DNA of 64,000 bases from an uncultured Eubacterium sp. (GTDB taxonomy: Bacteria; Bacillota; Clostridia; Lachnospirales; Lachnospiraceae): NCBI GenBank assembly GCA_947088865.1, contig CAMUHY010000007.1, positions 82,798 to 146,797 of the forward strand, written 5' to 3'. The notes under the pieces are model-generated. The model was not told the DNA's origin, ran no database searches, and was given only the letters and a program-made list of their open reading frames with translations. Shown one piece after another: positions 1-64,000 of this stretch (the first letter of the stretch is position 1; each line of letters starts with the position of its first letter). The position numbers and the translations under genes are program-made.

Positions 1-1115
1 ATAGCAACTCTATGGATAAGTTCTACTGTCATCTCTACGTTATCACCAGGCATACACATTTCTGTGCCGTTTGGAAGCTCGCAAACACCTGTTACGTCTG
101 TTGTTCTGAAATAGAACTGTGGACGATAGTTGTTGAAGAATGGTGTATGACGACCACCTTCGTCCTTTGTCAATACATAAACTTGAGCTGTAAACTTCTT
201 GTGTGGTGTAACTGAACTTGGCTTACAAAGAACCTGACCTCTTTCGATATCATCTCTTTGAACACCTCTAAGAAGAGCGCCAATGTTATCACCAGGCTGT
301 GCCTCATCAAGAAGCTTTCTGAACATTTCAATACCTGTAACAACAACTTTACGTGTCTCATCTGTAATACCAACAATTTCAACTTCCTCATTAAGGTGAA
401 GGATACCTCTTTCTACTCTACCAGTAGCAACAGTACCACGACCTGTAATTGAGAATACGTCTTCCACAGGCATAAGGAATGGCTTGTCTGTCTCTCTCTG
501 TGGATCTGGAACATACTCATCAATTGTGTGCATAAGCTCAAGAATCTTATCGCCCCACTCGCTGTTAGGGTCTTCAAGAGCCTTAAGAGCTGAACCTTGA
601 ATAATAGGTGTATCATCACCAGGGAAATCATAATCATTAAGAAGCTCTCTGATTTCCATATCTACAAGCTCTAAAAGTTCTGGGTCATCAACCATATCAC
701 ACTTGTTCATAAATACAACGATATATGGAACACCAACCTGACGAGCAAGAAGGATATGTTCTCTTGTCTGAGCCATAACACCATCCGTAGCAGCAACAAC
801 AAGGATACCAGCATCCATCTGAGCTGCACCAGTAATCATGTTCTTAACGTAGTCAGCATGACCTGGACAGTCAACGTGTGCATAGTGTCTCTTTTCTGTT
901 TCATACTCAACGTGTGCAGTAGAGATTGTAATACCTCTTTCTCTCTCTTCTGGTGCCTTATCAATATTTTCAAATGCAACAGCCTCACCTGTACCAAGTC
1001 TTGCATGAAGTGTCTTTGTAATAGCAGCTGTCAATGTAGTCTTACCATGATCTACGTGTCCAATTGTACCAATATTGCAATGTGGTTTTGTTCTCTCAAA
1101 TTTAGCCTTTGCCAT
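1..1115 (-). CDS. tuf: Elongation factor Tu, partial (C-terminus outside window)
   Basis: GTP-dependent carrier of aminoacyl-tRNA to the ribosomal A site. The minus-strand reading frame is open from an ATG at 1113-1115 to the window edge, giving about 371 of the usual ~397 residues, so roughly the last 26 codons are missing. The translation starts [14 protein letters not shown] and shows the P-loop GHVDHGKTT (residues 19-27), the switch II motif DCPGHADYV, and NKCD for guanine recognition, followed by domains 2 and 3. A strong SD (GGAGG, 1126-1130) lies upstream. It is the last gene of the str cluster, 129 bp after fusA, and has its own sigma-A promoter in that gap. Identification is certain. 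Confidence 0.98.
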
Positions 1116-1194
1116 TGTTTAAAATCCTCCTTAAAAAATCACTTAAATTACCATCAATGTGGTTTCGCTTGTCGCGTTTTCATAGCTGATTTCT

Positions 1195-1223
1195 ATTATA
1201 TTTCATTTTCCAATATTTTTCAA
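1195..1223 (-). promoter_or_regulatory. Sigma-A promoter of tuf
   Basis: Minus strand TTGAAA (1218-1223), a 17-nt spacer and TATAAT (1195-1200), about 80 nt before the tuf ATG. It would let tuf be transcribed independently of fusA, as expected for a protein needed in excess over EF-G. Confidence 0.75.
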
Positions 1224-1244
1224 CTATATTTTTTATAATCAATA

Positions 1245-3362
1245 TTACTTGCTTTTTGCAGCAATTACTTTGTCTTGGATTGACTTTGGTGCCTGCTCAT
1301 ATTTCTCAAAGAACATTGAATAGTTACCACGTCCCTGTGTCTTAGAACGAAGGTCCGTAGAATAACCAAACATTTCTGAGAGTGGTACATAAGCTCTTAC
1401 AATCTTACCGCCGCCTAAATCGTCCATACCTTCTATACGTCCACGACGAGAATTGATATCACCAATTACATCACCCATATATTCCTCTGGCATTGTAACT
1501 TCAACCTTCATAATTGGCTCTAACAATGCTGCTCCACCTTTTTGCATAGCGTCCTTAAACGCCATAGAGCCTGCAATCTTAAATGCCATTTCTGAAGAAT
1601 CGACTTCATGGTATGAACCATCATAAACCGTTGCATGAACGCCAAGTACTGGGAATCCTGCAAGAATACCTGCATTTGATGCCTCCTCAATACCTTCGCC
1701 AACAGCTGGGATATATTCCTTAGGAATAGCGCCACCAACGACTTCTGAATCAAATTTAAAGTGCTCTTCGCCATTTGGGTCCATTGGCTCAAAACGTACC
1801 TTACAGTGACCATACTGACCACGACCACCGGACTGTTTTGCATACTTGCTGTCAACATCAACAGACTTTGTAAAGCACTCTTTGTAAGCAACTTGAGGTG
1901 CGCCAACATTTGCATCAACCTTAAATTCACGAAGAAGTCTGTCAACAATAATCTCAAGATGAAGCTCACCCATACCAGCAATAATTGTCTGACCAGTCTC
2001 TTGGTCTGTATGAGCGCGGAATGTTGGGTCTTCCTCAGCAAGTTTTGCTAAAGCTTCGCCCATCTTGCCTTGGTCATTCTTTGTCTTAGGCTCAATAGCA
2101 AGCTCAATAACTGGCTCTGGAAATTCCATAGACTCAAGAATAACTGGATGCTGCTCGTCACAGATTGTATCACCTGTTGTTGTAAACTTAAAACCTACGG
2201 CAGCAGCAATATCGCCTGAATAAACCTTTGAAAGTTCTTCTCTCTTATTTGCATGCATCTGAAGGATACGACCAACTCTCTCCTTCTTTCCTTTTGTTGC
2301 ATTTAATACATATGAACCTGAGTTCAATGTACCTGAATATACTCTAAAGAATGCAAGCTTACCAACAAATGGGTCTGCCATAATCTTAAATGCAAGCGCT
2401 GAAAATGGTTCTTCATCAGATGAATGTCTTGTAACTTCATTGCCTTCATCATCAACACCTGTAATATCTGGAATATCCGTAGGTGCTGGCATAAATTCAA
2501 GAACAGCATCAAGAAGCTTTTGAACGCCCTTATTTCTGTAAGCTGAACCACAACATACAGGAATAGCGCTACATTCACATGTTGCTCTTCTAAGAACCTT
2601 TTTCATCTCTTCAACAGATGGTTCCTCACCTTCAAGATACATCATCATAAGGTCATCATCAAGCTCGCAAATCTTCTCTACAAGCTCTGTATGATACTCT
2701 TCTGCCTGTTCCTTCATATCATCTGGAATAGCAACAACTGAAATATCATCACCCTTATCATCATTGTAAATATATGCCTGCATCTCAAAAAGGTCAATAA
2801 TTCCCTTAAAATCATCTTCTTTTCCAATTGGAATTTGAAGACAAATAGCATTCTTTCCTAATCTATTTCTAATTTGGTCTACTGCACCATAGAAATTTGC
2901 GCCTAAGATATCCATCTTATTGATAAATGCCATTCTAGGCACGTTGTATGTGTCTGCCTGACGCCATACGTTTTCTGACTGTGGCTCAACGCCACCCTTT
3001 GCACAGAATACACCAACAGCACCATCAAGTACTCTAAGTGAACGCTCAACCTCAACTGTGAAGTCAACGTGTCCAGGAGTATCAATAATATTAATACGAT
3101 GCTCTAATGCACCTGGCATAACTTTTGTTTCCTTCTCTAATGTCCAATGACATGTAGTAGCGGCTGAAGTAATTGTGATACCTCTCTCCTGCTCCTGCTC
3201 CATCCAGTCCATAGTAGCAGTACCTTCGTGAGTATCACCGATTTTATAGTTAACACCAGTATAATAAAGTATACGCTCTGTCAATGTCGTTTTACCAGCA
3301 TCGATATGTGCCATAATACCTATATTTCTGGTTCTCTCCAATGGATATTCTCTTCCAGCCAT
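1245..3362 (-). CDS. fusA: Elongation factor G
   Basis: Ribosomal translocase GTPase of 705 residues, the usual EF-G length. The N-terminus contains the P-loop AHIDAGKTT (about residues 18-26), the switch region [18 protein letters not shown] (domain I switch II) and NKMD; the rest follows the EF-G domain II-V pattern including GRGQYGH in domain IV. The ATG is preceded by GGAGGG. It sits in the str cluster between rpsG (79 bp upstream) and tuf, so it should be cotranscribed with rpsL and rpsG. Nothing is unusual in the protein. Confidence 0.98.
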
Positions 3363-3441
3363 CGGTAAACCCTCCTAATTTTGTATTCAATAACTGTATT
3401 GCATAAGATTTTGTCAATTACATACAATCTATGCAGTTTTA

Positions 3442-3912
3442 TTAAAATCTATAATGAGCGAAAGCCTTGTTTGCTTCAGCCATTTTGTGCATATCTTCTT
3501 TCTTCTTTACAGAAGCGCCTGTATTGTTTGCAGCGTCAAGAATTTCATTAGCAAGTCTTTCTTCCATAGTCTTCTCACCTCTTGCGCGAGAATATGTTGT
3601 TATCCAACGAAGTGCTAACGCTTGTCTTCTATCTTGCTTAACATCGATAGGTACCTGATATGTGGCACCACCGATACGTCTAGCCTTAACTTCGAGAACT
3701 GGCATAATATTGTTCATAGCCTCTTCAAATACCTCGATAGCTGGTCTTTCCGTTTTCGCTGCAACCCTGTCAAATGCTCTATATACAATCTTTTGTGCTA
3801 CCCCTCTCTTACCATCAAGCATAATGTTGTTGATAAGCTTAGTAACCACCTTATTATTGTAAATAGGGTCTGGTAATACATCTCTTTTTTGAGTATGTCC
3901 TTTACGTGGCAC
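3442..3912 (-). CDS. rpsG: 30S ribosomal protein S7
   Basis: Primary 16S rRNA-binding protein of the small-subunit head, 156 residues as usual. The start [16 protein letters not shown], the central [20 protein letters not shown] and the C-terminal NKAFAHYRF are diagnostic. An SD (GGAGG) lies just before the ATG. S7 is the usual autogenous translational regulator of the str operon in bacteria; here the gene is separated from rpsL by an unusually long 298-bp spacer full of hairpins (see separate entry), which would be the natural place for such control. Confidence 0.98.
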
Positions 3913-4210
3913 GGTTCTTCCCTCCTTAATATTGTTTTGTTGTTAAAAACAAAATGTTGTTGTCCTTAACAACATTCATTAATTCATCGGTACTCACATA
4001 TATTGACCTTTCCCACAAATCCATTTGTGGTACTTAGCTGTGTTCGTGCATAAAGTATATTAAACCTGCAACCATAGGATTAATCTAACTCCGCACTAAT
4101 TATTCCCATAAATGTGATATTACATACAATGCTAACCGACTAGCATTACATAATCGTTTCACTAATGTGAGTTATTATAACAAAACTTTTACATTCTAAA
4201 AAGTACGAAA
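3913..4210 (-). promoter_or_regulatory. Long rpsL-rpsG spacer with three perfect hairpins
   Basis: No gene is visible in these 298 bp. Three perfect inverted repeats follow one another: 3954-3975 (ATGTTGTT arms), 4013-4030 (CCACAAAT arms) and 4128-4147 (AATGCTA arms). None has a T-run typical of a terminator in the minus direction. They could be an S7-type autoregulatory site, RNA processing sites or dispersed repeats; the sequence alone does not decide. Confidence 0.5.
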
Positions 4211-4630
4211 TTACTTCGCATCCTTTGGTCTTTTTGTACCATACTTAGAACGAGCTTGTCTTCTCTTTGCTACACCTGCTGTATCAAGTACACCTCTTAC
4301 TATATGGTATCTTGTACCTGGTAAATCCTTAACTCTTCCACCTCTTATAAGAACAACGCTATGCTCTTGAAGATTGTGACCTTCGCCAGGAATATATGAA
4401 GTAACTTCAATACCATTAGAAAGACGTACTCTGGCAATCTTTCTAAGCGCTGAATTAGGCTTCTTAGGTGTGGCAGTCTTAACAGCTGTACATACACCTC
4501 TCTTTTGTGGAGAAGCAATATCTGTTGCTTTCTTCTGAAGAGAGTTGTAACCCTTCTGAAGAGCTGGTGCTGTTGACTTCTTAACGGCTGTTTTTCTTCC
4601 CTGTCTTACTAACTGGTTAAATGTAGGCAT
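4211..4630 (-). CDS. rpsL: 30S ribosomal protein S12
   Basis: Decoding-centre protein of the 30S subunit, 139 residues. The start [13 protein letters not shown], the loop [11 protein letters not shown] and [12 protein letters not shown] are all standard. The lysine in KKPNS (position 43 in E. coli numbering) is wild type, so no streptomycin-resistance substitution is seen there. It is the first gene of the str operon with an SD (GGGAGG) before the ATG and a strong promoter about 100 bp upstream. Confidence 0.98.
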
Positions 4631-4699
4631 TCCTTTTTCACCTCCCGGAATTAGATATCATTGTGGTTGCATTCAGTAAATCTGAATCTTTGCAAACAA

Positions 4700-4719
4700 C
4701 GGACAGAGCTAACTGTCCG
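4700..4719 (-). promoter_or_regulatory. Hairpin at the 5' end of the str-operon leader
   Basis: Perfect hairpin with CGGACAG/CTGTCCG arms starting about 10 nt after the predicted transcription start of rpsL. No T-run follows, so it is a leader structure rather than a terminator; it may stabilise the mRNA 5' end. Confidence 0.5.
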
Positions 4720-4730
4720 CGCGCTTTTTT

Positions 4731-4759
4731 AGTATATCCATTAATTGATTTTATGTCAA
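4731..4759 (-). promoter_or_regulatory. Sigma-A promoter of the str operon (rpsL)
   Basis: Minus strand TTGACA (4754-4759), 17-nt spacer, TATACT (4731-4736): near-consensus. It lies about 100 nt upstream of rpsL and 110 bp downstream of the glycosyltransferase gene end. Confidence 0.88.
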
Positions 4760-4870
4760 GCAAAAATATTTATTTTGCTTGATTATTTTTATTTTGCTTT
4801 ATTTCGCTTTTTATTTTATTTCAAATTTTGCTTCTAATTTATGTGTCCAGTTTTGTACAAGATTTAATTT

Positions 4871-6028
4871 TCAGATATACTCTAGTCGTTTCTTTAATTC
4901 TGCAATATATTTTTGCATAATTGGGTCATAAATCTCATTACAGGTATGTATAGCTAAATTCATTTCTTTATCAATGCGAGTTTTTGCAAGCTCTTCATGT
5001 ACTCTGTCCGGCCAGCCTCTTTTAAGCTTTTGCATAAATTCTTCTTCTGATTTACAAAAATAATGATTGATTCTTAATTTTTTACACATACTATCATAAA
5101 AATAAGAATGTGGAATCATTGAACCATTCTCACTAATATTGCGCCAGCCTTCTTTCATATATGGAAAATGCGGATTCGCAATATTTGTTACTACTCTTGG
5201 TATAAAAATCGTCTTTATATGAACATTTTGAAAGTAATCATCTGCTGCCCTGTACATATAATTTTCTATACACAGTCCATCTTGCTTTTCTTTGTGGTGC
5301 GATGTGCCATATTCTCTCCAATTAATTCCCACTCCGCCAGCAAATTCGGACTCTTTAAACACTACACGTTCATAATCTTTAAAAATCTGCTCAACAATAT
5401 CTGTGAGAGGTGCATCCTGCATAGGTACAATATATTCATCGGCATCAATCACTGCCATATATTTTGTATCAAACTGATAATTTTCCACTGCATGATTATA
5501 CGCTTTGTGTTGTACTAAACTTCCAGGAAAATAATGGTATGTTACGATTCCCTTATCAATATAATCTTTAAGTTCTTCTTTTAAATCATTTGTACTCTCA
5601 TTATCATATATATAAAAATGAGACACGCCAATCATACGGTGATATTCAATCCATTCTGTCATATACATTTCATTTTTTATAATGGCGACAATAGACAAAT
5701 GATAGGCTTCTTTTTTCACACATGTAAAAGTTAATTGTTCTATCTTATCAAACTGCATTTTCATTACATAAAGAAAACTTTTTAAATGAAGCTCATGTGT
5801 AACAATATATCGATAACATAATTCACATGTTGTATTAAGCACTTGTATTATATCTGTATCATAAAGACTCATCTCTTCTTCAAGAAATGTTGCATAGTCA
5901 ATTAAATCCTGCTGTATACCTGCAACCACTTCATATCTTTTTTCATCATCTATATCAGAATCTAATACTTTCCATTTATCTTGTGCCAATTTTTTTAATA
6001 TTCCACACTTTTCTTGTAATATACTCAT
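4871..6028 (-). CDS. Glycosyltransferase (GT-A, Glyco_tranf_2_4/GT92-like)
   Basis: Probable sugar transferase of about 385 residues. After an alpha-helical N-terminal part of about 110 residues comes a GT-A-type fold: LSIVAIIKNEMYMTEWIEYH, then FYIYDNEST, and a DxD-like metal site in AVIDADEYIVP. This pattern is that of the Glyco_tranf_2_4/DUF23 (GT92-like) families; acceptor and product are unknown. No membrane segment or signal peptide is seen, so it is probably cytoplasmic. An upstream in-frame ATG at 6052 lacks an SD; ATG at 6028 has GGGAAAGG about 14 nt upstream, so I prefer it. Its position between rpoC and rpsL, normally adjacent in Clostridia, makes it an insertion. Lower GC than its ribosomal neighbours fits acquisition. 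Confidence 0.8.
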   Translation of the reverse strand: MSILQEKCGILKKLAQDKWKVLDSDIDDEKRYEVVAGIQQDLIDYATFLEEEMSLYDTDIIQVLNTTCELCYRYIVTHELHLKSFLYVMKMQFDKIEQLTFTCVKKEAYHLSIVAIIKNEMYMTEWIEYHRMIGVSHFYIYDNESTNDLKEELKDYIDKGIVTYHYFPGSLVQHKAYNHAVENYQFDTKYMAVIDADEYIVPMQDAPLTDIVEQIFKDYERVVFKESEFAGGVGINWREYGTSHHKEKQDGLCIENYMYRAADDYFQNVHIKTIFIPRVVTNIANPHFPYMKEGWRNISENGSMIPHSYFYDSMCKKLRINHYFCKSEEEFMQKLKRGWPDRVHEELAKTRIDKEMNLAIHTCNEIYDPIMQKYIAELKKRLEYI

Positions 6029-6144
6029 TATTATAATGATATCCTTTCCCATCTGTAAACATATTCAAAACATGTATTTATAATATATTTTATAACATAA
6101 ACCAATCTATTGTATTAGTAGAAATTGATATTCTCAATTTATTT

Positions 6145-6158
6145 GCGACTAAAGTCGC
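6145..6158. repeat. Small perfect hairpin gcgac-taaa-gtcgc
   Basis: Short inverted repeat in the rpoC-glycosyltransferase spacer. A close relative (gcgac-taac-gtcg) occurs in the glnA leader around 56115, so it may be a dispersed motif. Confidence 0.35.
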
Positions 6159-6246
6159 GGATGTTTTTGCCTTATATTAGAAAAAATGCATCAACATTTG
6201 CAATCTACTTTGCTATTTGCTCATAAAATTACACATGCTATTATAT

Positions 6247-6292
6247 AAAAAATACCCGCCCTCAACTAATCATTAGTTATCAGGCGAGTATT
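6247..6292 (-). terminator. Rho-independent terminator after rpoC
   Basis: Minus-strand hairpin AATACTCGCC ... GGCGGGTATT with an inner AACTAAT/ATTAGTT stem, followed by a T-run. It lies about 50 bp past the rpoC stop and ends the rpoBC transcript. Confidence 0.85.
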
Positions 6293-6343
6293 CAATGTTC
6301 ATGTTATGATTATCAGTACGTTTAAAAAATATTTAAGGTTAAA

Positions 6344-9300
6344 TTACATACTTTCTTCTATCATACTATCAATTTCGTCATCTTCTCTTTCAGTAAAATT
6401 GAGTTCTTCATTTTTTTCAACATATTCAAGACCTGTATCTATCCTAATGTTTTGGTATCTCTTCATTCCAGTACCAGCAGGAATCAACTTACCAATAATA
6501 ACATTTTCTTTAAGACCTATTAATGGGTCAATCTTTCCATTGATAGCCGCATCGGTAAGAACCTTTGTCGTCTCTTGGAAGGATGCTGCTGACATAAATG
6601 AATTGGTTGCAAGTGAAGCCTTTGTGATACCAAGTATAATCGGTGTGCCAGAAGCAGGTGTCTTTCCCTCAGCCTCCAGTTTTTCGTTTGCCTCTGTAAA
6701 ATCAATTGTATCAACCTGAGAACCTGGAAGGAAATTAGAATCTCCAGCTTCGTCAACAATAATCTTTTTCAGCATTTGACGAACAATCAACTCAATATGC
6801 TTATCGTTAATTTCAACACCTTGTATACGATATACTTTTTGAACTTCACGAATCATATAATCCTGAACGGCTCTTACGCCAAGTATTCTTACAATATCAT
6901 GCGGATTTTCAGAACCTTCTGTAATTTCTTCACCCTTGACAACAATCTGACCTTCCTTAACTTTTACTCTTGTATCCTTCGATACTGTATAAGCCTTAGA
7001 ATTACCCTCGTCGTCTGTAATAACAATATCGGTTTTCTTTTCTGTCTGTGCAAAACTTACCACACCGCCAAATTCAGCAAGAACTGCAAGTGTCTTTGGC
7101 TTTCTTGCCTCAAAAAGCTCCTCTACTCTAGGAAGACCTTGTGTAATATTATCACCGGCAACACCACCTGTATGGAATGTTCTCATTGTAAGCTGTGTAC
7201 CAGGTTCACCGATAGACTGTGCGGCAATAATACCAACCGCTTCACCGACCTGTACGGTCTGTCCTGTTGCCATGTTTGAACCATAACACTTTGCACAAAC
7301 ACCAATATGTGAACGACATGTAAGAATTGTTCTAATCTTAACTTTCTCAACGCCCGTCTTAATAATCTGCTCTGCTCTTTTTGGTGTAACTAAATGATTT
7401 GCGGCAACCACAACATTACCCTTATCATCAAGTATATCTTCCGCAAGGAATCTTCCTGTAATACGTTCTTGTAAAGATTCCAAAACATCTGCTTTTGCAT
7501 CGCTGTCCGCAGTTGCCTTATCATTTACAAACTCATAAACGTACATACCTGGTATGCTCTTGCCCTCGCTGCAATCATTTTCTCTTATAACAAGGTCTTG
7601 CGATACATCAACAAGACGTCTTGTAAGATAACCAGAGTCCGCTGTACGAAGCGCTGTATCCGACAAACCTTTACGCGCTCCGTGCGCTGAAATAAAGTAC
7701 TCCAATACATCCAAACCTTCTCTAAAGTTTGACTTGATTGGAAGTTCAATCGTATTGCCCGATGTATCCGCCATCAATCCACGCATACCAGCTAACTGCT
7801 TAATCTGCTGATTGGAACCACGCGCACCAGAGTCCGCCATCATAAAGATATTATTATACTTGTCAAGACCTGCAAGCAAGGCATCTTTAAGCAACTCATC
7901 GGTTTCTTGCCATACCTTGATAACATTCTTATGTCTCTCCTCATCGGTTGATATACCTCTATTGTAATGCTTTGTAATCATCTCTACTTTTTTCTCAGCA
8001 TTTGCAATAAGTTCCTTCTTGATAGGAGGCACGGTCATCTCTGAAATGGAAACAGTCATAGCAGCCTTTGTTGAATATTTATATCCCATCGCTTTAATAT
8101 CATCAAGAACTTCTGCTGTTCTTGTTGTGCCGTGTGTGTTAATAACATGCTGTAATATATCTTTTAACTGCTTTTTGCCCACATGAAAATCAACTTCAAG
8201 CACAAGTTCATTTTCTGGAAGACTTCTGTCCACATAGCCTAAATCTTGTGGAAGTATCTCATTGAAAATAAAACGACCAAGCGTCGATGCAACATTGCCG
8301 CTCTTTGTTGTTCCATCTTCATATTTTTTAACAACACGCACTAATATTTTAGAATGAAGCGTAATTGCTCCATTTTCATAAGCTAATAAAGCCTCATTGA
8401 CATCTTTAAAATACTTTCCTTCTCCTTTAGCGCCAGGTCTTTCCTGTGTTAAATAATAGATACCAAGCACCATATCCTGTGAAGGAACCGCTACCGGACC
8501 GCCGTCTGACGGCTTGAGCAAGTTGTTTGGTGAAAGCAGCATAAATCGGCATTCTGCCTGTGCCTCTACGGAAAGTGGCAAATGGACAGCCATCTGGTCT
8601 CCGTCAAAATCGGCATTAAATGCTGTACATACTAATGGATGCAGCTTAATTGCCTTACCTTCTACAAGAATTGGCTCAAATGCCTGTATACCAAGTCGGT
8701 GAAGTGTTGGCGCACGGTTTAACATAACAGGATGTTCTTTGATAACATCTTCAAGTACGTCCCACACATCATTTTCAAGCTGTTCAACCTTTTTCTTTGC
8801 CTTTTTAATATTTTCTGCCAAATTACGTCTTACAAGCTCGCGCATAACAAATGGCTTAAACAACTCAATTGCCATCTCTTTTGGAAGTCCACACTGATAA
8901 ATTTTAAGTTCTGGACCTACAACGATAACAGAACGTCCTGAATAGTCAACACGTTTACCCAACAGATTTTGACGAAAACGTCCCTGCTTACCTTTCAATA
9001 AATCAGAAAGCGACTTTAAAGCTCTGTTTCCTGGTCCTGTCACTGGACGTCCATTTCGGCGTCCATTATCAATCAGCGCATCGACTGCTTCCTGAAGCAT
9101 TCTTTTTTCATTGCGCACAATAATTTCAGGCGCGCCAAGCTCCATCAGTCGTGCAAGACGATTGTTTCTATTGATAATTCTTCTATATAAATCATTTAAG
9201 TCGGATGTTGCAAATCGACCGCCGTCAAGCTGAACCATCGGTCTTAAATCTGGAGGAATAACCGGAATTTCTGTAAGAATCATCCATTCTGGTTTTGTTT

Positions 9301-9982
9301 TCGCATTTAAAAATGCCTCCATCACTTCAATTCTCTTAATTAATCGGGCAGCTTTCTGTGAGGTAGTATTAGCAAGCTCTTCTTTTAATTTTATAGTCTC
9401 CTGTGCAAGGTCAACATTTTGAAGCAGCTCAAGAATAGCCTCTGCTCCCATTCCAACTCGAAATTGGTCGCCATACTTTTCGTAGCATTCAGAATATTCC
9501 TGTTCACTGAGTATCTTTTTAAATGGAATATCTGTCTCGCCTGAGTCTAACACAATATAAGAGGCAAAATATAACACCTTTTCAAGATTCTTAGGGCCAA
9601 TATCTAAAATCAAGTCCATTCTGCTTGGTATACCCTTAAAATACCAAATATGCGATACAGGAGCAGCAAGATGAATATGCCCCATACGGTCTCTACGCAC
9701 ACTTGCTTTTGTTACTTCAACGCCGCACTTATCACAGACAATTCCCTTATCCTTAATCTTTTTATACTTACCGCAATGGCATTCCCAATCTTTACTAGGT
9801 CCAAATATCCTCTCACAAAACAAACCATCTTTTTCTGGTTTTAATGTTCTGTAATTGATTGTTTCTGGTTTTGTAACCTCACCATGTGACCATTCCAATA
9901 TATTCTCTGGAGAAGCAAGTTTAATCTGAATCTTATCAAACTTCATTGAATTGTTTGACAACTGCTTTTTTGATTCTTCCAT
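6344..9982 (-). CDS. rpoC: DNA-directed RNA polymerase subunit beta'
   Basis: Catalytic beta' subunit, 1212 residues. Seen in order: N-terminal zinc ribbon (CHCGKY...CDKCG, about residues 68-88), the active-site loop [12 protein letters not shown] that binds the catalytic Mg2+, the second zinc site around [13 protein letters not shown], and the trigger-loop/bridge region [17 protein letters not shown] with [19 protein letters not shown] precedes the ATG. It is 20 bp downstream of rpoB and followed by a terminator. It is ordinary in length and content. Confidence 0.98.
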
Positions 9983-10002
9983 GTATATCTGCTCCCTTCT
10001 AA

Positions 10003-13000
10003 TTAATAAATATCTGCATTGCCATCGCCATAATCTTCGTCTACATCAAAGTCATCAGACAAATCCTCGTCAAAATCTTCCTCACCAAGTCCATCATCTT
10101 CCATGTAATCTGCTGATTCATCCATATCTTCTACATACTGTGCCTCGCCTGATTCATCAAATGTCTGAATCGTATTGCCTGCATGTTTTAATTCGCTTTC
10201 TTCATCTTTGCTGTTTCTGCGATAATTGCCATCATCAAGCACCTTCTTGAAATCCGTCACTTCATAATCGGCGCTTTCAAGAAGTTTTACCTCTTCATTA
10301 TTTTGGTCTAAGACGCGGACATCTAACGCCAATGACTGCAATTCTTTTAACAATACCTTAAAGGATTCTGGTATACCTGGCTCTGGTATATTTTCACCCT
10401 TAATAATTGCCTCATATGTCTTTACACGTCCCACAACATCATCGGACTTCACTGTAAGAATCTCTTGCAATGTATACGATGCACCGTAAGCCTCTAATGC
10501 CCACACTTCCATCTCACCGAAACGCTGTCCGCCAAACTGTGCTTTACCACCTAACGGCTGCTGTGTTACAAGTGAGTAAGGACCTGTTGAACGCGCATGA
10601 ATCTTATCATCAACCAAATGGTGAAGCTTTAAATAGTGCATAAATCCTATTGTAACAGGACTGTCAAAATATTCACCTGTTCTTCCGTCACGAAGTCTTA
10701 CTTTTCCGTTACGATCAATTGGAACACCTTTCCATTCTGCACGATGGTCTTTATGCTCATCAAGATACTGATACACATCTTCTCTCAAGCTTGCTTTATG
10801 CTTTGCACTAAATTCATCCCACTCAAGATTTGCGTAATCATTTGCCAACTCTAATGTATCCATAATATCATTTTCATCTGCACCATCAAACACGGATGTT
10901 GCAACATTAAAGCCAAGCACCTTTGCTGCTAGGCTCAAATGAATCTCCAAAACCTGACCGATATTCATACGTGAAGGCACACCAAGTGGATTTAAAACAA
11001 TATCAAGAGGGCGTCCGTTTGGCAAAAATGGCATATCTTCCACTGGAAGTACTCGTGAAACAACACCCTTATTACCATGACGACCAGCCATTTTATCACC
11101 AACAGATATCTTTCTTTTCTGTGCAATATAGATACGAACCGATTTATTGACACCTGGTGAAAGTTCGTCGCCGTCTTCTCTTGTAAAGGTCTTAACGGCT
11201 ACGACAATACCATACTCGCCATGTGGAACTTTAAGTGAAGTATCTCTTACTTCCCTTGCCTTCTCACCAAAAATAGCGCGAAGAAGTCGCTCTTCTGCTG
11301 TCAATTCAGTCTCTCCCTTAGGCGTTACCTTTCCAACTAAGACATCACCTGCACGAACCTCAGCGCCAATGCGAATAATGCCATCTTCATCAAGGTCTTT
11401 GATAGATTCGTTTGATACTGATGGAATATCTCTTGTAATCTCTTCTGGTCCAAGTTTTGTGTCTCTTGCTTCTGTCTCATACTCTTCTATATGAATGGAT
11501 GTATAGACATCATCTCTTACCAATCGTTCGCTCAAAAGAACCGCATCTTCATAATTGTAACCTTCCCATGTCATAAAACCAATCAATGGATTCTTACCTA
11601 ATGCAATCTCTCCATTGGATGTTGAAGGTCCGTCAGCAATGACATCACCAGCTTCAACACGGTCCCCCTTAAATACAATAGGGCGTTGATTATAACAGTT
11701 GCTTTGGTTACTTCTTGCAAACTTTGTCAACTTATATTTTTTAACTTTGCCATTATCTTGCTTTACTGTAATCATATTGGATTCTGACGATGTAACAACA
11801 CCTGCGGCTTCTGCTACCACACACACGCCAGAGTCAATTGCCGCTTTGTTTTCAATACCTGTTCCAATAACTGGCGCATCGGTAGTAAGAAGCGGCACAG
11901 CCTGACGCTGCATATTAGAACCCATCAACGCTCTGTTGGCATCATCATTTTGAAGAAATGGAATCATTGATGTTGCAACAGAAAAGACCATCTTCGGTGA
12001 AACGTCCATAAGGTCAATCAGTCTTTTGTCAAACTCTGATGTCTCATCTCTATATCGTCCAGACACTGTGTTTTTAACAAAATGTCCTTCTTCGTCAATC
12101 TCTGCATTCGCTTGAGCTACATGGAAATCATCTTCCTCGTCCGCTGTAAAATAGCGCACTTCATCTGTAACTCGTGGATTTTTAGGGTCGCTCTTGTCAA
12201 CAATACGATAAGGCGCTTCCACAAAGCCATATTCATTAATTCTTGCATAGGAAGCCAATGAGTTGATAAGACCGATATTTGGTCCTTCGGGTGTCTCAAT
12301 TGGACACATTCTTCCATAATGCGTATAATGCACGTCTCGAACTTCAAAACCTGCACGGTCTCTTGACAAGCCACCTGGTCCTAACGCAGATAATCTTCTC
12401 TTATGCGTCAACTCACCAAGCGGATTATTTTGGTCCATAAACTGTGACAGCTGTGAACTGCCAAAAAATTCCTTGATAGCTGCTGTCACAGGCTTTATAT
12501 TAATAAGAGATTGTGGTGAAACGCCGCTCAAATCCTGAGTAGACATTCTCTCACGCACCACTCTTTCCATTCTTGAAATTCCAATTCTAAACTGATTTTG
12601 TAATAACTCGCCAACAGCTCGAATACGTCTGTTGCCTAAATGGTCAATATCATCTTTTGTTCCAACGCCATATTCCAAATGGAGATTGTAGTTAATGGAT
12701 GCAAGGATATCTTCCACTGTAATATGCTTTGGAATAAGGTCGCCAAGATTTGTCGAAATGGCTCTTTTAATGCTTTCTATATCCGTATTTTCCTCAAGAA
12801 GCTGCTCCAAAACAGGGTAAAATACCTTCTCTGTAACACCAAGCTCTTTTGCTTCTTCCTCGCTGATATCAACCCATTTTGTGATATCAACTGCCATATT
12901 AGAAAGAATTTTTACTCTTCTATTTGTGATAACGCCATCGTTTCCTTTTACTTCCACATCAAGAAATACTGCCGGCACAGCAGCATTTTGAATTTCCTCT

Positions 13001-13977
13001 GCACTTTCTCTTGTAATTTTATCGCCTGCCTTTGCAATGACATTGCCATTTACAACAACATCATCGGCAAGGATATGTCCTGCTATTCTATATTTAAATG
13101 AAAGTTTTTTATTAAATTTATATCGTCCAACCTTTGCTAAATCATATCTTCTAGGGTCAAAAAACATGCCCGATATAAGTGATTCTGCACTGTCCACCGA
13201 TAATGGTTCACCAGGTCTTAACTTTTTATATAATTCCAGCAAACCTTTTTGTTGGTCTGTAAAACTGTCTTCACTGTGGTCTGTTGAAACATCTTTAGCC
13301 ATTGTAGCAATAAGCTTTGGTTCTTCTCCAAATGTATCAATAATTTCAGCGTTTGTTCCTATACCTAAAGCTCGAATCAACACTGTAATTGGCACTTTTT
13401 TATTTCGGTCAACTTTAACATAGAATACATTATTTGCATCGGTTTCATACTCAAGCCAAGCTCCACGATTTGGAATAACCTGACTGCTGTATAAAAAAAT
13501 CTTACCATATTTATCTTTTTGTATATCATAATAAATACCAGGTGAACGTACCAACTGGCTAACTATAACTCTCTCTGCACCATTAATAACAAACGTGCCT
13601 GTCCTTGTCATGATTGGGAGGTCGCCCATAAATATCTCATGACCAACAATATCTCCACTTTCCTTATTATGGAGTCTAACTTCAACTTTAAGAGGTGCTG
13701 CGTATGTAGCATCTCTTTCTTTGCACTCTTCAATAGAGTATTTGACCTCATCCTCACATAATGTGAAATCACCAAATTCCAGACTCAATCTTCCATTGTA
13801 ATCTGTAATCGGAGAAATATCATCAAAAACTTCTTTGAGTCCTTCATCCAAAAACCACTGGTATGAATCCTTTTGAACCTCAATAAGGTTAGGCATTTCA
13901 AGAACTTCCTTCTGTCTTGAATAGCTCATTCTGATGCTTTTTCCTGACTTCACTGGACGTATTCTATTTTTTTCCAT
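10003..13977 (-). CDS. rpoB: DNA-directed RNA polymerase subunit beta
   Basis: Beta subunit, 1324 residues. The rifampicin region reads [18 protein letters not shown], then [20 protein letters not shown], i.e. wild type at the classical resistance positions. The C-terminal tail is strongly acidic with [20 protein letters not shown], typical of Firmicutes beta. The SD GAGGGG lies before the ATG. It has its own promoter in the rplL-rpoB gap as well as possible read-through from rplJL past a long hairpin. Confidence 0.98.
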
Positions 13978-14049
13978 TGACGTTTCACCCCTCGTGCTTA
14001 TTTTACATAATTATGGCATATTACAATTTTCCATAATAGAGCATTGTCC

Positions 14050-14078
14050 ATAATATCACAATTACCTTAATGTGTCAA
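14050..14078 (-). promoter_or_regulatory. Sigma-A promoter of rpoBC
   Basis: Minus strand TTGACA (14073-14078), 17-nt spacer, TATTAT (14050-14055), about 75 nt before the rpoB ATG. It lies downstream of the long rplL-rpoB hairpin, giving rpoBC expression independent of rplJL. Confidence 0.85.
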
Positions 14079-14130
14079 CTAACATTTTGGATATTTTTGC
14101 TAAATTTTGTCGTATTTATATTATGCAAAA

Positions 14131-14222
14131 AGGGACTGCCGCAAAATGAACATTCCCTATAAGATATTGATATTAACTACATATCCTATATCTTATCTTT
14201 TAGAATTTCATTTTGCGGCAGT
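14131..14222 (-). terminator. Long hairpin terminator/attenuator between rplL and rpoB
   Basis: Arms of 16 bp (actgccgcaaaatgaa 14135-14150 and its exact complement 14207-14222) enclose a second stem (ataagatat/atatcttat). On the minus strand the outer arm is followed by CCCTTTTTG, so it works as an intrinsic terminator after rplL or as an attenuator reducing rpoBC relative to rplL. Similar ctg-Y-Y-gca arms occur at 23537-23620 and 51850-51947. Confidence 0.75.
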
Positions 14223-14246
14223 TCTGTAATACATTGAATTGTGCAA

Positions 14247-14612
14247 TTACTTTAATGTAACTTTTGCGCCTTCTGCTTCTATCTTCTTTTGGATATCTTC
14301 AGCTTCTTCTTTAGAAACAGCTTCCTTGATAACCTTTGGAGCATTATCTACAACTTCTTTAGCTTCCTTAAGTCCAAGACCTGTAATCTCACGAACAACC
14401 TTGATAACCTTAACCTTGTTGTCGCCAACTTCTGTAAGCTCTACATCAAATTCTGTCTTCTCATCTTCTGTTGTTGCGCCTGCGCCTGCTGCTGCAACTA
14501 CAACGCCTGCTGCTGCAGATACGCCAAATTCTTCCTCACATGCTTTAACTAACTCATTAAGCTCTAATACTGTTAAGCCCTTAATTACCTCAATAATTTC
14601 CTGTGTAGTCAT
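14247..14612 (-). CDS. rplL: 50S ribosomal protein L7/L12
   Basis: Stalk protein that recruits translation GTPases, 121 residues. N-terminal dimerisation region ([20 protein letters not shown]), alanine-rich hinge ([16 protein letters not shown]) and C-terminal domain with [13 protein letters not shown] and final GAKVTLK are all present. The start is fixed by homology because an upstream in-frame stop lies four codons before. Oddly, no Shine-Dalgarno is present next to the ATG (upstream is AGCAATTATATAGA); an AAAGGAGAG lies about 150 nt upstream instead. For one of the most translated proteins this is unusual (see findings). Confidence 0.97.
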
Positions 14613-14824
14613 TCTATATAATTGCTACTAAAAACATATATCGTTATATGAAATCATATAAAAACTATATAATCATATGAAAAACATAAATAACTATATG
14701 TCTCGATGTTCTTTATCTATTTATGCTTCTTTTTATGAAACACAAACAACATCGATTAGTAGGCTCTCCTTTCTATAAAAATATTTAATACAATTGTTTT
14801 TAAATTCTAAACAAATACTCTTAA
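14613..14824 (-). other. rplJ-rplL spacer with displaced SD and AT-rich repeats
   Basis: 212 bp without a clear gene. Reading along the minus strand: AAAGGAGAG (about 14764-14772), then a possible 11-codon peptide (start near 14753), a stem TCGATGTT/AACATCGA, and several near-palindromic blocks of the CATATAG/TATATG type, ending at the rplL ATG. The arrangement looks like an insertion or structured element between the SD and rplL. Confidence 0.45.
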
Positions 14825-15322
14825 TTAAGCTGCGCCTTCTTCAGACTTTTCAGCAATCTGCTTAATAACACGAGCAAAGTTTGTAATAGGTGACTGGATG
14901 CTTCCAAGAAGCTTTGAAAGCAATTCTTCTCTTGAAGGAATATTTGCGATAGCCTTAATACCTGCTTCATCATAATATGTTCCTTCTACAACACCGCATT
15001 TAAGCTCAAGCGCATCTGCTGTCTTTGCAAAATTGCTAAGAATCCTAGCAGGAGCCGTAGCGTCTTTTGCACTGATAGCAATTGCATTTGGTCCTTCAAG
15101 ATTCTCAGTCATTGGCTCAAAAATAGTTCCAGCAACTGCTCTCTTAACTAAAGTATTCTTATAAACCTTATAGATAACACCTGCTTCTCTCATCTGCTTT
15201 CTAAGCTGTGTATCCTGTTCTACTGTCAAACCGCTGTACTTAACAAGAACCACACCTGCTGCATCTTTTAAAGAAGCTGAAATCTCATCTACTATCGGCT
15301 GTTTAAGTTCTACCTTTGCCAT
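14825..15322 (-). CDS. rplJ: 50S ribosomal protein L10
   Basis: Stalk base protein that anchors L7/L12 dimers, 165 residues from the chosen start. The sequence begins MAKVELKQPIVDEIS and contains LVKYSGLTVEQDTQLRKQMR and KVYKNTLVKRA, typical of L10. The frame is open further upstream, but the upstream codons encode the leader RNA and not L10; ATG at 15322 has AGGAGGTAAATTC in front and matches the family. The L10-(L12)n complex is known in other bacteria, including Bacillus, to repress its own operon through the leader, and that leader is visible here. Confidence 0.98.
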   Translation of the reverse strand: MAKVELKQPIVDEISASLKDAAGVVLVKYSGLTVEQDTQLRKQMREAGVIYKVYKNTLVKRAVAGTIFEPMTENLEGPNAIAISAKDATAPARILSNFAKTADALELKCGVVEGTYYDEAGIKAIANIPSREELLSKLLGSIQSPITNFARVIKQIAEKSEEGAA

Positions 15323-15396
15323 GAATTTACCTCCTTTTAAAATAAAATCATCGCCATACATAATCGAGTAGGGGAGAATTTCCTTACTCGCCACGC

Positions 15397-15441
15397 GAGG
15401 TGCGTGCAGCAAAACTGCTAGTTTCCTTATGCACCCCTGCG
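15397..15441 (-). repeat. Structured repeat inside the rplJ leader (second copy at 53434)
   Basis: On the minus strand GGGGTGC (15431-15437) pairs with GCACCTC (15397-15403) around an AGCA/TGCT hairpin. A related block with the same flanking motif gcaggggtgcat lies at 53434-53474, also minus oriented, where the pairing is kept through an additional wobble. Confidence 0.45.
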
Positions 15442-15472
15442 AAAAAAACCTTCTGTCCATATAGACAGAAGG
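15442..15472 (-). terminator. Intrinsic terminator in the rplJ leader
   Basis: Minus-strand stem CCTTCTGTC/GACAGAAGG followed by seven T. It lies between the L10 leader and rplJ, about 120 nt before the rplJ start, so it must be conditional. This matches the attenuation mechanism described for the Bacillus subtilis rplJL leader, where L10(L12)4 promotes termination. Confidence 0.8.
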
Positions 15473-15479
15473 GAAGAAT

Positions 15480-15560
15480 AAACAATCTTAATGTTACTCC
15501 TCGGTAGGCGAATTACCTTTAACCCTTATGGGACCATACTGTCTTAGGCGAAATATATAT
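15480..15560 (-). ncRNA. Ribosomal protein L10 leader
   Basis: Cis-acting autoregulatory leader upstream of rplJ. The minus strand contains the characteristic blocks AAGACAGTA and, about 45 nt later, CCTACCGAGGAG, as in the known L10 leader family of Firmicutes, followed by the terminator hairpin. Boundaries are approximate. Confidence 0.8.
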
Positions 15561-15595
15561 TTAATATAAAACCTTATATCAAACATACGCATTAC

Positions 15596-15624
15596 AATAT
15601 ATCATTATATATATTGGCTGTCAA
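15596..15624 (-). promoter_or_regulatory. Sigma-A promoter of rplJL
   Basis: Minus strand TTGACA (15619-15624), 17-nt spacer, TATATT (15596-15601), just after the rplA stop, with the L10 leader directly downstream. Confidence 0.8.
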
Positions 15625-15639
15625 TCATTTTATCAACAA

Positions 15640-16335
15640 TTAACCAACATACTTAGATGTATTAATCTTAACACTTGGTCCCATTGTAGAAGCAAGTGCA
15701 ATACTTCTAAGATATTGACCTTTAACGGATGATGGTTTTGCTTTAACGATTGCATCCATAATAGCTTGGAAGTTGTCCGCTAATTGGTCTTCAGTAAATG
15801 AAGCCTTACCAATTGGCACGTGAATGATATTTGTCTTATCAAGTCTGTACTCAATCTTACCAGCCTTGATATCATTAACAGCTTTTGTTACATCCATAGT
15901 AACCGTACCAGCCTTAGGATTTGGCATTAAGCCTTTTGGTCCTAATACTCGTCCCAAACGTCCAACGACACCCATCATATCAGGAGTTGCAACAACGACA
16001 TCAAACTCAAACCAGTTATCATTTTGAATCTTTGGAATAAGCTCTTCAGCACCTACAAAATCAGCACCTGCTGCCTCAGCCTCTTCTGCCTTAGCGCCTT
16101 TTGCAAATACCAATACACGAACCTTCTTGCCTGTTCCATGTGGAAGCACAACAGCACCTCTAATCTGTTGTTCCGCATGACGTCCATCACAACCTGTTCT
16201 GATATGCGCTTCAATTGTTTCGTCGAACTTTGCAACAGCGCTCTTCTTTACAAGTGCGATAGCGTCTGCTGCTTCATATAATGTCTGGCGGTCAATATTC
16301 TTGGCTGCCTCAACGTATTTCTTTCCTCTTTTCAT
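15640..16335 (-). CDS. rplA: 50S ribosomal protein L1
   Basis: L1-stalk protein, 231 residues from ATG 16335. It begins [15 protein letters not shown] and contains [15 protein letters not shown] and the signature [20 protein letters not shown]. The open frame extends upstream, but the SD (AGGAGG) and homology place the start at 16335. L1 is the classical translational repressor of rplK-rplA; rplK is 75 bp upstream with a structured leader. Confidence 0.98.
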
Positions 16336-16409
16336 AATAAAAAACCTCCTAGTGGTATTATCGGAAGGGCTATTTCCTCCCACAGCATTACAGCTTTATA
16401 GCTGTTTTA

Positions 16410-16835
16410 TTAGTCCTCAACTACAATGCCCATGCTCTTAGCAGTTCCTTCTATCATAGAAGTTGCAGCTTCAATGGTTGCAGCATTTAAGTCTGGCATC
16501 TTAAGCTCAGCAATCTTTTGAACTTCTGCTCTCTTAATCTTAGCAACTTTTGTCTTGTTAGGAACACCTGAACCTGACTTAATGTTACAAGCTTTCTTAA
16601 GAAGAACTGCAGCTGGAGGAGTCTTTGTGATAAAACTAAAACTTCTATCAGCGTAAACAGTGATGACAACAGGGATAATTAAATCTCCTTGGTCGGCTGT
16701 CTTTGCATTAAATTGCTTTGTAAATTCTACGATATTAACACCGTGCTGTCCAAGTGCTGGACCAACTGGTGGTGCTGGTGTTGCCTTACCAGCAGGAATC
16801 TGTAATTTGATATAACCTGTTACTTTCTTTGCCAT
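16410..16835 (-). CDS. rplK: 50S ribosomal protein L11
   Basis: GTPase-centre protein that binds 23S rRNA, 141 residues. It begins [20 protein letters not shown] and contains [18 protein letters not shown]-type C-terminal region [22 protein letters not shown] is present. ATG at 16835 with TAGGAGGTGCCTAAG upstream is the right start; a GTG three codons earlier overlaps the SD. Confidence 0.98.
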
Positions 16836-16859
16836 CTTAGGCACCTCCTAAATATAAAT

Positions 16860-16919
16860 GTGGTTTCTGGCGACCTTTTAACATACAAAATATTCTTTTC
16901 CAATGTTTTGGTCTCCCAC
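16860..16919 (-). promoter_or_regulatory. Structured rplK leader, candidate L1-binding site
   Basis: In the nusG-rplK spacer the minus strand can fold GTGG-GA-GACC (16910-16919) with GGTC-gccagaaa-CCAC (16860-16875), leaving an asymmetric internal loop. L1 represses rplKA through such a leader site in other bacteria; assignment here is inference. Confidence 0.4.
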
Positions 16920-16988
16920 GAACAATAACAACAATATATTGCCAAAAAGCAATAAATGTTATGTTCTCAACTTATAAAATGTCCTTTA

Positions 16989-17540
16989 TTACATTAGTTT
17001 CACATCCGTAAAACCAATCTCAACCGGTGTTTCACGACCGAACATTTCAACATTAATTGTAAGGCACTGCTTGCCCTCATTAATGTCTCTGATAACCCCA
17101 ACTGTATTCTCCCATGCACCAGAAAGAATCATTACCTGTTCACCCACTTTTCCATTAAAATGAATAATTGGCTTTTCCTTCTGTTCATTCTTGTCCTTAT
17201 TATCAGAAAGAGTAATTCCAAGTGCTTTAATTTCTGAAGGAGTAAGTGGAACTGGCTTAGAACCGGGACCAACAAATCCTGTAACACCTCTCGTATTACG
17301 AACAACATACCAACTGTCGTCATTCATAACCATGTTAATGAGTACATAACCCGGAAACATCTTTTTATCTGCTGCTTTTTGAGTACCATTTTTAATCTCA
17401 ACGACCGTCTCAAGTGGTACAACTACTTCAAGTATAAGGTCTTGAAGATTTCTGTTCTCAACAGTTTTCTTAATGTTTGCTTTAACCTTATTCTCATATC
17501 CAGAATAAGTATGCACTACATACCATTTTGCTTCGTCCAT
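16989..17540 (-). CDS. nusG: Transcription termination/antitermination factor NusG
   Basis: RNA polymerase-associated elongation factor, 183 residues. The NGN domain starts KWYVVHTYSGYENKVK and includes MFPGYVLINM and VRNTRGVTGFVG; the C-terminal KOW domain has GEQVMILSGAWENTVGVI. It lies 15 bp downstream of secE in the usual secE-nusG-rplK order. Confidence 0.97.
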   Translation of the reverse strand: MDEAKWYVVHTYSGYENKVKANIKKTVENRNLQDLILEVVVPLETVVEIKNGTQKAADKKMFPGYVLINMVMNDDSWYVVRNTRGVTGFVGPGSKPVPLTPSEIKALGITLSDNKDKNEQKEKPIIHFNGKVGEQVMILSGAWENTVGVIRDINEGKQCLTINVEMFGRETPVEIGFTDVKLM

Positions 17541-17555
17541 GTAATCACCTTTTCC

Positions 17556-17759
17556 TTACTTCATTAAGAATTCAATTCCAAATCTTGATAATAAGTCGAC
17601 AATTGAAATAATTGCACCTAATAATACGGATACAACCAATACAGCAACGGTTTCTTTTGTGAGTGTCTTACGGTCAGGCCAAATAATTTTGTTAAATTCA
17701 GCCTTTAAGCCCTTAAACCAGCTTTTTTTCTGCTTTTTCTCTTTAACAGTATCACCCAT
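17556..17759 (-). CDS. secE: Preprotein translocase subunit SecE
   Basis: Small essential subunit of the SecYEG channel, 67 residues. It has a basic N-terminal stretch (KEKKQKKSWFKGLKAEF), the conserved IIWPDRKTLTKETVAVL motif and a single C-terminal membrane helix (about residues 38-60). Position between rpmG and nusG confirms the call. Confidence 0.95.
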   Translation of the reverse strand: MGDTVKEKKQKKSWFKGLKAEFNKIIWPDRKTLTKETVAVLVVSVLLGAIISIVDLLSRFGIEFLMK

Positions 17760-17782
17760 TATTCTTACCTCACTGTCTTAGA

Positions 17783-17932
17783 TTACTTCGTTTCCTTATG
17801 CAATGTATGTGCTTTACAGAACTTGCAATACTTTTTTGTTTCCATTCTGTCAGGATGAGCTTTCTTATCCTTTGTCATGTTGTAATTTCGCTGTTTACAT
17901 TCTGTACATGCCAATGTTATCTTAATGCGCAC
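17783..17932 (-). CDS. rpmG: 50S ribosomal protein L33
   Basis: 49-residue protein with a GTG start: translation [18 protein letters not shown], ending HTLHKETK. Two CxxC pairs (CTEC and CKFC) form the zinc ribbon, so it is the zinc-binding paralogue type. The SD GGAGGTGG lies 5 nt upstream of the GTG. It is first in the rpmG-secE-nusG cluster, 23 bp before secE. Confidence 0.95.
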
Positions 17933-18044
17933 AACTTCCACCTCCAATGTTTTATTATTGTGGTGCTTAAACCTAGTAAATACTGGCTTTACACCAATTG
18001 GCTTTTTTTAGGCATAAAAAAAAGACCACTTCCATAGCTAATCT

Positions 18045-18074
18045 AATATAGCACAGCTTATTAAAATACGTCAA
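18045..18074 (-). promoter_or_regulatory. Sigma-A promoter of rpmG-secE-nusG-rplKA
   Basis: Minus strand TTGACG (18069-18074), 18-nt spacer, TATATT (18045-18050), about 110 nt before the rpmG GTG. Confidence 0.75.
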
Positions 18075-18116
18075 CCATTTTTTCACTTTATTGAAAATAT
18101 ATTGCAATTATATAAC

Positions 18117-19346
18117 TTACGCATCACAAAAATTAATGACTAATTCTTTTATATGGAATGTATGATTTACCAGCCAAACGCGGAGCAATCGTTCCCCCAA
18201 AAAGCCATACACTCTTTTTTGATATGTATCATAATTACTCACATCAATTCTTTTTTCAAGCTCGTCAAGAATATCAAACAGCCATTGACAATAGGCATCA
18301 AACACATTTTTTCTGCAAATCATCATATTGCCAATATTCATAAAATTACTGTTCATACACAACTCAAACGCCTGTATATATTCTGGATAACGCTGTCTTA
18401 TCACATCTTTACATACAGCCAAATCCTCCTGATGGTGTTTGACTGCATAATGTTCACTTACATTTTTATACGCTGACATAGAACTATTCCCAATAACAAT
18501 GTCATACTGATTCATCAATTCGCAGACATCTTGTTTATTTAATATCTTTCCATTATTTAAAAAATATCTTCTATAATGGCACAATCCCACAACATCACAT
18601 GATATATTTTTCCAAATCCAATATATACCTGTCAATTCACAGTATGTATCATTTTTTATGGATATATGTTCTCCTGTATCATCACCAATAAACCCAAGCG
18701 ATGATTTTCCTTGCTTACCCACATGTAAAGGAATATACATACCCTCATTTAAATCCACACCATTAGGAATAGTAAATTCTTTATGTGCTGCAATATAAAG
18801 TCTAATATCTGCTTGTCTCGTCATTTTTGTACTTAAATCTTGTGTGGTATATTCTTTACTATATAAATTACTTTGTGCAGCTTTGCCTTGAATAAGCGCA
18901 TATTGTCTGCCTTCCAAATCAATTGCCTGACAAGCTGCATGGCTTGTCATAAAATTAACAAAATCGACATCGTTTGTATCTGCCACTATCATTTTGCCAT
19001 GATTTAAAAGCCAATTCCATAACGCTTCTTTTGATATCATCATTGTATTATTATATTCGCTGTTCATATCAAAAAAATAGATTAAGTCATAGACTTTTGT
19101 ATCCAATATATAAATAGATTTTATATTTGTAATTTTATCATATATCTTTGTATATACTGGCTGAACTTTCTCACTCATAGATACACCCTCAAGGATAATA
19201 TCCTTTGAAATCTCACAGTTCATAACTTGCCTTGCAACGGCCCCTATCCTTTGTAAAAATATGCCAAAATCTAATATACTTGTCGGATTTGTCTGTTTTA
19301 TCCACTCAAAATATAAATAAATATCATTGCGGTCCGTAATCACCAT
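18117..19346 (-). CDS. DUF4422-type glycosyltransferase with extra N-terminal domain
   Basis: 409-residue protein. The C-terminal ~230 residues match the DUF4422 glycosyltransferase pattern: IRLYIAAHKEFTIP, GDDTGEHIS, YCELTGIYWIWKN, VGLCHYRRYF and the MNIGNMMICRK segment. The N-terminal ~165 residues look like a methyltransferase-like Rossmann region (SILDFGIFLQRIGAVARQ, later MIVADTNDVDFV), possibly degenerate. Role is probably decoration of a surface polysaccharide or glycan; the donor is unknown. ATG 19346 is chosen because AATGGAG lies 5 nt upstream; a longer frame runs through the leader. The leader has the hairpin/anti-loop motif described in the findings. Upstream neighbour is the K+ transporter gene. 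Confidence 0.75.
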   Translation of the reverse strand: MVITDRNDIYLYFEWIKQTNPTSILDFGIFLQRIGAVARQVMNCEISKDIILEGVSMSEKVQPVYTKIYDKITNIKSIYILDTKVYDLIYFFDMNSEYNNTMMISKEALWNWLLNHGKMIVADTNDVDFVNFMTSHAACQAIDLEGRQYALIQGKAAQSNLYSKEYTTQDLSTKMTRQADIRLYIAAHKEFTIPNGVDLNEGMYIPLHVGKQGKSSLGFIGDDTGEHISIKNDTYCELTGIYWIWKNISCDVVGLCHYRRYFLNNGKILNKQDVCELMNQYDIVIGNSSMSAYKNVSEHYAVKHHQEDLAVCKDVIRQRYPEYIQAFELCMNSNFMNIGNMMICRKNVFDAYCQWLFDILDELEKRIDVSNYDTYQKRVYGFLGERLLRVWLVNHTFHIKELVINFCDA

Positions 19347-19452
19347 AAAAATCTCCATTCTGAAACGTAACATATAAATTGTATATCAAAAATTTGCAAA
19401 AAGGATTTGTATTGTCACATCAAGCCCTATTTGTGACGTTTCAGCACAAATA
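19347..19452 (-). promoter_or_regulatory. Leader with hairpin whose loop pairs next to the SD (copy A)
   Basis: On the minus strand a hairpin with tatttgtg/cacaaata stem (19428-19452) exposes the 9-nt loop ctgaaacgt. The exact complement acgtttcag (19360-19368) lies directly before the SD aatggag. The other perfect copy lies before the PII gene at 48107-48213, with two covarying base changes. Confidence 0.6.
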
Positions 19453-19539
19453 ATCTACCAACTTATCTATTTGTGAAACAATAAAGGTATCTACATAATT
19501 TTTTACATTATTTTTCTATTTTTATAATAAACTTTATTT

Positions 19540-20898
19540 TCACCCCACATTAATATGTTCCTCTGGATATAATACTTCCTCTTTTTTACGCTTAAAAGCA
19601 AGGGTAATAGCAAAGGTCATACTTCCAATTCTGCCGCAGTACATTACCAAAATAAGCACACATCGGGAAAATACCGTTAAATCTCTTGTAATTCCTGTGG
19701 ACAGTCCAACTGTGCCAATTGCTGAAAAAACCTCCATCAAAACATCACTCATTTGCAAATGTTGAGAGGCACATATTGCCATCAAAGCAAAAACTGCCAA
19801 TCCAAGATTTAAACCTAAAACCATATTTGCCTTTTTAATATCTTCATCGCCTATTCTTCTTCCAAAGATATTACAGCCTGACGAATTGCGTATATTCGAC
19901 CATATATAAACCACAAACACCACAAATGTGGTTGTTTTTATACCACCTGCCGTAGAGCCTGAATTGCCGCCAATAAACATTAAAACCAAATGTAAAATAA
20001 CGCTTGCATCCATTAAATTTGCCAAATCGAGCGTATTAAAACCTGCTGTTCTTGCAGATACAGAAGTAAAAAGAGAAGACAATGTTCTATCATAAACACC
20101 CATTCCTGCTTGTAAATTGTCTTTCTCAAAAAATGCAAACAACGCTGCTCCACCAAATATTAATATAAGATTGGTCACAATAACAATTTTAGAATGTAAG
20201 GAATATTTAGAAAAATGAAATTTATTCTCTTTGACTTCCATCCAAACAATAAAACCTAACCCACCAATAATAATAAGCAGCATAATCGTTACATTAACAA
20301 CAATATCACTCGAAAAATGCGTCAGTGAAGAATATTGTTCAAATCTGCCAAACAAGTCAAACCCTGCATTGCAAAATGCGGATATGGAGTGAAAAATGGC
20401 ATAATAAATTCCTGTAAAAAACCCCAATTCTGGAACAAATCTTGTAGCAAGAAGCAATGCGCCAATCCCTTCTATAATTGCTGTTCCTTTAAAAATATTT
20501 TTTGTCAATTTTACAACGCCAGACAGCTTCATAGAACTAACGCTTTCCTGAATCAGATTTCGTATATTCAACCCTATTTTTTTCTTAAGCAAAACTGAAA
20601 ACATTACACTTATTGTAATAAAGCCTAAACCGCCTATCTGAATCATTGTCAAGATGACAAGCTGTCCAAACATTGTCCATTGTGTATATGTATCACACAC
20701 AACAAGACCTGTCACACAAGTTGCACTGGTTGCTGTAAACATTGCATCCAAAAAATTGCACCAATTTCCATCCTGATTGGATATTGGCAACATTAACAAG
20801 AAAGTGCCTATTGCAATAATTATAAAAAAGCCTAATGCCATTACCTGTGCATATGCCATTTTATTTTTTACTTTTTTGACTTTTTTCTTATAAAACAT
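19540..20898 (-). CDS. Potassium uptake protein, KtrB/TrkH family
   Basis: Membrane subunit of a Ktr/Trk-type K+ transporter, 452 residues with about eight to ten membrane helices and four pore loops: TATSATCVTGL (about 57), ISAFCNAGFD, MFIGGNSGSTAGGIKTTT (about 313) and AIGTVGLSTG. Glycines of the filter are present in all loops. The cytosolic KtrA/TrkA partner is not in this window, so it must be encoded elsewhere. ATG 20898 has AATGAGGA as SD, preceded by a small hairpin TGCGC/GTGCA, the short form of the leader motif seen at several genes here. The CorA gene lies upstream on the same strand. Confidence 0.92.
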   Translation of the reverse strand: MFYKKKVKKVKNKMAYAQVMALGFFIIIAIGTFLLMLPISNQDGNWCNFLDAMFTATSATCVTGLVVCDTYTQWTMFGQLVILTMIQIGGLGFITISVMFSVLLKKKIGLNIRNLIQESVSSMKLSGVVKLTKNIFKGTAIIEGIGALLLATRFVPELGFFTGIYYAIFHSISAFCNAGFDLFGRFEQYSSLTHFSSDIVVNVTIMLLIIIGGLGFIVWMEVKENKFHFSKYSLHSKIVIVTNLILIFGGAALFAFFEKDNLQAGMGVYDRTLSSLFTSVSARTAGFNTLDLANLMDASVILHLVLMFIGGNSGSTAGGIKTTTFVVFVVYIWSNIRNSSGCNIFGRRIGDEDIKKANMVLGLNLGLAVFALMAICASQHLQMSDVLMEVFSAIGTVGLSTGITRDLTVFSRCVLILVMYCGRIGSMTFAITLAFKRKKEEVLYPEEHINVG

Positions 20899-21002
20899 AA
20901 TTTATCCTCATTTCTGCACTGCTTTTGCGCAAAAAACACATTATAACTTAATTTGACTTTTCTTACTTTAACTATAAAAATCAACTTATTTATACAACCT
21001 AA

Positions 21003-21944
21003 TCATAGCATTTTTTTCCTTTTTAAAATCCATAAAGTTATAATACATATAATAATGATTATTCCACAAATAATAGAAAAACCATGCGGCGTATCGGCAA
21101 AAGGCATCCATTCTTCCCCTACGTTCATACCATAAATTCCAGAAATAATGGTTGGAATAGCCATAACCAATGTTATCGAAGTAAGATACTTCATAACATT
21201 ATTTAGTTTATTATTGATAATGGAAGTCAACAAATCTCTTGTACCATCAATCACATCTCTGTAAATAACAGTCATCTCAATCGCCTGTTGATACTCTACC
21301 ATAACATCCTCAAGAAGCTCCATATCCTCTGGATACTGTTCAATTCTCTTATAGCGTTTCAACCGCTCTAAAACAATGCTGTTTGCTCTTAATGATGTGG
21401 CAAAATAAACCAGTGTGGACTCTAATTCATGCAATTCAATAATATCTCCGTCTTTTGTGTCTTTTCCAGCGCGTTCTTCTATCTCAACGCGCTTTTTGTC
21501 AATACCGCGAAGATACATTTGATACATGGAAGAAGACTTTAAAAGCATCTGATAAATAAACCGCATTTTTTTCTTGGTGCTGAAACTTCTAAGTTTATTT
21601 CTAACAAAAACTTCCAACACTGGCGTTTGTTCACGGCATATTGTTATAATAGCATTTTGTTTTAATATAATGCCCAAAGGAATCGTCGTATACATTTTTC
21701 TTTCATGTCTTACCTCTGGCGATGGTATATCAACAAGGATAAGGGTATACCCATCTTCAAGACTGATACGGGAACTCTCTTCTTCATCTAACGCCATCGC
21801 TAAATCATTTATCTCCAATTCATACTGCTTAGCTACTTGTGACAGCTCCTTACTCGTTGGGTCAACCAACTGAACCCACACACCATCTTCATAATCCGAC
21901 AGCTTTCTAATAACGCTTTCATCGGTCTTAAATATATTAAGCAT
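21003..21944 (-). CDS. corA: Magnesium/cobalt transporter CorA family
   Basis: 313-residue divalent cation channel. A large alpha/beta N-terminal cytoplasmic domain (to about 240) is followed by two membrane helices (about 255-275 and 290-308) with the hallmark YGMNV selectivity motif between them and a basic C-terminal KRKKML tail. The spacing to the downstream trkH is about 100 bp and to the upstream HypA-like gene 18 bp, so it could be in an operon with the latter. Substrate is assumed from family; Mg2+ is most usual. Confidence 0.92.
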   Translation of the reverse strand: MLNIFKTDESVIRKLSDYEDGVWVQLVDPTSKELSQVAKQYELEINDLAMALDEEESSRISLEDGYTLILVDIPSPEVRHERKMYTTIPLGIILKQNAIITICREQTPVLEVFVRNKLRSFSTKKKMRFIYQMLLKSSSMYQMYLRGIDKKRVEIEERAGKDTKDGDIIELHELESTLVYFATSLRANSIVLERLKRYKRIEQYPEDMELLEDVMVEYQQAIEMTVIYRDVIDGTRDLLTSIINNKLNNVMKYLTSITLVMAIPTIISGIYGMNVGEEWMPFADTPHGFSIICGIIIIICIITLWILKRKKML

Positions 21945-21962
21945 AGCCTCTCCTTTCTCAAA

Positions 21963-22226
21963 CTATTCTAATGTTTGTCCTTGAATTTCTTTGACATACT
22001 CTGCTCCATATTCCGTAAGATTTTTATCTACTTCTATCATTAGCACAGCATCCTGCGCAATTGTGTCTATTTTAGCCATATCGAAATAAAATAACAACTC
22101 TTTTTCATGGATACATGAATAGGCGCCAATCACTAATACAATCAAGTCCAGCTTAGTTATACCATTTTCTTGCGCTGTTTTCAACGCAATATCTAATACT
22201 TCTCTACAAACAACCCCTTCGTGCAT
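21963..22226 (-). CDS. HypA-like small protein lacking the zinc finger
   Basis: 87 residues beginning MHEGVVCREVLDIALKTAQE. The MHE start, which in HypA provides the nickel ligand, and the following helix-strand pattern (KLDLIVLVIGAYSCIHEKEL) match HypA/HybF, and the second half (AVLMIEVDKN) matches the region before the zinc domain. The two CxxC pairs of the HypA zinc finger are absent. No hydrogenase or urease gene is visible nearby. It sits 5 nt downstream of the ferredoxin-domain gene, so the two are translationally close and probably work together. Function as a nickel chaperone is therefore only a guess; it may be a HypA-derived partner of an Fe-S protein. Confidence 0.6.
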   Translation of the reverse strand: MHEGVVCREVLDIALKTAQENGITKLDLIVLVIGAYSCIHEKELLFYFDMAKIDTIAQDAVLMIEVDKNLTEYGAEYVKEIQGQTLE

Positions 22227-22231
22227 TTTTA

Positions 22232-23380
22232 CTAATCCTTTTTCCGCTTTGTTTTTACAAATATATTTCGCTCATTCCGAACCATCTGTTTTACAGGTTT
22301 CGGACATTGAACGATGCACTGCCCACACCCTATACATTTAGAATCATCAAATTGTAAAGTCTTTGACGACTTATCATACCATGTCGCTTCTGTCGGACAG
22401 TATCTGCCGCATTGGTTACACCCCACACATTGACTGATATCCAATATTTGCGGCTTATAATAACATTTTATAAGAAGCTGCGAAAGTGCGCCCTCTCTAT
22501 ATCCTTTATACAAAAAGCAGCAATCCACACAGCAATTACATATCATCAATTCCTCTTCATCAGCGCTAATTCCATAATGATATACGGTATGTATACAGCC
22601 TTTTTTTTCTAAATTATCCATCAATACAGTCACTTCTTCAACACTTATTTTTCTTGATACACCATTTTCTACCAGCATATCAGACATACGACCTATGGCA
22701 ATACAGCTTTCAATAGGCATATCATACGAACAACTCTGCCCATTTAACAAACTCATCATTCTGCAAAAACAATTCATTACGCTAATATGGTCTTTATGTT
22801 TTAATAACAGAGGATACAATTCACCTGATAAATAAATTGCCTGCTCTGATGTAAGTCTTTTATTAATCTGTATTTTTTTACTATTATTTTTACTGTTATT
22901 AGAAACTACTGTTGACATTCTTCCTGTTTCATGTTCCATATGATTTGCATTTATATAATTCATATAGGCTCTGATGGGTGGTATATTAAGGCGTTTTAAA
23001 ATATCTTCAAATTGGGAAAACTTTTTGATTAATGCTTTTCTTGTCTCATTTAAAGGACCCGATGAAAAAATTTCAATCCAGCCAGGAAATATAGGTGCTA
23101 ATTCATAAATGTTATTATCGTGTCTTGGCCATAATACACCCCGTTCCATTATATATAAAAAATAAGCTTGAAATTCTTTATCGTCAAGCTGCCATAGCTT
23201 TTGTAATGCTTCTTTTGTATACTCCTTTTCCCCAACAAGAAGGAGTCTGTCTAAATCGGTTTCTGTCATCGCTATCTCAAAACATTCCAATATTACTTTT
23301 ACAACTGGAACGCTAAATTTAGACTTTGTATTCATTAACTTTGCAAGCTGTACAGCCTTTTCTTTATATGATTTTTCCAC
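22232..23380 (-). CDS. 4Fe-4S ferredoxin-domain protein with helical N-terminal region
   Basis: About 382 residues. The C-terminus carries two [4Fe-4S] ferredoxin motifs: CVGCNQCGRYCP and CIGCGQCIVQCPKP. Before them is a Cys cluster MICNCCVDCC, also likely to bind a metal. The N-terminal ~200 residues are helical and resemble winged-helix modules (YTKEALQKLWQLDDKEFQAY); no catalytic motif is recognisable. GTG at 23380 (residue VEKSYKEK) has AATGAGGA 5 nt upstream and is preferred to upstream in-frame ATGs at 23392 and 23452. The leader contains copy C of the hairpin/anti-loop element. The HypA-like gene follows immediately, suggesting a redox or metal-handling unit. Confidence 0.75.
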   Translation of the reverse strand: MEKSYKEKAVQLAKLMNTKSKFSVPVVKVILECFEIAMTETDLDRLLLVGEKEYTKEALQKLWQLDDKEFQAYFLYIMERGVLWPRHDNNIYELAPIFPGWIEIFSSGPLNETRKALIKKFSQFEDILKRLNIPPIRAYMNYINANHMEHETGRMSTVVSNNSKNNSKKIQINKRLTSEQAIYLSGELYPLLLKHKDHISVMNCFCRMMSLLNGQSCSYDMPIESCIAIGRMSDMLVENGVSRKISVEEVTVLMDNLEKKGCIHTVYHYGISADEEELMICNCCVDCCFLYKGYREGALSQLLIKCYYKPQILDISQCVGCNQCGRYCPTEATWYDKSSKTLQFDDSKCIGCGQCIVQCPKPVKQMVRNERNIFVKTKRKKD

Positions 23381-23517
23381 AATAATCCTCATTTCTGCGC
23401 TGTCTTTTGCGCAAGATTCTTTAGATTCTTTTAGTAACTTTGTGTCAAGCAACGCGCAGACACAAAGTGCTAGTTAAATTTTATTTAACTTGTGAAATAA
23501 TTTATTTTTCACACTAA
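23381..23517 (-). promoter_or_regulatory. Leader element copy C with tandem hairpins
   Basis: Three consecutive hairpins on the minus strand: GTGAAATAA-type, AGTTAAA/TTTAACT and ACTTTGTGTC/GACACAAAGT (23437-23468). The last loop includes tgcgcgttgctt, whose TCTGCGC portion is complementary to GCGCAGA directly before the SD aatgagga. Positions 23436-23516 are almost identical (two differences) to 45637-45717. Confidence 0.55.
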
Positions 23518-23530
23518 TAACCTCTCAAAC

Positions 23531-23625
23531 AAAAAACTATCGCATTAAGTACTCACTATGAAAAAATATAGTATCTCTTAAATAACACTACATTTTTTGA
23601 TAATGTCCCTAATGCGACAGCCCTT
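23531..23625 (-). terminator. Long hairpin terminator after the chemoreceptor gene
   Basis: Minus-strand arms CTGTCGCATTA (23610-23620) and TAATGCGATAG (23537-23547) with a run of six T behind. It resembles in arm sequence the rplL-rpoB hairpin and the one at 51850-51947. Confidence 0.65.
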
Positions 23626-23677
23626 TAAAAATTTTTACATCAAACCAATATTTCCAATCTGTTTTATTGCCTATTCA

Positions 23678-25396
23678 TTAAAATATAAACTTCCTTGTAT
23701 CTTCTGCAAGGTCTTTTGCCATCTCTGCAATTTTATTGGTATCATTGGCACACTCTGAAACAATACTTTGAAGCTCTGTCATAGAAGCCGATGTTTCCTG
23801 CGCTCCTGCTGCATTTTCCTGTGCAATGGCAGCAAGGCTTTCTACAATTTCCGTAACTGCTTGTTTTTCTGTGTTTAATTCTTGAACTTTTCCATTAATA
23901 TTATCTACTGCTAAAACAACCTCATCAACTTCTTGTTTTAACGCCTCAAATACATTTTCTGTATGTTCAAGCATTCTATTTTGTTCCTCAATAATGCTTG
24001 TCAATTCCATCATTGTTTTAACACTAAGCTCTGAATTGCTGATAAGCTCCTCAATAATTCGTACTATCTCGTTTGCAGAATCCTTTGATTGCTCTGATAA
24101 TGTACGAATCTCATCAGCAACCACTGCAAACCCTTTCCCCATATCACCAGCTCTAGCCGCTTCAATAGAAGCATTGAGTGATAACAAATTCGTTTGACTT
24201 GCAATTGCCGTAATCATATCGGTAGCTGTTCGGATAGCATTGGCTGACTCATTGGTAGCATATGTCTGTTCATATACTACTTGCACCGATTCTTTTGTCT
24301 TATTACTGATATCAACAAGTTGTTCAAGCGTCTCATTTACCGTTTTATTATTATCCTTCATCTCTTCTGTACTTCTTCCAAGACGAGTAACACTTCCTGT
24401 AATTTCATCAATCGCTTGTCCAATATTATTGACTTCATCATTGGCAGACTGTGTCTCTGCTGCCTGTGACGTAGCACCTTTTGCTATCTCATCCGATGCC
24501 GCTTCCATATTGCTTATATTTTCATCAATCGCCCTAAAAGAATCTACATATTTTGCTGCAAAATCTTCAAGCTTATTACTGGTTGTAACAATGCTGCCAA
24601 TAATAGACGTAAGATGTTCAACGACTTCTTTCGTCGCTTTTGCCATATCGCCAATTTCATCCTTACGTTTAACTGCTCTATCGTTATGTTCATATCTTAA
24701 AATTCCTTGTGCAACCTTATCAATTTCTTTGCTTGTATGCAGCATTCCTTTGGACATCCTATTCGTTAATAAAATATCCATTATCACAACAATAATGATA
24801 GAAATAATAGTTACAATAATAATTTCTGAAGCGATTTTTCCAATATTATCAACAAGACTATCTCTTGAAATAGCTGTAAATATCATACCAATTATTTCTT
24901 CACTGCCTTGCTGCTTTAAAGGAATATACATACTTGTGTACTGTTTTCCTGCTATTGTTAAATTATCATTATAAAAAATTTGTCCATTTTTTAAAACAGT
25001 ATTGGCAACTTCTTCGCTAGCTTTCGTTCCTGTAAGCCTCTTTCCTTCAGAATCGGTCAATGTTGATGCAGCGCGCATGTCCCCATAAAATATCGTGATT
25101 TCTAACCCTGTTTTATTTTTCAACTCATCAATAACGGAATAATTATTTGAGATGGTAACATCTCCTTTTTTCATAATTCCGTTTGTATATGTAAACTTTT
25201 CACTGTTGAGCGCCTGATAGCGTTCCATTGTAGCCATCCCATAGGTATATAATTCGCTTCGCATACGCTCTTCTCCCATCTGTGCGACAGAACTAATACC
25301 TATAATACCAATCAAAACAGAAATTATAATCATTGGCCCTAAAACCAACAGCATTATTCTCCCTCGAAATCGTATCCCTTTTGTTTTTTTATTCAT
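23678..25396 (-). CDS. Methyl-accepting chemotaxis protein
   Basis: Transmembrane chemoreceptor, 572 residues. Order: short basic N-terminus, TM1 (about 14-36), extracellular Cache-type sensor (about 37-180; [28 protein letters not shown]), TM2 (about 185-210), HAMP-like segment and the long coiled-coil signalling domain with the tip [20 protein letters not shown] 25396 is preceded by GGAGGAATGGT; a TTG six codons upstream overlaps that SD. It implies a motile organism or at least a CheA/CheW pathway; no che genes are in the window. Confidence 0.95.
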
Positions 25397-25465
25397 ACCA
25401 TTCCTCCCTTGCAAAAAATTTGGTTACGACAATCCCGATTTTAATAAAACTTATAACATAAAATT

Positions 25466-25493
25466 ATTATACCACTTGAGGGCATTTTTGCAA
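25466..25493 (-). promoter_or_regulatory. Sigma-A promoter of the chemoreceptor gene
   Basis: Minus strand TTGCAA (25488-25493), 16-nt spacer, TATAAT (25466-25471), about 70 nt before the ATG. Confidence 0.55.
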
Positions 25494-25561
25494 TTATAAA
25501 TTACATATTTTCACGTCAACCGCCCTTTTTTTCACAGTAAATATTCTTTATTAAAATAAAT

Positions 25562-25885
25562 TTATTCCAAAAATATTTTCTTATAGAAAATTTCTTTAAA
25601 ATGTTTTGTAAATGGTAAATTTTTGCCATTTATCAACACAATATGAACTTTATCAAAACGATATATATAACTTACATTCACAATATCCGACTTATTAATT
25701 TGAATAAATATATTTTTGTCAACCAAACTTTGAATTTCTTTTAATGTTCCATTATATATAATCTCACCATGCGTTGTTTGAATTGTTATCTTATGTCCGT
25801 TACAGCTAAAATACTCGATATCACATACACGAACGCCCATTCTGCTTTTTCCTTTTGTATACCAAAAAAAGTCATTATTTTTCAT
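25562..25885 (-). CDS. Stand-alone LytTR DNA-binding domain protein
   Basis: 107 residues that are nearly only a LytTR domain: RVCDIEYFSCNGHKITIQTT, GTLKEIQSLV, FIQINKSDIVNVSYI and GKNLPFTKHFKEIF follow the LytTR strand-helix pattern. No receiver domain is present, so it is a one-component regulator, perhaps controlled by its partner upstream. The SD GGGGGAG lies before the ATG; the dual-XRE gene ends 23 bp upstream, so the pair forms an operon. LytTR proteins usually bind direct repeats; a 10-bp tandem repeat lies in front of the operon at 26691-26710. Confidence 0.85.
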   Translation of the reverse strand: MKNNDFFWYTKGKSRMGVRVCDIEYFSCNGHKITIQTTHGEIIYNGTLKEIQSLVDKNIFIQINKSDIVNVSYIYRFDKVHIVLINGKNLPFTKHFKEIFYKKIFLE

Positions 25886-25908
25886 ATTACTCCCCCACTA
25901 TACTGCTT

Positions 25909-26610
25909 TTACTTTAAACAAAGTAGCTCATATAATTTTAAAATATCCATTTCTTTGCATTGTTTCAAATCATTGGAATATCCAATAAATGAAAAATTTT
26001 CCACTTTTCCTGTTATCACAAACCAAGGATTAATATCATACACCTTATAAATCAAAATAAGTTCTTCAATCTTTATATTGCGGATTCCCTTCTCAATAGC
26101 GCTGTACGACTTACTCTTTATTCCTAATTCTTTTTCAACATCCGTATATCTTAAACTTCTGCTTTTTCTAATACACTTTAAAACCAACATTTCTGGTGCA
26201 TTTTCATATTTTTCTTTATCTTTAACGTCCTCAATAATTTCGAGCATATTTATATTATAAAAAATATTATGATTTTCAGGATATTTATTTTTAATTTGAA
26301 GCTTAATCACAGTAAGCATCATTCTTATATATACATTTCTATTAAAATATTTCATAGTAATTAATGTTCCAAATTGATTTTGATTACTTTTTGTTCCTGT
26401 TATAAGATAATCAATATCAATATCGGTTCTATTTGACATACTTCTTAACATATTTACCGACAATGGCTTAATACCCTTTTCAACATTAGAAATTGTCCCT
26501 TCACTAAAAAAAATTTCATTTTTCATTTGTTCTAAAGTCAATCCTGAGTTTTTTCTAAATTCCCTTATTCTTCTTCCAATATTAATATTATAATTACACT
26601 CTTGCAGCAC
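25909..26610 (-). CDS. Protein with two XRE-type HTH domains
   Basis: 233 residues with a GTG start (VLQECNYNIN) and SD AGGAGG 10 nt upstream. HTH 1 covers about residues 10-60 (IGRRIREFRKNSGLTLEQMK, FSEGTISNVEKG); a second, more divergent HTH covers about 155-205 (SLRYTDVEKELGIKSKSYSA, IEKGIRNIKIEEL). The middle ~80 residues are helical and may sense a signal. It is probably an autoregulated transcription factor acting with the LytTR protein downstream. The promoter region contains a GC-rich hairpin, tandem direct repeats and an inverted repeat. Confidence 0.8.
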   Translation of the reverse strand: MLQECNYNINIGRRIREFRKNSGLTLEQMKNEIFFSEGTISNVEKGIKPLSVNMLRSMSNRTDIDIDYLITGTKSNQNQFGTLITMKYFNRNVYIRMMLTVIKLQIKNKYPENHNIFYNINMLEIIEDVKDKEKYENAPEMLVLKCIRKSRSLRYTDVEKELGIKSKSYSAIEKGIRNIKIEELILIYKVYDINPWFVITGKVENFSFIGYSNDLKQCKEMDILKLYELLCLK

Positions 26611-26638
26611 GTTTTAGGTTCCTCCTAAATATTTAAGA

Positions 26639-26763
26639 ACGCCTGCAGCTCACCAGCCGCAGGCGTGAAGTTTATCTTCTTAAATAATAATATTCCTATT
26701 TATTCCTATTGCGAAGAATCCAATTATAGACTTTATTTCCAAATTAGAATAGTTTTTATTCTA
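26639..26763 (-). promoter_or_regulatory. Upstream region of the XRE-LytTR operon: hairpin, tandem repeat, inverted repeat
   Basis: A GC-rich hairpin CGCCTGC/GCAGGCG (about 26639-26666) stands about 12 nt before the SD. Two exact tandem copies of tattcctatt lie at 26691-26710 and an inverted repeat tagaata-gtttt-tattcta at 26745-26763. The two latter are candidate binding sites for LytTR and XRE proteins respectively. Confidence 0.45.
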
Positions 26764-26855
26764 TAAGAATTTATATTCAATTATTAATTGTACTTTTAGT
26801 ATTCGTATATATTATTATATTCTACCTTGTATATTTCTTTACATCTAAATTATTT

Positions 26856-27014
26856 TTAACGGTCACACTTTTTTGTATGAATATTGCAGCTTGCACAGTT
26901 TCCATTACAGCCACCTTTACCATCACCAATTTTTTTGTCACGCATATACGATATAAATACATAAATTCCTATCACAATCATAAGAATCAATGCTCCTGCT
27001 ATAATTTTCAACAT
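26856..27014 (-). CDS. FeoB-associated Cys-rich membrane peptide
   Basis: 52-residue protein: one N-terminal membrane helix (LKIIAGALILMIVIGIYVFI) then a short charged linker and the cysteine cluster GGCNGNCASCNIHTKKC. This is the pattern of the FeoB_associated family, thought to assist ferrous iron uptake. No feoA/feoB lies here. Start ATG follows the upstream gene's TGA by 2 nt and uses GGAGGG that lies inside that gene's last codons, so it is translationally coupled to the DUF2974 gene. Confidence 0.8.
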   Translation of the reverse strand: MLKIIAGALILMIVIGIYVFISYMRDKKIGDGKGGCNGNCASCNIHTKKCDR

Positions 27015-27016
27015 AT

Positions 27017-28123
27017 TCACCCTCCATACTGCTTTTTGCGAGCCTTATCCAATTCACCAGTCAACGAATGAAACAGCCTGCGCATCATAACCTTTGTATC
27101 TTTGTCCAACGATTGATATATTCTAAAAGCGGCGCTCGCTGAATTAAAACGGTCTGCCGATATTTCAGACAACGTCGTTGCACCACTTGCTGTTATAAGA
27201 GAAAACAATACATTGACAAACTTGTCTCGCTCCTCCATATCTATTTTGTTCATCCATCTTTTTAATACATCATTCAGCACTCGGCTTGACTTGCTCAAAC
27301 CTCGTGCATACTCAAACTGATTTCTTTCAACTTGCCAAGACATTCCATCATGCTGCATAATACCAGATTGACTGCTTTTTACCACAATAAAATCTTCATC
27401 ATGCTCAAAAAGCATCCCAACAACAGAATATTCAGGAACAATCAATTTAATAACAGAACGTATCTCTTGATACCGCTTGTCTTTTATAAATGCCTCATCA
27501 AAACCTGGTCCATCATTATTGTAAACATTTATGATTCGCTTTTTAAACTTAGGCTTACATCGCGCCGCACCATATACCGCCAAATTTCCTCCTTTAGAAT
27601 GTCCCCCAACTCGTATCTTCTTTTTTGTCTGTGCGGCAACTTCATCAATATAAGAAACGGCTTGTATCTGTGCTGGTATGGGATGCTGATAACTCATATT
27701 AAAATCTTCTTTCCATCCTACAATCGTATCATCTGTTCCCATAAACCCTATATATATCGTATCATCTCCAAGTTCTGCTGTAAATGCTACAAATTGTGTC
27801 TGCTTTTTATCATCATTTATCCACAGATAATTTTTTAATACAATATTTTCAAACCGAGCGCACTTAGCAACGGTTCTCATAAAAAAAGGAGCATACCATA
27901 TAAACGTCTTAACCTTTTTTAACTCTTCTTCATTATAAACTCTAAAAAATTTATCGCATACTTTAGATAAAGTCAATCCATTTTTCATTTCCATATCTGG
28001 AACAATTCCTTCAAAATCTACATATGCTATTTGTGATAATATTAAATTATCAATATCATTAAATGGGTCTTGCTGAAATGACAAATCCCCTCTCCATTTA
28101 ATATAGTCTTCAATATTTGCCAT
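27017..28123 (-). CDS. DUF2974 (Mbeg1-like) alpha/beta-hydrolase
   Basis: 368 residues. The start MANIEDYIKWRGDLSFQQDPF is typical of the family; further on IYIGFMGTDDTIVGWKEDF and the nucleophile elbow VGGHSKGGNLA show a lipase-like alpha/beta-hydrolase with Ser in GHSKG. No signal peptide or membrane span is evident. Substrate is unknown. It forms a coupled pair with the Cys-rich peptide downstream. ATG has GGGG upstream. Confidence 0.85.
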   Translation of the reverse strand: MANIEDYIKWRGDLSFQQDPFNDIDNLILSQIAYVDFEGIVPDMEMKNGLTLSKVCDKFFRVYNEEELKKVKTFIWYAPFFMRTVAKCARFENIVLKNYLWINDDKKQTQFVAFTAELGDDTIYIGFMGTDDTIVGWKEDFNMSYQHPIPAQIQAVSYIDEVAAQTKKKIRVGGHSKGGNLAVYGAARCKPKFKKRIINVYNNDGPGFDEAFIKDKRYQEIRSVIKLIVPEYSVVGMLFEHDEDFIVVKSSQSGIMQHDGMSWQVERNQFEYARGLSKSSRVLNDVLKRWMNKIDMEERDKFVNVLFSLITASGATTLSEISADRFNSASAAFRIYQSLDKDTKVMMRRLFHSLTGELDKARKKQYGG

Positions 28124-28207
28124 AAAAATACCCCTGCTTCCTAAAATGCAGTATACAAAAAAAGACAGCCGTCTTCTTTATAAAAACCACTGTCAATCCT
28201 TTGTAAA

Positions 28208-28783
28208 TTAAAAATGCTCTAATGCACCATCCACTTCAACATCATAATTTTCTAAAACATTTCCCTCTTTATCATAAAATGTATATCGTTTCGGTTTAAT
28301 ATCAAAATTTTTATCCAATGGATTATATGGCGTCTCTCCATATTCTGCTTGTCCTAAAATTTTAGAAGAATGAAAAAATGTGCCTTTATCCTCATAATAA
28401 TCAACATATACTTCTGTCGTTCCTCGAAGTGTAGCCACCATCTTAATGCCATTGCGCTCCACATCTTCTTGCTGCGGAAATGCTATAAAACTTGATAAAC
28501 CTGCCATAACTAATGTTACAAGCACAATAACACAGACAAATCCAATACCGATACCATACGTTATTTTCTTATCACTTGATGTTGTTGTCATCTTTTTTAA
28601 CATATATAAAACAGTCCATGTAGCAAAGAGCAAGAATAAAAAGATAATACTCCAATATACAACACATGAAGGCATACTTTTTAAAAACATATCATTCATT
28701 TCAAATATTTTTGTTGTAATTTGAAGAATAATTGCTATTGCAACAGGAATAAGCCCCCAAAATTTTTTAATTGTTTCCAACAT
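28208..28783 (-). CDS. Uncharacterised membrane protein
   Basis: 191 residues, not recognised. Three probable membrane helices lie in the first 110 residues (near 10-27, 36-60 and 75-100), followed by a soluble ~85-residue domain with the pattern VYVDYYEDKG, YGETPYNPL and FYDKEGNVLENYDVEVDG, likely extracytoplasmic. Two adjacent ATGs could serve; the second fits the local SD (AATGAGGA) spacing better. It is upstream of the DUF2974 gene on the same strand with about 85 bp between them. Confidence 0.6.
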   Translation of the reverse strand: MLETIKKFWGLIPVAIAIILQITTKIFEMNDMFLKSMPSCVVYWSIIFLFLLFATWTVLYMLKKMTTTSSDKKITYGIGIGFVCVIVLVTLVMAGLSSFIAFPQQEDVERNGIKMVATLRGTTEVYVDYYEDKGTFFHSSKILGQAEYGETPYNPLDKNFDIKPKRYTFYDKEGNVLENYDVEVDGALEHF

Positions 28784-28998
28784 CATTTTTCCTCATTTCT
28801 ATATATCTTTTATTCTTATCTTAATAGATATTCGCATTGATATCTTTTTAACATACAATATATGTTATTCAACCAGATATTTACAATCCTCTACGCTGCT
28901 TGCTTAAACCAACATCTTTTTTAGAAAAAAAAGAGTTGCATGCAACTCTTTGTAAACTATTATTTTATCATTTTTATTTATCTCCACTATACAAAGAA

Positions 28999-29070
<72 letters not shown>

Positions 29071-29129
29071 AAAATAATGTCTATATTTAAGACTATGATA
29101 TTCTTTTTTATAGGACATGTCATACAAAG

Positions 29130-29201
<72 letters not shown>

Positions 29202-29397
29202 TTACTTTTCAATTAAATGCAAGAATTATATTATCTTAAACTCCATTAATTGTCAAGTGTTTTTTTATTTTTATTGTTATTTTTTAAATGATATTTTTAT
29301 ATTTTTACTTATTAAGCAGATATTTACAAACAGCAAAGCAAATTTTAACTATTTTTTTGCACTATCCGCAAAGCAATTCAATCAATCTGCTAGATTT

Positions 29398-30939
29398 TTA
29401 CAATAACTCTTTTTTTACAATTCTAAGCGCTATATTTTGCTGTCCTTTCAATTCAATAAAAGGTGTTGTCTTACTTTGATAATAGTATCGGTCGCTTGTA
29501 TCTACTACATATTCCACTGGCAATCGCTCAATTGTCATATTCCATGTGTCAATGATATCAACGGCAAATTTTGTCCCCATATCAATTACTGGCTTTTTAA
29601 ATGCAGGAAGTTTAAATGTCCACTGATTCATTGGCATATCTGAAAAATAAAATAAATAATATTGTCCATGTACCCCTACACCATTTAAAATCCACCATAA
29701 ATCTAAAGGTTCTAATCCATTTGTACCACTTTCTTCTACTATCTTTTTTAAAAACAGAATACGTTTCCAAGCCTCGCCTTTTAACTGACCGCCCTTTGCC
29801 CACCATATAACATCGTCATCATTTGAATAAGTCTCTCCATGCGACATATACGTTCCAGAACAAATTGCTTTCCAATACTTATCAACAATCTCTTTGGCAG
29901 ACATACACCCCCACCGCTGTATTAAATCTCCCTCATAGCCAACCTCGTCAAATATAACAGCTTTATGATAGATATCACGATGCATTCGATACATGCCAAA
30001 TCCCGTAGACACTTCTCCTTTACTGCTATTTGTACCTATCTGTATGCTTGCATGGGTTATATTGGGATGCCAATTATCAAAAAAACGTTCTGCATTATGT
30101 ATAGACAGCAAATGTTTATAGATATCTTTCTCTGACACATATTTAATATAAGTATTCCAATCCTCTATGCTCTTTGATTTAATATAATCGTATTCATTTG
30201 CCATAGACCACCACACATTATGAAATGCAGATAATCTGGCAATAATATAGTTTAAATATCGTAAATCAGCCTCCTTACCCATACTGTCAAATCCCCAATG
30301 CCCCTTATCATATGGGTGAAATAGGATTAAATCCACCTCTATCCCCATCTTTCCCAATTGAATAATATGACCTTCTAAGGCTTGAAAAAATTGTGGATTA
30401 AATTGCTCAAAATCCCACTGGTTTGGAGCATGTCCCTGATATGGATACATTGGCGGCTCCTCACTATTATTAGCATAGAATTTTGGAAATACACACATTC
30501 TAATCTTATTAAAATTTACATGTTCTAATGTTTCTATGGTCTGCTTCTGAAGCGCCGCCGATTGATGTGTCCACGCATAGCATGTTGTTCCAAAAGGATA
30601 ATAGACGGTTCCATCTTCATAACAAAAATGATATGTATTTTTTATACGAACCAAACCATGATTGTCTGAATGATTGTCTATACATTCTATCTGCCCTGTA
30701 ATATGTTCCAATTCCTTCTGATTTGAGTGCGTGCAATATGACCATACGCCTGTCCTATCTGGCATAAATCGTACTTTGTAAATACCATCTCCATCATAAA
30801 ACCCATCAACACACAACGGTTTATTATTCTCACTGCCTTGATATGTAAACTGAGCAGTCAACTCTACGGATACAAAAGGATTTCCTTCCTTTGTTCCATG
30901 TAACAACAATTCAAATACTTCCCATTTTTGAACAACCAT
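29398..30939 (-). CDS. DUF5060/DUF4038 (apiosidase-like) glycoside hydrolase
   Basis: 513 residues, without a signal peptide, so probably cytoplasmic. An N-terminal beta-sandwich (about 1-95; ELTAQFTYQGSENNKPLCVD, YKVRFMPDRTGVWSYC) matches DUF5060. It is followed by a TIM-barrel of the apiosidase-like DUF4038 type: YPFGTTCYAWTHQ, NKIRMCVFPK, WWSMANEYDYI (likely acid/base Glu) and KAVIFDEVGYEGD (likely nucleophile Glu). The C-terminal ~90 residues resemble the DUF5605-type sandwich. It should cleave an oligosaccharide imported by the cell; the specificity is unknown. SD GGGAGATA is upstream. Confidence 0.85.
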   Translation of the reverse strand: MVVQKWEVFELLLHGTKEGNPFVSVELTAQFTYQGSENNKPLCVDGFYDGDGIYKVRFMPDRTGVWSYCTHSNQKELEHITGQIECIDNHSDNHGLVRIKNTYHFCYEDGTVYYPFGTTCYAWTHQSAALQKQTIETLEHVNFNKIRMCVFPKFYANNSEEPPMYPYQGHAPNQWDFEQFNPQFFQALEGHIIQLGKMGIEVDLILFHPYDKGHWGFDSMGKEADLRYLNYIIARLSAFHNVWWSMANEYDYIKSKSIEDWNTYIKYVSEKDIYKHLLSIHNAERFFDNWHPNITHASIQIGTNSSKGEVSTGFGMYRMHRDIYHKAVIFDEVGYEGDLIQRWGCMSAKEIVDKYWKAICSGTYMSHGETYSNDDDVIWWAKGGQLKGEAWKRILFLKKIVEESGTNGLEPLDLWWILNGVGVHGQYYLFYFSDMPMNQWTFKLPAFKKPVIDMGTKFAVDIIDTWNMTIERLPVEYVVDTSDRYYYQSKTTPFIELKGQQNIALRIVKKELL

Positions 30940-30964
30940 TATCTTTATATCTCCCTATATTTTT

Positions 30965-31453
30965 TTAATTTACCACAATCTCATAATGTATCCGTTGCCC
31001 TGCATATTCAGGACAAAATGTTTCCTCACTCTTTTTTACAAATTGAAACCCTGCACTTTCATAAGTGTGCTGAGCAGGAACACAAATCTCATTTGTCCAG
31101 ACAACTATCTTTTTTGCTCCTTGTGCAATGATGCGTGAAACGGCCTCTTTCATCTGCCGTTTTCCATAACCATTCCCCTTATATTTTGTCAAAATGCAGT
31201 TATGCCCGACTTCTGTTGATTCTGGCAAATTTGTCGGATTCCATGAAACAAAGCCAATAGGTTCCCCGTCCAAGACCGTCATAAATCCGCTAAATTCAGC
31301 AATATGGAGATTATCATAAAAAAAGTCATCAAACTCTTGCCATTGTTTATGCCAATCACGCTCAAATTTTGGCTCAAAAGAGTATCCATCTCTCAAAAGA
31401 GCTGCAAGTGTTCCACGAGAAAATGCTGTTATTTTTTTAAATTCAATATCCAT
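30965..31453 (-). CDS. GNAT family N-acetyltransferase
   Basis: 162 residues. Acetyl-CoA binding pattern in NCILTKYKGNGYGKRQMKEA (about 92-111) and the later strand VWTNEICVPAQHTYESAGFQ with FVKKSEETF are typical of GNAT. Substrate unknown. It stands upstream of the glycosidase gene with 25 bp between them and is likely cotranscribed. Confidence 0.85.
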   Translation of the reverse strand: MDIEFKKITAFSRGTLAALLRDGYSFEPKFERDWHKQWQEFDDFFYDNLHIAEFSGFMTVLDGEPIGFVSWNPTNLPESTEVGHNCILTKYKGNGYGKRQMKEAVSRIIAQGAKKIVVWTNEICVPAQHTYESAGFQFVKKSEETFCPEYAGQRIHYEIVVN

Positions 31454-31600
31454 CTTTTCCCTATCCCTTCTTGTCCTATATTGGTATCAAACACGATATA
31501 TCTGTGTAACAATATATTTATTATACCATTCGTTATTATCTTTTCAATAAAAATCGTTGAAAATATAGTTTATTTATGTTACACTTCTTACATAAAAGAA

Positions 31601-31716
31601 GGAAATAACGTATTGCCTTACGCAGCTTAAACCGCGTAAAATGCTGATGACTTCTGCAATATTATGCAGAAATTATTAGCATTTTTTATTTTTGCAACAG
31701 CAGGAGGAAAAAATAT
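31601..31716 (+). promoter_or_regulatory. Riboswitch-like leader with terminator before the antiporter
   Basis: The + strand leader contains gcttaaaccgcg, a short stem GCGT/ATGC (31634-31644) and tgatgac, then an intrinsic terminator AAATGCT (31639-31645) / AGCATTT (31678-31684) with T-run. The 3' strand of the short stem is also the 5' strand of the terminator, so the two folds are exclusive. This is the layout of an ON riboswitch. Position before a cation/proton antiporter suggests one of the ion-sensing classes (Na+, Li+ or fluoride), but I cannot assign the class. Confidence 0.55.
31639..31692 (+). terminator. Conditional terminator before the antiporter gene
   Basis: Stem AAATGCT/AGCATTT with inner TTCTGC/GCAGAA stem and a T-rich tail, 25 nt before the SD of the antiporter. 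Confidence 0.75.
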
Positions 31717-32901
31717 ATGTTAATGAGCATTGCTTTCATTTTACTATTTGGGTTGATTTTAGGAAGTTTGTTCAACAAAATCAAACTGCCCAGTTTGTTG
31801 GGTATGATTATTGTTGGCATTATTTTAAGCCCTTACGCCCTCAATTTACTGGACGAGTCTATCTTAAATATTTCTGCTGATTTAAGGCAAATAGCATTGG
31901 TAATTATTTTAACCAGAGCAGGACTCTCCTTAAATTTATCTGATTTAAAAAAAGTAGGACGACCTGCTGTTCTTATGTGTTTTGTCCCTGCCTGTGCTGA
32001 AATATTAGGAATCCTTTTATTAGCTCCTATCTTATTAAAAACAACCTATTTAGAAGCTGCCATTATAGGAAGTGTGATAGCCGCTGTATCGCCTGCTGTT
32101 ATCGTTCCAAGAATGATTCGCCTAATGGAAGAAGGCTACGGAACTAACAAAAGTATTCCAGAGTTAATATTAGCTGGCGCCTCCGTAGACGACGTTTTTG
32201 TAATTGTTCTTTTTACTGCGTTTACTTCACTAGCTTCAACTGGAAATATATCTGCAATGAACTTTCTGCAAATACCTATTTCTATTGTTTTAGGCGTTCT
32301 AGTTGGAATGTTGTTAGGAATACTACTGGTAAAATTTTTCCAACATTTTCATATGAGAGATTCTGTAAAACTACTTATTATTTTAAGCTTTTCCTTTTTG
32401 CTTATTGAATTGCAGAATCGTTTAGAAGGCATTATACCTATTTCTGGACTTTTAGCTATTATGAGTTTAGGAATTATTATAAAACAAAAATATGATATTT
32501 TAGCAAAGAGACTATCTGGAAAATATAATAAACTTTGGATTATTGCTGAAATATTTTTATTTGTGCTTGTCGGTGCAACTGTCGATTTGCGATATGCTCT
32601 ATCGGCTGGAATATCTGCTATATTGCTGGTGCTTGGCGCTCTATTATTTAGAATGCTTGGCGTCGCTTTATCTTTAATAAAAACAAACTTAAACCGAAAC
32701 GAGCGATTATTTTGTATGCTTGCATATATGCCTAAGGCTACGGTACAAGCCGCAATAGGCGGTATTCCCCTCTCAATGGGATTAGCCTGCGGTCAAATTG
32801 TTTTAACCGTTGCCGTATTGTCTATTCTTATCACTGCGCCGCTTGGAGCTATATGCGTTGATAATTTATATAAAAAATTATTACATACCGAAAAAAAGTA
32901 A
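31717..32901 (+). CDS. Cation:proton antiporter (CPA2/Kef-type)
   Basis: 394 residues with about 12 membrane helices. Features of the CPA2 fold: LFNKIKLPSLLGMIIVGIIL near the start, ILTRAGLSLNLSDLKK, SVIAAVSPAVIVPRM, the ASVDDVFVIVLF segment (paired Asp residues, expected ion-binding site) and KATVQAAIGGIPLSMG. No C-terminal RCK/TrkA-N domain is present. It should exchange Na+ or K+ for H+. The SD is AGGAGG. It is transcribed alone between two minus-strand units and shares a perfect bidirectional terminator with the convergent gene. Confidence 0.9.
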   Translation: MLMSIAFILLFGLILGSLFNKIKLPSLLGMIIVGIILSPYALNLLDESILNISADLRQIALVIILTRAGLSLNLSDLKKVGRPAVLMCFVPACAEILGILLLAPILLKTTYLEAAIIGSVIAAVSPAVIVPRMIRLMEEGYGTNKSIPELILAGASVDDVFVIVLFTAFTSLASTGNISAMNFLQIPISIVLGVLVGMLLGILLVKFFQHFHMRDSVKLLIILSFSFLLIELQNRLEGIIPISGLLAIMSLGIIIKQKYDILAKRLSGKYNKLWIIAEIFLFVLVGATVDLRYALSAGISAILLVLGALLFRMLGVALSLIKTNLNRNERLFCMLAYMPKATVQAAIGGIPLSMGLACGQIVLTVAVLSILITAPLGAICVDNLYKKLLHTEKK

Positions 32902-32925
32902 ATTTAAAAAGATATACAGACTTAA

Positions 32926-32963
32926 AAAGATAAGGATTGCTTTATTTATCAATCCTTATCTTT
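32926..32963. terminator. Bidirectional terminator between convergent genes
   Basis: Perfect 14-bp stem aaagataaggattg/caatccttatcttt. On the + strand it ends the antiporter transcript. It also forms the last codons and stop of the convergent minus-strand gene. Confidence 0.75.
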
Positions 32964-34009
32964 ATTGGTTCAACTATATCTTTTTTATTATCTACAATTA
33001 CATGCAGCATTCCATCTTCCCACTTATCAAAATCAATATCATCATAACATTCATACTCAGGGTCTATCATTTCATGTATACTTTTTAAAATAGGATTAAA
33101 ATTCATTGGATTAGAAAAATCACCTACCATCACATCCGACGTTCCACCCCAATAACAGCCTTCATAAGCTATCAAATTTGTTTTATTATCATAATGAATG
33201 GATATAATAATAAAAGACTCACCACAAATTTGCCGATAACTATGTTGATAGCCTTCTGGTACATAATAAAATACCTCTTTGCTTTGCATATCATATACAT
33301 TTAATCCATATAAATCCGTCTTAAAAAGAAAATAGTTTTTTCCATTTTGATGCTTAATAATTGCCGAGACATGCCCCATATCATATATTGAATCATACTC
33401 CAATACCATTGTCTCTTTATATAAAAGACGACATCTTTGAATAAATGTATGTGTATATGAAACGCCATTTTTTGCTCTTTGGCATTCACCGTAGGAATCC
33501 CATTCAACAACATAACCATTTTCCAAATCGTTCCTGTTTGCTTGCAAAAAACACTCCTCTTTGCCATAAACCTGCTGATTTTTTGTAAACAAAGCCTGAT
33601 ACTGGGGATTAAAATATACGTTTTTATAGGACATTCCTCTATATTTAAGAACATCATACCTTATATCTTTACACCAAAACTGCACAGTTTGCCTGCATTC
33701 AAAGGATTCTATCTCATCGTCTCTGCAACCTATCATTAAACAAACATCAAATCCCGAAGAAACCTCTCTTACATCAAACGTTACAATTTTTGTATTGTGA
33801 TAACTTTTTTGTTCTTTGTCTGCAATATTGCTATTTTTTATATCACGAAAATGCAAATTATAATAATAACCTTTATCATCATTTGTATTCTTTGTTTTAT
33901 CACATTTTCCCTTTACGCAAAGGTTACTGCCATACCAATACGACTCCTCTATTATTGAATCAATAATAGGGTACTTATTAAAATCTTCATGCTGTTTCAC
34001 TTTATTCAC
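32942..34009 (-). CDS. Uncharacterised protein, beta-rich
   Basis: 355 residues, family not recognised. No signal peptide or membrane helix is visible. Composition is rich in Tyr, Asp and aromatic beta-strand patterns, e.g. GSNLCVKGKC, FDVCLMIGCRDDE, YFLFKTDLYGLNVYD and LIAYEGCYWGGTSDVMVGDF, suggesting a beta-propeller or sandwich. It starts with GTG inside the stop region of the SIMPL gene (GTGA overlap), so the two are translationally coupled. A function cannot be named. Confidence 0.6.
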   Translation of the reverse strand: MNKVKQHEDFNKYPIIDSIIEESYWYGSNLCVKGKCDKTKNTNDDKGYYYNLHFRDIKNSNIADKEQKSYHNTKIVTFDVREVSSGFDVCLMIGCRDDEIESFECRQTVQFWCKDIRYDVLKYRGMSYKNVYFNPQYQALFTKNQQVYGKEECFLQANRNDLENGYVVEWDSYGECQRAKNGVSYTHTFIQRCRLLYKETMVLEYDSIYDMGHVSAIIKHQNGKNYFLFKTDLYGLNVYDMQSKEVFYYVPEGYQHSYRQICGESFIIISIHYDNKTNLIAYEGCYWGGTSDVMVGDFSNPMNFNPILKSIHEMIDPEYECYDDIDFDKWEDGMLHVIVDNKKDIVEPIKIRIDK

Positions 34010-34671
34010 TCAATTCTCCATATTACAGTCACCTTATCTGATATATTGATATCGTCTGGTTCTATGGAAAGATTATATGCTGCTGTCTCTGCGGCAGGTT
34101 CACATTCTACCCCTCTTAAAAATCCATTCATAGGTCTTGAGACAATATCTATACTTTCCCATGAATAATCAATCTTTACTACTTCCTGTAAACGTACACC
34201 AATCGCTTCTGTCAAAATCTGCGCTTTTGTCTTTGAATCCATAACAGCTTTACTGAGTAATTCATTTTTTACGGTCTCTTGGTCTTTGACTGTATAATGA
34301 ATATTAAATTCTGGATTTACATGGCAATGTGCCAGCTCATATACAACCTGTCCAAGCTTTTTATTATCAATTGGAAATTCTATCTTCATATTATGATTAT
34401 ACTTATATCCTACAAATCTTTTATTCCATTGATTATCACTTTCTTTATAATTCTCATAATGAGTATCCACTCCAAAAGATACCGTTTTTAAATCATTTTC
34501 ATTAAATCCTAACTCTTTAAAGCATTTTTTTAACTGTTCTACTGCTGCTGTCGACTGGTTTAACGCCTTTTCATAAGTATTTTCTGTTCCTTTTATATAA
34601 AGCAAAAGTCGAATGGTATCTGGTCTTACAAACAACTCGCTTTTTCCTGTAACTTGAATCACTTTATCCAC
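34006..34671 (-). CDS. SIMPL domain (DUF541) protein
   Basis: 221 residues. VTGKSELFVRPDTIRLLLYI, LNQSTAAVEQLKKCFKELGF, DLKTVSFGVDTHYE and YKYNHNMKIEF follow the SIMPL/DUF541 pattern. No signal peptide is present, unlike many periplasmic members. GTG 34671 has AATGAGGA 5 nt upstream; the in-frame ATG at 34683 is part of that SD motif, and other genes here use the same motif as SD. It is preceded by copy E of the hairpin leader and coupled to the following unknown gene. Confidence 0.8.
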   Translation of the reverse strand: MDKVIQVTGKSELFVRPDTIRLLLYIKGTENTYEKALNQSTAAVEQLKKCFKELGFNENDLKTVSFGVDTHYENYKESDNQWNKRFVGYKYNHNMKIEFPIDNKKLGQVVYELAHCHVNPEFNIHYTVKDQETVKNELLSKAVMDSKTKAQILTEAIGVRLQEVVKIDYSWESIDIVSRPMNGFLRGVECEPAAETAAYNLSIEPDDINISDKVTVIWRIE

Positions 34672-34770
34672 TTTTTTCCTCATTTCTTCGCTGCTTTTTG
34701 TTCATCAATGGGTTTGTGACAAGCAGCGCGCAGACACAAATCCCAAGATTGAAAATTTTAATTTTCAATC
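34672..34770 (-). promoter_or_regulatory. Leader element copy E with hairpin loop complementary to SD-proximal segment
   Basis: Minus strand: an AAGATTGAAAA/TTTTCAATCTT hairpin overlapping the stop of the S41 gene, then a hairpin GGATTTGTG/CACAAACC (34711-34744 region) whose loop contains cgctgctt. Its exact complement aagcagcg (34689-34696) lies just before the SD aatgagg, 12 nt after the hairpin, giving a compact pseudoknot. Confidence 0.55.
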
Positions 34771-35991
34771 TTTTCTCTCCTTATTAATATACTCTAATGC
34801 AGCTTTATACTGATAATCCTCTGTCGCATCCTCCGGCAATTCTACAATCATATCAGGTTTAATGCCTTTGCCATGTATATCCTGTCCCTTTGGCGTAAAA
34901 TATTTGGCAGCAGTATATTTAATGGCGCTGCCATCCGTCAATGGGCGAATAAACTGTATAATGCCTTTTCCAAAAGTCTGTGTTCCAATGATTTTGCCAA
35001 CGCCATAATCTTGAACGGCGCCTGCAAATATCTCGGCTGCACTGGCGCTCTGGTCATTGACTAAAACCGCAATAGGCATTTTTAAATCACTGCCTTTTTC
35101 ACCTTTTCGTTCTTCTTTACTGCCATCCGCATATTGTATCGTCAATCTTAACCCTTCTGGCAAAAGTTCATCCAACATACTGACAGTACCGTCTAAAACA
35201 CCTCCTGGATTGTCTCTTAAATCAATAATTAATCCTGTCATGCCTTTTTCTTTTAAATCATTTAAAGCCTTTGCAAATTGCTCTATGGTCACCTTATCAA
35301 ATTGAGTGATATAGATATATCCAACACCGTCCTCAATATTCCAAGATACGGTTTGAAGCTTTATCTCTCCTCTTGTCACATAAAGTTTGAATTTTTCACC
35401 ATCTCTTATAACACCAAGTTCCACCTGTGTATCTTTTTCACCCTTAATTAAAGCAACTGCCGACTCTAACTCCATATCGACAACGCTTGCACCATCAACT
35501 GTTTCTATAAAATCCGCTTCTTTCAAGCCTGCTTTTTGGGCGGGAGAGTCATCATAGACACCTGATATATAAATTGTGCCGTCCTCTGCCTTTTTACATA
35601 ATGCTCCAATTCCATAAACAATCCCTGTTGTGGATTCTTGTACTTTTTTATACTGTTCCGCTGAGTAATATGTGGTATATTTATCCCCTAATGAACTTAA
35701 ATATCCCCTGCATATGCTATCAATAGCAGCCTCATGGTCAATATCTCCAAAATAAAAACCTTCACTTACAACGGAGTCAATTGCATTCAGTTTCGCTTCT
35801 GCCTCACTTCCAATACCATTGCTGTCATCTACTGGCACATCCGATATATACACATCTCCGCCAAATCCAACATGTATATATCCTTTCTGAAAAAACACTA
35901 CAAATACCATTGCTGCAATAAAAACAGTTGCTGCAATTCCTCCCACAAATGCTGTAATCAGGTCTAACTTACTACGTTTTTTATTATCCAT
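34765..35991 (-). CDS. S41 family carboxy-terminal processing peptidase
   Basis: 408 residues. N-terminal membrane anchor (about 9-33), then a helical segment, a PDZ domain (about 120-200; GALCKKAEDGTIYISGVYDD, SPAQKAGLKEADFI) and the S41 serine protease core: LIIDLRDNPGGVLDGTV, NDQSASAAEIFAGAVQDYG (catalytic Ser) and GTQTFGKGIIQ (catalytic Lys). It acts outside the membrane. ATG 35991 follows GGAAAG; an upstream in-frame start at 36018 is possible but lacks an SD. It is downstream of the envC-ftsX-ftsE cluster, a common neighbourhood for CtpA-type proteases in Firmicutes. Confidence 0.93.
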   Translation of the reverse strand: MDNKKRSKLDLITAFVGGIAATVFIAAMVFVVFFQKGYIHVGFGGDVYISDVPVDDSNGIGSEAEAKLNAIDSVVSEGFYFGDIDHEAAIDSICRGYLSSLGDKYTTYYSAEQYKKVQESTTGIVYGIGALCKKAEDGTIYISGVYDDSPAQKAGLKEADFIETVDGASVVDMELESAVALIKGEKDTQVELGVIRDGEKFKLYVTRGEIKLQTVSWNIEDGVGYIYITQFDKVTIEQFAKALNDLKEKGMTGLIIDLRDNPGGVLDGTVSMLDELLPEGLRLTIQYADGSKEERKGEKGSDLKMPIAVLVNDQSASAAEIFAGAVQDYGVGKIIGTQTFGKGIIQFIRPLTDGSAIKYTAAKYFTPKGQDIHGKGIKPDMIVELPEDATEDYQYKAALEYINKERKD

Positions 35992-36192
35992 TCTTTCCAA
36001 TCCCCATGATACTGCCATATACCTATATATTGTATTTTATGGCATCCTTACTCTTTACATATATTATTTGATTCTATATTATATAACCAATATTATATTT
36101 ATTCCCACAACGACAACACGCCATACAGACATACTCATATGTCCATACAGCGACTTGCCCATAATATTTACTCTCTCATAGTTATGCTATAT

Positions 36193-36213
36193 CAAGCGGA
36201 TATTCGCAATCTG
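36193..36213. repeat. Dispersed hairpin agcggat-attcgca-atctgct
   Basis: Short hairpin followed by acgctattt. A near-identical copy is at 59700-59720; looser copies appear near 6195, 28870 and 44805 (inverted). It lies in the spacer between the S41 protease and the murein hydrolase gene. Confidence 0.5.
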
Positions 36214-36232
36214 CTACGCTATTTGAGATATT

Positions 36233-37459
36233 TTATTTTAAATATGTCCATGGATTTACATATGTACCATTTAATCTGGCTGCAATATGAAGATGTACTC
36301 CATTGGACTGACCTGTCGTCCCCATAAGCGCTATTGTATCACCTTTATTGACAGTTTGTCCTACGGATACTAACAATTTTGAATTGTGCATATACACCGA
36401 ATATAACCCATTGCCATGACTTATCCAAATCCAATTTCCAGCCGATGGATTTGATTCTGCAACTGCTACAACACCATTATCCACCGCATATATAGGGTCG
36501 CCTGAAACACCTGGTGTCCTTGCGCCTATATCTACTCCCTTATGAGGAACACCACCTCTTATTGGGTCGTCTATAACACCAAAATCAGAAGTAACTCTTC
36601 TTGATATTGTAGGCCACAGCCATGCTCCAGTTCCCACAACATCTCCCCCTAAAGAAGGCTTATTGTTCGCAGCGGCAGCAGCTTGCTGTGCAGCTAATTT
36701 CTTTTCCATCGCCTCAATCTCACCATCAAGAGCATCAATACTAGATGCAAGCTCCGTCTCTTTATTTTGTGCATTAGCAATCTGTGCATCAAGATTTTGC
36801 ATCTCTTTCTGCTTTTCTGCCAGCATATACTCCATATCGGTTCTTTGCTGTTCAAGCGATGCCTTTAAATCGTCAAGTTCTGCATAATCATCCTCTAAGT
36901 CTTGTTTTGCAACTTTAATAAACTCTATTGTCGACTGATATCGTTCAAGCTGCTGTCTGTCATAGCTTGATATCTTTGTATAATATTCTGCTCGGTTCAA
37001 TAATTCTCCCATACTGGTTGACTGAAGCAATGCAGCTAAAAAACTCTCTTCATTTCGCTCATACATATATTGAATCCTAAGCTTCATCATTTTGTACTGT
37101 TCGTCCGCGTCTTCTATGGCTATATCTAAATTAATCTGTGTTTCTTCTATCTCTTGGGTCAAACGTTCAATATTATTATTAACATCATATATTTGACCGT
37201 CAAGCTCCGACATAGCCTCGTCTAGTTTTGCGATATATTCTTTTGTAGTCTCTGATTGTTTCTTATAATTATCCAATTCTTCCTGAACATTTTTTCGTTC
37301 TTGTTCTTTTTGTTCTTTTTCGTTTTTGGCATCATTAATTTCACCACTTGTAATGCCATAAACATTACTAACATTTTTAATCGATAAAAAACAAGTAAAA
37401 ACTGTAATTACAAGACAGAGAAATAGAGGTAACATCCTTAATCGAAGTAACTTTTTCAT
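36233..37459 (-). CDS. EnvC-like murein hydrolase activator / M23 peptidase
   Basis: 408 residues. Signal peptide (MKKLLRLRMLPLFLCLVITV), long coiled coil (about 45-270; EKEQKEQERKNVQEELDNYK, MEYMLAEKQKEMQNLDAQ), and a C-terminal M23 LytM domain: RGGVPHKGVDIGARTPG, GLYSVYMHNSKL and GQSNGVHLHIAARLNG. H and D of HKGVD and HLH of VHLHI are present, so the zinc site looks intact. ATG 37459 is the start; the upstream open frame lies over ftsX. It follows ftsX by 52 bp, and FtsEX is the known activator of such hydrolases in cell division. Confidence 0.93.
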   Translation of the reverse strand: MKKLLRLRMLPLFLCLVITVFTCFLSIKNVSNVYGITSGEINDAKNEKEQKEQERKNVQEELDNYKKQSETTKEYIAKLDEAMSELDGQIYDVNNNIERLTQEIEETQINLDIAIEDADEQYKMMKLRIQYMYERNEESFLAALLQSTSMGELLNRAEYYTKISSYDRQQLERYQSTIEFIKVAKQDLEDDYAELDDLKASLEQQRTDMEYMLAEKQKEMQNLDAQIANAQNKETELASSIDALDGEIEAMEKKLAAQQAAAAANNKPSLGGDVVGTGAWLWPTISRRVTSDFGVIDDPIRGGVPHKGVDIGARTPGVSGDPIYAVDNGVVAVAESNPSAGNWIWISHGNGLYSVYMHNSKLLVSVGQTVNKGDTIALMGTTGQSNGVHLHIAARLNGTYVNPWTYLK

Positions 37460-37511
37460 TCTATTACCAACCTTTCTTCTAATCCCGTTAAAGACTGTAT
37501 ATTGCCTATAA

Positions 37512-38420
37512 CTAAACATTTGCATGTTTTCTAACAGCAAAAAAACTGCCCATCGCACCAATACCAATACCTAAACATATTCCAACAGGCGCAAGTATCT
37601 TAAATACATCACTGACATTCATAAATACTAAAATATTACTCAGTATTGAAAATCTATCAACTACAAATCCTATAATATTTTGATACATATACCAAAGAAA
37701 TACAAGAGGAATAATAGAGCCAATAATTCCAATTGTTATACCCTCCACAAAAAAAGGAGCATTTACAAATGCATCGGTTGCACCGATAAATTTCATAATT
37801 GAAATCTCATCTTTACGTACAGTAATACCAATTACAATGGTATTTGTAATAAGGAATATTGAAACGGCAAGAAGTATAATAATAATTGCAACAGCCACAT
37901 AACCAACTAATTTAGCAGCACTTGACAAACTGTTTGCTATAATTTCTGAACGCTTAACTCCTCGAACCCCCTCCAAATTCTCTAAATATGTAACAAGAGT
38001 TGCCTGCATACTGGCATCATTTAGATACACTTCATAGGAAGCTGAATTTGCAAGTGGATTATCATCTTTAAATCCTTCTGCCAATTCTGGATAGTCTTTA
38101 AAATACTCCACCCTATACTTTTCCCATGCTTCCTCAGCACTGGTAAAATGAATGTTTGACACCTCAACTCGCTTGCTGATAGTATCACCTAATTTGTTAA
38201 TATCTGCCTGTGATAATCCTTCATCAAAAAACACAGTTACACAAATTTCACTCTCTGCATTTTTTACCATATACTCAAAATTTACCACTAGTGAATAAAG
38301 TATACCAAAAAGGAATATACATGCCGCTATTGTAGCAATTGATGCTAATGAAAAGAGACGATTTCTATATATATTCTTAAAACCATCCTTTATATGATAA
38401 AATATCGACCTAATCCTCAT
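37512..38420 (-). CDS. ftsX: Cell division ABC transporter permease FtsX
   Basis: 302 residues. TM1 (about 22-45), an extracytoplasmic domain of about 120 residues, then three C-terminal membrane helices with the FtsX cytoplasmic motif IGITVRKDEISIMKFIGATD. ATG 38420 overlaps the ftsE stop, which shows translational coupling. Acts with FtsE to control the adjacent EnvC-like hydrolase. Confidence 0.94.
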   Translation of the reverse strand: MRIRSIFYHIKDGFKNIYRNRLFSLASIATIAACIFLFGILYSLVVNFEYMVKNAESEICVTVFFDEGLSQADINKLGDTISKRVEVSNIHFTSAEEAWEKYRVEYFKDYPELAEGFKDDNPLANSASYEVYLNDASMQATLVTYLENLEGVRGVKRSEIIANSLSSAAKLVGYVAVAIIIILLAVSIFLITNTIVIGITVRKDEISIMKFIGATDAFVNAPFFVEGITIGIIGSIIPLVFLWYMYQNIIGFVVDRFSILSNILVFMNVSDVFKILAPVGICLGIGIGAMGSFFAVRKHANV

Positions 38421-39096
38421 AGAAATAACCACCTTTTTCCATATCACTAATTATCTTGCCTTCGCTCATAGTGATTGTCCTTTTTTTCATATGTTGAACA
38501 ATCTCCATATTATGTGTAACAACTAAAACGGTTGTACCCATCTTATTAATTTGACTGAGAATTTTCATAATCTCATTGGAGTTTGCAGGGTCTAAGTTAC
38601 CTGTTGGCTCGTCACACAGCAAAATTGCAGGAGCATTGACAAGCGCTCTGGCAATTGCAACACGCTGCTGTTCGCCGCCTGACAGCTCGTTTGGATATGC
38701 TTTATACTTATCAAGCAACCCCACCATTGACAACATCGCAAGAACTCTGCTCTTAATCTTTCTTGATGGCGCTTCTACTACTTTCATAGCAAATGCTATA
38801 TTTTCATATACATTGCGGTCTGGAAGAAGTCTGAAATCCTGAAATACAACGCCGATATCCCTTCTTAGATATGGAAGTTTCTTTCTTGTAACTTTATTCA
38901 AATACTTTTTATTAATATAAATTTTTCCAGCCGTTGGGTCTAGCTCTTTCAACAATAATTTAATCAATGTTGACTTGCCGGAACCACTCTTCCCAACTAC
39001 AAATACAAACTCACCCTTTTGTACATGCAGGTCTATTCCATTAATTGCAGGTACGCCAGTGGTATAAGTTTTATTGACATTTTCTAAGATTATCAT
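38410..39096 (-). CDS. ftsE: Cell division ATP-binding protein FtsE
   Basis: 228-residue ABC ATPase. Walker [11 protein letters not shown] (about 35-44), Q-loop VVFQDFRLL, signature [14 protein letters not shown], Walker [14 protein letters not shown] and H-switch VVTHN are all intact. First gene of the ftsE-ftsX-envC cluster, 13 bp downstream of the PucR-type regulator. Confidence 0.96.
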
Positions 39097-39109
39097 AAGT
39101 AATCCTCCA

Positions 39110-40201
39110 TTAATACGTATCTTTACTATCCATATACTTCATGTACTCAACCACCATAAGCGCTATTTTAAATGTTATTGCATCGTCAAATACTCTCAAG
39201 TCAAGTCCTGTACCTTTTTGCAGCTTATCAAGCCTATACACCAGCGTATTCCTGTGAATATATAATTGTCTTGAAGTCTCTGAAACATTTAAACTATTCT
39301 CAAAAAACTTATTGATTGTTGACAACGTTTCATCATCAAATTCATCTGGAGATTTCCCGTCAAATATCTCCTTAATAAACATCTGACATAAAGGTATTGG
39401 AAGCTGGTAAATCAATCTTCCTATACCCAGTTTACTATATGCCACCACATTTTTATCGCTGTAAAATATCTTTCCGACATCCAGCGCCATTTTTGCCTCT
39501 TTATAAGACCTTGACACCTCTTTAATATCACTGACAATCGTTCCATATGCAATATGTACGGCGCTCATCGCCTCTGTGTTTAACATATCAACAATTACCT
39601 GAGCTGTTTTTTCTAAATCTTCATATGAATTTTTTTCTTCCACTTCTTTGACAAGAATAATATTCCTCTCGTCTACCGCAGTGATAAAATCCTTCACTCT
39701 TCCTGCAAACAGATTTTTCACTGTCTCTAAGGCATTTGTATCTTTTTCGTGCTTTGTCTCTATAATATAAACAACACGTTTCACATCTGTATCTATATGT
39801 AATTTTTCAGCTCTTGTATACATATCTACTCTCAACAGATTATCAAGCAGCAAATTCTTAATAAAGTTATCTTTGTCAAATCGTTCTTTATATGCTACTA
39901 AAAGGTTCTGAATTTGAAATGCCGCCAATTTTCCTAACATATACAAATCATCATTGCTTCCCTTCACTAAAAGAATATACTCTAAAGCTAACTCATCCAT
40001 AACCTTAAAAAATTGACATCCATTTATCACTTGGCTCTCTGCTGGCGAATCAATAAATGATATCGCATCGGATATACAATTTTGATACTCATCAAATGTA
40101 GTTGCTGCTACCTTACCATCTGCATCCAGTACACATAAATCAACTCTTGATATTGACTTAAGCCCATCTAATGTTGTCTGTAGTATTTGATTAGAAATCA
40201 T
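39110..40201 (-). CDS. PucR/CdaR-type helix-turn-helix regulator
   Basis: 363 residues. An N-terminal diacid-sensing-like region (LCVLDADGKVAATTFDEYQN), a middle GGDEF-like domain (about 140-260) and the C-terminal PucR HTH: FFENSLNVSETSRQLYIHRN, TLVYRLDKLQ. It is probably a one-component transcription regulator, perhaps of the adjacent sugar ABC ATPase or of ftsEX. ATG 40201 is supported by an AAAAGGAGAA SD. It lies only 13 bp before ftsE, an unusual operon partner. Confidence 0.85.
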   Translation of the reverse strand: MISNQILQTTLDGLKSISRVDLCVLDADGKVAATTFDEYQNCISDAISFIDSPAESQVINGCQFFKVMDELALEYILLVKGSNDDLYMLGKLAAFQIQNLLVAYKERFDKDNFIKNLLLDNLLRVDMYTRAEKLHIDTDVKRVVYIIETKHEKDTNALETVKNLFAGRVKDFITAVDERNIILVKEVEEKNSYEDLEKTAQVIVDMLNTEAMSAVHIAYGTIVSDIKEVSRSYKEAKMALDVGKIFYSDKNVVAYSKLGIGRLIYQLPIPLCQMFIKEIFDGKSPDEFDDETLSTINKFFENSLNVSETSRQLYIHRNTLVYRLDKLQKGTGLDLRVFDDAITFKIALMVVEYMKYMDSKDTY

Positions 40202-40266
40202 GTGAACAGTTCTCCTTTTTACTGTAATTATGATTTTTCACATTAACATTGTAATGCAAAACGAAT

Positions 40267-40307
40267 AAAAAAAAAAGAGGAAATGTACATTTTCAATACA
40301 TTTCCTC
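40267..40307 (-). terminator. Rho-independent terminator after the sugar ABC ATPase gene
   Basis: Minus-strand stem GAGGAAATGTA/TACATTTCCTC followed by ten T. It separates the ABC ATPase gene from the PucR-type regulator. Confidence 0.85.
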
Positions 40308-40334
40308 AAAATTTACATAATTTTACACTTAAAA

Positions 40335-40378
40335 AATCAAACACTTCGCTGTAAATAACGGGCATTTGACCCTTGTAA
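40335..40378 (-). repeat. Dispersed hairpin repeat (partner at 50177)
   Basis: The block tcaaacact-cgctgtaaataac and gggcatttgacccttgt recurs at 50177-50217 with few changes. On the minus strand CAAATGC/GTGTTTG forms a stem followed by ATTTTTT, so it can act as a first terminator after the ABC ATPase gene. Confidence 0.5.
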
Positions 40379-40401
40379 CTATTCTTGCTTGCAAAAATAA
40401 A

Positions 40402-41517
40402 TTAATGTGTAATAATCTGCTCTGTTTCTTTATCAAATACATGAAGTCTTGCAACGTCCATCGCAAACTTAACTGTGTCGCCAGGACGAGCTGGTGTACG
40501 TGGATTAACCTTAGCAGTACATGTAACATCAGCAATATCATAATGCAAGTTTACTTCAGCACCAAGCAATTCATATACTTTAACTTGAGATTCAAATGTT
40601 GTTGTTGAATGTTTTGCAATAAACTCATCATCATCTTTGATATCTTCTGGACGAATACCAACAATAACAGTCTTTCCAGCATAACCACCATCAAGAATAG
40701 CTTTACTCTTTTCTGCTGGCAATGGAATTGCAACAGTATCGCTCATCTTCAAAGTAACGCTAGCACCATTAGCAATTACTTGAGCATCAACAAGGTTCAT
40801 CTGTGGAGAACCAATAAATCCAGCAACAAACACATTGTTTGGTGTATTATAAAGATTTTGTGGTGTATCAACCTGCTGAATAATACCATCCTTAAGAACA
40901 ACGATTCTTGTACCAAGTGTCATAGCCTCTGTCTGGTCATGTGTAACATAGATAATTGTTGTTTGAAGTCTCTGGTGGAGCTTTGAAATCTCAACACGCA
41001 TCTGAACTCTCAACTTAGCATCCAAGTTTGAAAGAGGCTCATCCATGAGGAATACCTTTGGACTACGAACAATCGCACGTCCCATAGCAACTCTCTGTCT
41101 CTGACCACCTGAGAGAGCCTTTGGCTTACGGTCAAGCAAATGTTCAATATCAAGAATCTTAGCTGCTTCATGTACTGCCTTGTCAATTTCTCCCTTAGGA
41201 ACTTTTCTTAACTTCAAAGCAAATGCCATATTATCATAAACAGTCATATGTGGATACAAAGCATAGTTCTGGAATACCATCGCGATATCTCTATCTTTAG
41301 GCTCTATATCATTAACAAGCTTATCTCCAATCCATAATTCTCCTGAGCTAATCTCTTCAAGACCTGCAATCATACGAAGAGTTGTTGATTTACCACAACC
41401 AGAAGGTCCTACGAAAATAATAAATTCCTGGTCTGCAATATCGAGATTAAAATCCTTAACAGCAACAAATCCGTTAGGATACACTTTACATACGTTTTTA
41501 AGTGACAAACTAGCCAT
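40402..41517 (-). CDS. Sugar ABC transporter ATP-binding protein (MsmK/UgpC type)
   Basis: 371 residues. Walker A GPSGCGKSTTLRMIAGL, signature LSGGQRQRVAMGRAIV, Walker B VFLMDEPLSNLDAKLR, H-switch YVTHDQTEAMTL; the C-terminal ~130 residues are the TOBE/OB regulatory domain (VGIRPEDIKDDDE, GAEVNLHYDI). It energises one or several carbohydrate importers; permease and binding-protein genes are not here, as usual for shared MsmK-like ATPases. ATG 41517 follows AGGAGG. Confidence 0.94.
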   Translation of the reverse strand: MASLSLKNVCKVYPNGFVAVKDFNLDIADQEFIIFVGPSGCGKSTTLRMIAGLEEISSGELWIGDKLVNDIEPKDRDIAMVFQNYALYPHMTVYDNMAFALKLRKVPKGEIDKAVHEAAKILDIEHLLDRKPKALSGGQRQRVAMGRAIVRSPKVFLMDEPLSNLDAKLRVQMRVEISKLHQRLQTTIIYVTHDQTEAMTLGTRIVVLKDGIIQQVDTPQNLYNTPNNVFVAGFIGSPQMNLVDAQVIANGASVTLKMSDTVAIPLPAEKSKAILDGGYAGKTVIVGIRPEDIKDDDEFIAKHSTTTFESQVKVYELLGAEVNLHYDIADVTCTAKVNPRTPARPGDTVKFAMDVARLHVFDKETEQIITH

Positions 41518-41768
41518 TCTATAATATCCTCCTAAATTAATATAATCGTACATTCCTGCACTTTCAATATGTTAACTATACACTAAATTCATTTTCAATA
41601 CCATATATCAAATATACAAATTAATTTTCCTTTTTTGTGGCATATTTACCACGATATATAATTTCATGTGAAAATTGTACAAATTCCGTGTTTTCTTCTT
41701 AACATTTTTAACAAATACATTAGAATATTTTAAAAAATAAACAAATTTTAAAATAATTTAAAAAACTC

Positions 41769-41797
41769 TTGCATTATTTTGCACATAAGACTATAAT
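41769..41797 (+). promoter_or_regulatory. Sigma-A promoter of the YjfB-like gene
   Basis: TTGCAT (41769-41774), 17-nt spacer, TATAAT (41792-41797), 60 nt before the ATG. Confidence 0.75.
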
Positions 41798-41856
41798 AAT
41801 TATAGACATTTAAGTAATTTAATTTATTAAAGTTTTAGAAAGGTGTGGTTATTATT

Positions 41857-42033
41857 ATGGATATTGTTTCTTTATCTATTTCTCGCAGTATGGCTAATGT
41901 TCAAAATGATGTTCAGATTGCCATGCTCAGCAAAAGTTTAGACAATTTGGAGACCACAGGTGAGGGTATTCAGAAGATGATGGAAGCTTCTGTAATGCCA
42001 TACTTGGGTCAGAATATAGATATTTCACTTTGA
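41857..42033 (+). CDS. YjfB family small protein (putative motility protein)
   Basis: 58 residues: MDIVSLSISRSMANVQNDVQ, then IAMLSKSLDNLETTGEGIQK and a short tail. This matches the YjfB family, annotated as putative motility protein and often controlled with flagellar genes. ATG 41857 has AAAGGTGTGG upstream; a GTG four codons earlier is less likely. It is a monocistronic gene with its own promoter and terminator. Confidence 0.85.
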   Translation: MDIVSLSISRSMANVQNDVQIAMLSKSLDNLETTGEGIQKMMEASVMPYLGQNIDISL

Positions 42034-42092
42034 TTATTTTTCTTATATTTTTCCTTTCTCATTTTCTTTTCAGTGGTTTTACCACAAAAAAC

Positions 42093-42126
42093 TCCCTCTT
42101 GTAATATACAAGAGGGGGATTTTTTT
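42093..42126 (+). terminator. Rho-independent terminator after the YjfB-like gene
   Basis: Stem ccctcttg/caagaggg with a run of T (42121-42126). Confidence 0.88.
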
Positions 42127-42196
42127 ACCTATATTCATCTATAAAAATAAATCATCTCTATGGCTGAATCTTTTTAACCATTTCTTTATTTAACAA

Positions 42197-43117
42197 CTAT
42201 AAATATATTGTCATCAGCATTTCCGACACCACCATATATATAATAATAACCACAATTGTTACAATATAAGGCACTGTTGCAAATTGTTCATTATTATATG
42301 AAGCAACACCAAAATGATTTTGATACCGAATCATATTATATTTACCATTGCGTTTAGCCATATAATCAATAATTAACTTTGTCAGCACACCACCTACTAC
42401 TGCCATACCAATAAGTGAAATAATGCTGATATTAATATTTTCTGCATTGACTTTAAAAACCTCAAAAATTTTAGTCATCGTTATCGAATACGTATTAAAT
42501 GCAAAATGAGCTAACATCGACGACCACATAGAACCTGTTGCTTCCACAAGGTAAGCAAACACAACCCCCATAACAACAGCATAGCAAAATTGATTAATAT
42601 TAAGATGTGCTGCACCAAAAACAATAGCACTAAATATAGCAGCGCCTACAATGCCATTTCTTCTATATGAATGATAAAATAATCCTCTAAATATAAATTC
42701 TTCTGTCAAAGCAGGAATAACTGCAATCAATAATACTTGAAACAAAAAAGGATATGATGTCAACTCTGAAATGGAGCTTGCCGCATAATTTCTAAAAATT
42801 AATGTAGTAATAAAATTTAATATCAATGTTATTGGAACCAATAAATACCCTACTGCTAAAGAAAGCAGTATATCCAAAGGTTTAATTTTTCGATAGGGAA
42901 TACACCTATATACATTTATCTTAAACTTTGCAATATATACCCCTGCTGGAAGTAACAACATTAATTGACTGATAATAATTGAAGCATAATATGGCACATA
43001 TATTCCATTTGCATTTATCCAATACGATAAAATCAACGTGCCAAAAAAATAAAATAACATTAAACAAGGAAAAAAAATGTTAATCCTTCTGCACATATCA
43101 AACCTATGCCCTTCCAT
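42197..43117 (-). CDS. CPBP family intramembrane metalloprotease
   Basis: 306 residues with about eight membrane helices. The CAAX protease/bacteriocin-processing signature is present: EEFIFRGLFYHSYR (EExxxR), FGAAHLNINQF (second motif with His) and a third in SMLAHFAFNTYS. Role could be peptide maturation or bacteriocin immunity; no bacteriocin gene is evident. ATG 43117 lies 2 nt after the RidA stop, a translational coupling; the alternative TTG at 43129 overlaps RidA. Confidence 0.88.
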   Translation of the reverse strand: MEGHRFDMCRRINIFFPCLMLFYFFGTLILSYWINANGIYVPYYASIIISQLMLLLPAGVYIAKFKINVYRCIPYRKIKPLDILLSLAVGYLLVPITLILNFITTLIFRNYAASSISELTSYPFLFQVLLIAVIPALTEEFIFRGLFYHSYRRNGIVGAAIFSAIVFGAAHLNINQFCYAVVMGVVFAYLVEATGSMWSSMLAHFAFNTYSITMTKIFEVFKVNAENINISIISLIGMAVVGGVLTKLIIDYMAKRNGKYNMIRYQNHFGVASYNNEQFATVPYIVTIVVIIIYMVVSEMLMTIYL

Positions 43118-43119
43118 TA

Positions 43120-43497
43120 CTATTTGCAAACAATAGCTTCTACCTCAAGTAATACATCTTTTGGCAATCTTGCCACTTCTACACAAGAACGTGCTGGAAA
43201 TGGCTCTTTAAAATATTGTTTATAAATCTCATTAATCTTGCCAAAATCATTCATTTCTTTTATAAATACGGTGGTCTTAATAATATTTTCCACCTTTGCG
43301 CCTGAAGCTTCAACTAAATTACAAAGATTTTTAAACGCTTGATTTGCCTGAGCCTCAACACCGCCTTCAACAATTGCTCCCGTAGATGGCTCCACCGGAA
43401 TCACACCGGACGTAAATACCATTCCATTGACTTCAATTGCCTGTGAATAAGGTCCTATTGCTGCTGGCGCCTTATCTGTACTGATAACTTTTTGCAT
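43120..43497 (-). CDS. ridA: RidA family reactive intermediate deaminase
   Basis: 125 residues: TDKAPAAIGPYSQAIEVNG, FTSGVIPVEPSTG, VVKTTVFIKEMNDF-type segment and the C-terminal FPARSCVEVARLPKDVLLEV with the conserved Arg and Glu. It hydrolyses 2-aminoacrylate-type enamines from PLP enzymes. ATG 43497 is preceded by GGAGGAAAT; the longer frame is not needed. Confidence 0.95.
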   Translation of the reverse strand: MQKVISTDKAPAAIGPYSQAIEVNGMVFTSGVIPVEPSTGAIVEGGVEAQANQAFKNLCNLVEASGAKVENIIKTTVFIKEMNDFGKINEIYKQYFKEPFPARSCVEVARLPKDVLLEVEAIVCK

Positions 43498-43626
43498 ATT
43501 TCCTCCAATCTGCCGCCCTGCGACAACTAATATTATCAAATACTGCTTTTAAATGAAACATATCCCATCTTAAATACAATATTTATAACAAACTATAAAA
43601 AATTATACGCTACTTTTTATTTAAAA

Positions 43627-44457
43627 TCAATCGTTCTTTAATTTTATACTGTCTTTTTCTATTGTGATTAAGCCTTCCTTAAGAAGCCTGCCAACTCCTC
43701 GTTTAAACGCATTTTTACTCATATTAAAATGTTTTTTTATCAGCTCTGAATCGCTTTTATCTGTAAATGGTATACTTCCATTCTGTTCTTTTATAACTTC
43801 ATAAATCAATTTTGAATCTTCTTCCATTTGTATATATGCCTTTTGACGAATACTTATCATTATTTTGCCGTCATCCCGCACTTTTGAAACGCGCCCATAG
43901 ATAACATCGCCTACATTAATATTTCCATATATCTCATCTTTGGGAATCATTCCATAATACTTGTCATCTATTGCAACAAATATTCCATATTCTGACTTAA
44001 TCTCTATAACTGTTCCACTCACAGCGCTGTCTTTTACATACATATGATTTGCAGACAGCATATTATAGACACGCATAGTTGCGGCAAGTCTGTTGCTTTT
44101 ATCAATATATAATCCAACAAGATACGTCTTTCCTTCACTGACATGTGTTGTCTGTTCCTTAAAAGGCAAAAACAAATCTTTTTCTAATCCCCAGTCAAGA
44201 AAAGCGCCAATCTTCCCAACTTGTGATACTTTTAATTTTGCAAGCTGTCCTAATTGAATAAATGGCTCTTTTGTTGTGGCAATTAATCTGTCACTTGAAT
44301 CTCTATAAACAAAAACCTCCAATGCATCTGAAATCTCAATATCTTCAGGAACCATTTTTTTCGGAAGCAAAATGCGTTCTTCCTTTGTTCCGAGATATAC
44401 GCCAAAATCCACTTTCTTCACTACATTAAGGCATTGCTTTTTACCTAATTCTATCAT
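43627..44457 (-). CDS. S1-domain RNA-binding protein CvfB family
   Basis: 276 residues. Three S1-like modules (YLGTKEERILLPKKMVPED; GKIGAFLDWGLEKDLFLPF; GIFVAIDDKYYGMIPKDE) and a C-terminal winged helix (DSELIKKHFNMSKNAFKRGV, GRLLKEGLI) match CvfB/YitL. Family members affect virulence-gene expression through RNA binding. The start has GGAG upstream. tRNA-Gln lies about 165 bp upstream on the same strand. Confidence 0.92.
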   Translation of the reverse strand: MIELGKKQCLNVVKKVDFGVYLGTKEERILLPKKMVPEDIEISDALEVFVYRDSSDRLIATTKEPFIQLGQLAKLKVSQVGKIGAFLDWGLEKDLFLPFKEQTTHVSEGKTYLVGLYIDKSNRLAATMRVYNMLSANHMYVKDSAVSGTVIEIKSEYGIFVAIDDKYYGMIPKDEIYGNINVGDVIYGRVSKVRDDGKIMISIRQKAYIQMEEDSKLIYEVIKEQNGSIPFTDKSDSELIKKHFNMSKNAFKRGVGRLLKEGLITIEKDSIKLKND

Positions 44458-44589
44458 TCATTTCTCCATTTCTATCTGTATCTATATTTTTATATTGCTT
44501 GCAAATTTACCAATCTAATCAGAGGCTTTCCATAAAAATAAGTTCATTTATAAAATTTATTTATGTAATTACATCATTCCAACAAGGTA

Positions 44590-44618
44590 AAAAAGTCCCT
44601 CGCAAAATGCGAGGGACT
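44590..44618 (-). terminator. Terminator after tRNA-Gln
   Basis: Perfect stem AGTCCCTCGCA/TGCGAGGGACT with aaa loop, followed on the minus strand by a T-run, four nt past the tRNA. Confidence 0.88.
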
Positions 44619-44621
44619 TAG

Positions 44622-44694
44622 CTGGGCTTGAGGGACTCGAACCCCCAGAATGCTGGAATCAGAATCCAGTGCCTTACCATTTGGCGAAAGCCCA
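44622..44694 (-). tRNA. tRNA-Gln (CTG)
   Basis: Acceptor TGGGCTT/AAGCCCA, anticodon stem CTGGA/TCCAG with loop TTCTGAT giving anticodon CTG, T arm GGGGGTTCGAGTCCCTC, discriminator G; CCA not encoded. CTG is the less common Gln anticodon in low-GC bacteria, so a TTG-type tRNA-Gln should exist elsewhere. Confidence 0.95.
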
Positions 44695-44850
44695 ATGCGG
44701 TAACAACAAATGGATTATACAACAGGATTTCTTTAAATGCAAGTATTTTTTTATTTTTTTGCTATTATTGCTTTTTTTGATATCATGATATTATAAGCAA
44801 ATAGATTGCTAATATCCGCTTTGACCACAATTATAGAAGAATCATTATTT

Positions 44851-45567
44851 TTAAAGCGTATTGGGATACCCCATCTTATCAAGTTCATTTTTTACGAGTT
44901 CTATATCTTCTATTTTACTATTTAAACTTTTCACCATCTCTAGCGTCAACGACTCTCCATTGTACACTTTTTCCACTATATCCAGTGGTATATTAACCTG
45001 ATAATACCATTCACAAAATTCAACATATTTTTGTGGATTTCCATCCAATATATCAAGCATTTCTGCTGAACCATCTTCCTGTGTACCAGCCATGTCTGAC
45101 CGACTCCATTTTCCATCCTTTGTTTTCCAAATACAAAATGTACTTTTTATATATTCTAAAGACTTCTCTATAAACGCATGGAATACATCTGGCAAACCTT
45201 GCGTTATCTCTTTCATTTTAAGAATATTCTCTCTCTCCTTATCAGCGTCTTTTTGCCACTGTATATCACCATCATCATCGATTGTGTAATATATCTCATT
45301 ATCATAAGAGCAATTATCAAACCCATTAATTACACATCCATCTGGACAAAACAAAATCATCATATTACTGTTGCATCCACTTTTCACACTTCCGCAGCCA
45401 TTAATCAGTTCAAATACTTCTTCATTATCACTCCAATTAGGGTCATAAAAATAATAACGAAATTCCTTTTTTCTGCACATTACAATTTCTAATGCTGCAA
45501 TCCCTTTACAAACTTGACGTAAATCCTCAATATCAAGCATACTCGATAAATCTTTTGTTAAACTCAT
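44851..45567 (-). CDS. Uncharacterised cytosolic protein
   Basis: 238 residues, not assigned. It is acidic and has several scattered cysteines (INGCGSVKSGCNSN, CPDGCVINGFDNCSYD), an aspartate-rich patch IDDDGDIQWQKD and a helical C-terminus. No membrane segment. ATG 45567 (MSLTKDLSS) has AATGAGGA 5 nt upstream; an upstream ATG at 45609 lies in the leader. The leader is copy D of the hairpin/anti-loop element, preceded by a possible 12-codon peptide. Confidence 0.6.
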   Translation of the reverse strand: MSLTKDLSSMLDIEDLRQVCKGIAALEIVMCRKKEFRYYFYDPNWSDNEEVFELINGCGSVKSGCNSNMMILFCPDGCVINGFDNCSYDNEIYYTIDDDGDIQWQKDADKERENILKMKEITQGLPDVFHAFIEKSLEYIKSTFCIWKTKDGKWSRSDMAGTQEDGSAEMLDILDGNPQKYVEFCEWYYQVNIPLDIVEKVYNGESLTLEMVKSLNSKIEDIELVKNELDKMGYPNTL

Positions 45568-45745
45568 AAAAATCCTCATTTCTGCGCTGCTTTCTTGCGC
45601 AAAAAACAAAATAAAACATTTTTATTTTGTTTTTACAACTTTGTGTCAAGCAACGCGAAGACACAAAGTGTTAGTTAAATTTTATTTAACTTGTGAAATA
45701 ATTTATTTTTCACACTATCCTCCATTCTGAAGTGTAGCAGTTGAA
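45568..45745 (-). promoter_or_regulatory. Leader element copy D (near-identical to copy C)
   Basis: Minus strand: SD-like aatggagg, 12-codon GTG peptide (45675-45713), then hairpins AGTTAAA/TTTAACT and ACTTTGTGTC/GACACAAAGT (45638-45669), an extra AAAACAAAATAAA hairpin (45602-45634) and finally aagcagcgc (45584-45592) before SD aatgagga. The loop segment gcgttgctt pairs with aagcagcgc over 9 nt with one G-U. Confidence 0.55.
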
Positions 45746-45825
45746 ATAATGTAATCACAATCCCACTAGCTTTAAACGATGAGTAATTCACTTTTTGTAA
45801 ATTCAACCTAATTTGTGACGCTTTT

Positions 45826-46353
45826 TTACAAATCATAAGTTTTAAGTATTGGAAAACCCTCTTTATACTTTTTTACTATAAAATGATTGTTTTTTGCATA
45901 ATCATATATTATTTGACCTAACTCATTATCAACTAATGCTTTCATCGTCTCTATATCCACTTTATTGATAGCAGGGCATGTTGGCGTCAAAGCAATCACC
46001 CATTGATTATCTTTTTCCATAATCCGAAGCGGCCATATTTTACAATCAAATGGCTTATCCTCGTCCGATAACATACATCCCTTCTTTAAATCAAGAAAAC
46101 TGCAAGGTACTTCCTCGTCTGGATTATTGGTCTTATATTGATTATCCAATTTCATTCTGCCATAACTGCCCTTTTTATCCTTTTCAATCACAAATAGCTC
46201 ATTCTTATCTTTTCCACCATTGTAATCTTTTTTTCTTAATTTTTCCACTATATCCACTGGAAATAATGGTGTTTCCCACAAACTTTGCCTTCTAAATGAA
46301 CAACAAAACTTACAGTCTGCACACGTTTCTTTTTTTAAAACTTTACTTAACAT
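45826..46353 (-). CDS. YkgJ family cysteine-cluster protein
   Basis: 175 residues. ETCADCKFCCSFRRQ gives the N-terminal CxxCxxCC cluster; CSFLDLKKGCMLSDEDKPFD, CKIWPLRI provides the remaining cysteines of this zinc/iron-binding family, function unknown. ATG 46353 follows GGGAG with 7-nt spacing. It lies downstream of the DUF2156 gene and a hairpin repeat. Confidence 0.85.
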   Translation of the reverse strand: MLSKVLKKETCADCKFCCSFRRQSLWETPLFPVDIVEKLRKKDYNGGKDKNELFVIEKDKKGSYGRMKLDNQYKTNNPDEEVPCSFLDLKKGCMLSDEDKPFDCKIWPLRIMEKDNQWVIALTPTCPAINKVDIETMKALVDNELGQIIYDYAKNNHFIVKKYKEGFPILKTYDL

Positions 46354-46381
46354 ATTTATACTCCCGTTGAAATAACCAATT

Positions 46382-46437
46382 CCCCCCATTTATGCCTTTG
46401 CAGCATTGAAGTGAGGGACTTCTTTGATGAGGTTAAA
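46382..46437. repeat. Palindromic repeat R1 (ttatgcctttgcag family)
   Basis: Core tttatgcctttgcagcattg flanked by C-rich and G-rich arms, then gacttctttgatgaggttaaa. Related copies: R2 58711-58777 and R3 59791-59852. The repeat supplies the final Val codon and stop of the DUF2156 gene. Confidence 0.6.
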
Positions 46438-47332
46438 CTTTTATATAAGCATGATATTTTTTTAATAATGTTTTTGGTCGATAGGACATTTTAGCTCGCC
46501 TTAGCCCTTCAATATTAATATCTTCTTCCCTGTTTAACCATTTTATTCCACGAATATTTTTGGCAAACATATTATTGATAACGGCATATCCGCCATTTAG
46601 AGCAAACTCACCAATAGATTTTTCAAAATGCACATCTGCCACATCGGAATTTATCTTTGAAGCAATTGTCATAGCGCAAGGTTTTCCATTTGCATATACA
46701 ATACCACCCATTAAATTCAACTGCTCAAAATAATACAATGCCTCTTTAATTTCTCTGTATTCTATTCTCTGCGATTCATCCTTTTGGTCGATATGGTCAT
46801 AATACCATCGGTCTGCTACACGCTCCGCTTTCTCCCAGTTGCACTCACCTAATTCCTGATACTCCCAATTATCATATGTTCTTATAAACTTTGACACATG
46901 ATTTTTCTTTTTGTGAAATGCTTTGCCGCTCAAATCAGCAAGTTCTTGCCGAAGATAAATATAATCACTATCTCCCTCGTCGGATTCAAAAACAAATTGA
47001 CCTGGCATATATTTTTCAAGCGCCTGCTTTTGCTCTTCTGTCAAAAATGCAAACTGCAAATTTTCGCCTCTTTCAATGGCATCCTTTTCAATAGCCAAAA
47101 GAGCTTTTTTGCAGTCTGTTTTCCCCAATGGAAATGTATAGCCGCATCTTGTGCCTGTTCCGTTATATTTTCGGATAAATGCACCTTTGTAATCTGTAAT
47201 TTCAATATTATATTTATCTCTCAATAAAAAAATATTGGCAAATGAAACATCACTTCCCATCATATCCTCATTTGCCACAATATTTCTAATCCAATCCCCA
47301 TCGCTGATTTCTGGTTTTTTCCATCGAAGCAC
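46433..47332 (-). CDS. DUF2156 domain protein (PG lysyltransferase C-terminal-like)
   Basis: 299 residues. The GNAT-like fold of DUF2156 is seen in WIRNIVANEDMMGSDVSFAN, KYNGTGTRCGYTFPLG, the basic KAFHKKKNHVSKFIR and IDVADVHFEKS-like segment SDVADVHFEKSIGEF, ending FLNREEDINIEGLRRAKMSY. It lacks membrane helices, so it is the cytosolic type, probably an aminoacyl or acyl transferase. Its last codon and stop come from a palindromic repeat, so the original C-terminus may have been replaced. Confidence 0.85.
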   Translation of the reverse strand: MLRWKKPEISDGDWIRNIVANEDMMGSDVSFANIFLLRDKYNIEITDYKGAFIRKYNGTGTRCGYTFPLGKTDCKKALLAIEKDAIERGENLQFAFLTEEQKQALEKYMPGQFVFESDEGDSDYIYLRQELADLSGKAFHKKKNHVSKFIRTYDNWEYQELGECNWEKAERVADRWYYDHIDQKDESQRIEYREIKEALYYFEQLNLMGGIVYANGKPCAMTIASKINSDVADVHFEKSIGEFALNGGYAVINNMFAKNIRGIKWLNREEDINIEGLRRAKMSYRPKTLLKKYHAYIKV

Positions 47333-47521
47333 TTAAAAATCACCTTGCCTTTCCAATAGATGTAAACGAATAGCTACTCCATTATACCACTTATACGCTA
47401 TTTCAATATATATTTTTGCCAAGTTTATAATAAATTCACTGACGACTTTTTTCAGCTTATTGTAACATATTACATTTTATGGTACAATAGCTGCAATTAC
47501 GTTGTATAATTGGAGGCTACT

Positions 47522-48091
47522 ATGAACAAAAAAAATATCCTTTTCATTTTAACAGGTGTATTAATTTTAATTCTTCAGTTTAATGTTAAAATAGGAACTA
47601 TCTACATTGATTTATTTAATGATACAATTGCTTTTATCCTTATTATTATTGGAGGTTTACCTCTCAGTAATCGAAATGTTGAATTTAAAAAAGCACGAAA
47701 TATTATGATACTGGGATTGATTCTTACTATTCTTGGGCAAATTTTTAGCATCTATAACTCCATTAAAGGAGGCAATGATATCATAGCTATCTATACAGGT
47801 TTTTCTACTATCGCTGGAATTTATTTTACTTATTATTTTAATGAAGCCCTTGTATTGGAATCACAATTTCAAGAAAAATTGGCTGTAACACGTTCTTTTA
47901 AATTAATATGGGCTATTTTAGGTATATTAATGTTTTGCAACTTTCTTGCCATTATGTCTGGAAAAAATATGATAATTATTATAGTTCAAGCCATTACTGT
48001 AATATACGCCATTTACTATTGCTCTGTTGTCCTTACAGGCTGTAAGCAATTATATATGGAAGGACTCCCAACAAAACATATGATGAAATAG
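47522..48091 (+). CDS. Uncharacterised six-helix membrane protein
   Basis: 189 residues with five to six predicted membrane helices (near 7-22, 27-48, 60-80, 88-112, 125-145, 150-170) and little else. No family recognised. ATG 47522 has GGAGG upstream. The PII gene follows on the same strand after a hairpin and a strong terminator-like stem, so coupling between them is conditional. Confidence 0.6.
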   Translation: MNKKNILFILTGVLILILQFNVKIGTIYIDLFNDTIAFILIIIGGLPLSNRNVEFKKARNIMILGLILTILGQIFSIYNSIKGGNDIIAIYTGFSTIAGIYFTYYFNEALVLESQFQEKLAVTRSFKLIWAILGILMFCNFLAIMSGKNMIIIIVQAITVIYAIYYCSVVLTGCKQLYMEGLPTKHMMK

Positions 48092-48106
48092 ATAATACAT
48101 CTTACC

Positions 48107-48213
48107 TATTTGTGCCGAAGCGTCACAAATAAGGCTGCAACAATAGAAAAAACTGCTAAAGCAGTTTTTTCTATTATATGATTCTTACACTACGCTTCGG
48201 AATGGAGAGTATT
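48107..48213 (+). promoter_or_regulatory. Leader element copy B before the PII gene
   Basis: Hairpin tatttgtg/cacaaata (48107-48131) exposes the 9-nt loop ccgaagcgt; the exact complement acgcttcgg (48192-48200) lies directly before the SD aatggag. Between them is a perfect 14-bp terminator-like stem (48143-48174). Compared with copy A both strands of the long-range pairing changed together at two positions. Confidence 0.6.
48143..48174 (+). terminator. Terminator-like stem inside the PII leader
   Basis: Perfect stem atagaaaaaactgc/gcagttttttctat with TAAA loop; the 3' arm contains T6. It ends the upstream membrane-protein transcript or attenuates the PII gene. Confidence 0.7.
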
Positions 48214-48552
48214 ATGAAAAAATTAGAAATTATTATACGTCCAGAACGCTTAGACGATTTAAAGGCCATTTTAAACGAACATGATTCTCATGGACTTATG
48301 ATTACAAACATCATGGGCTACGGAAGCCAACGCGGTCACAAACAAACATATAATGGAATTGACTTTGATGGTAATCTATTGCCAAAAGTAAAAGTTGAAT
48401 CGATTGTCTGTGATGATGTCGTTGAAGATATTATTAACAGCATCATTGACAAAATCAACACAGGCGTCTATGGCGACGGAAAAATATTTATTTATGATGT
48501 CTACGATGCTGTGAGAATCCGCACAGGGGAACGCGGTACAGACGCTCTATAA
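48214..48552 (+). CDS. P-II family nitrogen regulatory protein
   Basis: 112 residues. MKKLEIIIRPERLDDLKAIL start, T-loop region YGSQRGHKQTYNGIDFDG, then LLPKVKVE and B-loop GVYGDGKIFIYDV with C-terminal VRIRTGERGTDAL: a PII protein binding ATP/ADP and 2-oxoglutarate. The uridylylated tyrosine (Tyr51 of E. coli GlnB) aligns with Phe in GIDFDG, so it is not controlled by uridylylation. No amtB is adjacent; the GlnA type III gene is 8 kb away. ATG 48214 is fixed by the SD aatggag and homology. Confidence 0.93.
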   Translation: MKKLEIIIRPERLDDLKAILNEHDSHGLMITNIMGYGSQRGHKQTYNGIDFDGNLLPKVKVESIVCDDVVEDIINSIIDKINTGVYGDGKIFIYDVYDAVRIRTGERGTDAL

Positions 48553-48559
48553 TCTACTT

Positions 48560-49255
48560 TTAATCTATATCATCATTTTCATTGTCACTGTTTTTATTAT
48601 CCTTATCATTTTCAGGATTATTTAAGTTATTATATACATCGGCAGTATTACTATTTTTTGCATAAATCAAAAATACTCTTGATAATATAAAACTATTGAC
48701 ATACAGTGACAATGGAATGGTAACAATAAAAGCTGTCCAGAAATTAATTGTAAATATAATAAGCCCGCCATTGATAAATACCATTATAATCGTTTGCAAA
48801 AAATGATGCATACATAAAATAACTGCGTTTTTCATAATAGCAACTACTTTATTCTCAAACTTAGCAAGCATTGGAAATACATACAATACAGTAGCACATA
48901 AAACCAAACACATTCCCAACGCTGCAAACATAAGAATCCTTGCAAATGTATTCCCTTCATTTACAGCCCACATATGACATATTCTTACATCTGTAATAAG
49001 CAAAAATCCTAACACAATAACTGTCAGTTCAATAATAATGCTCTGCTTTAAGTTCTGTTTCCACGATTTTATAAAATCCCTAAATACATACCCTTCTTCA
49101 TCACGAACCAATTTCATCCCAACATAATATGCAGCCGTTATTGAAGCACCAGCAGTAATTAACGGTATGCTAAATAAAATCAATAAAAACTCTAAAATAA
49201 AAAAATCGCCTGCTTTTGACAACGTTCTAAATAACTTTCCATTAATGCTAAACAT
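48560..49255 (-). CDS. YesL/DUF624 family membrane protein
   Basis: 231 residues. FSINGKLFRTLSKAGDFFIL, LFSIPLITAGASITAAYYVG and the EEGYVFRDFIKSWKQNLKQS segment match DUF624 (YesL), with about five membrane helices and an Asn/Asp-rich tail (NNPENDKDNKNSDNENDD). In other Firmicutes these sit with sugar-uptake genes. ATG 49255 follows GGAGATTTTT; its SD-proximal segment gcgcttcgg matches that of the PII leader, but no hairpin lies upstream, and a TATAAT box is close. Converges with the PII gene. Confidence 0.88.
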   Translation of the reverse strand: MFSINGKLFRTLSKAGDFFILEFLLILFSIPLITAGASITAAYYVGMKLVRDEEGYVFRDFIKSWKQNLKQSIIIELTVIVLGFLLITDVRICHMWAVNEGNTFARILMFAALGMCLVLCATVLYVFPMLAKFENKVVAIMKNAVILCMHHFLQTIIMVFINGGLIIFTINFWTAFIVTIPLSLYVNSFILSRVFLIYAKNSNTADVYNNLNNPENDKDNKNSDNENDDID

Positions 49256-49479
49256 AAAAATCTCCATTCCGAAGCGCAACCACTTACATTCATAATGTTT
49301 TGATTATACTGTATACGGCATAAAATGAAAAGTTTTTTCTCTCTTTTTATGAAACCATTTTTATTAAATATTTATAAAAATATACTTATTGTCTAATAAT
49401 TATGTTAAAATAATCAAAGCAATACAATGACATTAATCATTGCTATATAAATTTTTGCCTAATAGGAGGGCGCAAGCAT

Positions 49480-50175
49480 ATGTCTTTTCAATTATTTAAA
49501 AAACCTATGCCTAAAGAACGAAAAACGTTATTTAAAGAATTAAGTTTTACTGAAAAAATATCATATATATTTGAATATTATAAATTTCATTTTTTAACTA
49601 TCATTATATCCGCATTCATTATTGGCAGCTTTGTCTATTTTTATATTCAAAATAATTACGATTCTGTGTGTTACATTGCTGTAATTGATGGAAAAATAAC
49701 AGGATATGACGACCGCACCGATGCCATTACACAAGGCTTTACAAAACATCTTGGAATTGACGGAAAAAAACAGCGCGCAGAGATTGATTATAATTACTCC
49801 CTTATTGTGCAGCCAATGGACCAAGAAGCCGAAGTGAGCCGTTCCAAACTTTATATATTATCCTCTACGGGTTCTATTGATGGATTTATGGCTAATCCAG
49901 ATTATATTACTTATTTTTCAACCGATATTGAACCTTATTTTATGGATTTAACAACCATTTTATCACAGCAAGAACTCTCAAAAATTGGAGAGGAAAATAT
50001 TGTTTACTACACAAAAAAAGATGGTACTCGTATTCCTGTTGCAGTTAATTTACAACATACAAAGATAAAATCCGAAACTAATTTTACTATGGACAATCCT
50101 TGTTATGGCGTTGTTGTCTCTGCAAAAAATCCTGAAAATGCAACCGAATTTATCCGATATGCGTTTTCTCTGTAA
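49480..50175 (+). CDS. Uncharacterised membrane-anchored protein
   Basis: 231 residues: about 30 cytosolic residues (KPMPKERKTLFKELSFTEKI), one membrane helix (about 38-58) and an extracytoplasmic domain resembling part of a solute-binding fold (DYITYFSTDIEPYFMDLTTI, PENATEFIRYAFSL). It is similar in layout to proteins encoded next to yesL genes in Clostridia. SD GGAGGGC lies 10 nt upstream. It is divergent from the YesL gene. Function unknown. Confidence 0.6.
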   Translation: MSFQLFKKPMPKERKTLFKELSFTEKISYIFEYYKFHFLTIIISAFIIGSFVYFYIQNNYDSVCYIAVIDGKITGYDDRTDAITQGFTKHLGIDGKKQRAEIDYNYSLIVQPMDQEAEVSRSKLYILSSTGSIDGFMANPDYITYFSTDIEPYFMDLTTILSQQELSKIGEENIVYYTKKDGTRIPVAVNLQHTKIKSETNFTMDNPCYGVVVSAKNPENATEFIRYAFSL

Positions 50176-50176
50176 T

Positions 50177-50217
50177 CAAATACTCGCTGTAAGCAACAGG
50201 TATTTGACCCTTGTGTC
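50177..50217. repeat. Dispersed hairpin repeat (partner at 40335)
   Basis: tcaaatac/gtatttga stem followed by cccttgt, between convergent genes. Same block as at 40335-40378 with few substitutions; here it also lies at the end of a coding unit. Confidence 0.5.
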
Positions 50218-50222
50218 ATTTG

Positions 50223-51110
50223 TCAAATATCCATGTAAATATGGCTATTTTCCTCATTGCCTGTGGAACAAATAAAAGAATGATATAATATAAACTCTTG
50301 GGCTTCACCATATGGTGTAAAGCCCAATTTTTCTGCCAAACCAACAGAGGGAATGTTATCTTTTTGCACACATATAAACAGTTCTTCTAAAAACAATTCT
50401 TCCTTTGCATATTTAATAACTGCTTTTGCTGCCTCATACGCATATCCTTTATGCTGATAATTCTTTCCAATCACATATCCTAATTCCTGCCGCAATATCC
50501 CATCAATTTGCCTGTTTTCTATTCCAACTCTGCCAATAAGCTCTTGTGTTGATTTTTCATAGATAAGCCACAATCCATATTGATAAAAAGCATACATATT
50601 TTTAATATAATTTTTAGTAAATTCAAGCTCTTTTTCATAAGAATATAAAGGCTCCAAATAAGGGCAATCCGAAAGCGTATCATATAATTTACATAAATCT
50701 TTAACATCCTCTAATTGTATCTCTCTTAACAAAAGACGATTGGTATTAGCAACCACAAATGGCGTATGTGTATACCTTGCATAGATAAGGCGCATATAAT
50801 TATACGTAACATATAAATCAGCAATAATATAAGGTATCTTTCCCCTATAATCTTCTCCAAATCCAACACAAAATATATTTTTTTCTTCCATATTGACTAT
50901 ATTTAAACGCGTGGTTATTACAAGACTATCATTTAATATCCCCTTCAAAATATCCATAAATATATTACTATTATCCAAATCATTTTTTATATCAAGTTGG
51001 TGTACATTTATTTTATTGCGATTCATTTTGTAAACAAAAGCATTGTAATCTTTTTTTGCTTGAGGAAACTTTTTAAAAATATCCGTTGAAACATAAATTT
51101 GTTTTAACAT
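50223..51110 (-). CDS. GNAT acetyltransferase (RimJ/RimL type) with extra N-terminal region
   Basis: 295 residues. The C-terminal ~165 residues are a RimJ-like GNAT domain: NRLLLREIQLEDVKDLCKLY, QELGYVIGKNYQHKGYAYEA (acetyl-CoA loop) and FICVQKDNIPSVGLAEKLGF. The first ~110 residues form an additional alpha/beta region, not recognised. ATG 51110 (MLKQIYVST) was chosen; several upstream in-frame ATGs lie in the leader. Substrate unknown. Confidence 0.82.
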   Translation of the reverse strand: MLKQIYVSTDIFKKFPQAKKDYNAFVYKMNRNKINVHQLDIKNDLDNSNIFMDILKGILNDSLVITTRLNIVNMEEKNIFCVGFGEDYRGKIPYIIADLYVTYNYMRLIYARYTHTPFVVANTNRLLLREIQLEDVKDLCKLYDTLSDCPYLEPLYSYEKELEFTKNYIKNMYAFYQYGLWLIYEKSTQELIGRVGIENRQIDGILRQELGYVIGKNYQHKGYAYEAAKAVIKYAKEELFLEELFICVQKDNIPSVGLAEKLGFTPYGEAQEFILYHSFICSTGNEENSHIYMDI

Positions 51111-51298
51111 AAAAATAACCATACCTTTCCATAACTTTGAATTTAATGAACAGCACACTGTTTTATATATAGACATAAATTGCCAACTACGCAATCCCTA
51201 TTTGTGAACTTTTCCATAGATAGGAATCCATTTCCAGTTTGACAATTTTTCACATATCATATACAATATTACAATATTATTTTTTGAAAGGAAAAGCA

Positions 51299-51823
51299 AT
51301 GGAAGAACAAAATCCAATCGTAACATTTACAATGGAAGACGGTAAAGTGATGAAAGCTGAGCTTTATCCAGAAATAGCTCCTAATACCGTCAATAATTTT
51401 ATATCTCTTATTCAAAAAGGATTTTATGATGGACTTATATTCCACCGTATTATTTCTGGTTTTATGATTCAAGGAGGCGACCCAAACGGCACTGGAATGG
51501 GTGGTCCCGGATATTCGATTAAAGGGGAATTTAAACGCAATGGCTTTAGAAATAATTTAAAGCATACAAAAGGCGTACTTTCTATGGCTCGTTCTGGCAA
51601 TCCGAACTCTGCTGGCTCACAATTTTTTATTATGCACGAAAATGCTCCTCATCTTGATGGTGATTATGCTGCATTCGGCAAATTAATTGAAGGTGAAGAT
51701 ACATTAAATGATATTGCTTGTGTTCCAACAGACTGGGAAGACCGCCCGCAAAAACCACCTGTAATGAAATCTGTAACCGTTGAAACGTTTGGCGTAGAAT
51801 ATCCAGAACCAAAAACACTTTAA
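51299..51823 (+). CDS. Cyclophilin-type peptidyl-prolyl isomerase
   Basis: 174 residues. MKAELYPEIAPNTVNNFISL, FHRIISGFMIQGGDPNGTG, and AGSQFFIMHENAPHLDGDYA with AAFGKLIEG are the cyclophilin core, including catalytic Arg of FHRII. No signal peptide: cytoplasmic. ATG 51299 has GAAAGGA upstream; upstream frame is non-conserved. Confidence 0.95.
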   Translation: MEEQNPIVTFTMEDGKVMKAELYPEIAPNTVNNFISLIQKGFYDGLIFHRIISGFMIQGGDPNGTGMGGPGYSIKGEFKRNGFRNNLKHTKGVLSMARSGNPNSAGSQFFIMHENAPHLDGDYAAFGKLIEGEDTLNDIACVPTDWEDRPQKPPVMKSVTVETFGVEYPEPKTL

Positions 51824-51849
51824 TATATGAATAAAAAATAAGTAACTTA

Positions 51850-51947
51850 AAAAGGCTGCTGCAAAGTTAAATTATTCTACAAAATATAACAGTACTATTA
51901 TAATGTACCACTATTTGTATGAAAAATTGATTTTACAACAGCCTTTT
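51850..51947. terminator. Long bidirectional hairpin terminator
   Basis: Arms aaaaggctgctgcaaa (51850-51865) and tttacaacagcctttt (51932-51947), pairing with two wobble positions, and a central gtac/gtac stem. It lies between convergent genes. Third member of the ctg-Y-Y-gca hairpin family. Confidence 0.7.
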
Positions 51948-51957
51948 AATATTTTAC

Positions 51958-53223
51958 CTATTTTTCATTGTTATTTTCTATTTTTCGTTCTGTTTTTCTT
52001 GTTCTTATATATGTATCCTCACGTCTGCCTATACGAATATTATCCCCTGCATACGTACTGCTGCTCACCGTCATATGCGCTCGCGAACTGCGAAGCATAA
52101 GCATGATAACAAGGGCTGTAACAACAATTGCAATAATGAATTTAATCAATATATCATCACACATACCTTGAACAAATCCAACGCCTTTTGCAAATAAAAG
52201 TGCATCCCCTACCATTATAAGAAGAAGTGACAATAGAAAGGTACTGACTGCTGCCAATATACATTTTTGCATACTTATTGGTCTATCTGCAACAATCTTT
52301 CCTGTCTGTCCATTAATCATAAATTGAAAATCTTTGCTGTTATATCGGCAATTTAAAAGCCATACAGGTATCATAATATATTCAACACTTTTTTTCATCT
52401 TATTAATATGATTGCTTACAACATTGACATGTGAATACCCTGTTATGGTATCTTTTGTTATATCCGTAATATATTTATCAATTCGCTTTTCTACATGTGG
52501 TCTCATCTCCTCTGCTGTGACACTATACCGCTCTGATAGATAACCAGACATATATTCCATCGAAAATGGCTTCAGCTCTTCATAATGAAATGGCTCCAAT
52601 TTGTCCATAACATTATCTTCCATATTTTTTGAAGCATCCGCTGGCACTTTCTTGAACTCTGCTGTGACATCTCTATATACATGATACTCTTTATGATACG
52701 TTATCTCATATTCGCCCTTTCTCTCAACATTCACAATTTCTGCATTGGCGGTCATTTGAGACTGTGCATTGTAATCATACAGCCAGTAAGGCACATATAA
52801 CCCTGATATCTTTTCTATGGTCGCCTTATCTTTTAATTCTTTGGGCGTCAGTACTCCTTTTTTTATCCACTCTCTATACTTTTGCTGCGCTTCCTCTTTG
52901 TTCATCTTAAATGGAATAATTCTTTGCGGCTTATATACTCCCTGAATCTGCTCTCCTACAAGAGATGGGTTACCGCAAAATGAACAGATTGTCGCTGCTG
53001 TAAATTCATCTGTAACTAGTTCTGCACCACAGCTTTTACAATGATACAATTTCATCTCAACAGTATTTTCTTGCTCTTGATTAGCAGTTATATCCATCGA
53101 GTTATCCGTTTCCATTGTTTCAATATCTTTCGTATTGCCGCACTGTAAACATTTTAACTTTTGGCTTGCACTGTCAAACTCCATTATACCACCACAAGAA
53201 GCACATTTATACGTTATTGGCAT
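51958..53223 (-). CDS. Zinc-ribbon membrane protein
   Basis: 421 residues. Two N-terminal zinc ribbons (YKCASCGGIMEF...LKCLQCGN, and YHCKSCGAELVTDE...CSFCGNPS), a large cytosolic region (KPQRIIPFKMNKEEAQQKYR, GLYVPYWLYDYNAQSQMTA, EYIMIPVWLLNCRYNSKDF) and two C-terminal membrane helices (about 320-345, 360-385). This is the common Firmicutes family annotated as TFIIB-type zinc ribbon-containing protein, function unknown. ATG 53223 (MPITYKC) is chosen, six codons inside the longest frame. Confidence 0.8.
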   Translation of the reverse strand: MPITYKCASCGGIMEFDSASQKLKCLQCGNTKDIETMETDNSMDITANQEQENTVEMKLYHCKSCGAELVTDEFTAATICSFCGNPSLVGEQIQGVYKPQRIIPFKMNKEEAQQKYREWIKKGVLTPKELKDKATIEKISGLYVPYWLYDYNAQSQMTANAEIVNVERKGEYEITYHKEYHVYRDVTAEFKKVPADASKNMEDNVMDKLEPFHYEELKPFSMEYMSGYLSERYSVTAEEMRPHVEKRIDKYITDITKDTITGYSHVNVVSNHINKMKKSVEYIMIPVWLLNCRYNSKDFQFMINGQTGKIVADRPISMQKCILAAVSTFLLSLLLIMVGDALLFAKGVGFVQGMCDDILIKFIIAIVVTALVIMLMLRSSRAHMTVSSSTYAGDNIRIGRREDTYIRTRKTERKIENNNEK

Positions 53224-53398
53224 AATCTTAAACCCCTTCATAATTTATTCATATTTCTTTTAATTTAAATTAACACAATCAACATCATTTCTTCACTTTT
53301 GGCACATATACTTAAAGAGAATTAAACATGTTTACAAGTTAAATACTTTTTCATAATTTGAGTTGTTAGTAGACAAACAGCTCGCCTCCCTCTTTCAT

Positions 53399-53426
53399 CG
53401 TCCACATAAGTGGACGGTGTTTTTTT
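53399..53426 (+). terminator. Orphan + strand terminator
   Basis: Perfect 7-bp stem and T7 tail without an upstream coding gene on that strand; could end a small RNA. Confidence 0.6.
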
Positions 53427-53433
53427 ATGCACA

Positions 53434-53474
53434 GAGATGCGTGAAAAAATTTGCTGCTTTGCAACATGCACCCC
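53434..53474 (-). repeat. Second copy of the rplJ-leader structured repeat
   Basis: gagatgc (53434-53440) and gcacccc (53468-53474) form the outer stem; shares gcacccctgcg and surrounding order with 15397-15441. Here it would be in the 5' leader of the zinc-ribbon gene, about 210 nt before its start. Confidence 0.45.
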
Positions 53475-53593
53475 TGCGCGGCAAACAGGAGGAAAGTTTT
53501 TCTCTACTTGATTAATTAAAACATCTACTCCATTATAAAAATATAAATAATTTTCTCTAGTATAGAACCAACTAATATAAAACCTTAAGATAT

Positions 53594-53866
53594 TTATAAT
53601 CTTTCTATAAAAAACGATGCCACCATCATTACAATTCCTACTACTGTTAAAATAATCCCTATCTTTTTATCTCTAACATATTTTGGCTCTTCCAAGTTTT
53701 TCCTATCTCTTTGGTCATAAAACAGATTAAATTGATGTTTTGCATTCACTATCTTTACAATTCCTATAAAAGTAACAACAAAACCAATTAAAAACACCAT
53801 AAACCCTAAAAAAGGCCAATAGGATGAACCTGCATGAGCTTCTGAGTCATAAAAATCAATGTCCAT
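53594..53866 (-). CDS. Small membrane protein
   Basis: 90 residues, two membrane helices (about 17-40 and 68-86) separated by a charged loop (QFNLFYDQRDRKNLEEPKYV). No family recognised. ATG 53866 (MDIDFYDSE) has GGAGGATTTTT upstream; the frame further upstream is leader. Divergent from the aldolase gene. Confidence 0.6.
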   Translation of the reverse strand: MDIDFYDSEAHAGSSYWPFLGFMVFLIGFVVTFIGIVKIVNAKHQFNLFYDQRDRKNLEEPKYVRDKKIGIILTVVGIVMMVASFFIERL

Positions 53867-54024
53867 AAAAATCCTCCATTTTAAAACAGCATAAACTTTA
53901 AAATATATACATCTAAATATTTTCTTAAATAAAGTATAAAACATTTCCAAAATAAATGCTATTAATTTTTTTATGTTATACTTTTTTTTTGCAATCAAAT
54001 AAGGTATAATGTTATAGAATCATC

Positions 54025-54057
54025 GTGGTTGTACATAGTGGAATTTTTCACAACCAC
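54025..54057 (+). promoter_or_regulatory. Hairpin in the aldolase leader
   Basis: Perfect stem gtggttgt/acaaccac just after a TATAAT-like box (54005-54010) and 35 nt before the aldolase ATG. It has no T-run; probably an mRNA-stabilising 5' structure. Confidence 0.5.
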
Positions 54058-54092
54058 AAATTATTAGAATATTTTTATGGGAGGTATTATTT

Positions 54093-54956
54093 ATGTTGAC
54101 AACAGCAACAGATATGTTAAACAAGGCTCGACAGGGAGGTTATGCCGTTGGACAGTTTAATATTAACAATCTTGAATGGACAAAGGCTATCCTTCTCACA
54201 GCACAGGAAATGAACTCACCTGTTATTCTTGGTGTTTCTGAGGGTGCAGGAAAGTATATGGCAGGTTTTAAAGTTGTTGCAGATATGGTAAAAGCTATGA
54301 TTGAAGAGCAAAATATCACGGTTCCGGTTGCACTTCATCTTGACCATGGCACTTATGAAGGCTGCTATAAATGTATTGAAGCTGGTTTTTCTTCAATTAT
54401 GTTTGACGGTTCACACTATCCAATCGCTGAAAATGTTGAAAAGACAAAAGAACTTGTTAAAGTTACCAGAGAAAAAGGAATGTCTCTTGAAGCTGAAGTT
54501 GGTTCTATTGGCGGTGAAGAAGACGGTGTTATCGGTCAAGGCGAATGTGCTGACCCAGATGAGTGCAAAGCAATTGCTGACCTTGGTGTAGACATGCTTG
54601 CTGCAGGTATTGGCAATATTCATGGCAAATATCCTGAAAATTGGGCAGGACTCAGCTTTGAAACACTGGAAGCAGTCAAAGAAAAAGTTGGAATGATGCC
54701 ATTAGTTTTACATGGTGGTACTGGTATTCCAGAAGATATGATTAAAAAAGCCATTTCTTTAGGCGTGGCAAAGATTAATGTAAATACAGAGTGTCAGCTT
54801 TCATTTGCCGCTGCTACAAGAAAATATATTGAGGCTGGCAAGGACCTTGAGGGAAAAGGATTTGACCCTAGAAAGCTCCTTGCACCAGGTGCTGAAGCAA
54901 TCAAAAATACAGTGCGTGAAAAAATCACTCTTTTTGGTTCAGCCGATAAAGCCTAA
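54093..54956 (+). CDS. fba: Class II fructose-bisphosphate aldolase
   Basis: 287 residues. GYAVGQFNINNLEWTKAIL near the start, the zinc ligand region LHLDHGTYEGCYKCIEAGF, SIMFDGSHYP, AEVGSIGGEEDG, GIGNIHGKYPENW and VLHGGTGIPEDMIKKAI are all class II FBA motifs with intact His and Asp residues. It cleaves fructose 1,6-bisphosphate in glycolysis. SD GGGAGGT. The sortase gene follows after 29 bp. Confidence 0.97.
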   Translation: MLTTATDMLNKARQGGYAVGQFNINNLEWTKAILLTAQEMNSPVILGVSEGAGKYMAGFKVVADMVKAMIEEQNITVPVALHLDHGTYEGCYKCIEAGFSSIMFDGSHYPIAENVEKTKELVKVTREKGMSLEAEVGSIGGEEDGVIGQGECADPDECKAIADLGVDMLAAGIGNIHGKYPENWAGLSFETLEAVKEKVGMMPLVLHGGTGIPEDMIKKAISLGVAKINVNTECQLSFAAATRKYIEAGKDLEGKGFDPRKLLAPGAEAIKNTVREKITLFGSADKA

Positions 54957-54985
54957 AACTGATTAAATAGGGAGTACACAATTTC

Positions 54986-55984
54986 ATGGGTAAAGATATA
55001 GAAAATCCTAACGAAGAAGAAATTATCAATGTACACTTACTAGAGGATTTTGATGAACCAGACGATAATTTTGAAGACCTTGAAAATCCCATAGATGATG
55101 GATTTTTTATTGAAGATGAAATACTAGACGAAGAAAATATTGATTTTTATGAAGAACCTGAGGATACCCAAGAAGATGCTGATGAAGTGTTTGAGAAAAA
55201 AGAACATAATAAACGCGTAGGCAATATCATAAGGCGTACTATACTTATCATTTCCATTGCTATATTCTGCTTTTCTGCATATAAGCTTTTAGGCATATTA
55301 TTAGAGTACAAACAAGGAAATGATATCTACAAAAGTATTGCAAATAATGTAGAAAATAATAATGATGACTTTGAAGGCAATATTAATGGCGAAGATATTG
55401 TTGTTCCATTTAAATATGACCATAATGCTCTTTTAGCAATTAATCCCGATGCATTAGGCTATATTTATGTTCCAAGTATTGATTTAAGACTTCCATTTGT
55501 TCAAAGCCATGACAATGAAGAATATCTGTCTACAACGATTAACGGCGTGACAAATTCTAATGGCTGTCCGTTTTTAGACTGCAATATAACAGGTGGGATG
55601 TCTGCTATGCACTTAATTATTTATGGACATACGCTTTATAGCAATGAAATGTTTTCTAAATTACATAGTTACAGTAGTTCAGATTTTTATTCTTCTGAGG
55701 ACAATGATAAATTTTTTATATACACGGAAGATAAATTAAAAGAATACCGTATATTCAGTGTCAATTACAATGAACCTATCAGTGCTACTTTTAGCTATAA
55801 TTTTTCTTCACAATCTAGTATGAGAAATTATGCACAGACGCAAAAAGAGTTGTCTATCTATTCAACACCTTATGATGTCAGTGAGGCAACACAGATTGTA
55901 TCTCTTGTAACATGTGCAGATGGCGGTAATACACGACTTGTTGTTCAAGGAGTATACGTTGGGGAAACTACTATATCGGATTAA
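54986..55984 (+). CDS. srtB: Class B sortase
   Basis: 332 residues. A long acidic cytosolic N-terminus (about 1-70; NPNEEEIINVHLLEDFDEPD), one membrane helix (about 83-105) and the sortase core: YIYVPSIDLRLPFVQSHDNE, catalytic His in YGHTLYSNEMFSKL, Cys in LVTCADGG and Arg in NTRLVVQG. It should anchor proteins to peptidoglycan outside the membrane. No sorting-signal substrate is adjacent. It is likely cotranscribed with the aldolase gene. The ~70-residue acidic extension is unusual for sortases. Confidence 0.93.
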   Translation: MGKDIENPNEEEIINVHLLEDFDEPDDNFEDLENPIDDGFFIEDEILDEENIDFYEEPEDTQEDADEVFEKKEHNKRVGNIIRRTILIISIAIFCFSAYKLLGILLEYKQGNDIYKSIANNVENNNDDFEGNINGEDIVVPFKYDHNALLAINPDALGYIYVPSIDLRLPFVQSHDNEEYLSTTINGVTNSNGCPFLDCNITGGMSAMHLIIYGHTLYSNEMFSKLHSYSSSDFYSSEDNDKFFIYTEDKLKEYRIFSVNYNEPISATFSYNFSSQSSMRNYAQTQKELSIYSTPYDVSEATQIVSLVTCADGGNTRLVVQGVYVGETTISD

Positions 55985-56077
55985 GTTTAAGACAATCAAA
56001 TTTGCATAAATTTTATTTGTTCTTACCACATTTTTACTAAAATAAACTTAATTATTTAATTTAATACAAAAAAACAC

Positions 56078-56106
56078 TTGCATTATAAGTTGTTTTGAGT
56101 TATTTT
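56078..56106 (+). promoter_or_regulatory. Sigma-A promoter of glnA
   Basis: TTGCAT (56078-56083), 17-nt spacer, TATTTT (56101-56106), after the sortase stop. It starts a roughly 135-nt leader. Confidence 0.55.
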
Positions 56107-56144
56107 AATTAAAAGCGACTAACGTCGTAATTTAATAGTAGAAC

Positions 56145-56198
56145 AAAGGCGTTCCAATTATTTTAATTTGTTTTAGGATAATGGGATGCCTTTTTTGA
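56145..56198 (+). terminator. Terminator in the glnA leader (possible attenuator)
   Basis: Stem aaggcgttccaattat / ataatgggatgcctt with T6 (56191-56196), 50 nt before the glnA ATG. A small upstream gcgac/gtcg hairpin and a competing gaac/gttc pairing (56141-56154) could form an antiterminator. Confidence 0.65.
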
Positions 56199-56249
56199 TT
56201 GTACTATTAAAATATTTTCTACATAAATAATAGAAAGGGATGGAAAAAT

Positions 56250-58361
56250 ATGAGTGAAATTTTCAATGTTGCTGACATTTTTGGTCAAAATGTATTTAAC
56301 GATGCTGTTATGAGAGCGCGCCTTCCAAAAAATGTCTATAAAAATCTCAAACTTGCCATATCTGGTGAAAAGGAGCTTGTGCTTGCCGATGCTGATGTCA
56401 TTGCCAATGCTATGAAGGATTGGGCTATTGAAAAAGGCGCTACCCATTACACACATTGGTTTCAGCCATTGACTGGAACAACTGCTGAAAAACATGATTC
56501 CTTTATTTCTGCGCCTAAAGAAGACGGAAAAATTCTTATGGAGTTTTCAGGAAAGGAATTGATTAAAGGTGAACCTGATGCTTCTTCTTTCCCATCAGGC
56601 GGACTTCGAGCTACATTTGAAGCACGTGGATATACGGCATGGGATTGCACATCTCCTGCTTTTATCCGAGAAGATGCCACTGGTGCAACACTTTGCATTC
56701 CTACGGCATTCTGTTCTTATACAGGTGAAGCGCTCGACCAAAAGACCCCTCTTCTTCGTTCAATGGACGCTATCAATGAACAGTCCCTTAGAATACTTCG
56801 CTTATTTGGAAATACAACGTCCAAAAAAGTCACACCATCTGTGGGGGCAGAACAAGAGTATTTTATTGTTGACCGAGCAAAATATCTTCAAAGAAAAGAC
56901 TTGATATTTTCTGGTCGTACCTTATTTGGCGCTATGCCACCTAAAGGTCAAGAGCTTGAAGACCACTATTTTGGCGCTATTCGTGACAGAATTGGCTCTT
57001 TTATGAAAGATGTCAACAAAGAATTATGGAAATTAGGTGTTACGGCTAAGACCCAGCATAATGAGGTTGCACCTGCACAGCATGAATTAGCTCCAATATA
57101 TGCACAGTGCAATACTGCCACAGACAATAACCAACTTACAATGGAATTGCTTAAAAAGGTTGCTTACCGACATAATCTTGTTTGTCTTCTCCATGAAAAA
57201 CCATTTGATGGCGTAAATGGTTCTGGCAAGCATAACAATTGGTCACTTACTTCAGATGATGGCATTAATCTTTTGGAACCTGGCAAAACACCTCATGAGA
57301 ATATTCAATTCCTTCTTGTACTTGGCGCTGTTATGAAAGCCGTTGACACCCATGCTGACTTACTGCGTGAATCCGCATCAGATGTTGGTAATGACCATCG
57401 ACTTGGCGCAAACGAGGCACCTCCTGCAATTATTTCCATGTTTGTAGGCGAACAGCTTGAGGACGTTATTGAGCAGCTTATTGACAAAGGGGACGCTACC
57501 AGCTCAATCCAAAAAGGAAAATTAAAAACGGGCGCTTCTGCACTTCCCGATTTCAACAAAGATGCAACGGATAGAAACAGAACTTCTCCATTTGCATTTA
57601 CAGGCAACAAATTTGAGTTTCGTATGGTAGGTTCTTCTGATTCCATCGCTCCTGCCAATGTTGTACTCAATACAATTGTTGCTGAAAGTTTTAGAGAAAT
57701 TGCGGATGAACTTGAAAAGGCAGATAATTTTGATATGGCTTGCCATGATATGATTAAAAAGTTGTTTACAAATCATCATAGAATTGTTTTTAACGGCAAT
57801 GGATATTCTGATGATTGGATAGAAGAAGCTGAAAGACGCGGACTTCCTAATATTACATCTATGGTTGATGCCATTCCTGCTCTTATCACAGACAAAGCAG
57901 TAAAATTATTTGAAAGTTTCGGCGTATTTACAAAAGCCGAATTGGAATCTCGTGTTGAAATTCAATATGAGGGTTACTCAAAAGCAATTAATATTGAAGC
58001 TCGAACCATGATAGATGTTGCTGGCAAACAAATTATACCAGCCGTTATCTCTTATTCAACAGAACTTGCTAATTCTGTACTGGCAGTTTCAAACGCTGGT
58101 GCTGACGCTAGCGCACAAAAAGAATTGTTAAACGATGTTTCTGCATTATTAAAGGATATGAAATCTGCACTTGCAACTCTTATTGATGTCACAGAAAAAG
58201 CTGGAAATATCACAGACGCAAGCGAACAGGCAAAATTTTACAGAGATACCGTAAAAACTGCCATGACACAATTACGAACACCTGCTGATAAACTTGAAAT
58301 GATGGTTGATAAAAAATTCTGGCCATTCCCATCCTATGGTGATTTGATGTTTGAGGTGTAG
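56250..58361 (+). CDS. glnA: Glutamine synthetase type III
   Basis: 703 residues, the GSIII size. The N-terminal GSIII-specific region, then [55 protein letters not shown], and [20 protein letters not shown] plus [19 protein letters not shown] supply the metal, ATP and glutamate site residues. It fixes ammonia to glutamate. SD AAAGGGATGG. It is monocistronic with its own promoter and leader terminator; a PII gene lies 8 kb upstream. Confidence 0.97.
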
Positions 58362-58456
58362 GATTTTGATTGGAAATGATGTGTTTAATGATTCATTTAA
58401 TATTTAAGAATTTATGATTGCTTCATTGTTTTAAGGTTCATCGTTTGGATTTTATT

Positions 58457-58531
58457 CCCGCGAGCAATGAGCCAAGTGCCGTGCTTGCACGAGCATAAAG
58501 TCAGCAAGCTGACTTGGCGAATGCCGCGAGG
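58457..58531. other. GC-rich structured intergenic element
   Basis: About 75 bp of much higher GC than the surroundings. gccaagt/acttggc form an outer stem enclosing gtgc-tt-gcac and tcag-caag-ctga hairpins, bracketed by the direct repeat ccgcgag. Directly followed by a strong terminator. No second copy in this window; may be a dispersed repeat or a small RNA. Confidence 0.5.
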
Positions 58532-58532
58532 G

Positions 58533-58572
58533 TCAAAGACCCCGTTGCTTGCAGCGGGGTCTTTGATTTTTT
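58533..58572 (+). terminator. Strong terminator downstream of glnA
   Basis: Stem tcaaagaccccg.tgc / gca.cggggtctttga followed by T6. Confidence 0.9.
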
Positions 58573-58628
58573 AAATTTAATAATTTAAAATATGTTTTAT
58601 ATTTTTAAGATATAAATAATTTTTATAG

Positions 58629-58693
58629 AAATGCTCTAAATACCTGTCAATTATGATTTTTATCATAGTTTATAAAGTATTTAGAGCATTTTT
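58629..58693. terminator. Second long hairpin terminator
   Basis: 15-bp stem aaatgctctaaatac/gtatttagagcattt, inner atgat/atcat stem, T-run after the + strand arm and A-run before it, so it may act in both directions. Confidence 0.75.
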
Positions 58694-58710
58694 GTTATAA
58701 ATAAATTATT

Positions 58711-58777
58711 TTAATCCCATCAAGCCCCACTTATGCCTTTGCAACATTGAAGTGGGAGACTTTCTTGATGAGATTAA
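58711..58777. repeat. Palindromic repeat R2 (ttatgcctttgca family)
   Basis: Nested arms ttaatc..catcaag / cttgatg.agattaa outside and ccccactt / aagtggg inside around atgcctttgcaacattg. Same family as R1 (46382) and R3 (59791). Confidence 0.6.
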
Positions 58778-58781
58778 ACAA

Positions 58782-58994
58782 TCACAATTTTTCGTCATCA
58801 GGAACAAACTCCATAATATCCTCAATTTGACAATTAAGAATCGTGCATAAACGATTAATAATAAGTGTTTTAACTATCATATTTTTTCTAAGTCTTTGAA
58901 GTTGTGATTTATCAATCCCATAATCTTTAATCAATTTATATTGGCTAATATTTTTCTTTTTTAAAGTAATCCATAATCTATCATATTTTATCAT
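58782..58994 (-). CDS. Small XRE-family HTH regulator (copy 1)
   Basis: 70 residues, essentially one HTH domain: LWITLKKKNISQYKLIKDYG, then IDKSQLQRLRKNMIVKTLII and NRLCTILNCQIEDIMEFVPD. Typical of short Cro/C1-type repressors. Some 340 bp upstream on the same strand is a paralogue with about 80% identity, and the upstream non-coding sequence is duplicated too. A palindrome gcgtatacgc (59049-59058) in the promoter region is the likely operator. Confidence 0.85.
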   Translation of the reverse strand: MIKYDRLWITLKKKNISQYKLIKDYGIDKSQLQRLRKNMIVKTLIINRLCTILNCQIEDIMEFVPDDEKL

Positions 58995-59048
58995 TCCATT
59001 CTCCTCTTATATTACATTTTAAAAGGAAATGTTTTATAATAATATGGT

Positions 59049-59058
59049 GCGTATACGC
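59049..59058. promoter_or_regulatory. Palindromic operator candidate 1
   Basis: gcgtatacgc within ggtgcgtatacgctcccta, about 55 nt before HTH copy 1. The equivalent site before copy 2 is gcgtatatgc (59390-59399). Confidence 0.5.
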
Positions 59059-59120
59059 TCCCTATTTTATAAAGTAAAAAAATGGAGTATTTTAAAACAA
59101 AAAACTTTTAAAATACCCCA

Positions 59121-59336
59121 TTACTTTATATTTTCATCATCAGGAATGAACTCCATAATATCCTCAATTTGACAATTAAGAATCGTGCATAAACGATTAA
59201 TAATGATAGTTTTAACAACCATATTTTTTCTAAGCCTTTGAAGTTGCGCTTTATCAACACCATAATCTTTAACTAATTTATATTGGCTGATATTTTTTTC
59301 TTTTAAAGTAATCCATAATCGGTCAAATTTTATCAT
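59121..59336 (-). CDS. Small XRE-family HTH regulator (copy 2)
   Basis: 71 residues, paralogue of copy 1. Differences concentrate in the recognition part (DKAQLQRLRKNMVVKTIIIN versus DKSQLQRLRKNMIVKTLIIN) and the tail. SD GGAGGAAG lies before the ATG. It is divergent from a small gene at 59456, with the palindrome gcgtatatgc between them. Confidence 0.85.
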   Translation of the reverse strand: MIKFDRLWITLKEKNISQYKLVKDYGVDKAQLQRLRKNMVVKTIIINRLCTILNCQIEDIMEFIPDDENIK

Positions 59337-59389
59337 AACCTCTTCCTCCTACTTGTATTTTAATAGGTAGTGATTTATAATGATATGGT

Positions 59390-59399
59390 GCGTATATGC
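59390..59399. promoter_or_regulatory. Palindromic operator candidate 2
   Basis: gcgtatatgc, one base off the perfect palindrome of site 1, in the divergent region between HTH copy 2 and the gene at 59456. Confidence 0.45.
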
Positions 59400-59455
59400 T
59401 CCCTATTTAAAAAAAGGAAAATTAGCTACTAAAAATATAAAAGGAGACCATATTT

Positions 59456-59737
59456 ATGGATGTAAAAATTTTTAAAGATAAACTATTTGATTTGTTAAAT
59501 GATAGTGAATGTATGAATATTTCAGATATTGACACAGATGACAAAAATAACATTTTTTCGATTAGATTAACTGATGGCAACATATTTGAAATTGAATGTA
59601 GACAATTTAAAATAAAAAACGATGAACAAAAAATGACAGAAAAATTATTAGATATATTGGCAAATGAAAGAATAAATAATACTTTAAACATATTAGTTAA
59701 GCGGATATTCGCAATCCGCTACGCTACTTACTCATAA
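59456..59737 (+). CDS. Hypothetical small protein with repeat-derived C-terminus
   Basis: 93 residues, unknown family. The body is acidic and beta/alpha (SDIDTDDKNNIFSIRLTDGN, FEIECRQFKIKND, TEKLLDILANERINN). The last 13 residues (VKRIFAIRYATYS) are encoded by the dispersed hairpin repeat agcggat-attcgca-atccgct at 59700-59720, so the original end was probably lost by repeat insertion. SD AGGAGACC. It may be the target of the adjacent repressor. Confidence 0.5.
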   Translation: MDVKIFKDKLFDLLNDSECMNISDIDTDDKNNIFSIRLTDGNIFEIECRQFKIKNDEQKMTEKLLDILANERINNTLNILVKRIFAIRYATYS

Positions 59738-59852
59738 CCTCATAGCTACTATCGTAGCTTTTCAGTGGGAGCTTATACTCCCACTAAAACAAGGAAGTCC
59801 CCTCTTATGCCTTTGCAGCTTTGAAGTGGGGGACTTCCTTGATGAGGTTAAA
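59700..59852. repeat. Cluster of four perfect hairpins including repeat R3
   Basis: Consecutive perfect stems: agcggat/atccgct (59700-59720), agctac/gtagct (59744-59759), agtgggag/ctcccact (59764-59785) and aaggaagtcccc/gggggacttcctt (59791-59840, repeat R3). Such clusters are seen at ends of IS200/IS605-type elements, but no tnpA/tnpB is present. Confidence 0.55.
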
Positions 59853-60063
59853 AAATAATCTTTCTTATTTAAATATAAAAAAATGTCAAGAAGAAGAAAG
59901 CAAAAAAGTAAATAAGCTAAATTTAAATAAAAAGCAAACAAAACAAATTAACAAATTAATTGCTGCTATTAATCAATGTAAATTAACATATGGCTTTGTG
60001 GCTTATCAATTGGGATTTCAAGGCGGAATTAAACTTTCAGATGAATTAAGACAAATTATTTAA
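59821..60063 (+). pseudogene. Gene fragment behind the hairpin cluster
   Basis: 80-codon open frame whose first residues (MKWGTSLMRL) come from repeat R3. The remainder, lysine-rich (KKCQEEESKKVNKLNLNKKQ) and ending VAYQLGFQGGIKLSDELRQI, looks like the C-terminal part of a helical protein. No SD. Probably a gene truncated by repeat insertion, not an intact gene. Confidence 0.4.
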
Positions 60064-60164
60064 ATAATAGAAATCATTTCAAAATTTATATACTTTCAAA
60101 TTGATGTACGATAAAAGGACATCATTTGAAAGTCTTATTTACAAAAAGTGAACAAATTATTATG

Positions 60165-60735
60165 ATATAGTTGGTGTTATTCCTTGTGACCGTAATGGAC
60201 AATACAATGCTCAACTTATCTAAAAATATCAAAACACTATCTCACAGGGTATGAAAAAAAAATCCTGTCTATGTATGCAAAAGACATAACAACAGGAGAT
60301 ATTGAATCACATATGAAAAAACTCTATAATATTGATATTTCTGACAGTACAATAAGTCGTATCATGGACAAAATCTTACCCATAGTAAAAGAATGTCAAG
60401 AACGTCCATTAAAAGAAGTTTATGCAGTCGTGTTCATGGATGCCATTCATTACTATGCCCACAGTGAAGGTGAAGGACTAATTATAAAACCAGTTGTTTA
60501 TATAGCACTTAGGATAGACATGAATGAAAAAAAGATGTACTTGGAATATATGTAGGAGAAAACGAAAGTGCAAAATTTTGATTATCAATTATGAATGGAC
60601 TTAAGAATCAAGATTGTAGGAGAGATCCTAATTGCAAGTGTAGGTGGGCTTTCAGGCGTCTCACAAACAATTAAAGCTGTATATCCACAAACAGAGGTAC
60701 AACAATGTATTATTCATCAAGAGCATTTTTTGTTT
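60165..60735 (+). pseudogene. Degenerate IS256-family transposase
   Basis: Translation pieces match the mutator/IS256 transposase: VIPCDRNGQYNAQLI, ILSMYAKDITTGDIESHMKK, VVFMDAIHYYA (first catalytic Asp), IYVGENESAKF, ILIASVGGLSG and VYPQTEVQQCIIHQ. They are split by a TAA after QLI, a frameshift in an A9 run near 60260, another frameshift near 60545, a TGA at the Trp of AKFW and one more shift near 60615. The N-terminal and C-terminal thirds are missing. It is inactive. Confidence 0.85.
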
Positions 60736-60877
60736 ATCATTAGATAATAACAAAGTCTATCCTTTATTAAATTTTCTTGCAGCATCTTTAAAATTATTAA
60801 TTATTACAATAACAAATATTAACAAAAACCTTTAACAAATATGTAGCATAATATATTTTTATTAAAAAATATATTTA

Positions 60878-61711
60878 TTATTTCAACGTAATAATCGAAT
60901 TTGCCACCCTTTTCTCTTTTTTTATAGGTGTAGTATAAAAGCGTTGTTCAATTCCCCAAAGTAACATTTTTAAGTCATCTTCCTTTTCAATTTCAAATGA
61001 ATCATTTGAATTTCTTAACTTAGGACAATAATCTTCAATATAAGAAAATATTTGCTCTTGCTCAGTTTTTTTCAAATGTGAAAGAGTATCTATTGCCAAC
61101 GCAATTCTTTTTCTATTATTCTTTTTAACATTCTCCGAACAAAATCCATTTTTTAAAACAATAAAATCTTCTTTTAAAAACTTTATTGTTTCCTCCTCTG
61201 TAGCTTCTCGATAAAGTTGCTCAATTCCTTTAAATATTGTTGTTATTGAAGTTAACTTTTGAAAATAAAGAGTATCTTTTTCTTTTACATAAATTGCATC
61301 AGGAATTTCATTGATAGTAATAATAGAAATATCTTCATCATATTTTAAATTATCACCTATATGTAGTCCTTTTCTTTTTTTTATTAATTGCGTCTTATTA
61401 ATTTTTTGAAAATATAATTCATTTTGTTCCTGTACAAAAATATAATCAATTTTATTAAAATCTTTTGCTAAAAAAGTATCAAAATCTACTGTTTCAAATG
61501 AACTTGAAATAATATCAATAGTATATTTTGAATTTGAAAAATCTTTAATATAATACCATTCCCCATCTTCTAATAATGTTTGTGGATTGTAAACGCTACT
61601 ATTCTGAATTAATTCTTTACTTGTGGGATAAATTGGTTTATCTATATATAAAAGTTTCCTATATTTGTTCATATCTTCTCGAATACGTATTTTTGCAAAT
61701 AATTGGCTCAT
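60878..61711 (-). CDS. KwaB-like (DUF4868-type) protein, candidate Kiwa component
   Basis: 277 residues, soluble, lysine/glutamate-rich. The middle and C-terminal pattern resembles DUF4868/KwaB: DYIFVQEQNELYFQKINKTQ, PDAIYVKEKDTLYFQKLTSI, TTIFKGIEQLYREATEEE, and a terminal segment EKEDDLKMLLWGIEQRFYTT followed by KRVANS. KwaB acts with the membrane protein KwaA in Kiwa phage defence. The gene starts 6 nt after the four-helix protein's stop with AGGAA as SD, so they are one operon. Recognition is from pattern memory, not a search; it is shorter than the KwaB proteins of ~315 residues I know. Confidence 0.5.
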   Translation of the reverse strand: MSQLFAKIRIREDMNKYRKLLYIDKPIYPTSKELIQNSSVYNPQTLLEDGEWYYIKDFSNSKYTIDIISSSFETVDFDTFLAKDFNKIDYIFVQEQNELYFQKINKTQLIKKRKGLHIGDNLKYDEDISIITINEIPDAIYVKEKDTLYFQKLTSITTIFKGIEQLYREATEEETIKFLKEDFIVLKNGFCSENVKKNNRKRIALAIDTLSHLKKTEQEQIFSYIEDYCPKLRNSNDSFEIEKEDDLKMLLWGIEQRFYTTPIKKEKRVANSIITLK

Positions 61712-61717
61712 TTCCTT

Positions 61718-62233
61718 TTATCCTTTCCCAATGTATGTTGTATCATTAATTCTTCTAAGCTCTTTTAAAATTATATTTTGTGTATTTCTTATTACTCTAC
61801 CTTTTATTATTACAAATACTTTTGTTCCTTGTACTGTTATTACATGATAAAAATGATATCCAAACAGTAAAAAAATAGGATTAAAATATTGTGTTTGCGT
61901 TAAAAATGTAAATATAAATATAATTGCATAAATAAAACATAATGTTTTTGAATCATTAATACTCAATGCAATAAAAAAATACCCTAAATATATTGGTAAA
62001 AAATCATTGTCTGCTAAAATACATTCTTTACAATTTTGTATTTGGTCACGACTTAAAAAAGTAAACGATATAATTGAAATTAATGACAATATTACAGGAA
62101 TAAATAAAAGACCTATACCCACTATTTCTGATTTAAATATGCCAAATGTCCAACTTTCTTTTATACCAAAAACTACTACCATCCAAGATGTTGCATTTAA
62201 TGTTAGTATTAAACGAAAAATAATATTAATCAC
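61718..62233 (-). CDS. KwaA-like four-helix membrane protein, candidate Kiwa component
   Basis: 171 residues with a GTG start. Four membrane helices (near 2-22, 33-60, 80-97, 98-116), and a C-terminal cytosolic tail containing FNPIFLLFGYHFYHVITVQG and RVIRNTQNIILKELRRINDT ending TTYIGKG. Size, topology and the following DUF4868-like gene fit KwaA of the Kiwa defence system. Location next to a tyrosine recombinase and a dead transposase supports a mobile or defence island. Other small membrane families cannot be excluded. Confidence 0.5.
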   Translation of the reverse strand: MINIIFRLILTLNATSWMVVVFGIKESWTFGIFKSEIVGIGLLFIPVILSLISIISFTFLSRDQIQNCKECILADNDFLPIYLGYFFIALSINDSKTLCFIYAIIFIFTFLTQTQYFNPIFLLFGYHFYHVITVQGTKVFVIIKGRVIRNTQNIILKELRRINDTTYIGKG

Positions 62234-62963
62234 TCTCTTTTCCCTTTCGTTTTAATATATCATTTTAAATTATTATAAAAATATACTTTTATGCAACTAT
62301 ATTTTTATTAATAGTAATTAAATTTACTTATTTTTTAACTTTAAAAAGCGAATAACAAAAATCTCATTAATGATATTCTATTTCTAAGTAATATAAAAAA
62401 ATTTACTGTGCAAGCTTTTTATTCAAATTATACCATTTATCTAATTTAATTCAAGTTAAATATTTTTTATTTTCTGATAAATATATCAAATTATTTGAGT
62501 TATTCTAACTTGCAAAAATCAAAATAATTCAAAATATATTAATATAAATTCATAATCTCAATATGCCTACCATCAAATTAATAATCTCTATTTTTATCAT
62601 GAAATAAAGATATGTTCTCACTGCAATTTACTTTTTAATATATATAATAAAAGTCTATTTTACTTATATTAAACAAATTTTAATTCTTTTAGCTTCTGTA
62701 ATTCTATATTTACAACATATATAAACTATAAATATGCAAAAAGAAAATGTTTTAATTTTCTATTTTTTTAATCAACTTATATTATCTTATCTTTCATGTG
62801 ATTTTTTATTGTCTATTCAAATCCACATAATTTACACCTTAATATAAACATTGATTTTCTTCTTTATTTGTATAATATATATTAAGTATAAAAAAGCAAG
62901 TTTTAATCCATAATAAATCATAAACTTTTTACAAATTTATAATATACAAAAGGAGATTTCATT
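62234..62963. other. Extremely AT-rich non-coding stretch
   Basis: About 730 bp at visibly below 20% GC with no gene or clear repeat on either strand. It separates the Kiwa-like operon from the recombinase gene. Promoters for both divergent units should lie here; many TATAAT-like boxes make individual calls meaningless. It could also contain a recombination site for the integrase. Confidence 0.5.
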
Positions 62964-63884
62964 ATGAATAACTTAAACAATCAAATAAATAATTATCTTG
63001 AATATTGCCAATACCAAAAAAGATTGGATGATAAATCTCTAAAAGCATATCGAATTGATTTAGGACAATTTTCACAGCAATATATGAAAACAAGAATAAC
63101 AGAGATTACTTCTGATATGTTAGAAAGTTATATTACTATTCTAAATAAAACCTACAAACCTAAAACAGTTAAAAGAAAAATTGCATCCTTAAAAGCTTTT
63201 TTTAGCTATTTAGAATATAAAGATTACATTGAAAAAAATCCTTTTAATAAAGTAAAGACAAAATTTCGTGAACCTATTATTCTTCCAAAGACAATTCCTC
63301 TTTATACAGTAGAAACCTTTTTAGCTACCATTTATAAACAACAAAAAGAAGCAAATACCATTTATCAAAAAAGAAATGCACTGCGAGATGCAGCTGTTAT
63401 TGAACTTCTATTTGCTACTGGATTACGAATTTCTGAGCTATGTTCCTTAAGAAAAAATGATATCGATTTATTTGACCAAACTGTTTTGGTATATGGAAAA
63501 GGCTCTAAAGAAAGACGAATACAAATAGGAAATGATGATGTTATAAAAATATTGAAACAATATAAAAAAGAATATGAAGTAGAAATCGAAAACTGTAACT
63601 ATTTTTTTGCAAATCAATCTGGGCAAAAATTATCTGACCAAGCTGTAAGAAGAATGATTAACAAATACTCCTCTATTGCAGCAATTGATTTACATATCAC
63701 ACCTCATATGTTTCGCCATACTTTTGCAACAAGCCTTTTAGAGGCAGATGTTGATATTCGTTATATTCAGGAAATGTTGGGACACAGTTCTATTAATATC
63801 ACACAAATATATACTCATGTAGCTATGTCCAAACAACGTGATATATTGATAAATAAACATCCAAGAAAGGATTTTCATATATAA
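62964..63884 (+). CDS. Tyrosine recombinase (XerC/XerD-like integrase)
   Basis: 306 residues. N-terminal SAM-like core-binding domain (about 1-90; YLEYCQYQKRLDDKSLKAYR), catalytic domain with Arg in LLFATGLRISELCSLR, Lys in VYGKGSKERRI, H-x-x-R in ITPHMFRHTFATSLL, His in MLGHSSINITQ and Tyr nucleophile in IYTHVAMSK. All catalytic residues are intact. Length fits XerC/D or a small phage-type integrase. SD AGGAGA. It is not in a housekeeping context; it probably belongs to the accessory island. Confidence 0.92.
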   Translation: MNNLNNQINNYLEYCQYQKRLDDKSLKAYRIDLGQFSQQYMKTRITEITSDMLESYITILNKTYKPKTVKRKIASLKAFFSYLEYKDYIEKNPFNKVKTKFREPIILPKTIPLYTVETFLATIYKQQKEANTIYQKRNALRDAAVIELLFATGLRISELCSLRKNDIDLFDQTVLVYGKGSKERRIQIGNDDVIKILKQYKKEYEVEIENCNYFFANQSGQKLSDQAVRRMINKYSSIAAIDLHITPHMFRHTFATSLLEADVDIRYIQEMLGHSSINITQIYTHVAMSKQRDILINKHPRKDFHI

Positions 63885-63894
63885 ATTGTTTAAA

Positions 63895-63934
63895 AAACAA
63901 ACTATAAGTAATAGAATTGATAGTTTGTTTTTTT
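63895..63934 (+). terminator. Rho-independent terminator after the recombinase gene
   Basis: Stem aaacaaactat/atagtttgttt followed by a T-rich tail, 10 bp past the stop. Confidence 0.85.
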
Positions 63935-64000
63935 ATTTATATTGTAATTATAATAGATAATTAAAAGTTATCCTTTAAAATTTTATATTAAAAAATGTGA

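Follow-up and report, generated by a model that had tools for sequence, protein, structure and literature searches.

What kind of structure stands before the PII-like gene of this genome, where the loop of a small hairpin recurs in complement directly in front of the Shine-Dalgarno (SD) sequence, and does it belong to that gene? A preliminary description of the locus took it for a leader RNA in which pairing between loop and target could control ribosome access. Its structural part stood: in the window, by which we mean the whole 64-kb stretch of DNA analysed, the hairpin of copy B, the 9-nt complement before the SD and the terminator-like stem in between are all present, and copy A was likewise borne out, with two compensated positions in loop and target (CTGAAACGT/ACGTTTCAG). 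The features of this first family, family A, are:

48107-48131, plus strand: hairpin 2 of copy B, TATTTGTG-CCGAAGCGT-CACAAATA, with the 9-nt loop CCGAAGCGT at 48115-48123
48142-48175, plus strand: hairpin 3 of copy B, terminator-like, stem 48142-48156/48161-48175
48192-48207, plus strand: right end of copy B, target ACGCTTCGG (48192-48200) and AATGGAG (48201-48207), the SD of the PII gene
48214-48552, plus strand: PII-like gene downstream of copy B, ATG at 48214, named as in the preliminary description
19353-19451, minus strand: copy A, hairpin 2 at 19429-19451 with loop CTGAAACGT, target ACGTTTCAG at 19360-19368, then the SD
45720-45833, minus strand: third copy of the same family, decayed, hairpin at 45811-45833 with altered loop, right end at 45720-45735
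49262-49277, minus strand: isolated right end GCGCTTCGGAATGGAG, no hairpin 2 found, ATG 7 nt further on

The target ACGCTTCGG is the exact complement of the copy B loop CCGAAGCGT and lies directly 5′ of the SD. Copies A and B differ in two loop:target pairs, both partners having changed in each, and the gene behind copy A starts at 19346 on the minus strand. The left hairpin (hairpin 1) is not recognisable in copy B and has been lost; the terminator-like stem is one variant of hairpin 3, and many other copies carry a different one. The window also contains a ribosomal protein L10 leader (Rfam RF00557) at 15433-15566 on the minus strand.

A second family, family B, has the same layout with a different loop/target pair and a different SD context. 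Its stem in the window's genome is TTTGTGTC/GACACAAA, its loop contains GCGTTGCTT or GCGCTGCTT and its target is AAGCAGCGC:

45576-45722, minus strand: family B copy, left end GTGTGAAAAATAA, hairpin at 45640-45667 with loop containing GCGTTGCTT, right-end target AAGCAGCGC
34680-34740, minus strand: family B copy, hairpin at 34713-34740, right end at 34680-34696
23389-23520, minus strand: family B copy, left end at 23502-23520, hairpin at 23439-23466, right end at 23389-23405
20908-20924, minus strand: family B-like right end, no hairpin found

Seven of the 11 matches to the family B right end in loci of the window's genome have a family B hairpin at most 105 nt upstream. The copy at 45576-45722 directly follows the decayed family A copy at 45720-45833, and family B stands directly behind family A copies in several loci. 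There may be a third family (ATTTGTGCCGCCAGC..., at ~7400-7500 of L090 and ~4300-6000 of L145), whose right ends, GGCGG(A)ATGG, precede a start codon or another element.

With any 9-nt loop allowed, the exact stem turns up at 14 places in the window's genome (3.29 Mb, 48 contigs) and nowhere when the pattern is reversed. The consensus hairpin, allowing up to 2 mismatches, is found at 23 places there and the right end ACGYTTYRGAATGGAG, at the same tolerance, at 66 (control 6), while six further genomes hold 31, 2, 43, 32, 15 and 10 hairpins, with reversed controls again at zero. Related genomes do carry further copies: in a Lachnospiraceae sample requested at ≥90% completeness, 27 of 298 genomes and 26 of 280 genera gave a match (control 0), in a patchy distribution that reaches 37 matches in a single genome. 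Scanning named genomes for the pattern gave at least 110 matching stretches; among the matches listed nearly all are Lachnospiraceae (Eisenbergiella, Parablautia, Robinsoniella, Acetatifactor and others), with a few outsiders, among them a Gastranaerophilales and a Bacillota MAG. Chance or an assembly artefact, in favour of which one could cite the copies at contig ends of MAGs, is refuted by the zero counts of the reversed patterns and deserves practically no credence, other copies lying well inside contigs and in isolates, for example Parablautia intestinalis. The exact pattern has no match in viral contigs, plasmids have none, and among phages there are only two unannotated fecal records with partial matches (78–79%); a phage or plasmid origin was rejected on these results. 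A partial element is seen at 1501-1605 of L420 (MT836788.1), an unannotated fecal phage record.

On balance we consider it probable that the structure is a non-autonomous mobile repeat, inserting in sense orientation between the native SD of a gene and the start codon, with a right end that acts as the replacement SD. It is ~130–190 bp long. According to an alignment of 25 hairpin-bearing copies from the window's genome, a full copy runs from hairpin 1 at the left end through hairpin 2 with its 9-nt loop and a variable hairpin 3 to the loop complement and the SD; the left end GTGTGAAAAATAA...TTATTTTTCACAC forms hairpin 1 and is followed by an optional extra segment, and the right end CGCTTCGGAATGGAG sits immediately 5′ of the ATG. 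Some copies are decayed or truncated. The stems of the hairpins covary, and the arms of hairpin 1, whose 5′ arm comes in 52 different versions, are complementary at 9 or more of 10 positions in 169 of 231 copies (control 10/808). With its short, non-coding sequence, many copies and empty sites (described below), the element has the general properties of MITEs and small interspersed repeats. Terminal inverted repeats, as expected of a MITE, are missing when aligned left and right ends are compared: the left ends GGTTGAATAAAT, GATTGAAAAATG and GTGTGAAAAAT, read from the alignments, are not the reverse complement of the right ends CGGAATGGAGGAA. No autonomous copy was seen among the loci read. 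Rfam gave no match to the element at the gathering score in the window and 14 other element-bearing loci, and only sub-threshold matches at a permissive E-value, and we found no description of such an element in the literature covered, which takes in few subscription journals.

The pairing between loop and target, which the preliminary description had inferred from compensatory changes at unlinked loci, proved to be real. Standard pairs fill 94.7% of the 181 × 9 cells of the pairing table, compared with 92.6% (sd 0.2) after shuffling, a value reached in none of 5000 shuffles; the same holds for the 63 distinct loop/target combinations (0/5000). In this table only identical copies were deduplicated, so that orthologous copies are counted twice; the table leaves out 19 of 200 hairpins, which have no assigned target, the L008 target is misassigned, and copy B is counted under L166 and hence outside the window-genome subset. 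Within that subset of 19 copies, 1 of 5000 shuffles reaches the observed pairing, while the 10 fetched copies of genome G025 are not significant alone (473/5000). Pair 4 is A-T in 148 copies, G-C in 26 and other in 7, and 40 of the 181 have a mismatch at pair 2. Loop CCGGAGCGT occurs in 13 hairpins of G025, each of them followed downstream by the loop's exact complement ACGCTCCGG, and in the window's genome compensations or wobbles keep every pair of several diverged copies intact (CTAAAGCGT/ACGCTTTAG, TTGAAGCAT/ATGCTTCGG, TTGAAGTGT/ACGCTTCAG). Pairs have been lost in the diverged copies L007, L013, L014, L024 and L033, and all 16 fetched copies of a G024 subfamily with loop CAGAAGCGT keep a target ending in CTTCGG, an uncompensated mismatch.

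What is the pairing for? The main rival to a role in mobility is translation control, in which the element would be a cis-acting regulator: pairing of its loop with the SD-adjacent target in the mRNA would govern ribosome access, and selection would keep the copies. The target does adjoin the SD, and the retained pairing of the diverged window-genome copies, together with the shuffle result for that genome, would fit such selection, while the losses in the five diverged copies speak against it. Copy B has an exceptional nested RNA fold (z −6.1), and its minimum-free-energy structure opens hairpin 2, pairs loop with target instead and extends pairing into the SD region; the nested fold of copy A is unexceptional (z −0.3). 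Over 60 sampled copies the element folds far more stably than shuffled sequences (−62.7 vs −42.9 kcal/mol), but the control of ribosome access that had been suggested went unsupported: the SD is unpaired with probability 0.322 behind the element and 0.332 behind shuffled upstream sequence (26 of 60 higher, p 0.33). This equality removes the simple masking model. Since the folds are nested and place loop:target pseudoknots outside the model, it does not disprove translation control, and an effect of the element on translation is possible. The genes behind the copies, which we take from their translations to be for example PII, ThiD, glutamine synthetase, DegV-like and MnmG, share no common pathway, as had been noted before, and their unrelatedness, like the sites found empty in relatives, argues against a regulator. 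We regard this alternative as unlikely.

The position of the element, typically between two SD sequences, speaks for the mobile repeat that we favour. Among the 176 copies (out of 181 with an assigned target) that have at least 200 nt downstream, an ORF starts 6–23 nt past the target in 153, compared with 1452 of 7240 random places in the same loci; the distance is 12–14 nt in 140 of these 153 copies (13 nt in 107), and some of the 23 exceptions have an SD and ATG with a short frame. On the other side, an SD core is found within 11 nt to the left of the element in 123 of 149 non-tandem copies, as against 21 of 149 when the search is shifted 20 nt upstream and 421 of 4190 random 11-mers; 26 of 175 copies had been set aside in this test, their left flank resembling the right end of another element. 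At L132 (6046-6160 and 6270-6400), a SAM riboswitch (Rfam match) stands immediately before a copy of the element, ahead of an apparent metK.

That the element goes in between SD and start codon is shown by two sites that are empty in relatives. The comparison, which covers two loci in one genus, set 3.5 kb of Ca. Eisenbergiella merdavium, containing two copies, against 11 relatives displayed per site. At site 1, 10 of the 11 relatives are without a recognisable element, and L246 has a right end without hairpins. The filled site (slashes at the element's ends) reads CGGAAAGGCATGAA/GATTGAAAAATG...CGGAATGGAGGAA/AAATGTTAG and the empty one CGGAAAGGCATGAAAAATGTTAG, or with longer flanks CGGAAAGGCATGAA/GATTGAAAAATG...CGCTTCGGAATGGAGGAA/AAATGTTAGAAG and CGGAAAGGCATGAAAAATGTTAGAAG (L245), which allows a target site duplication of 0–3 nt. 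At site 2, filled AACGGATTGGAGATT/GCCTGAAG...CTCCGGAATGGAGAGT/ATTATGGATG corresponds to empty AACGGATGGAGAAGGAAAATGGATATT in L248, one of five relatives in 11 that are short and element-free (with L251, L253, L254 and L255); L245 has a different sequence with a right end of the same kind and L252 a longer stretch. In the Eisenbergiella relatives L246, L247, L249 and L250 the same SD site contains another GC-rich palindromic insert, GCGGCGCCGGGGC...CGCCGGGATGAAGGAGG. A leader is expected to be conserved at orthologous genes, and here relatives lack the element before the same gene. The overall reading of the preliminary description is borne out in part: the pairing and its compensation stand, as do the further copies in related genomes, while the notion of a leader belonging to these particular genes gives way to an interspersed repeat. 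In the relatives of the window's genus, which are 73% identical, the PII site itself allows no more than a rough comparison. All 6 aligned copy pairs are shared between two species of another genus, at 94–97% identity, so movement there is not recent; no clean empty site for G065 copies was found in G337, where 15 G065 loci were compared with about one third of that genome.

The two empty sites and a simple insertion model do not explain one further property. The left SD resembles the right SD of the same copy more than in any of 4000 shuffles for the GTG type (70 copies) and the AAA type (44 copies), and not above shuffles for the AAT type (35 copies, 926/4000), so a small duplication or later conversion may have been at work in two of the three types. 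Codons 2–3 of the genes are also more similar to the element's left end in 113 targeted starts (3.47) than in 216 others (3.00, p 5e-4). Targeting by these codons was rejected despite this similarity, an AAA or AAT second codon not being enriched (26/113 targeted vs 42/216 other starts).

The left SD faces NTG-AAA-AAT or NTG-AAT-AAA, and one could suppose that a short frame, a leader peptide or uORF, is translated from it through the element. In 69 of 176 copies the frame from the left NTG indeed stays open as far as the target, the two alternative frames doing so in 4 and 23, although the left-end search required TG and biases the start-codon count. It is closed, however, in the other 107, and its register relative to hairpin 2 varies (99, 40 and 37 copies), which leaves no common peptide. 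With no reading frame common to the copies, a coding role was rejected, and we hold the leader-peptide explanation to be very improbable.

Which enzyme could move such a repeat? IS200/IS605-derived elements and REP sequences have asymmetric hairpin ends, insert strand-specifically 3′ of a target and use internal pairing near the cleavage sites. The element shares with them asymmetric hairpin-bearing ends, strand-specific insertion and base pairing within the element, and its hairpins near the ends and insertion 3′ of a fixed target are as expected of this group. It could accordingly be a derivative of an IS200/IS605-type (HUH, Y1) or REP/RAYT system, moved as single-stranded DNA, in line with the lack of terminal inverted repeats, the little or no duplication and the sense-specific insertion 3′ of a target similar to its own right end. 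The distribution of enzymes does not follow. Of 11 high-copy genomes, 5 (G137, G190, G221, G239 and G337, 97–99% complete) give no match to Y1_Tnp and 2 more only marginal fragments, yet Y1_Tnp is present in 16 of 21 zero-copy genomes; it is also not found in G024 (43 copies) or in G032, G034 and G036, which have element-like matches with copies uncounted. The TnpB zinc ribbon (PF07282) is absent from 7 of the 11 high-copy genomes, and RVT_1 is present in 8 and missing from G201, G239 and G337. Y1 transposase, reverse transcriptase and TnpB were each rejected as general mobiliser, being missing from several high-copy genomes; judged from these protein searches, none of them can fill this role unless genome gaps or a very diverged protein hide one. 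Descent from an IS200/IS605 or REP system is therefore quite improbable in our view, even if the asymmetric ends, the hairpins, the sense-only insertion 3′ of an SD and the target-mimicking right end resemble a single-strand transposition-like process.

How then might the mobile repeat work? We propose that it inserts in the sense of the gene between the native SD and the start codon and that its right end would carry the replacement SD, so that the gene could still be translated. In single-stranded DNA or RNA the 9-nt loop would pair with its complement just inside the right end, and this would bring the ends together or mark the right end for the moving enzyme; joint changes of loop and target may then have founded new subfamilies. 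The pairing of the loop with the right end probably serves the mobility of the element, and we have moderate confidence that it is an end-recognition device. The left end consists of a spacer, NTG and A-rich codons, and joined to the right end it would give SD-spacer-NTG. This suggests a tentative and more daring possibility, to which we attach rather low confidence, namely a new kind of mobile element for which the translation initiation site is the attachment site: in a circle the joined ends would make up a full SD-start site, the element would integrate by recombination of one such site with another, and the loop would read the right end by pairing, with the enzyme yet to be named.

The closest known kinds are small interspersed repeats such as BOX, RUP and SPRITE. 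These pneumococcal repeats are described as being, like our element, small, interspersed, non-coding and folded, clustered or nested, with insertions shared between strains and no enzyme certain for all of them (PMC3049150). BOX and RUP have, by the same account, terminal inverted repeats and target site duplications (PMC3049150), whereas our element has no such end repeats, at most ~3 nt duplicated at site 1, a fixed site between SD and start codon and an SD at its right end. From IS200/IS605 elements, where pairing involves a 4-nt guide beside the hairpin, it differs in using a hairpin loop with a 9-nt tract, as well as in the several high-copy genomes without Y1 transposase. The pnuC motif candidate is described as a pseudoknot riboswitch with a loop able to pair with the ribosome binding site (PMC8632094). 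The loop here can likewise pair with ribosome binding site sequence; unlike pnuC-type riboswitches, however, the element repeats before unrelated genes, has empty sites and matches no aptamer family. As far as its main text goes, a 2024 review of prokaryotic MITEs nowhere contains the words Shine, ribosome or start codon (PMC10969869).

If the mobile-repeat reading is correct, some gut bacteria would harbour tens of small mobile elements whose target is the handful of bases that separate ribosome binding site and start codon, an unusual target niche, and these elements would be built to do little harm there. They would also lead genome annotation to wrong short ORFs and wrong start codons, and the several versions of the loop/target code may point to recognition of the element's end by the mobiliser through base pairing.
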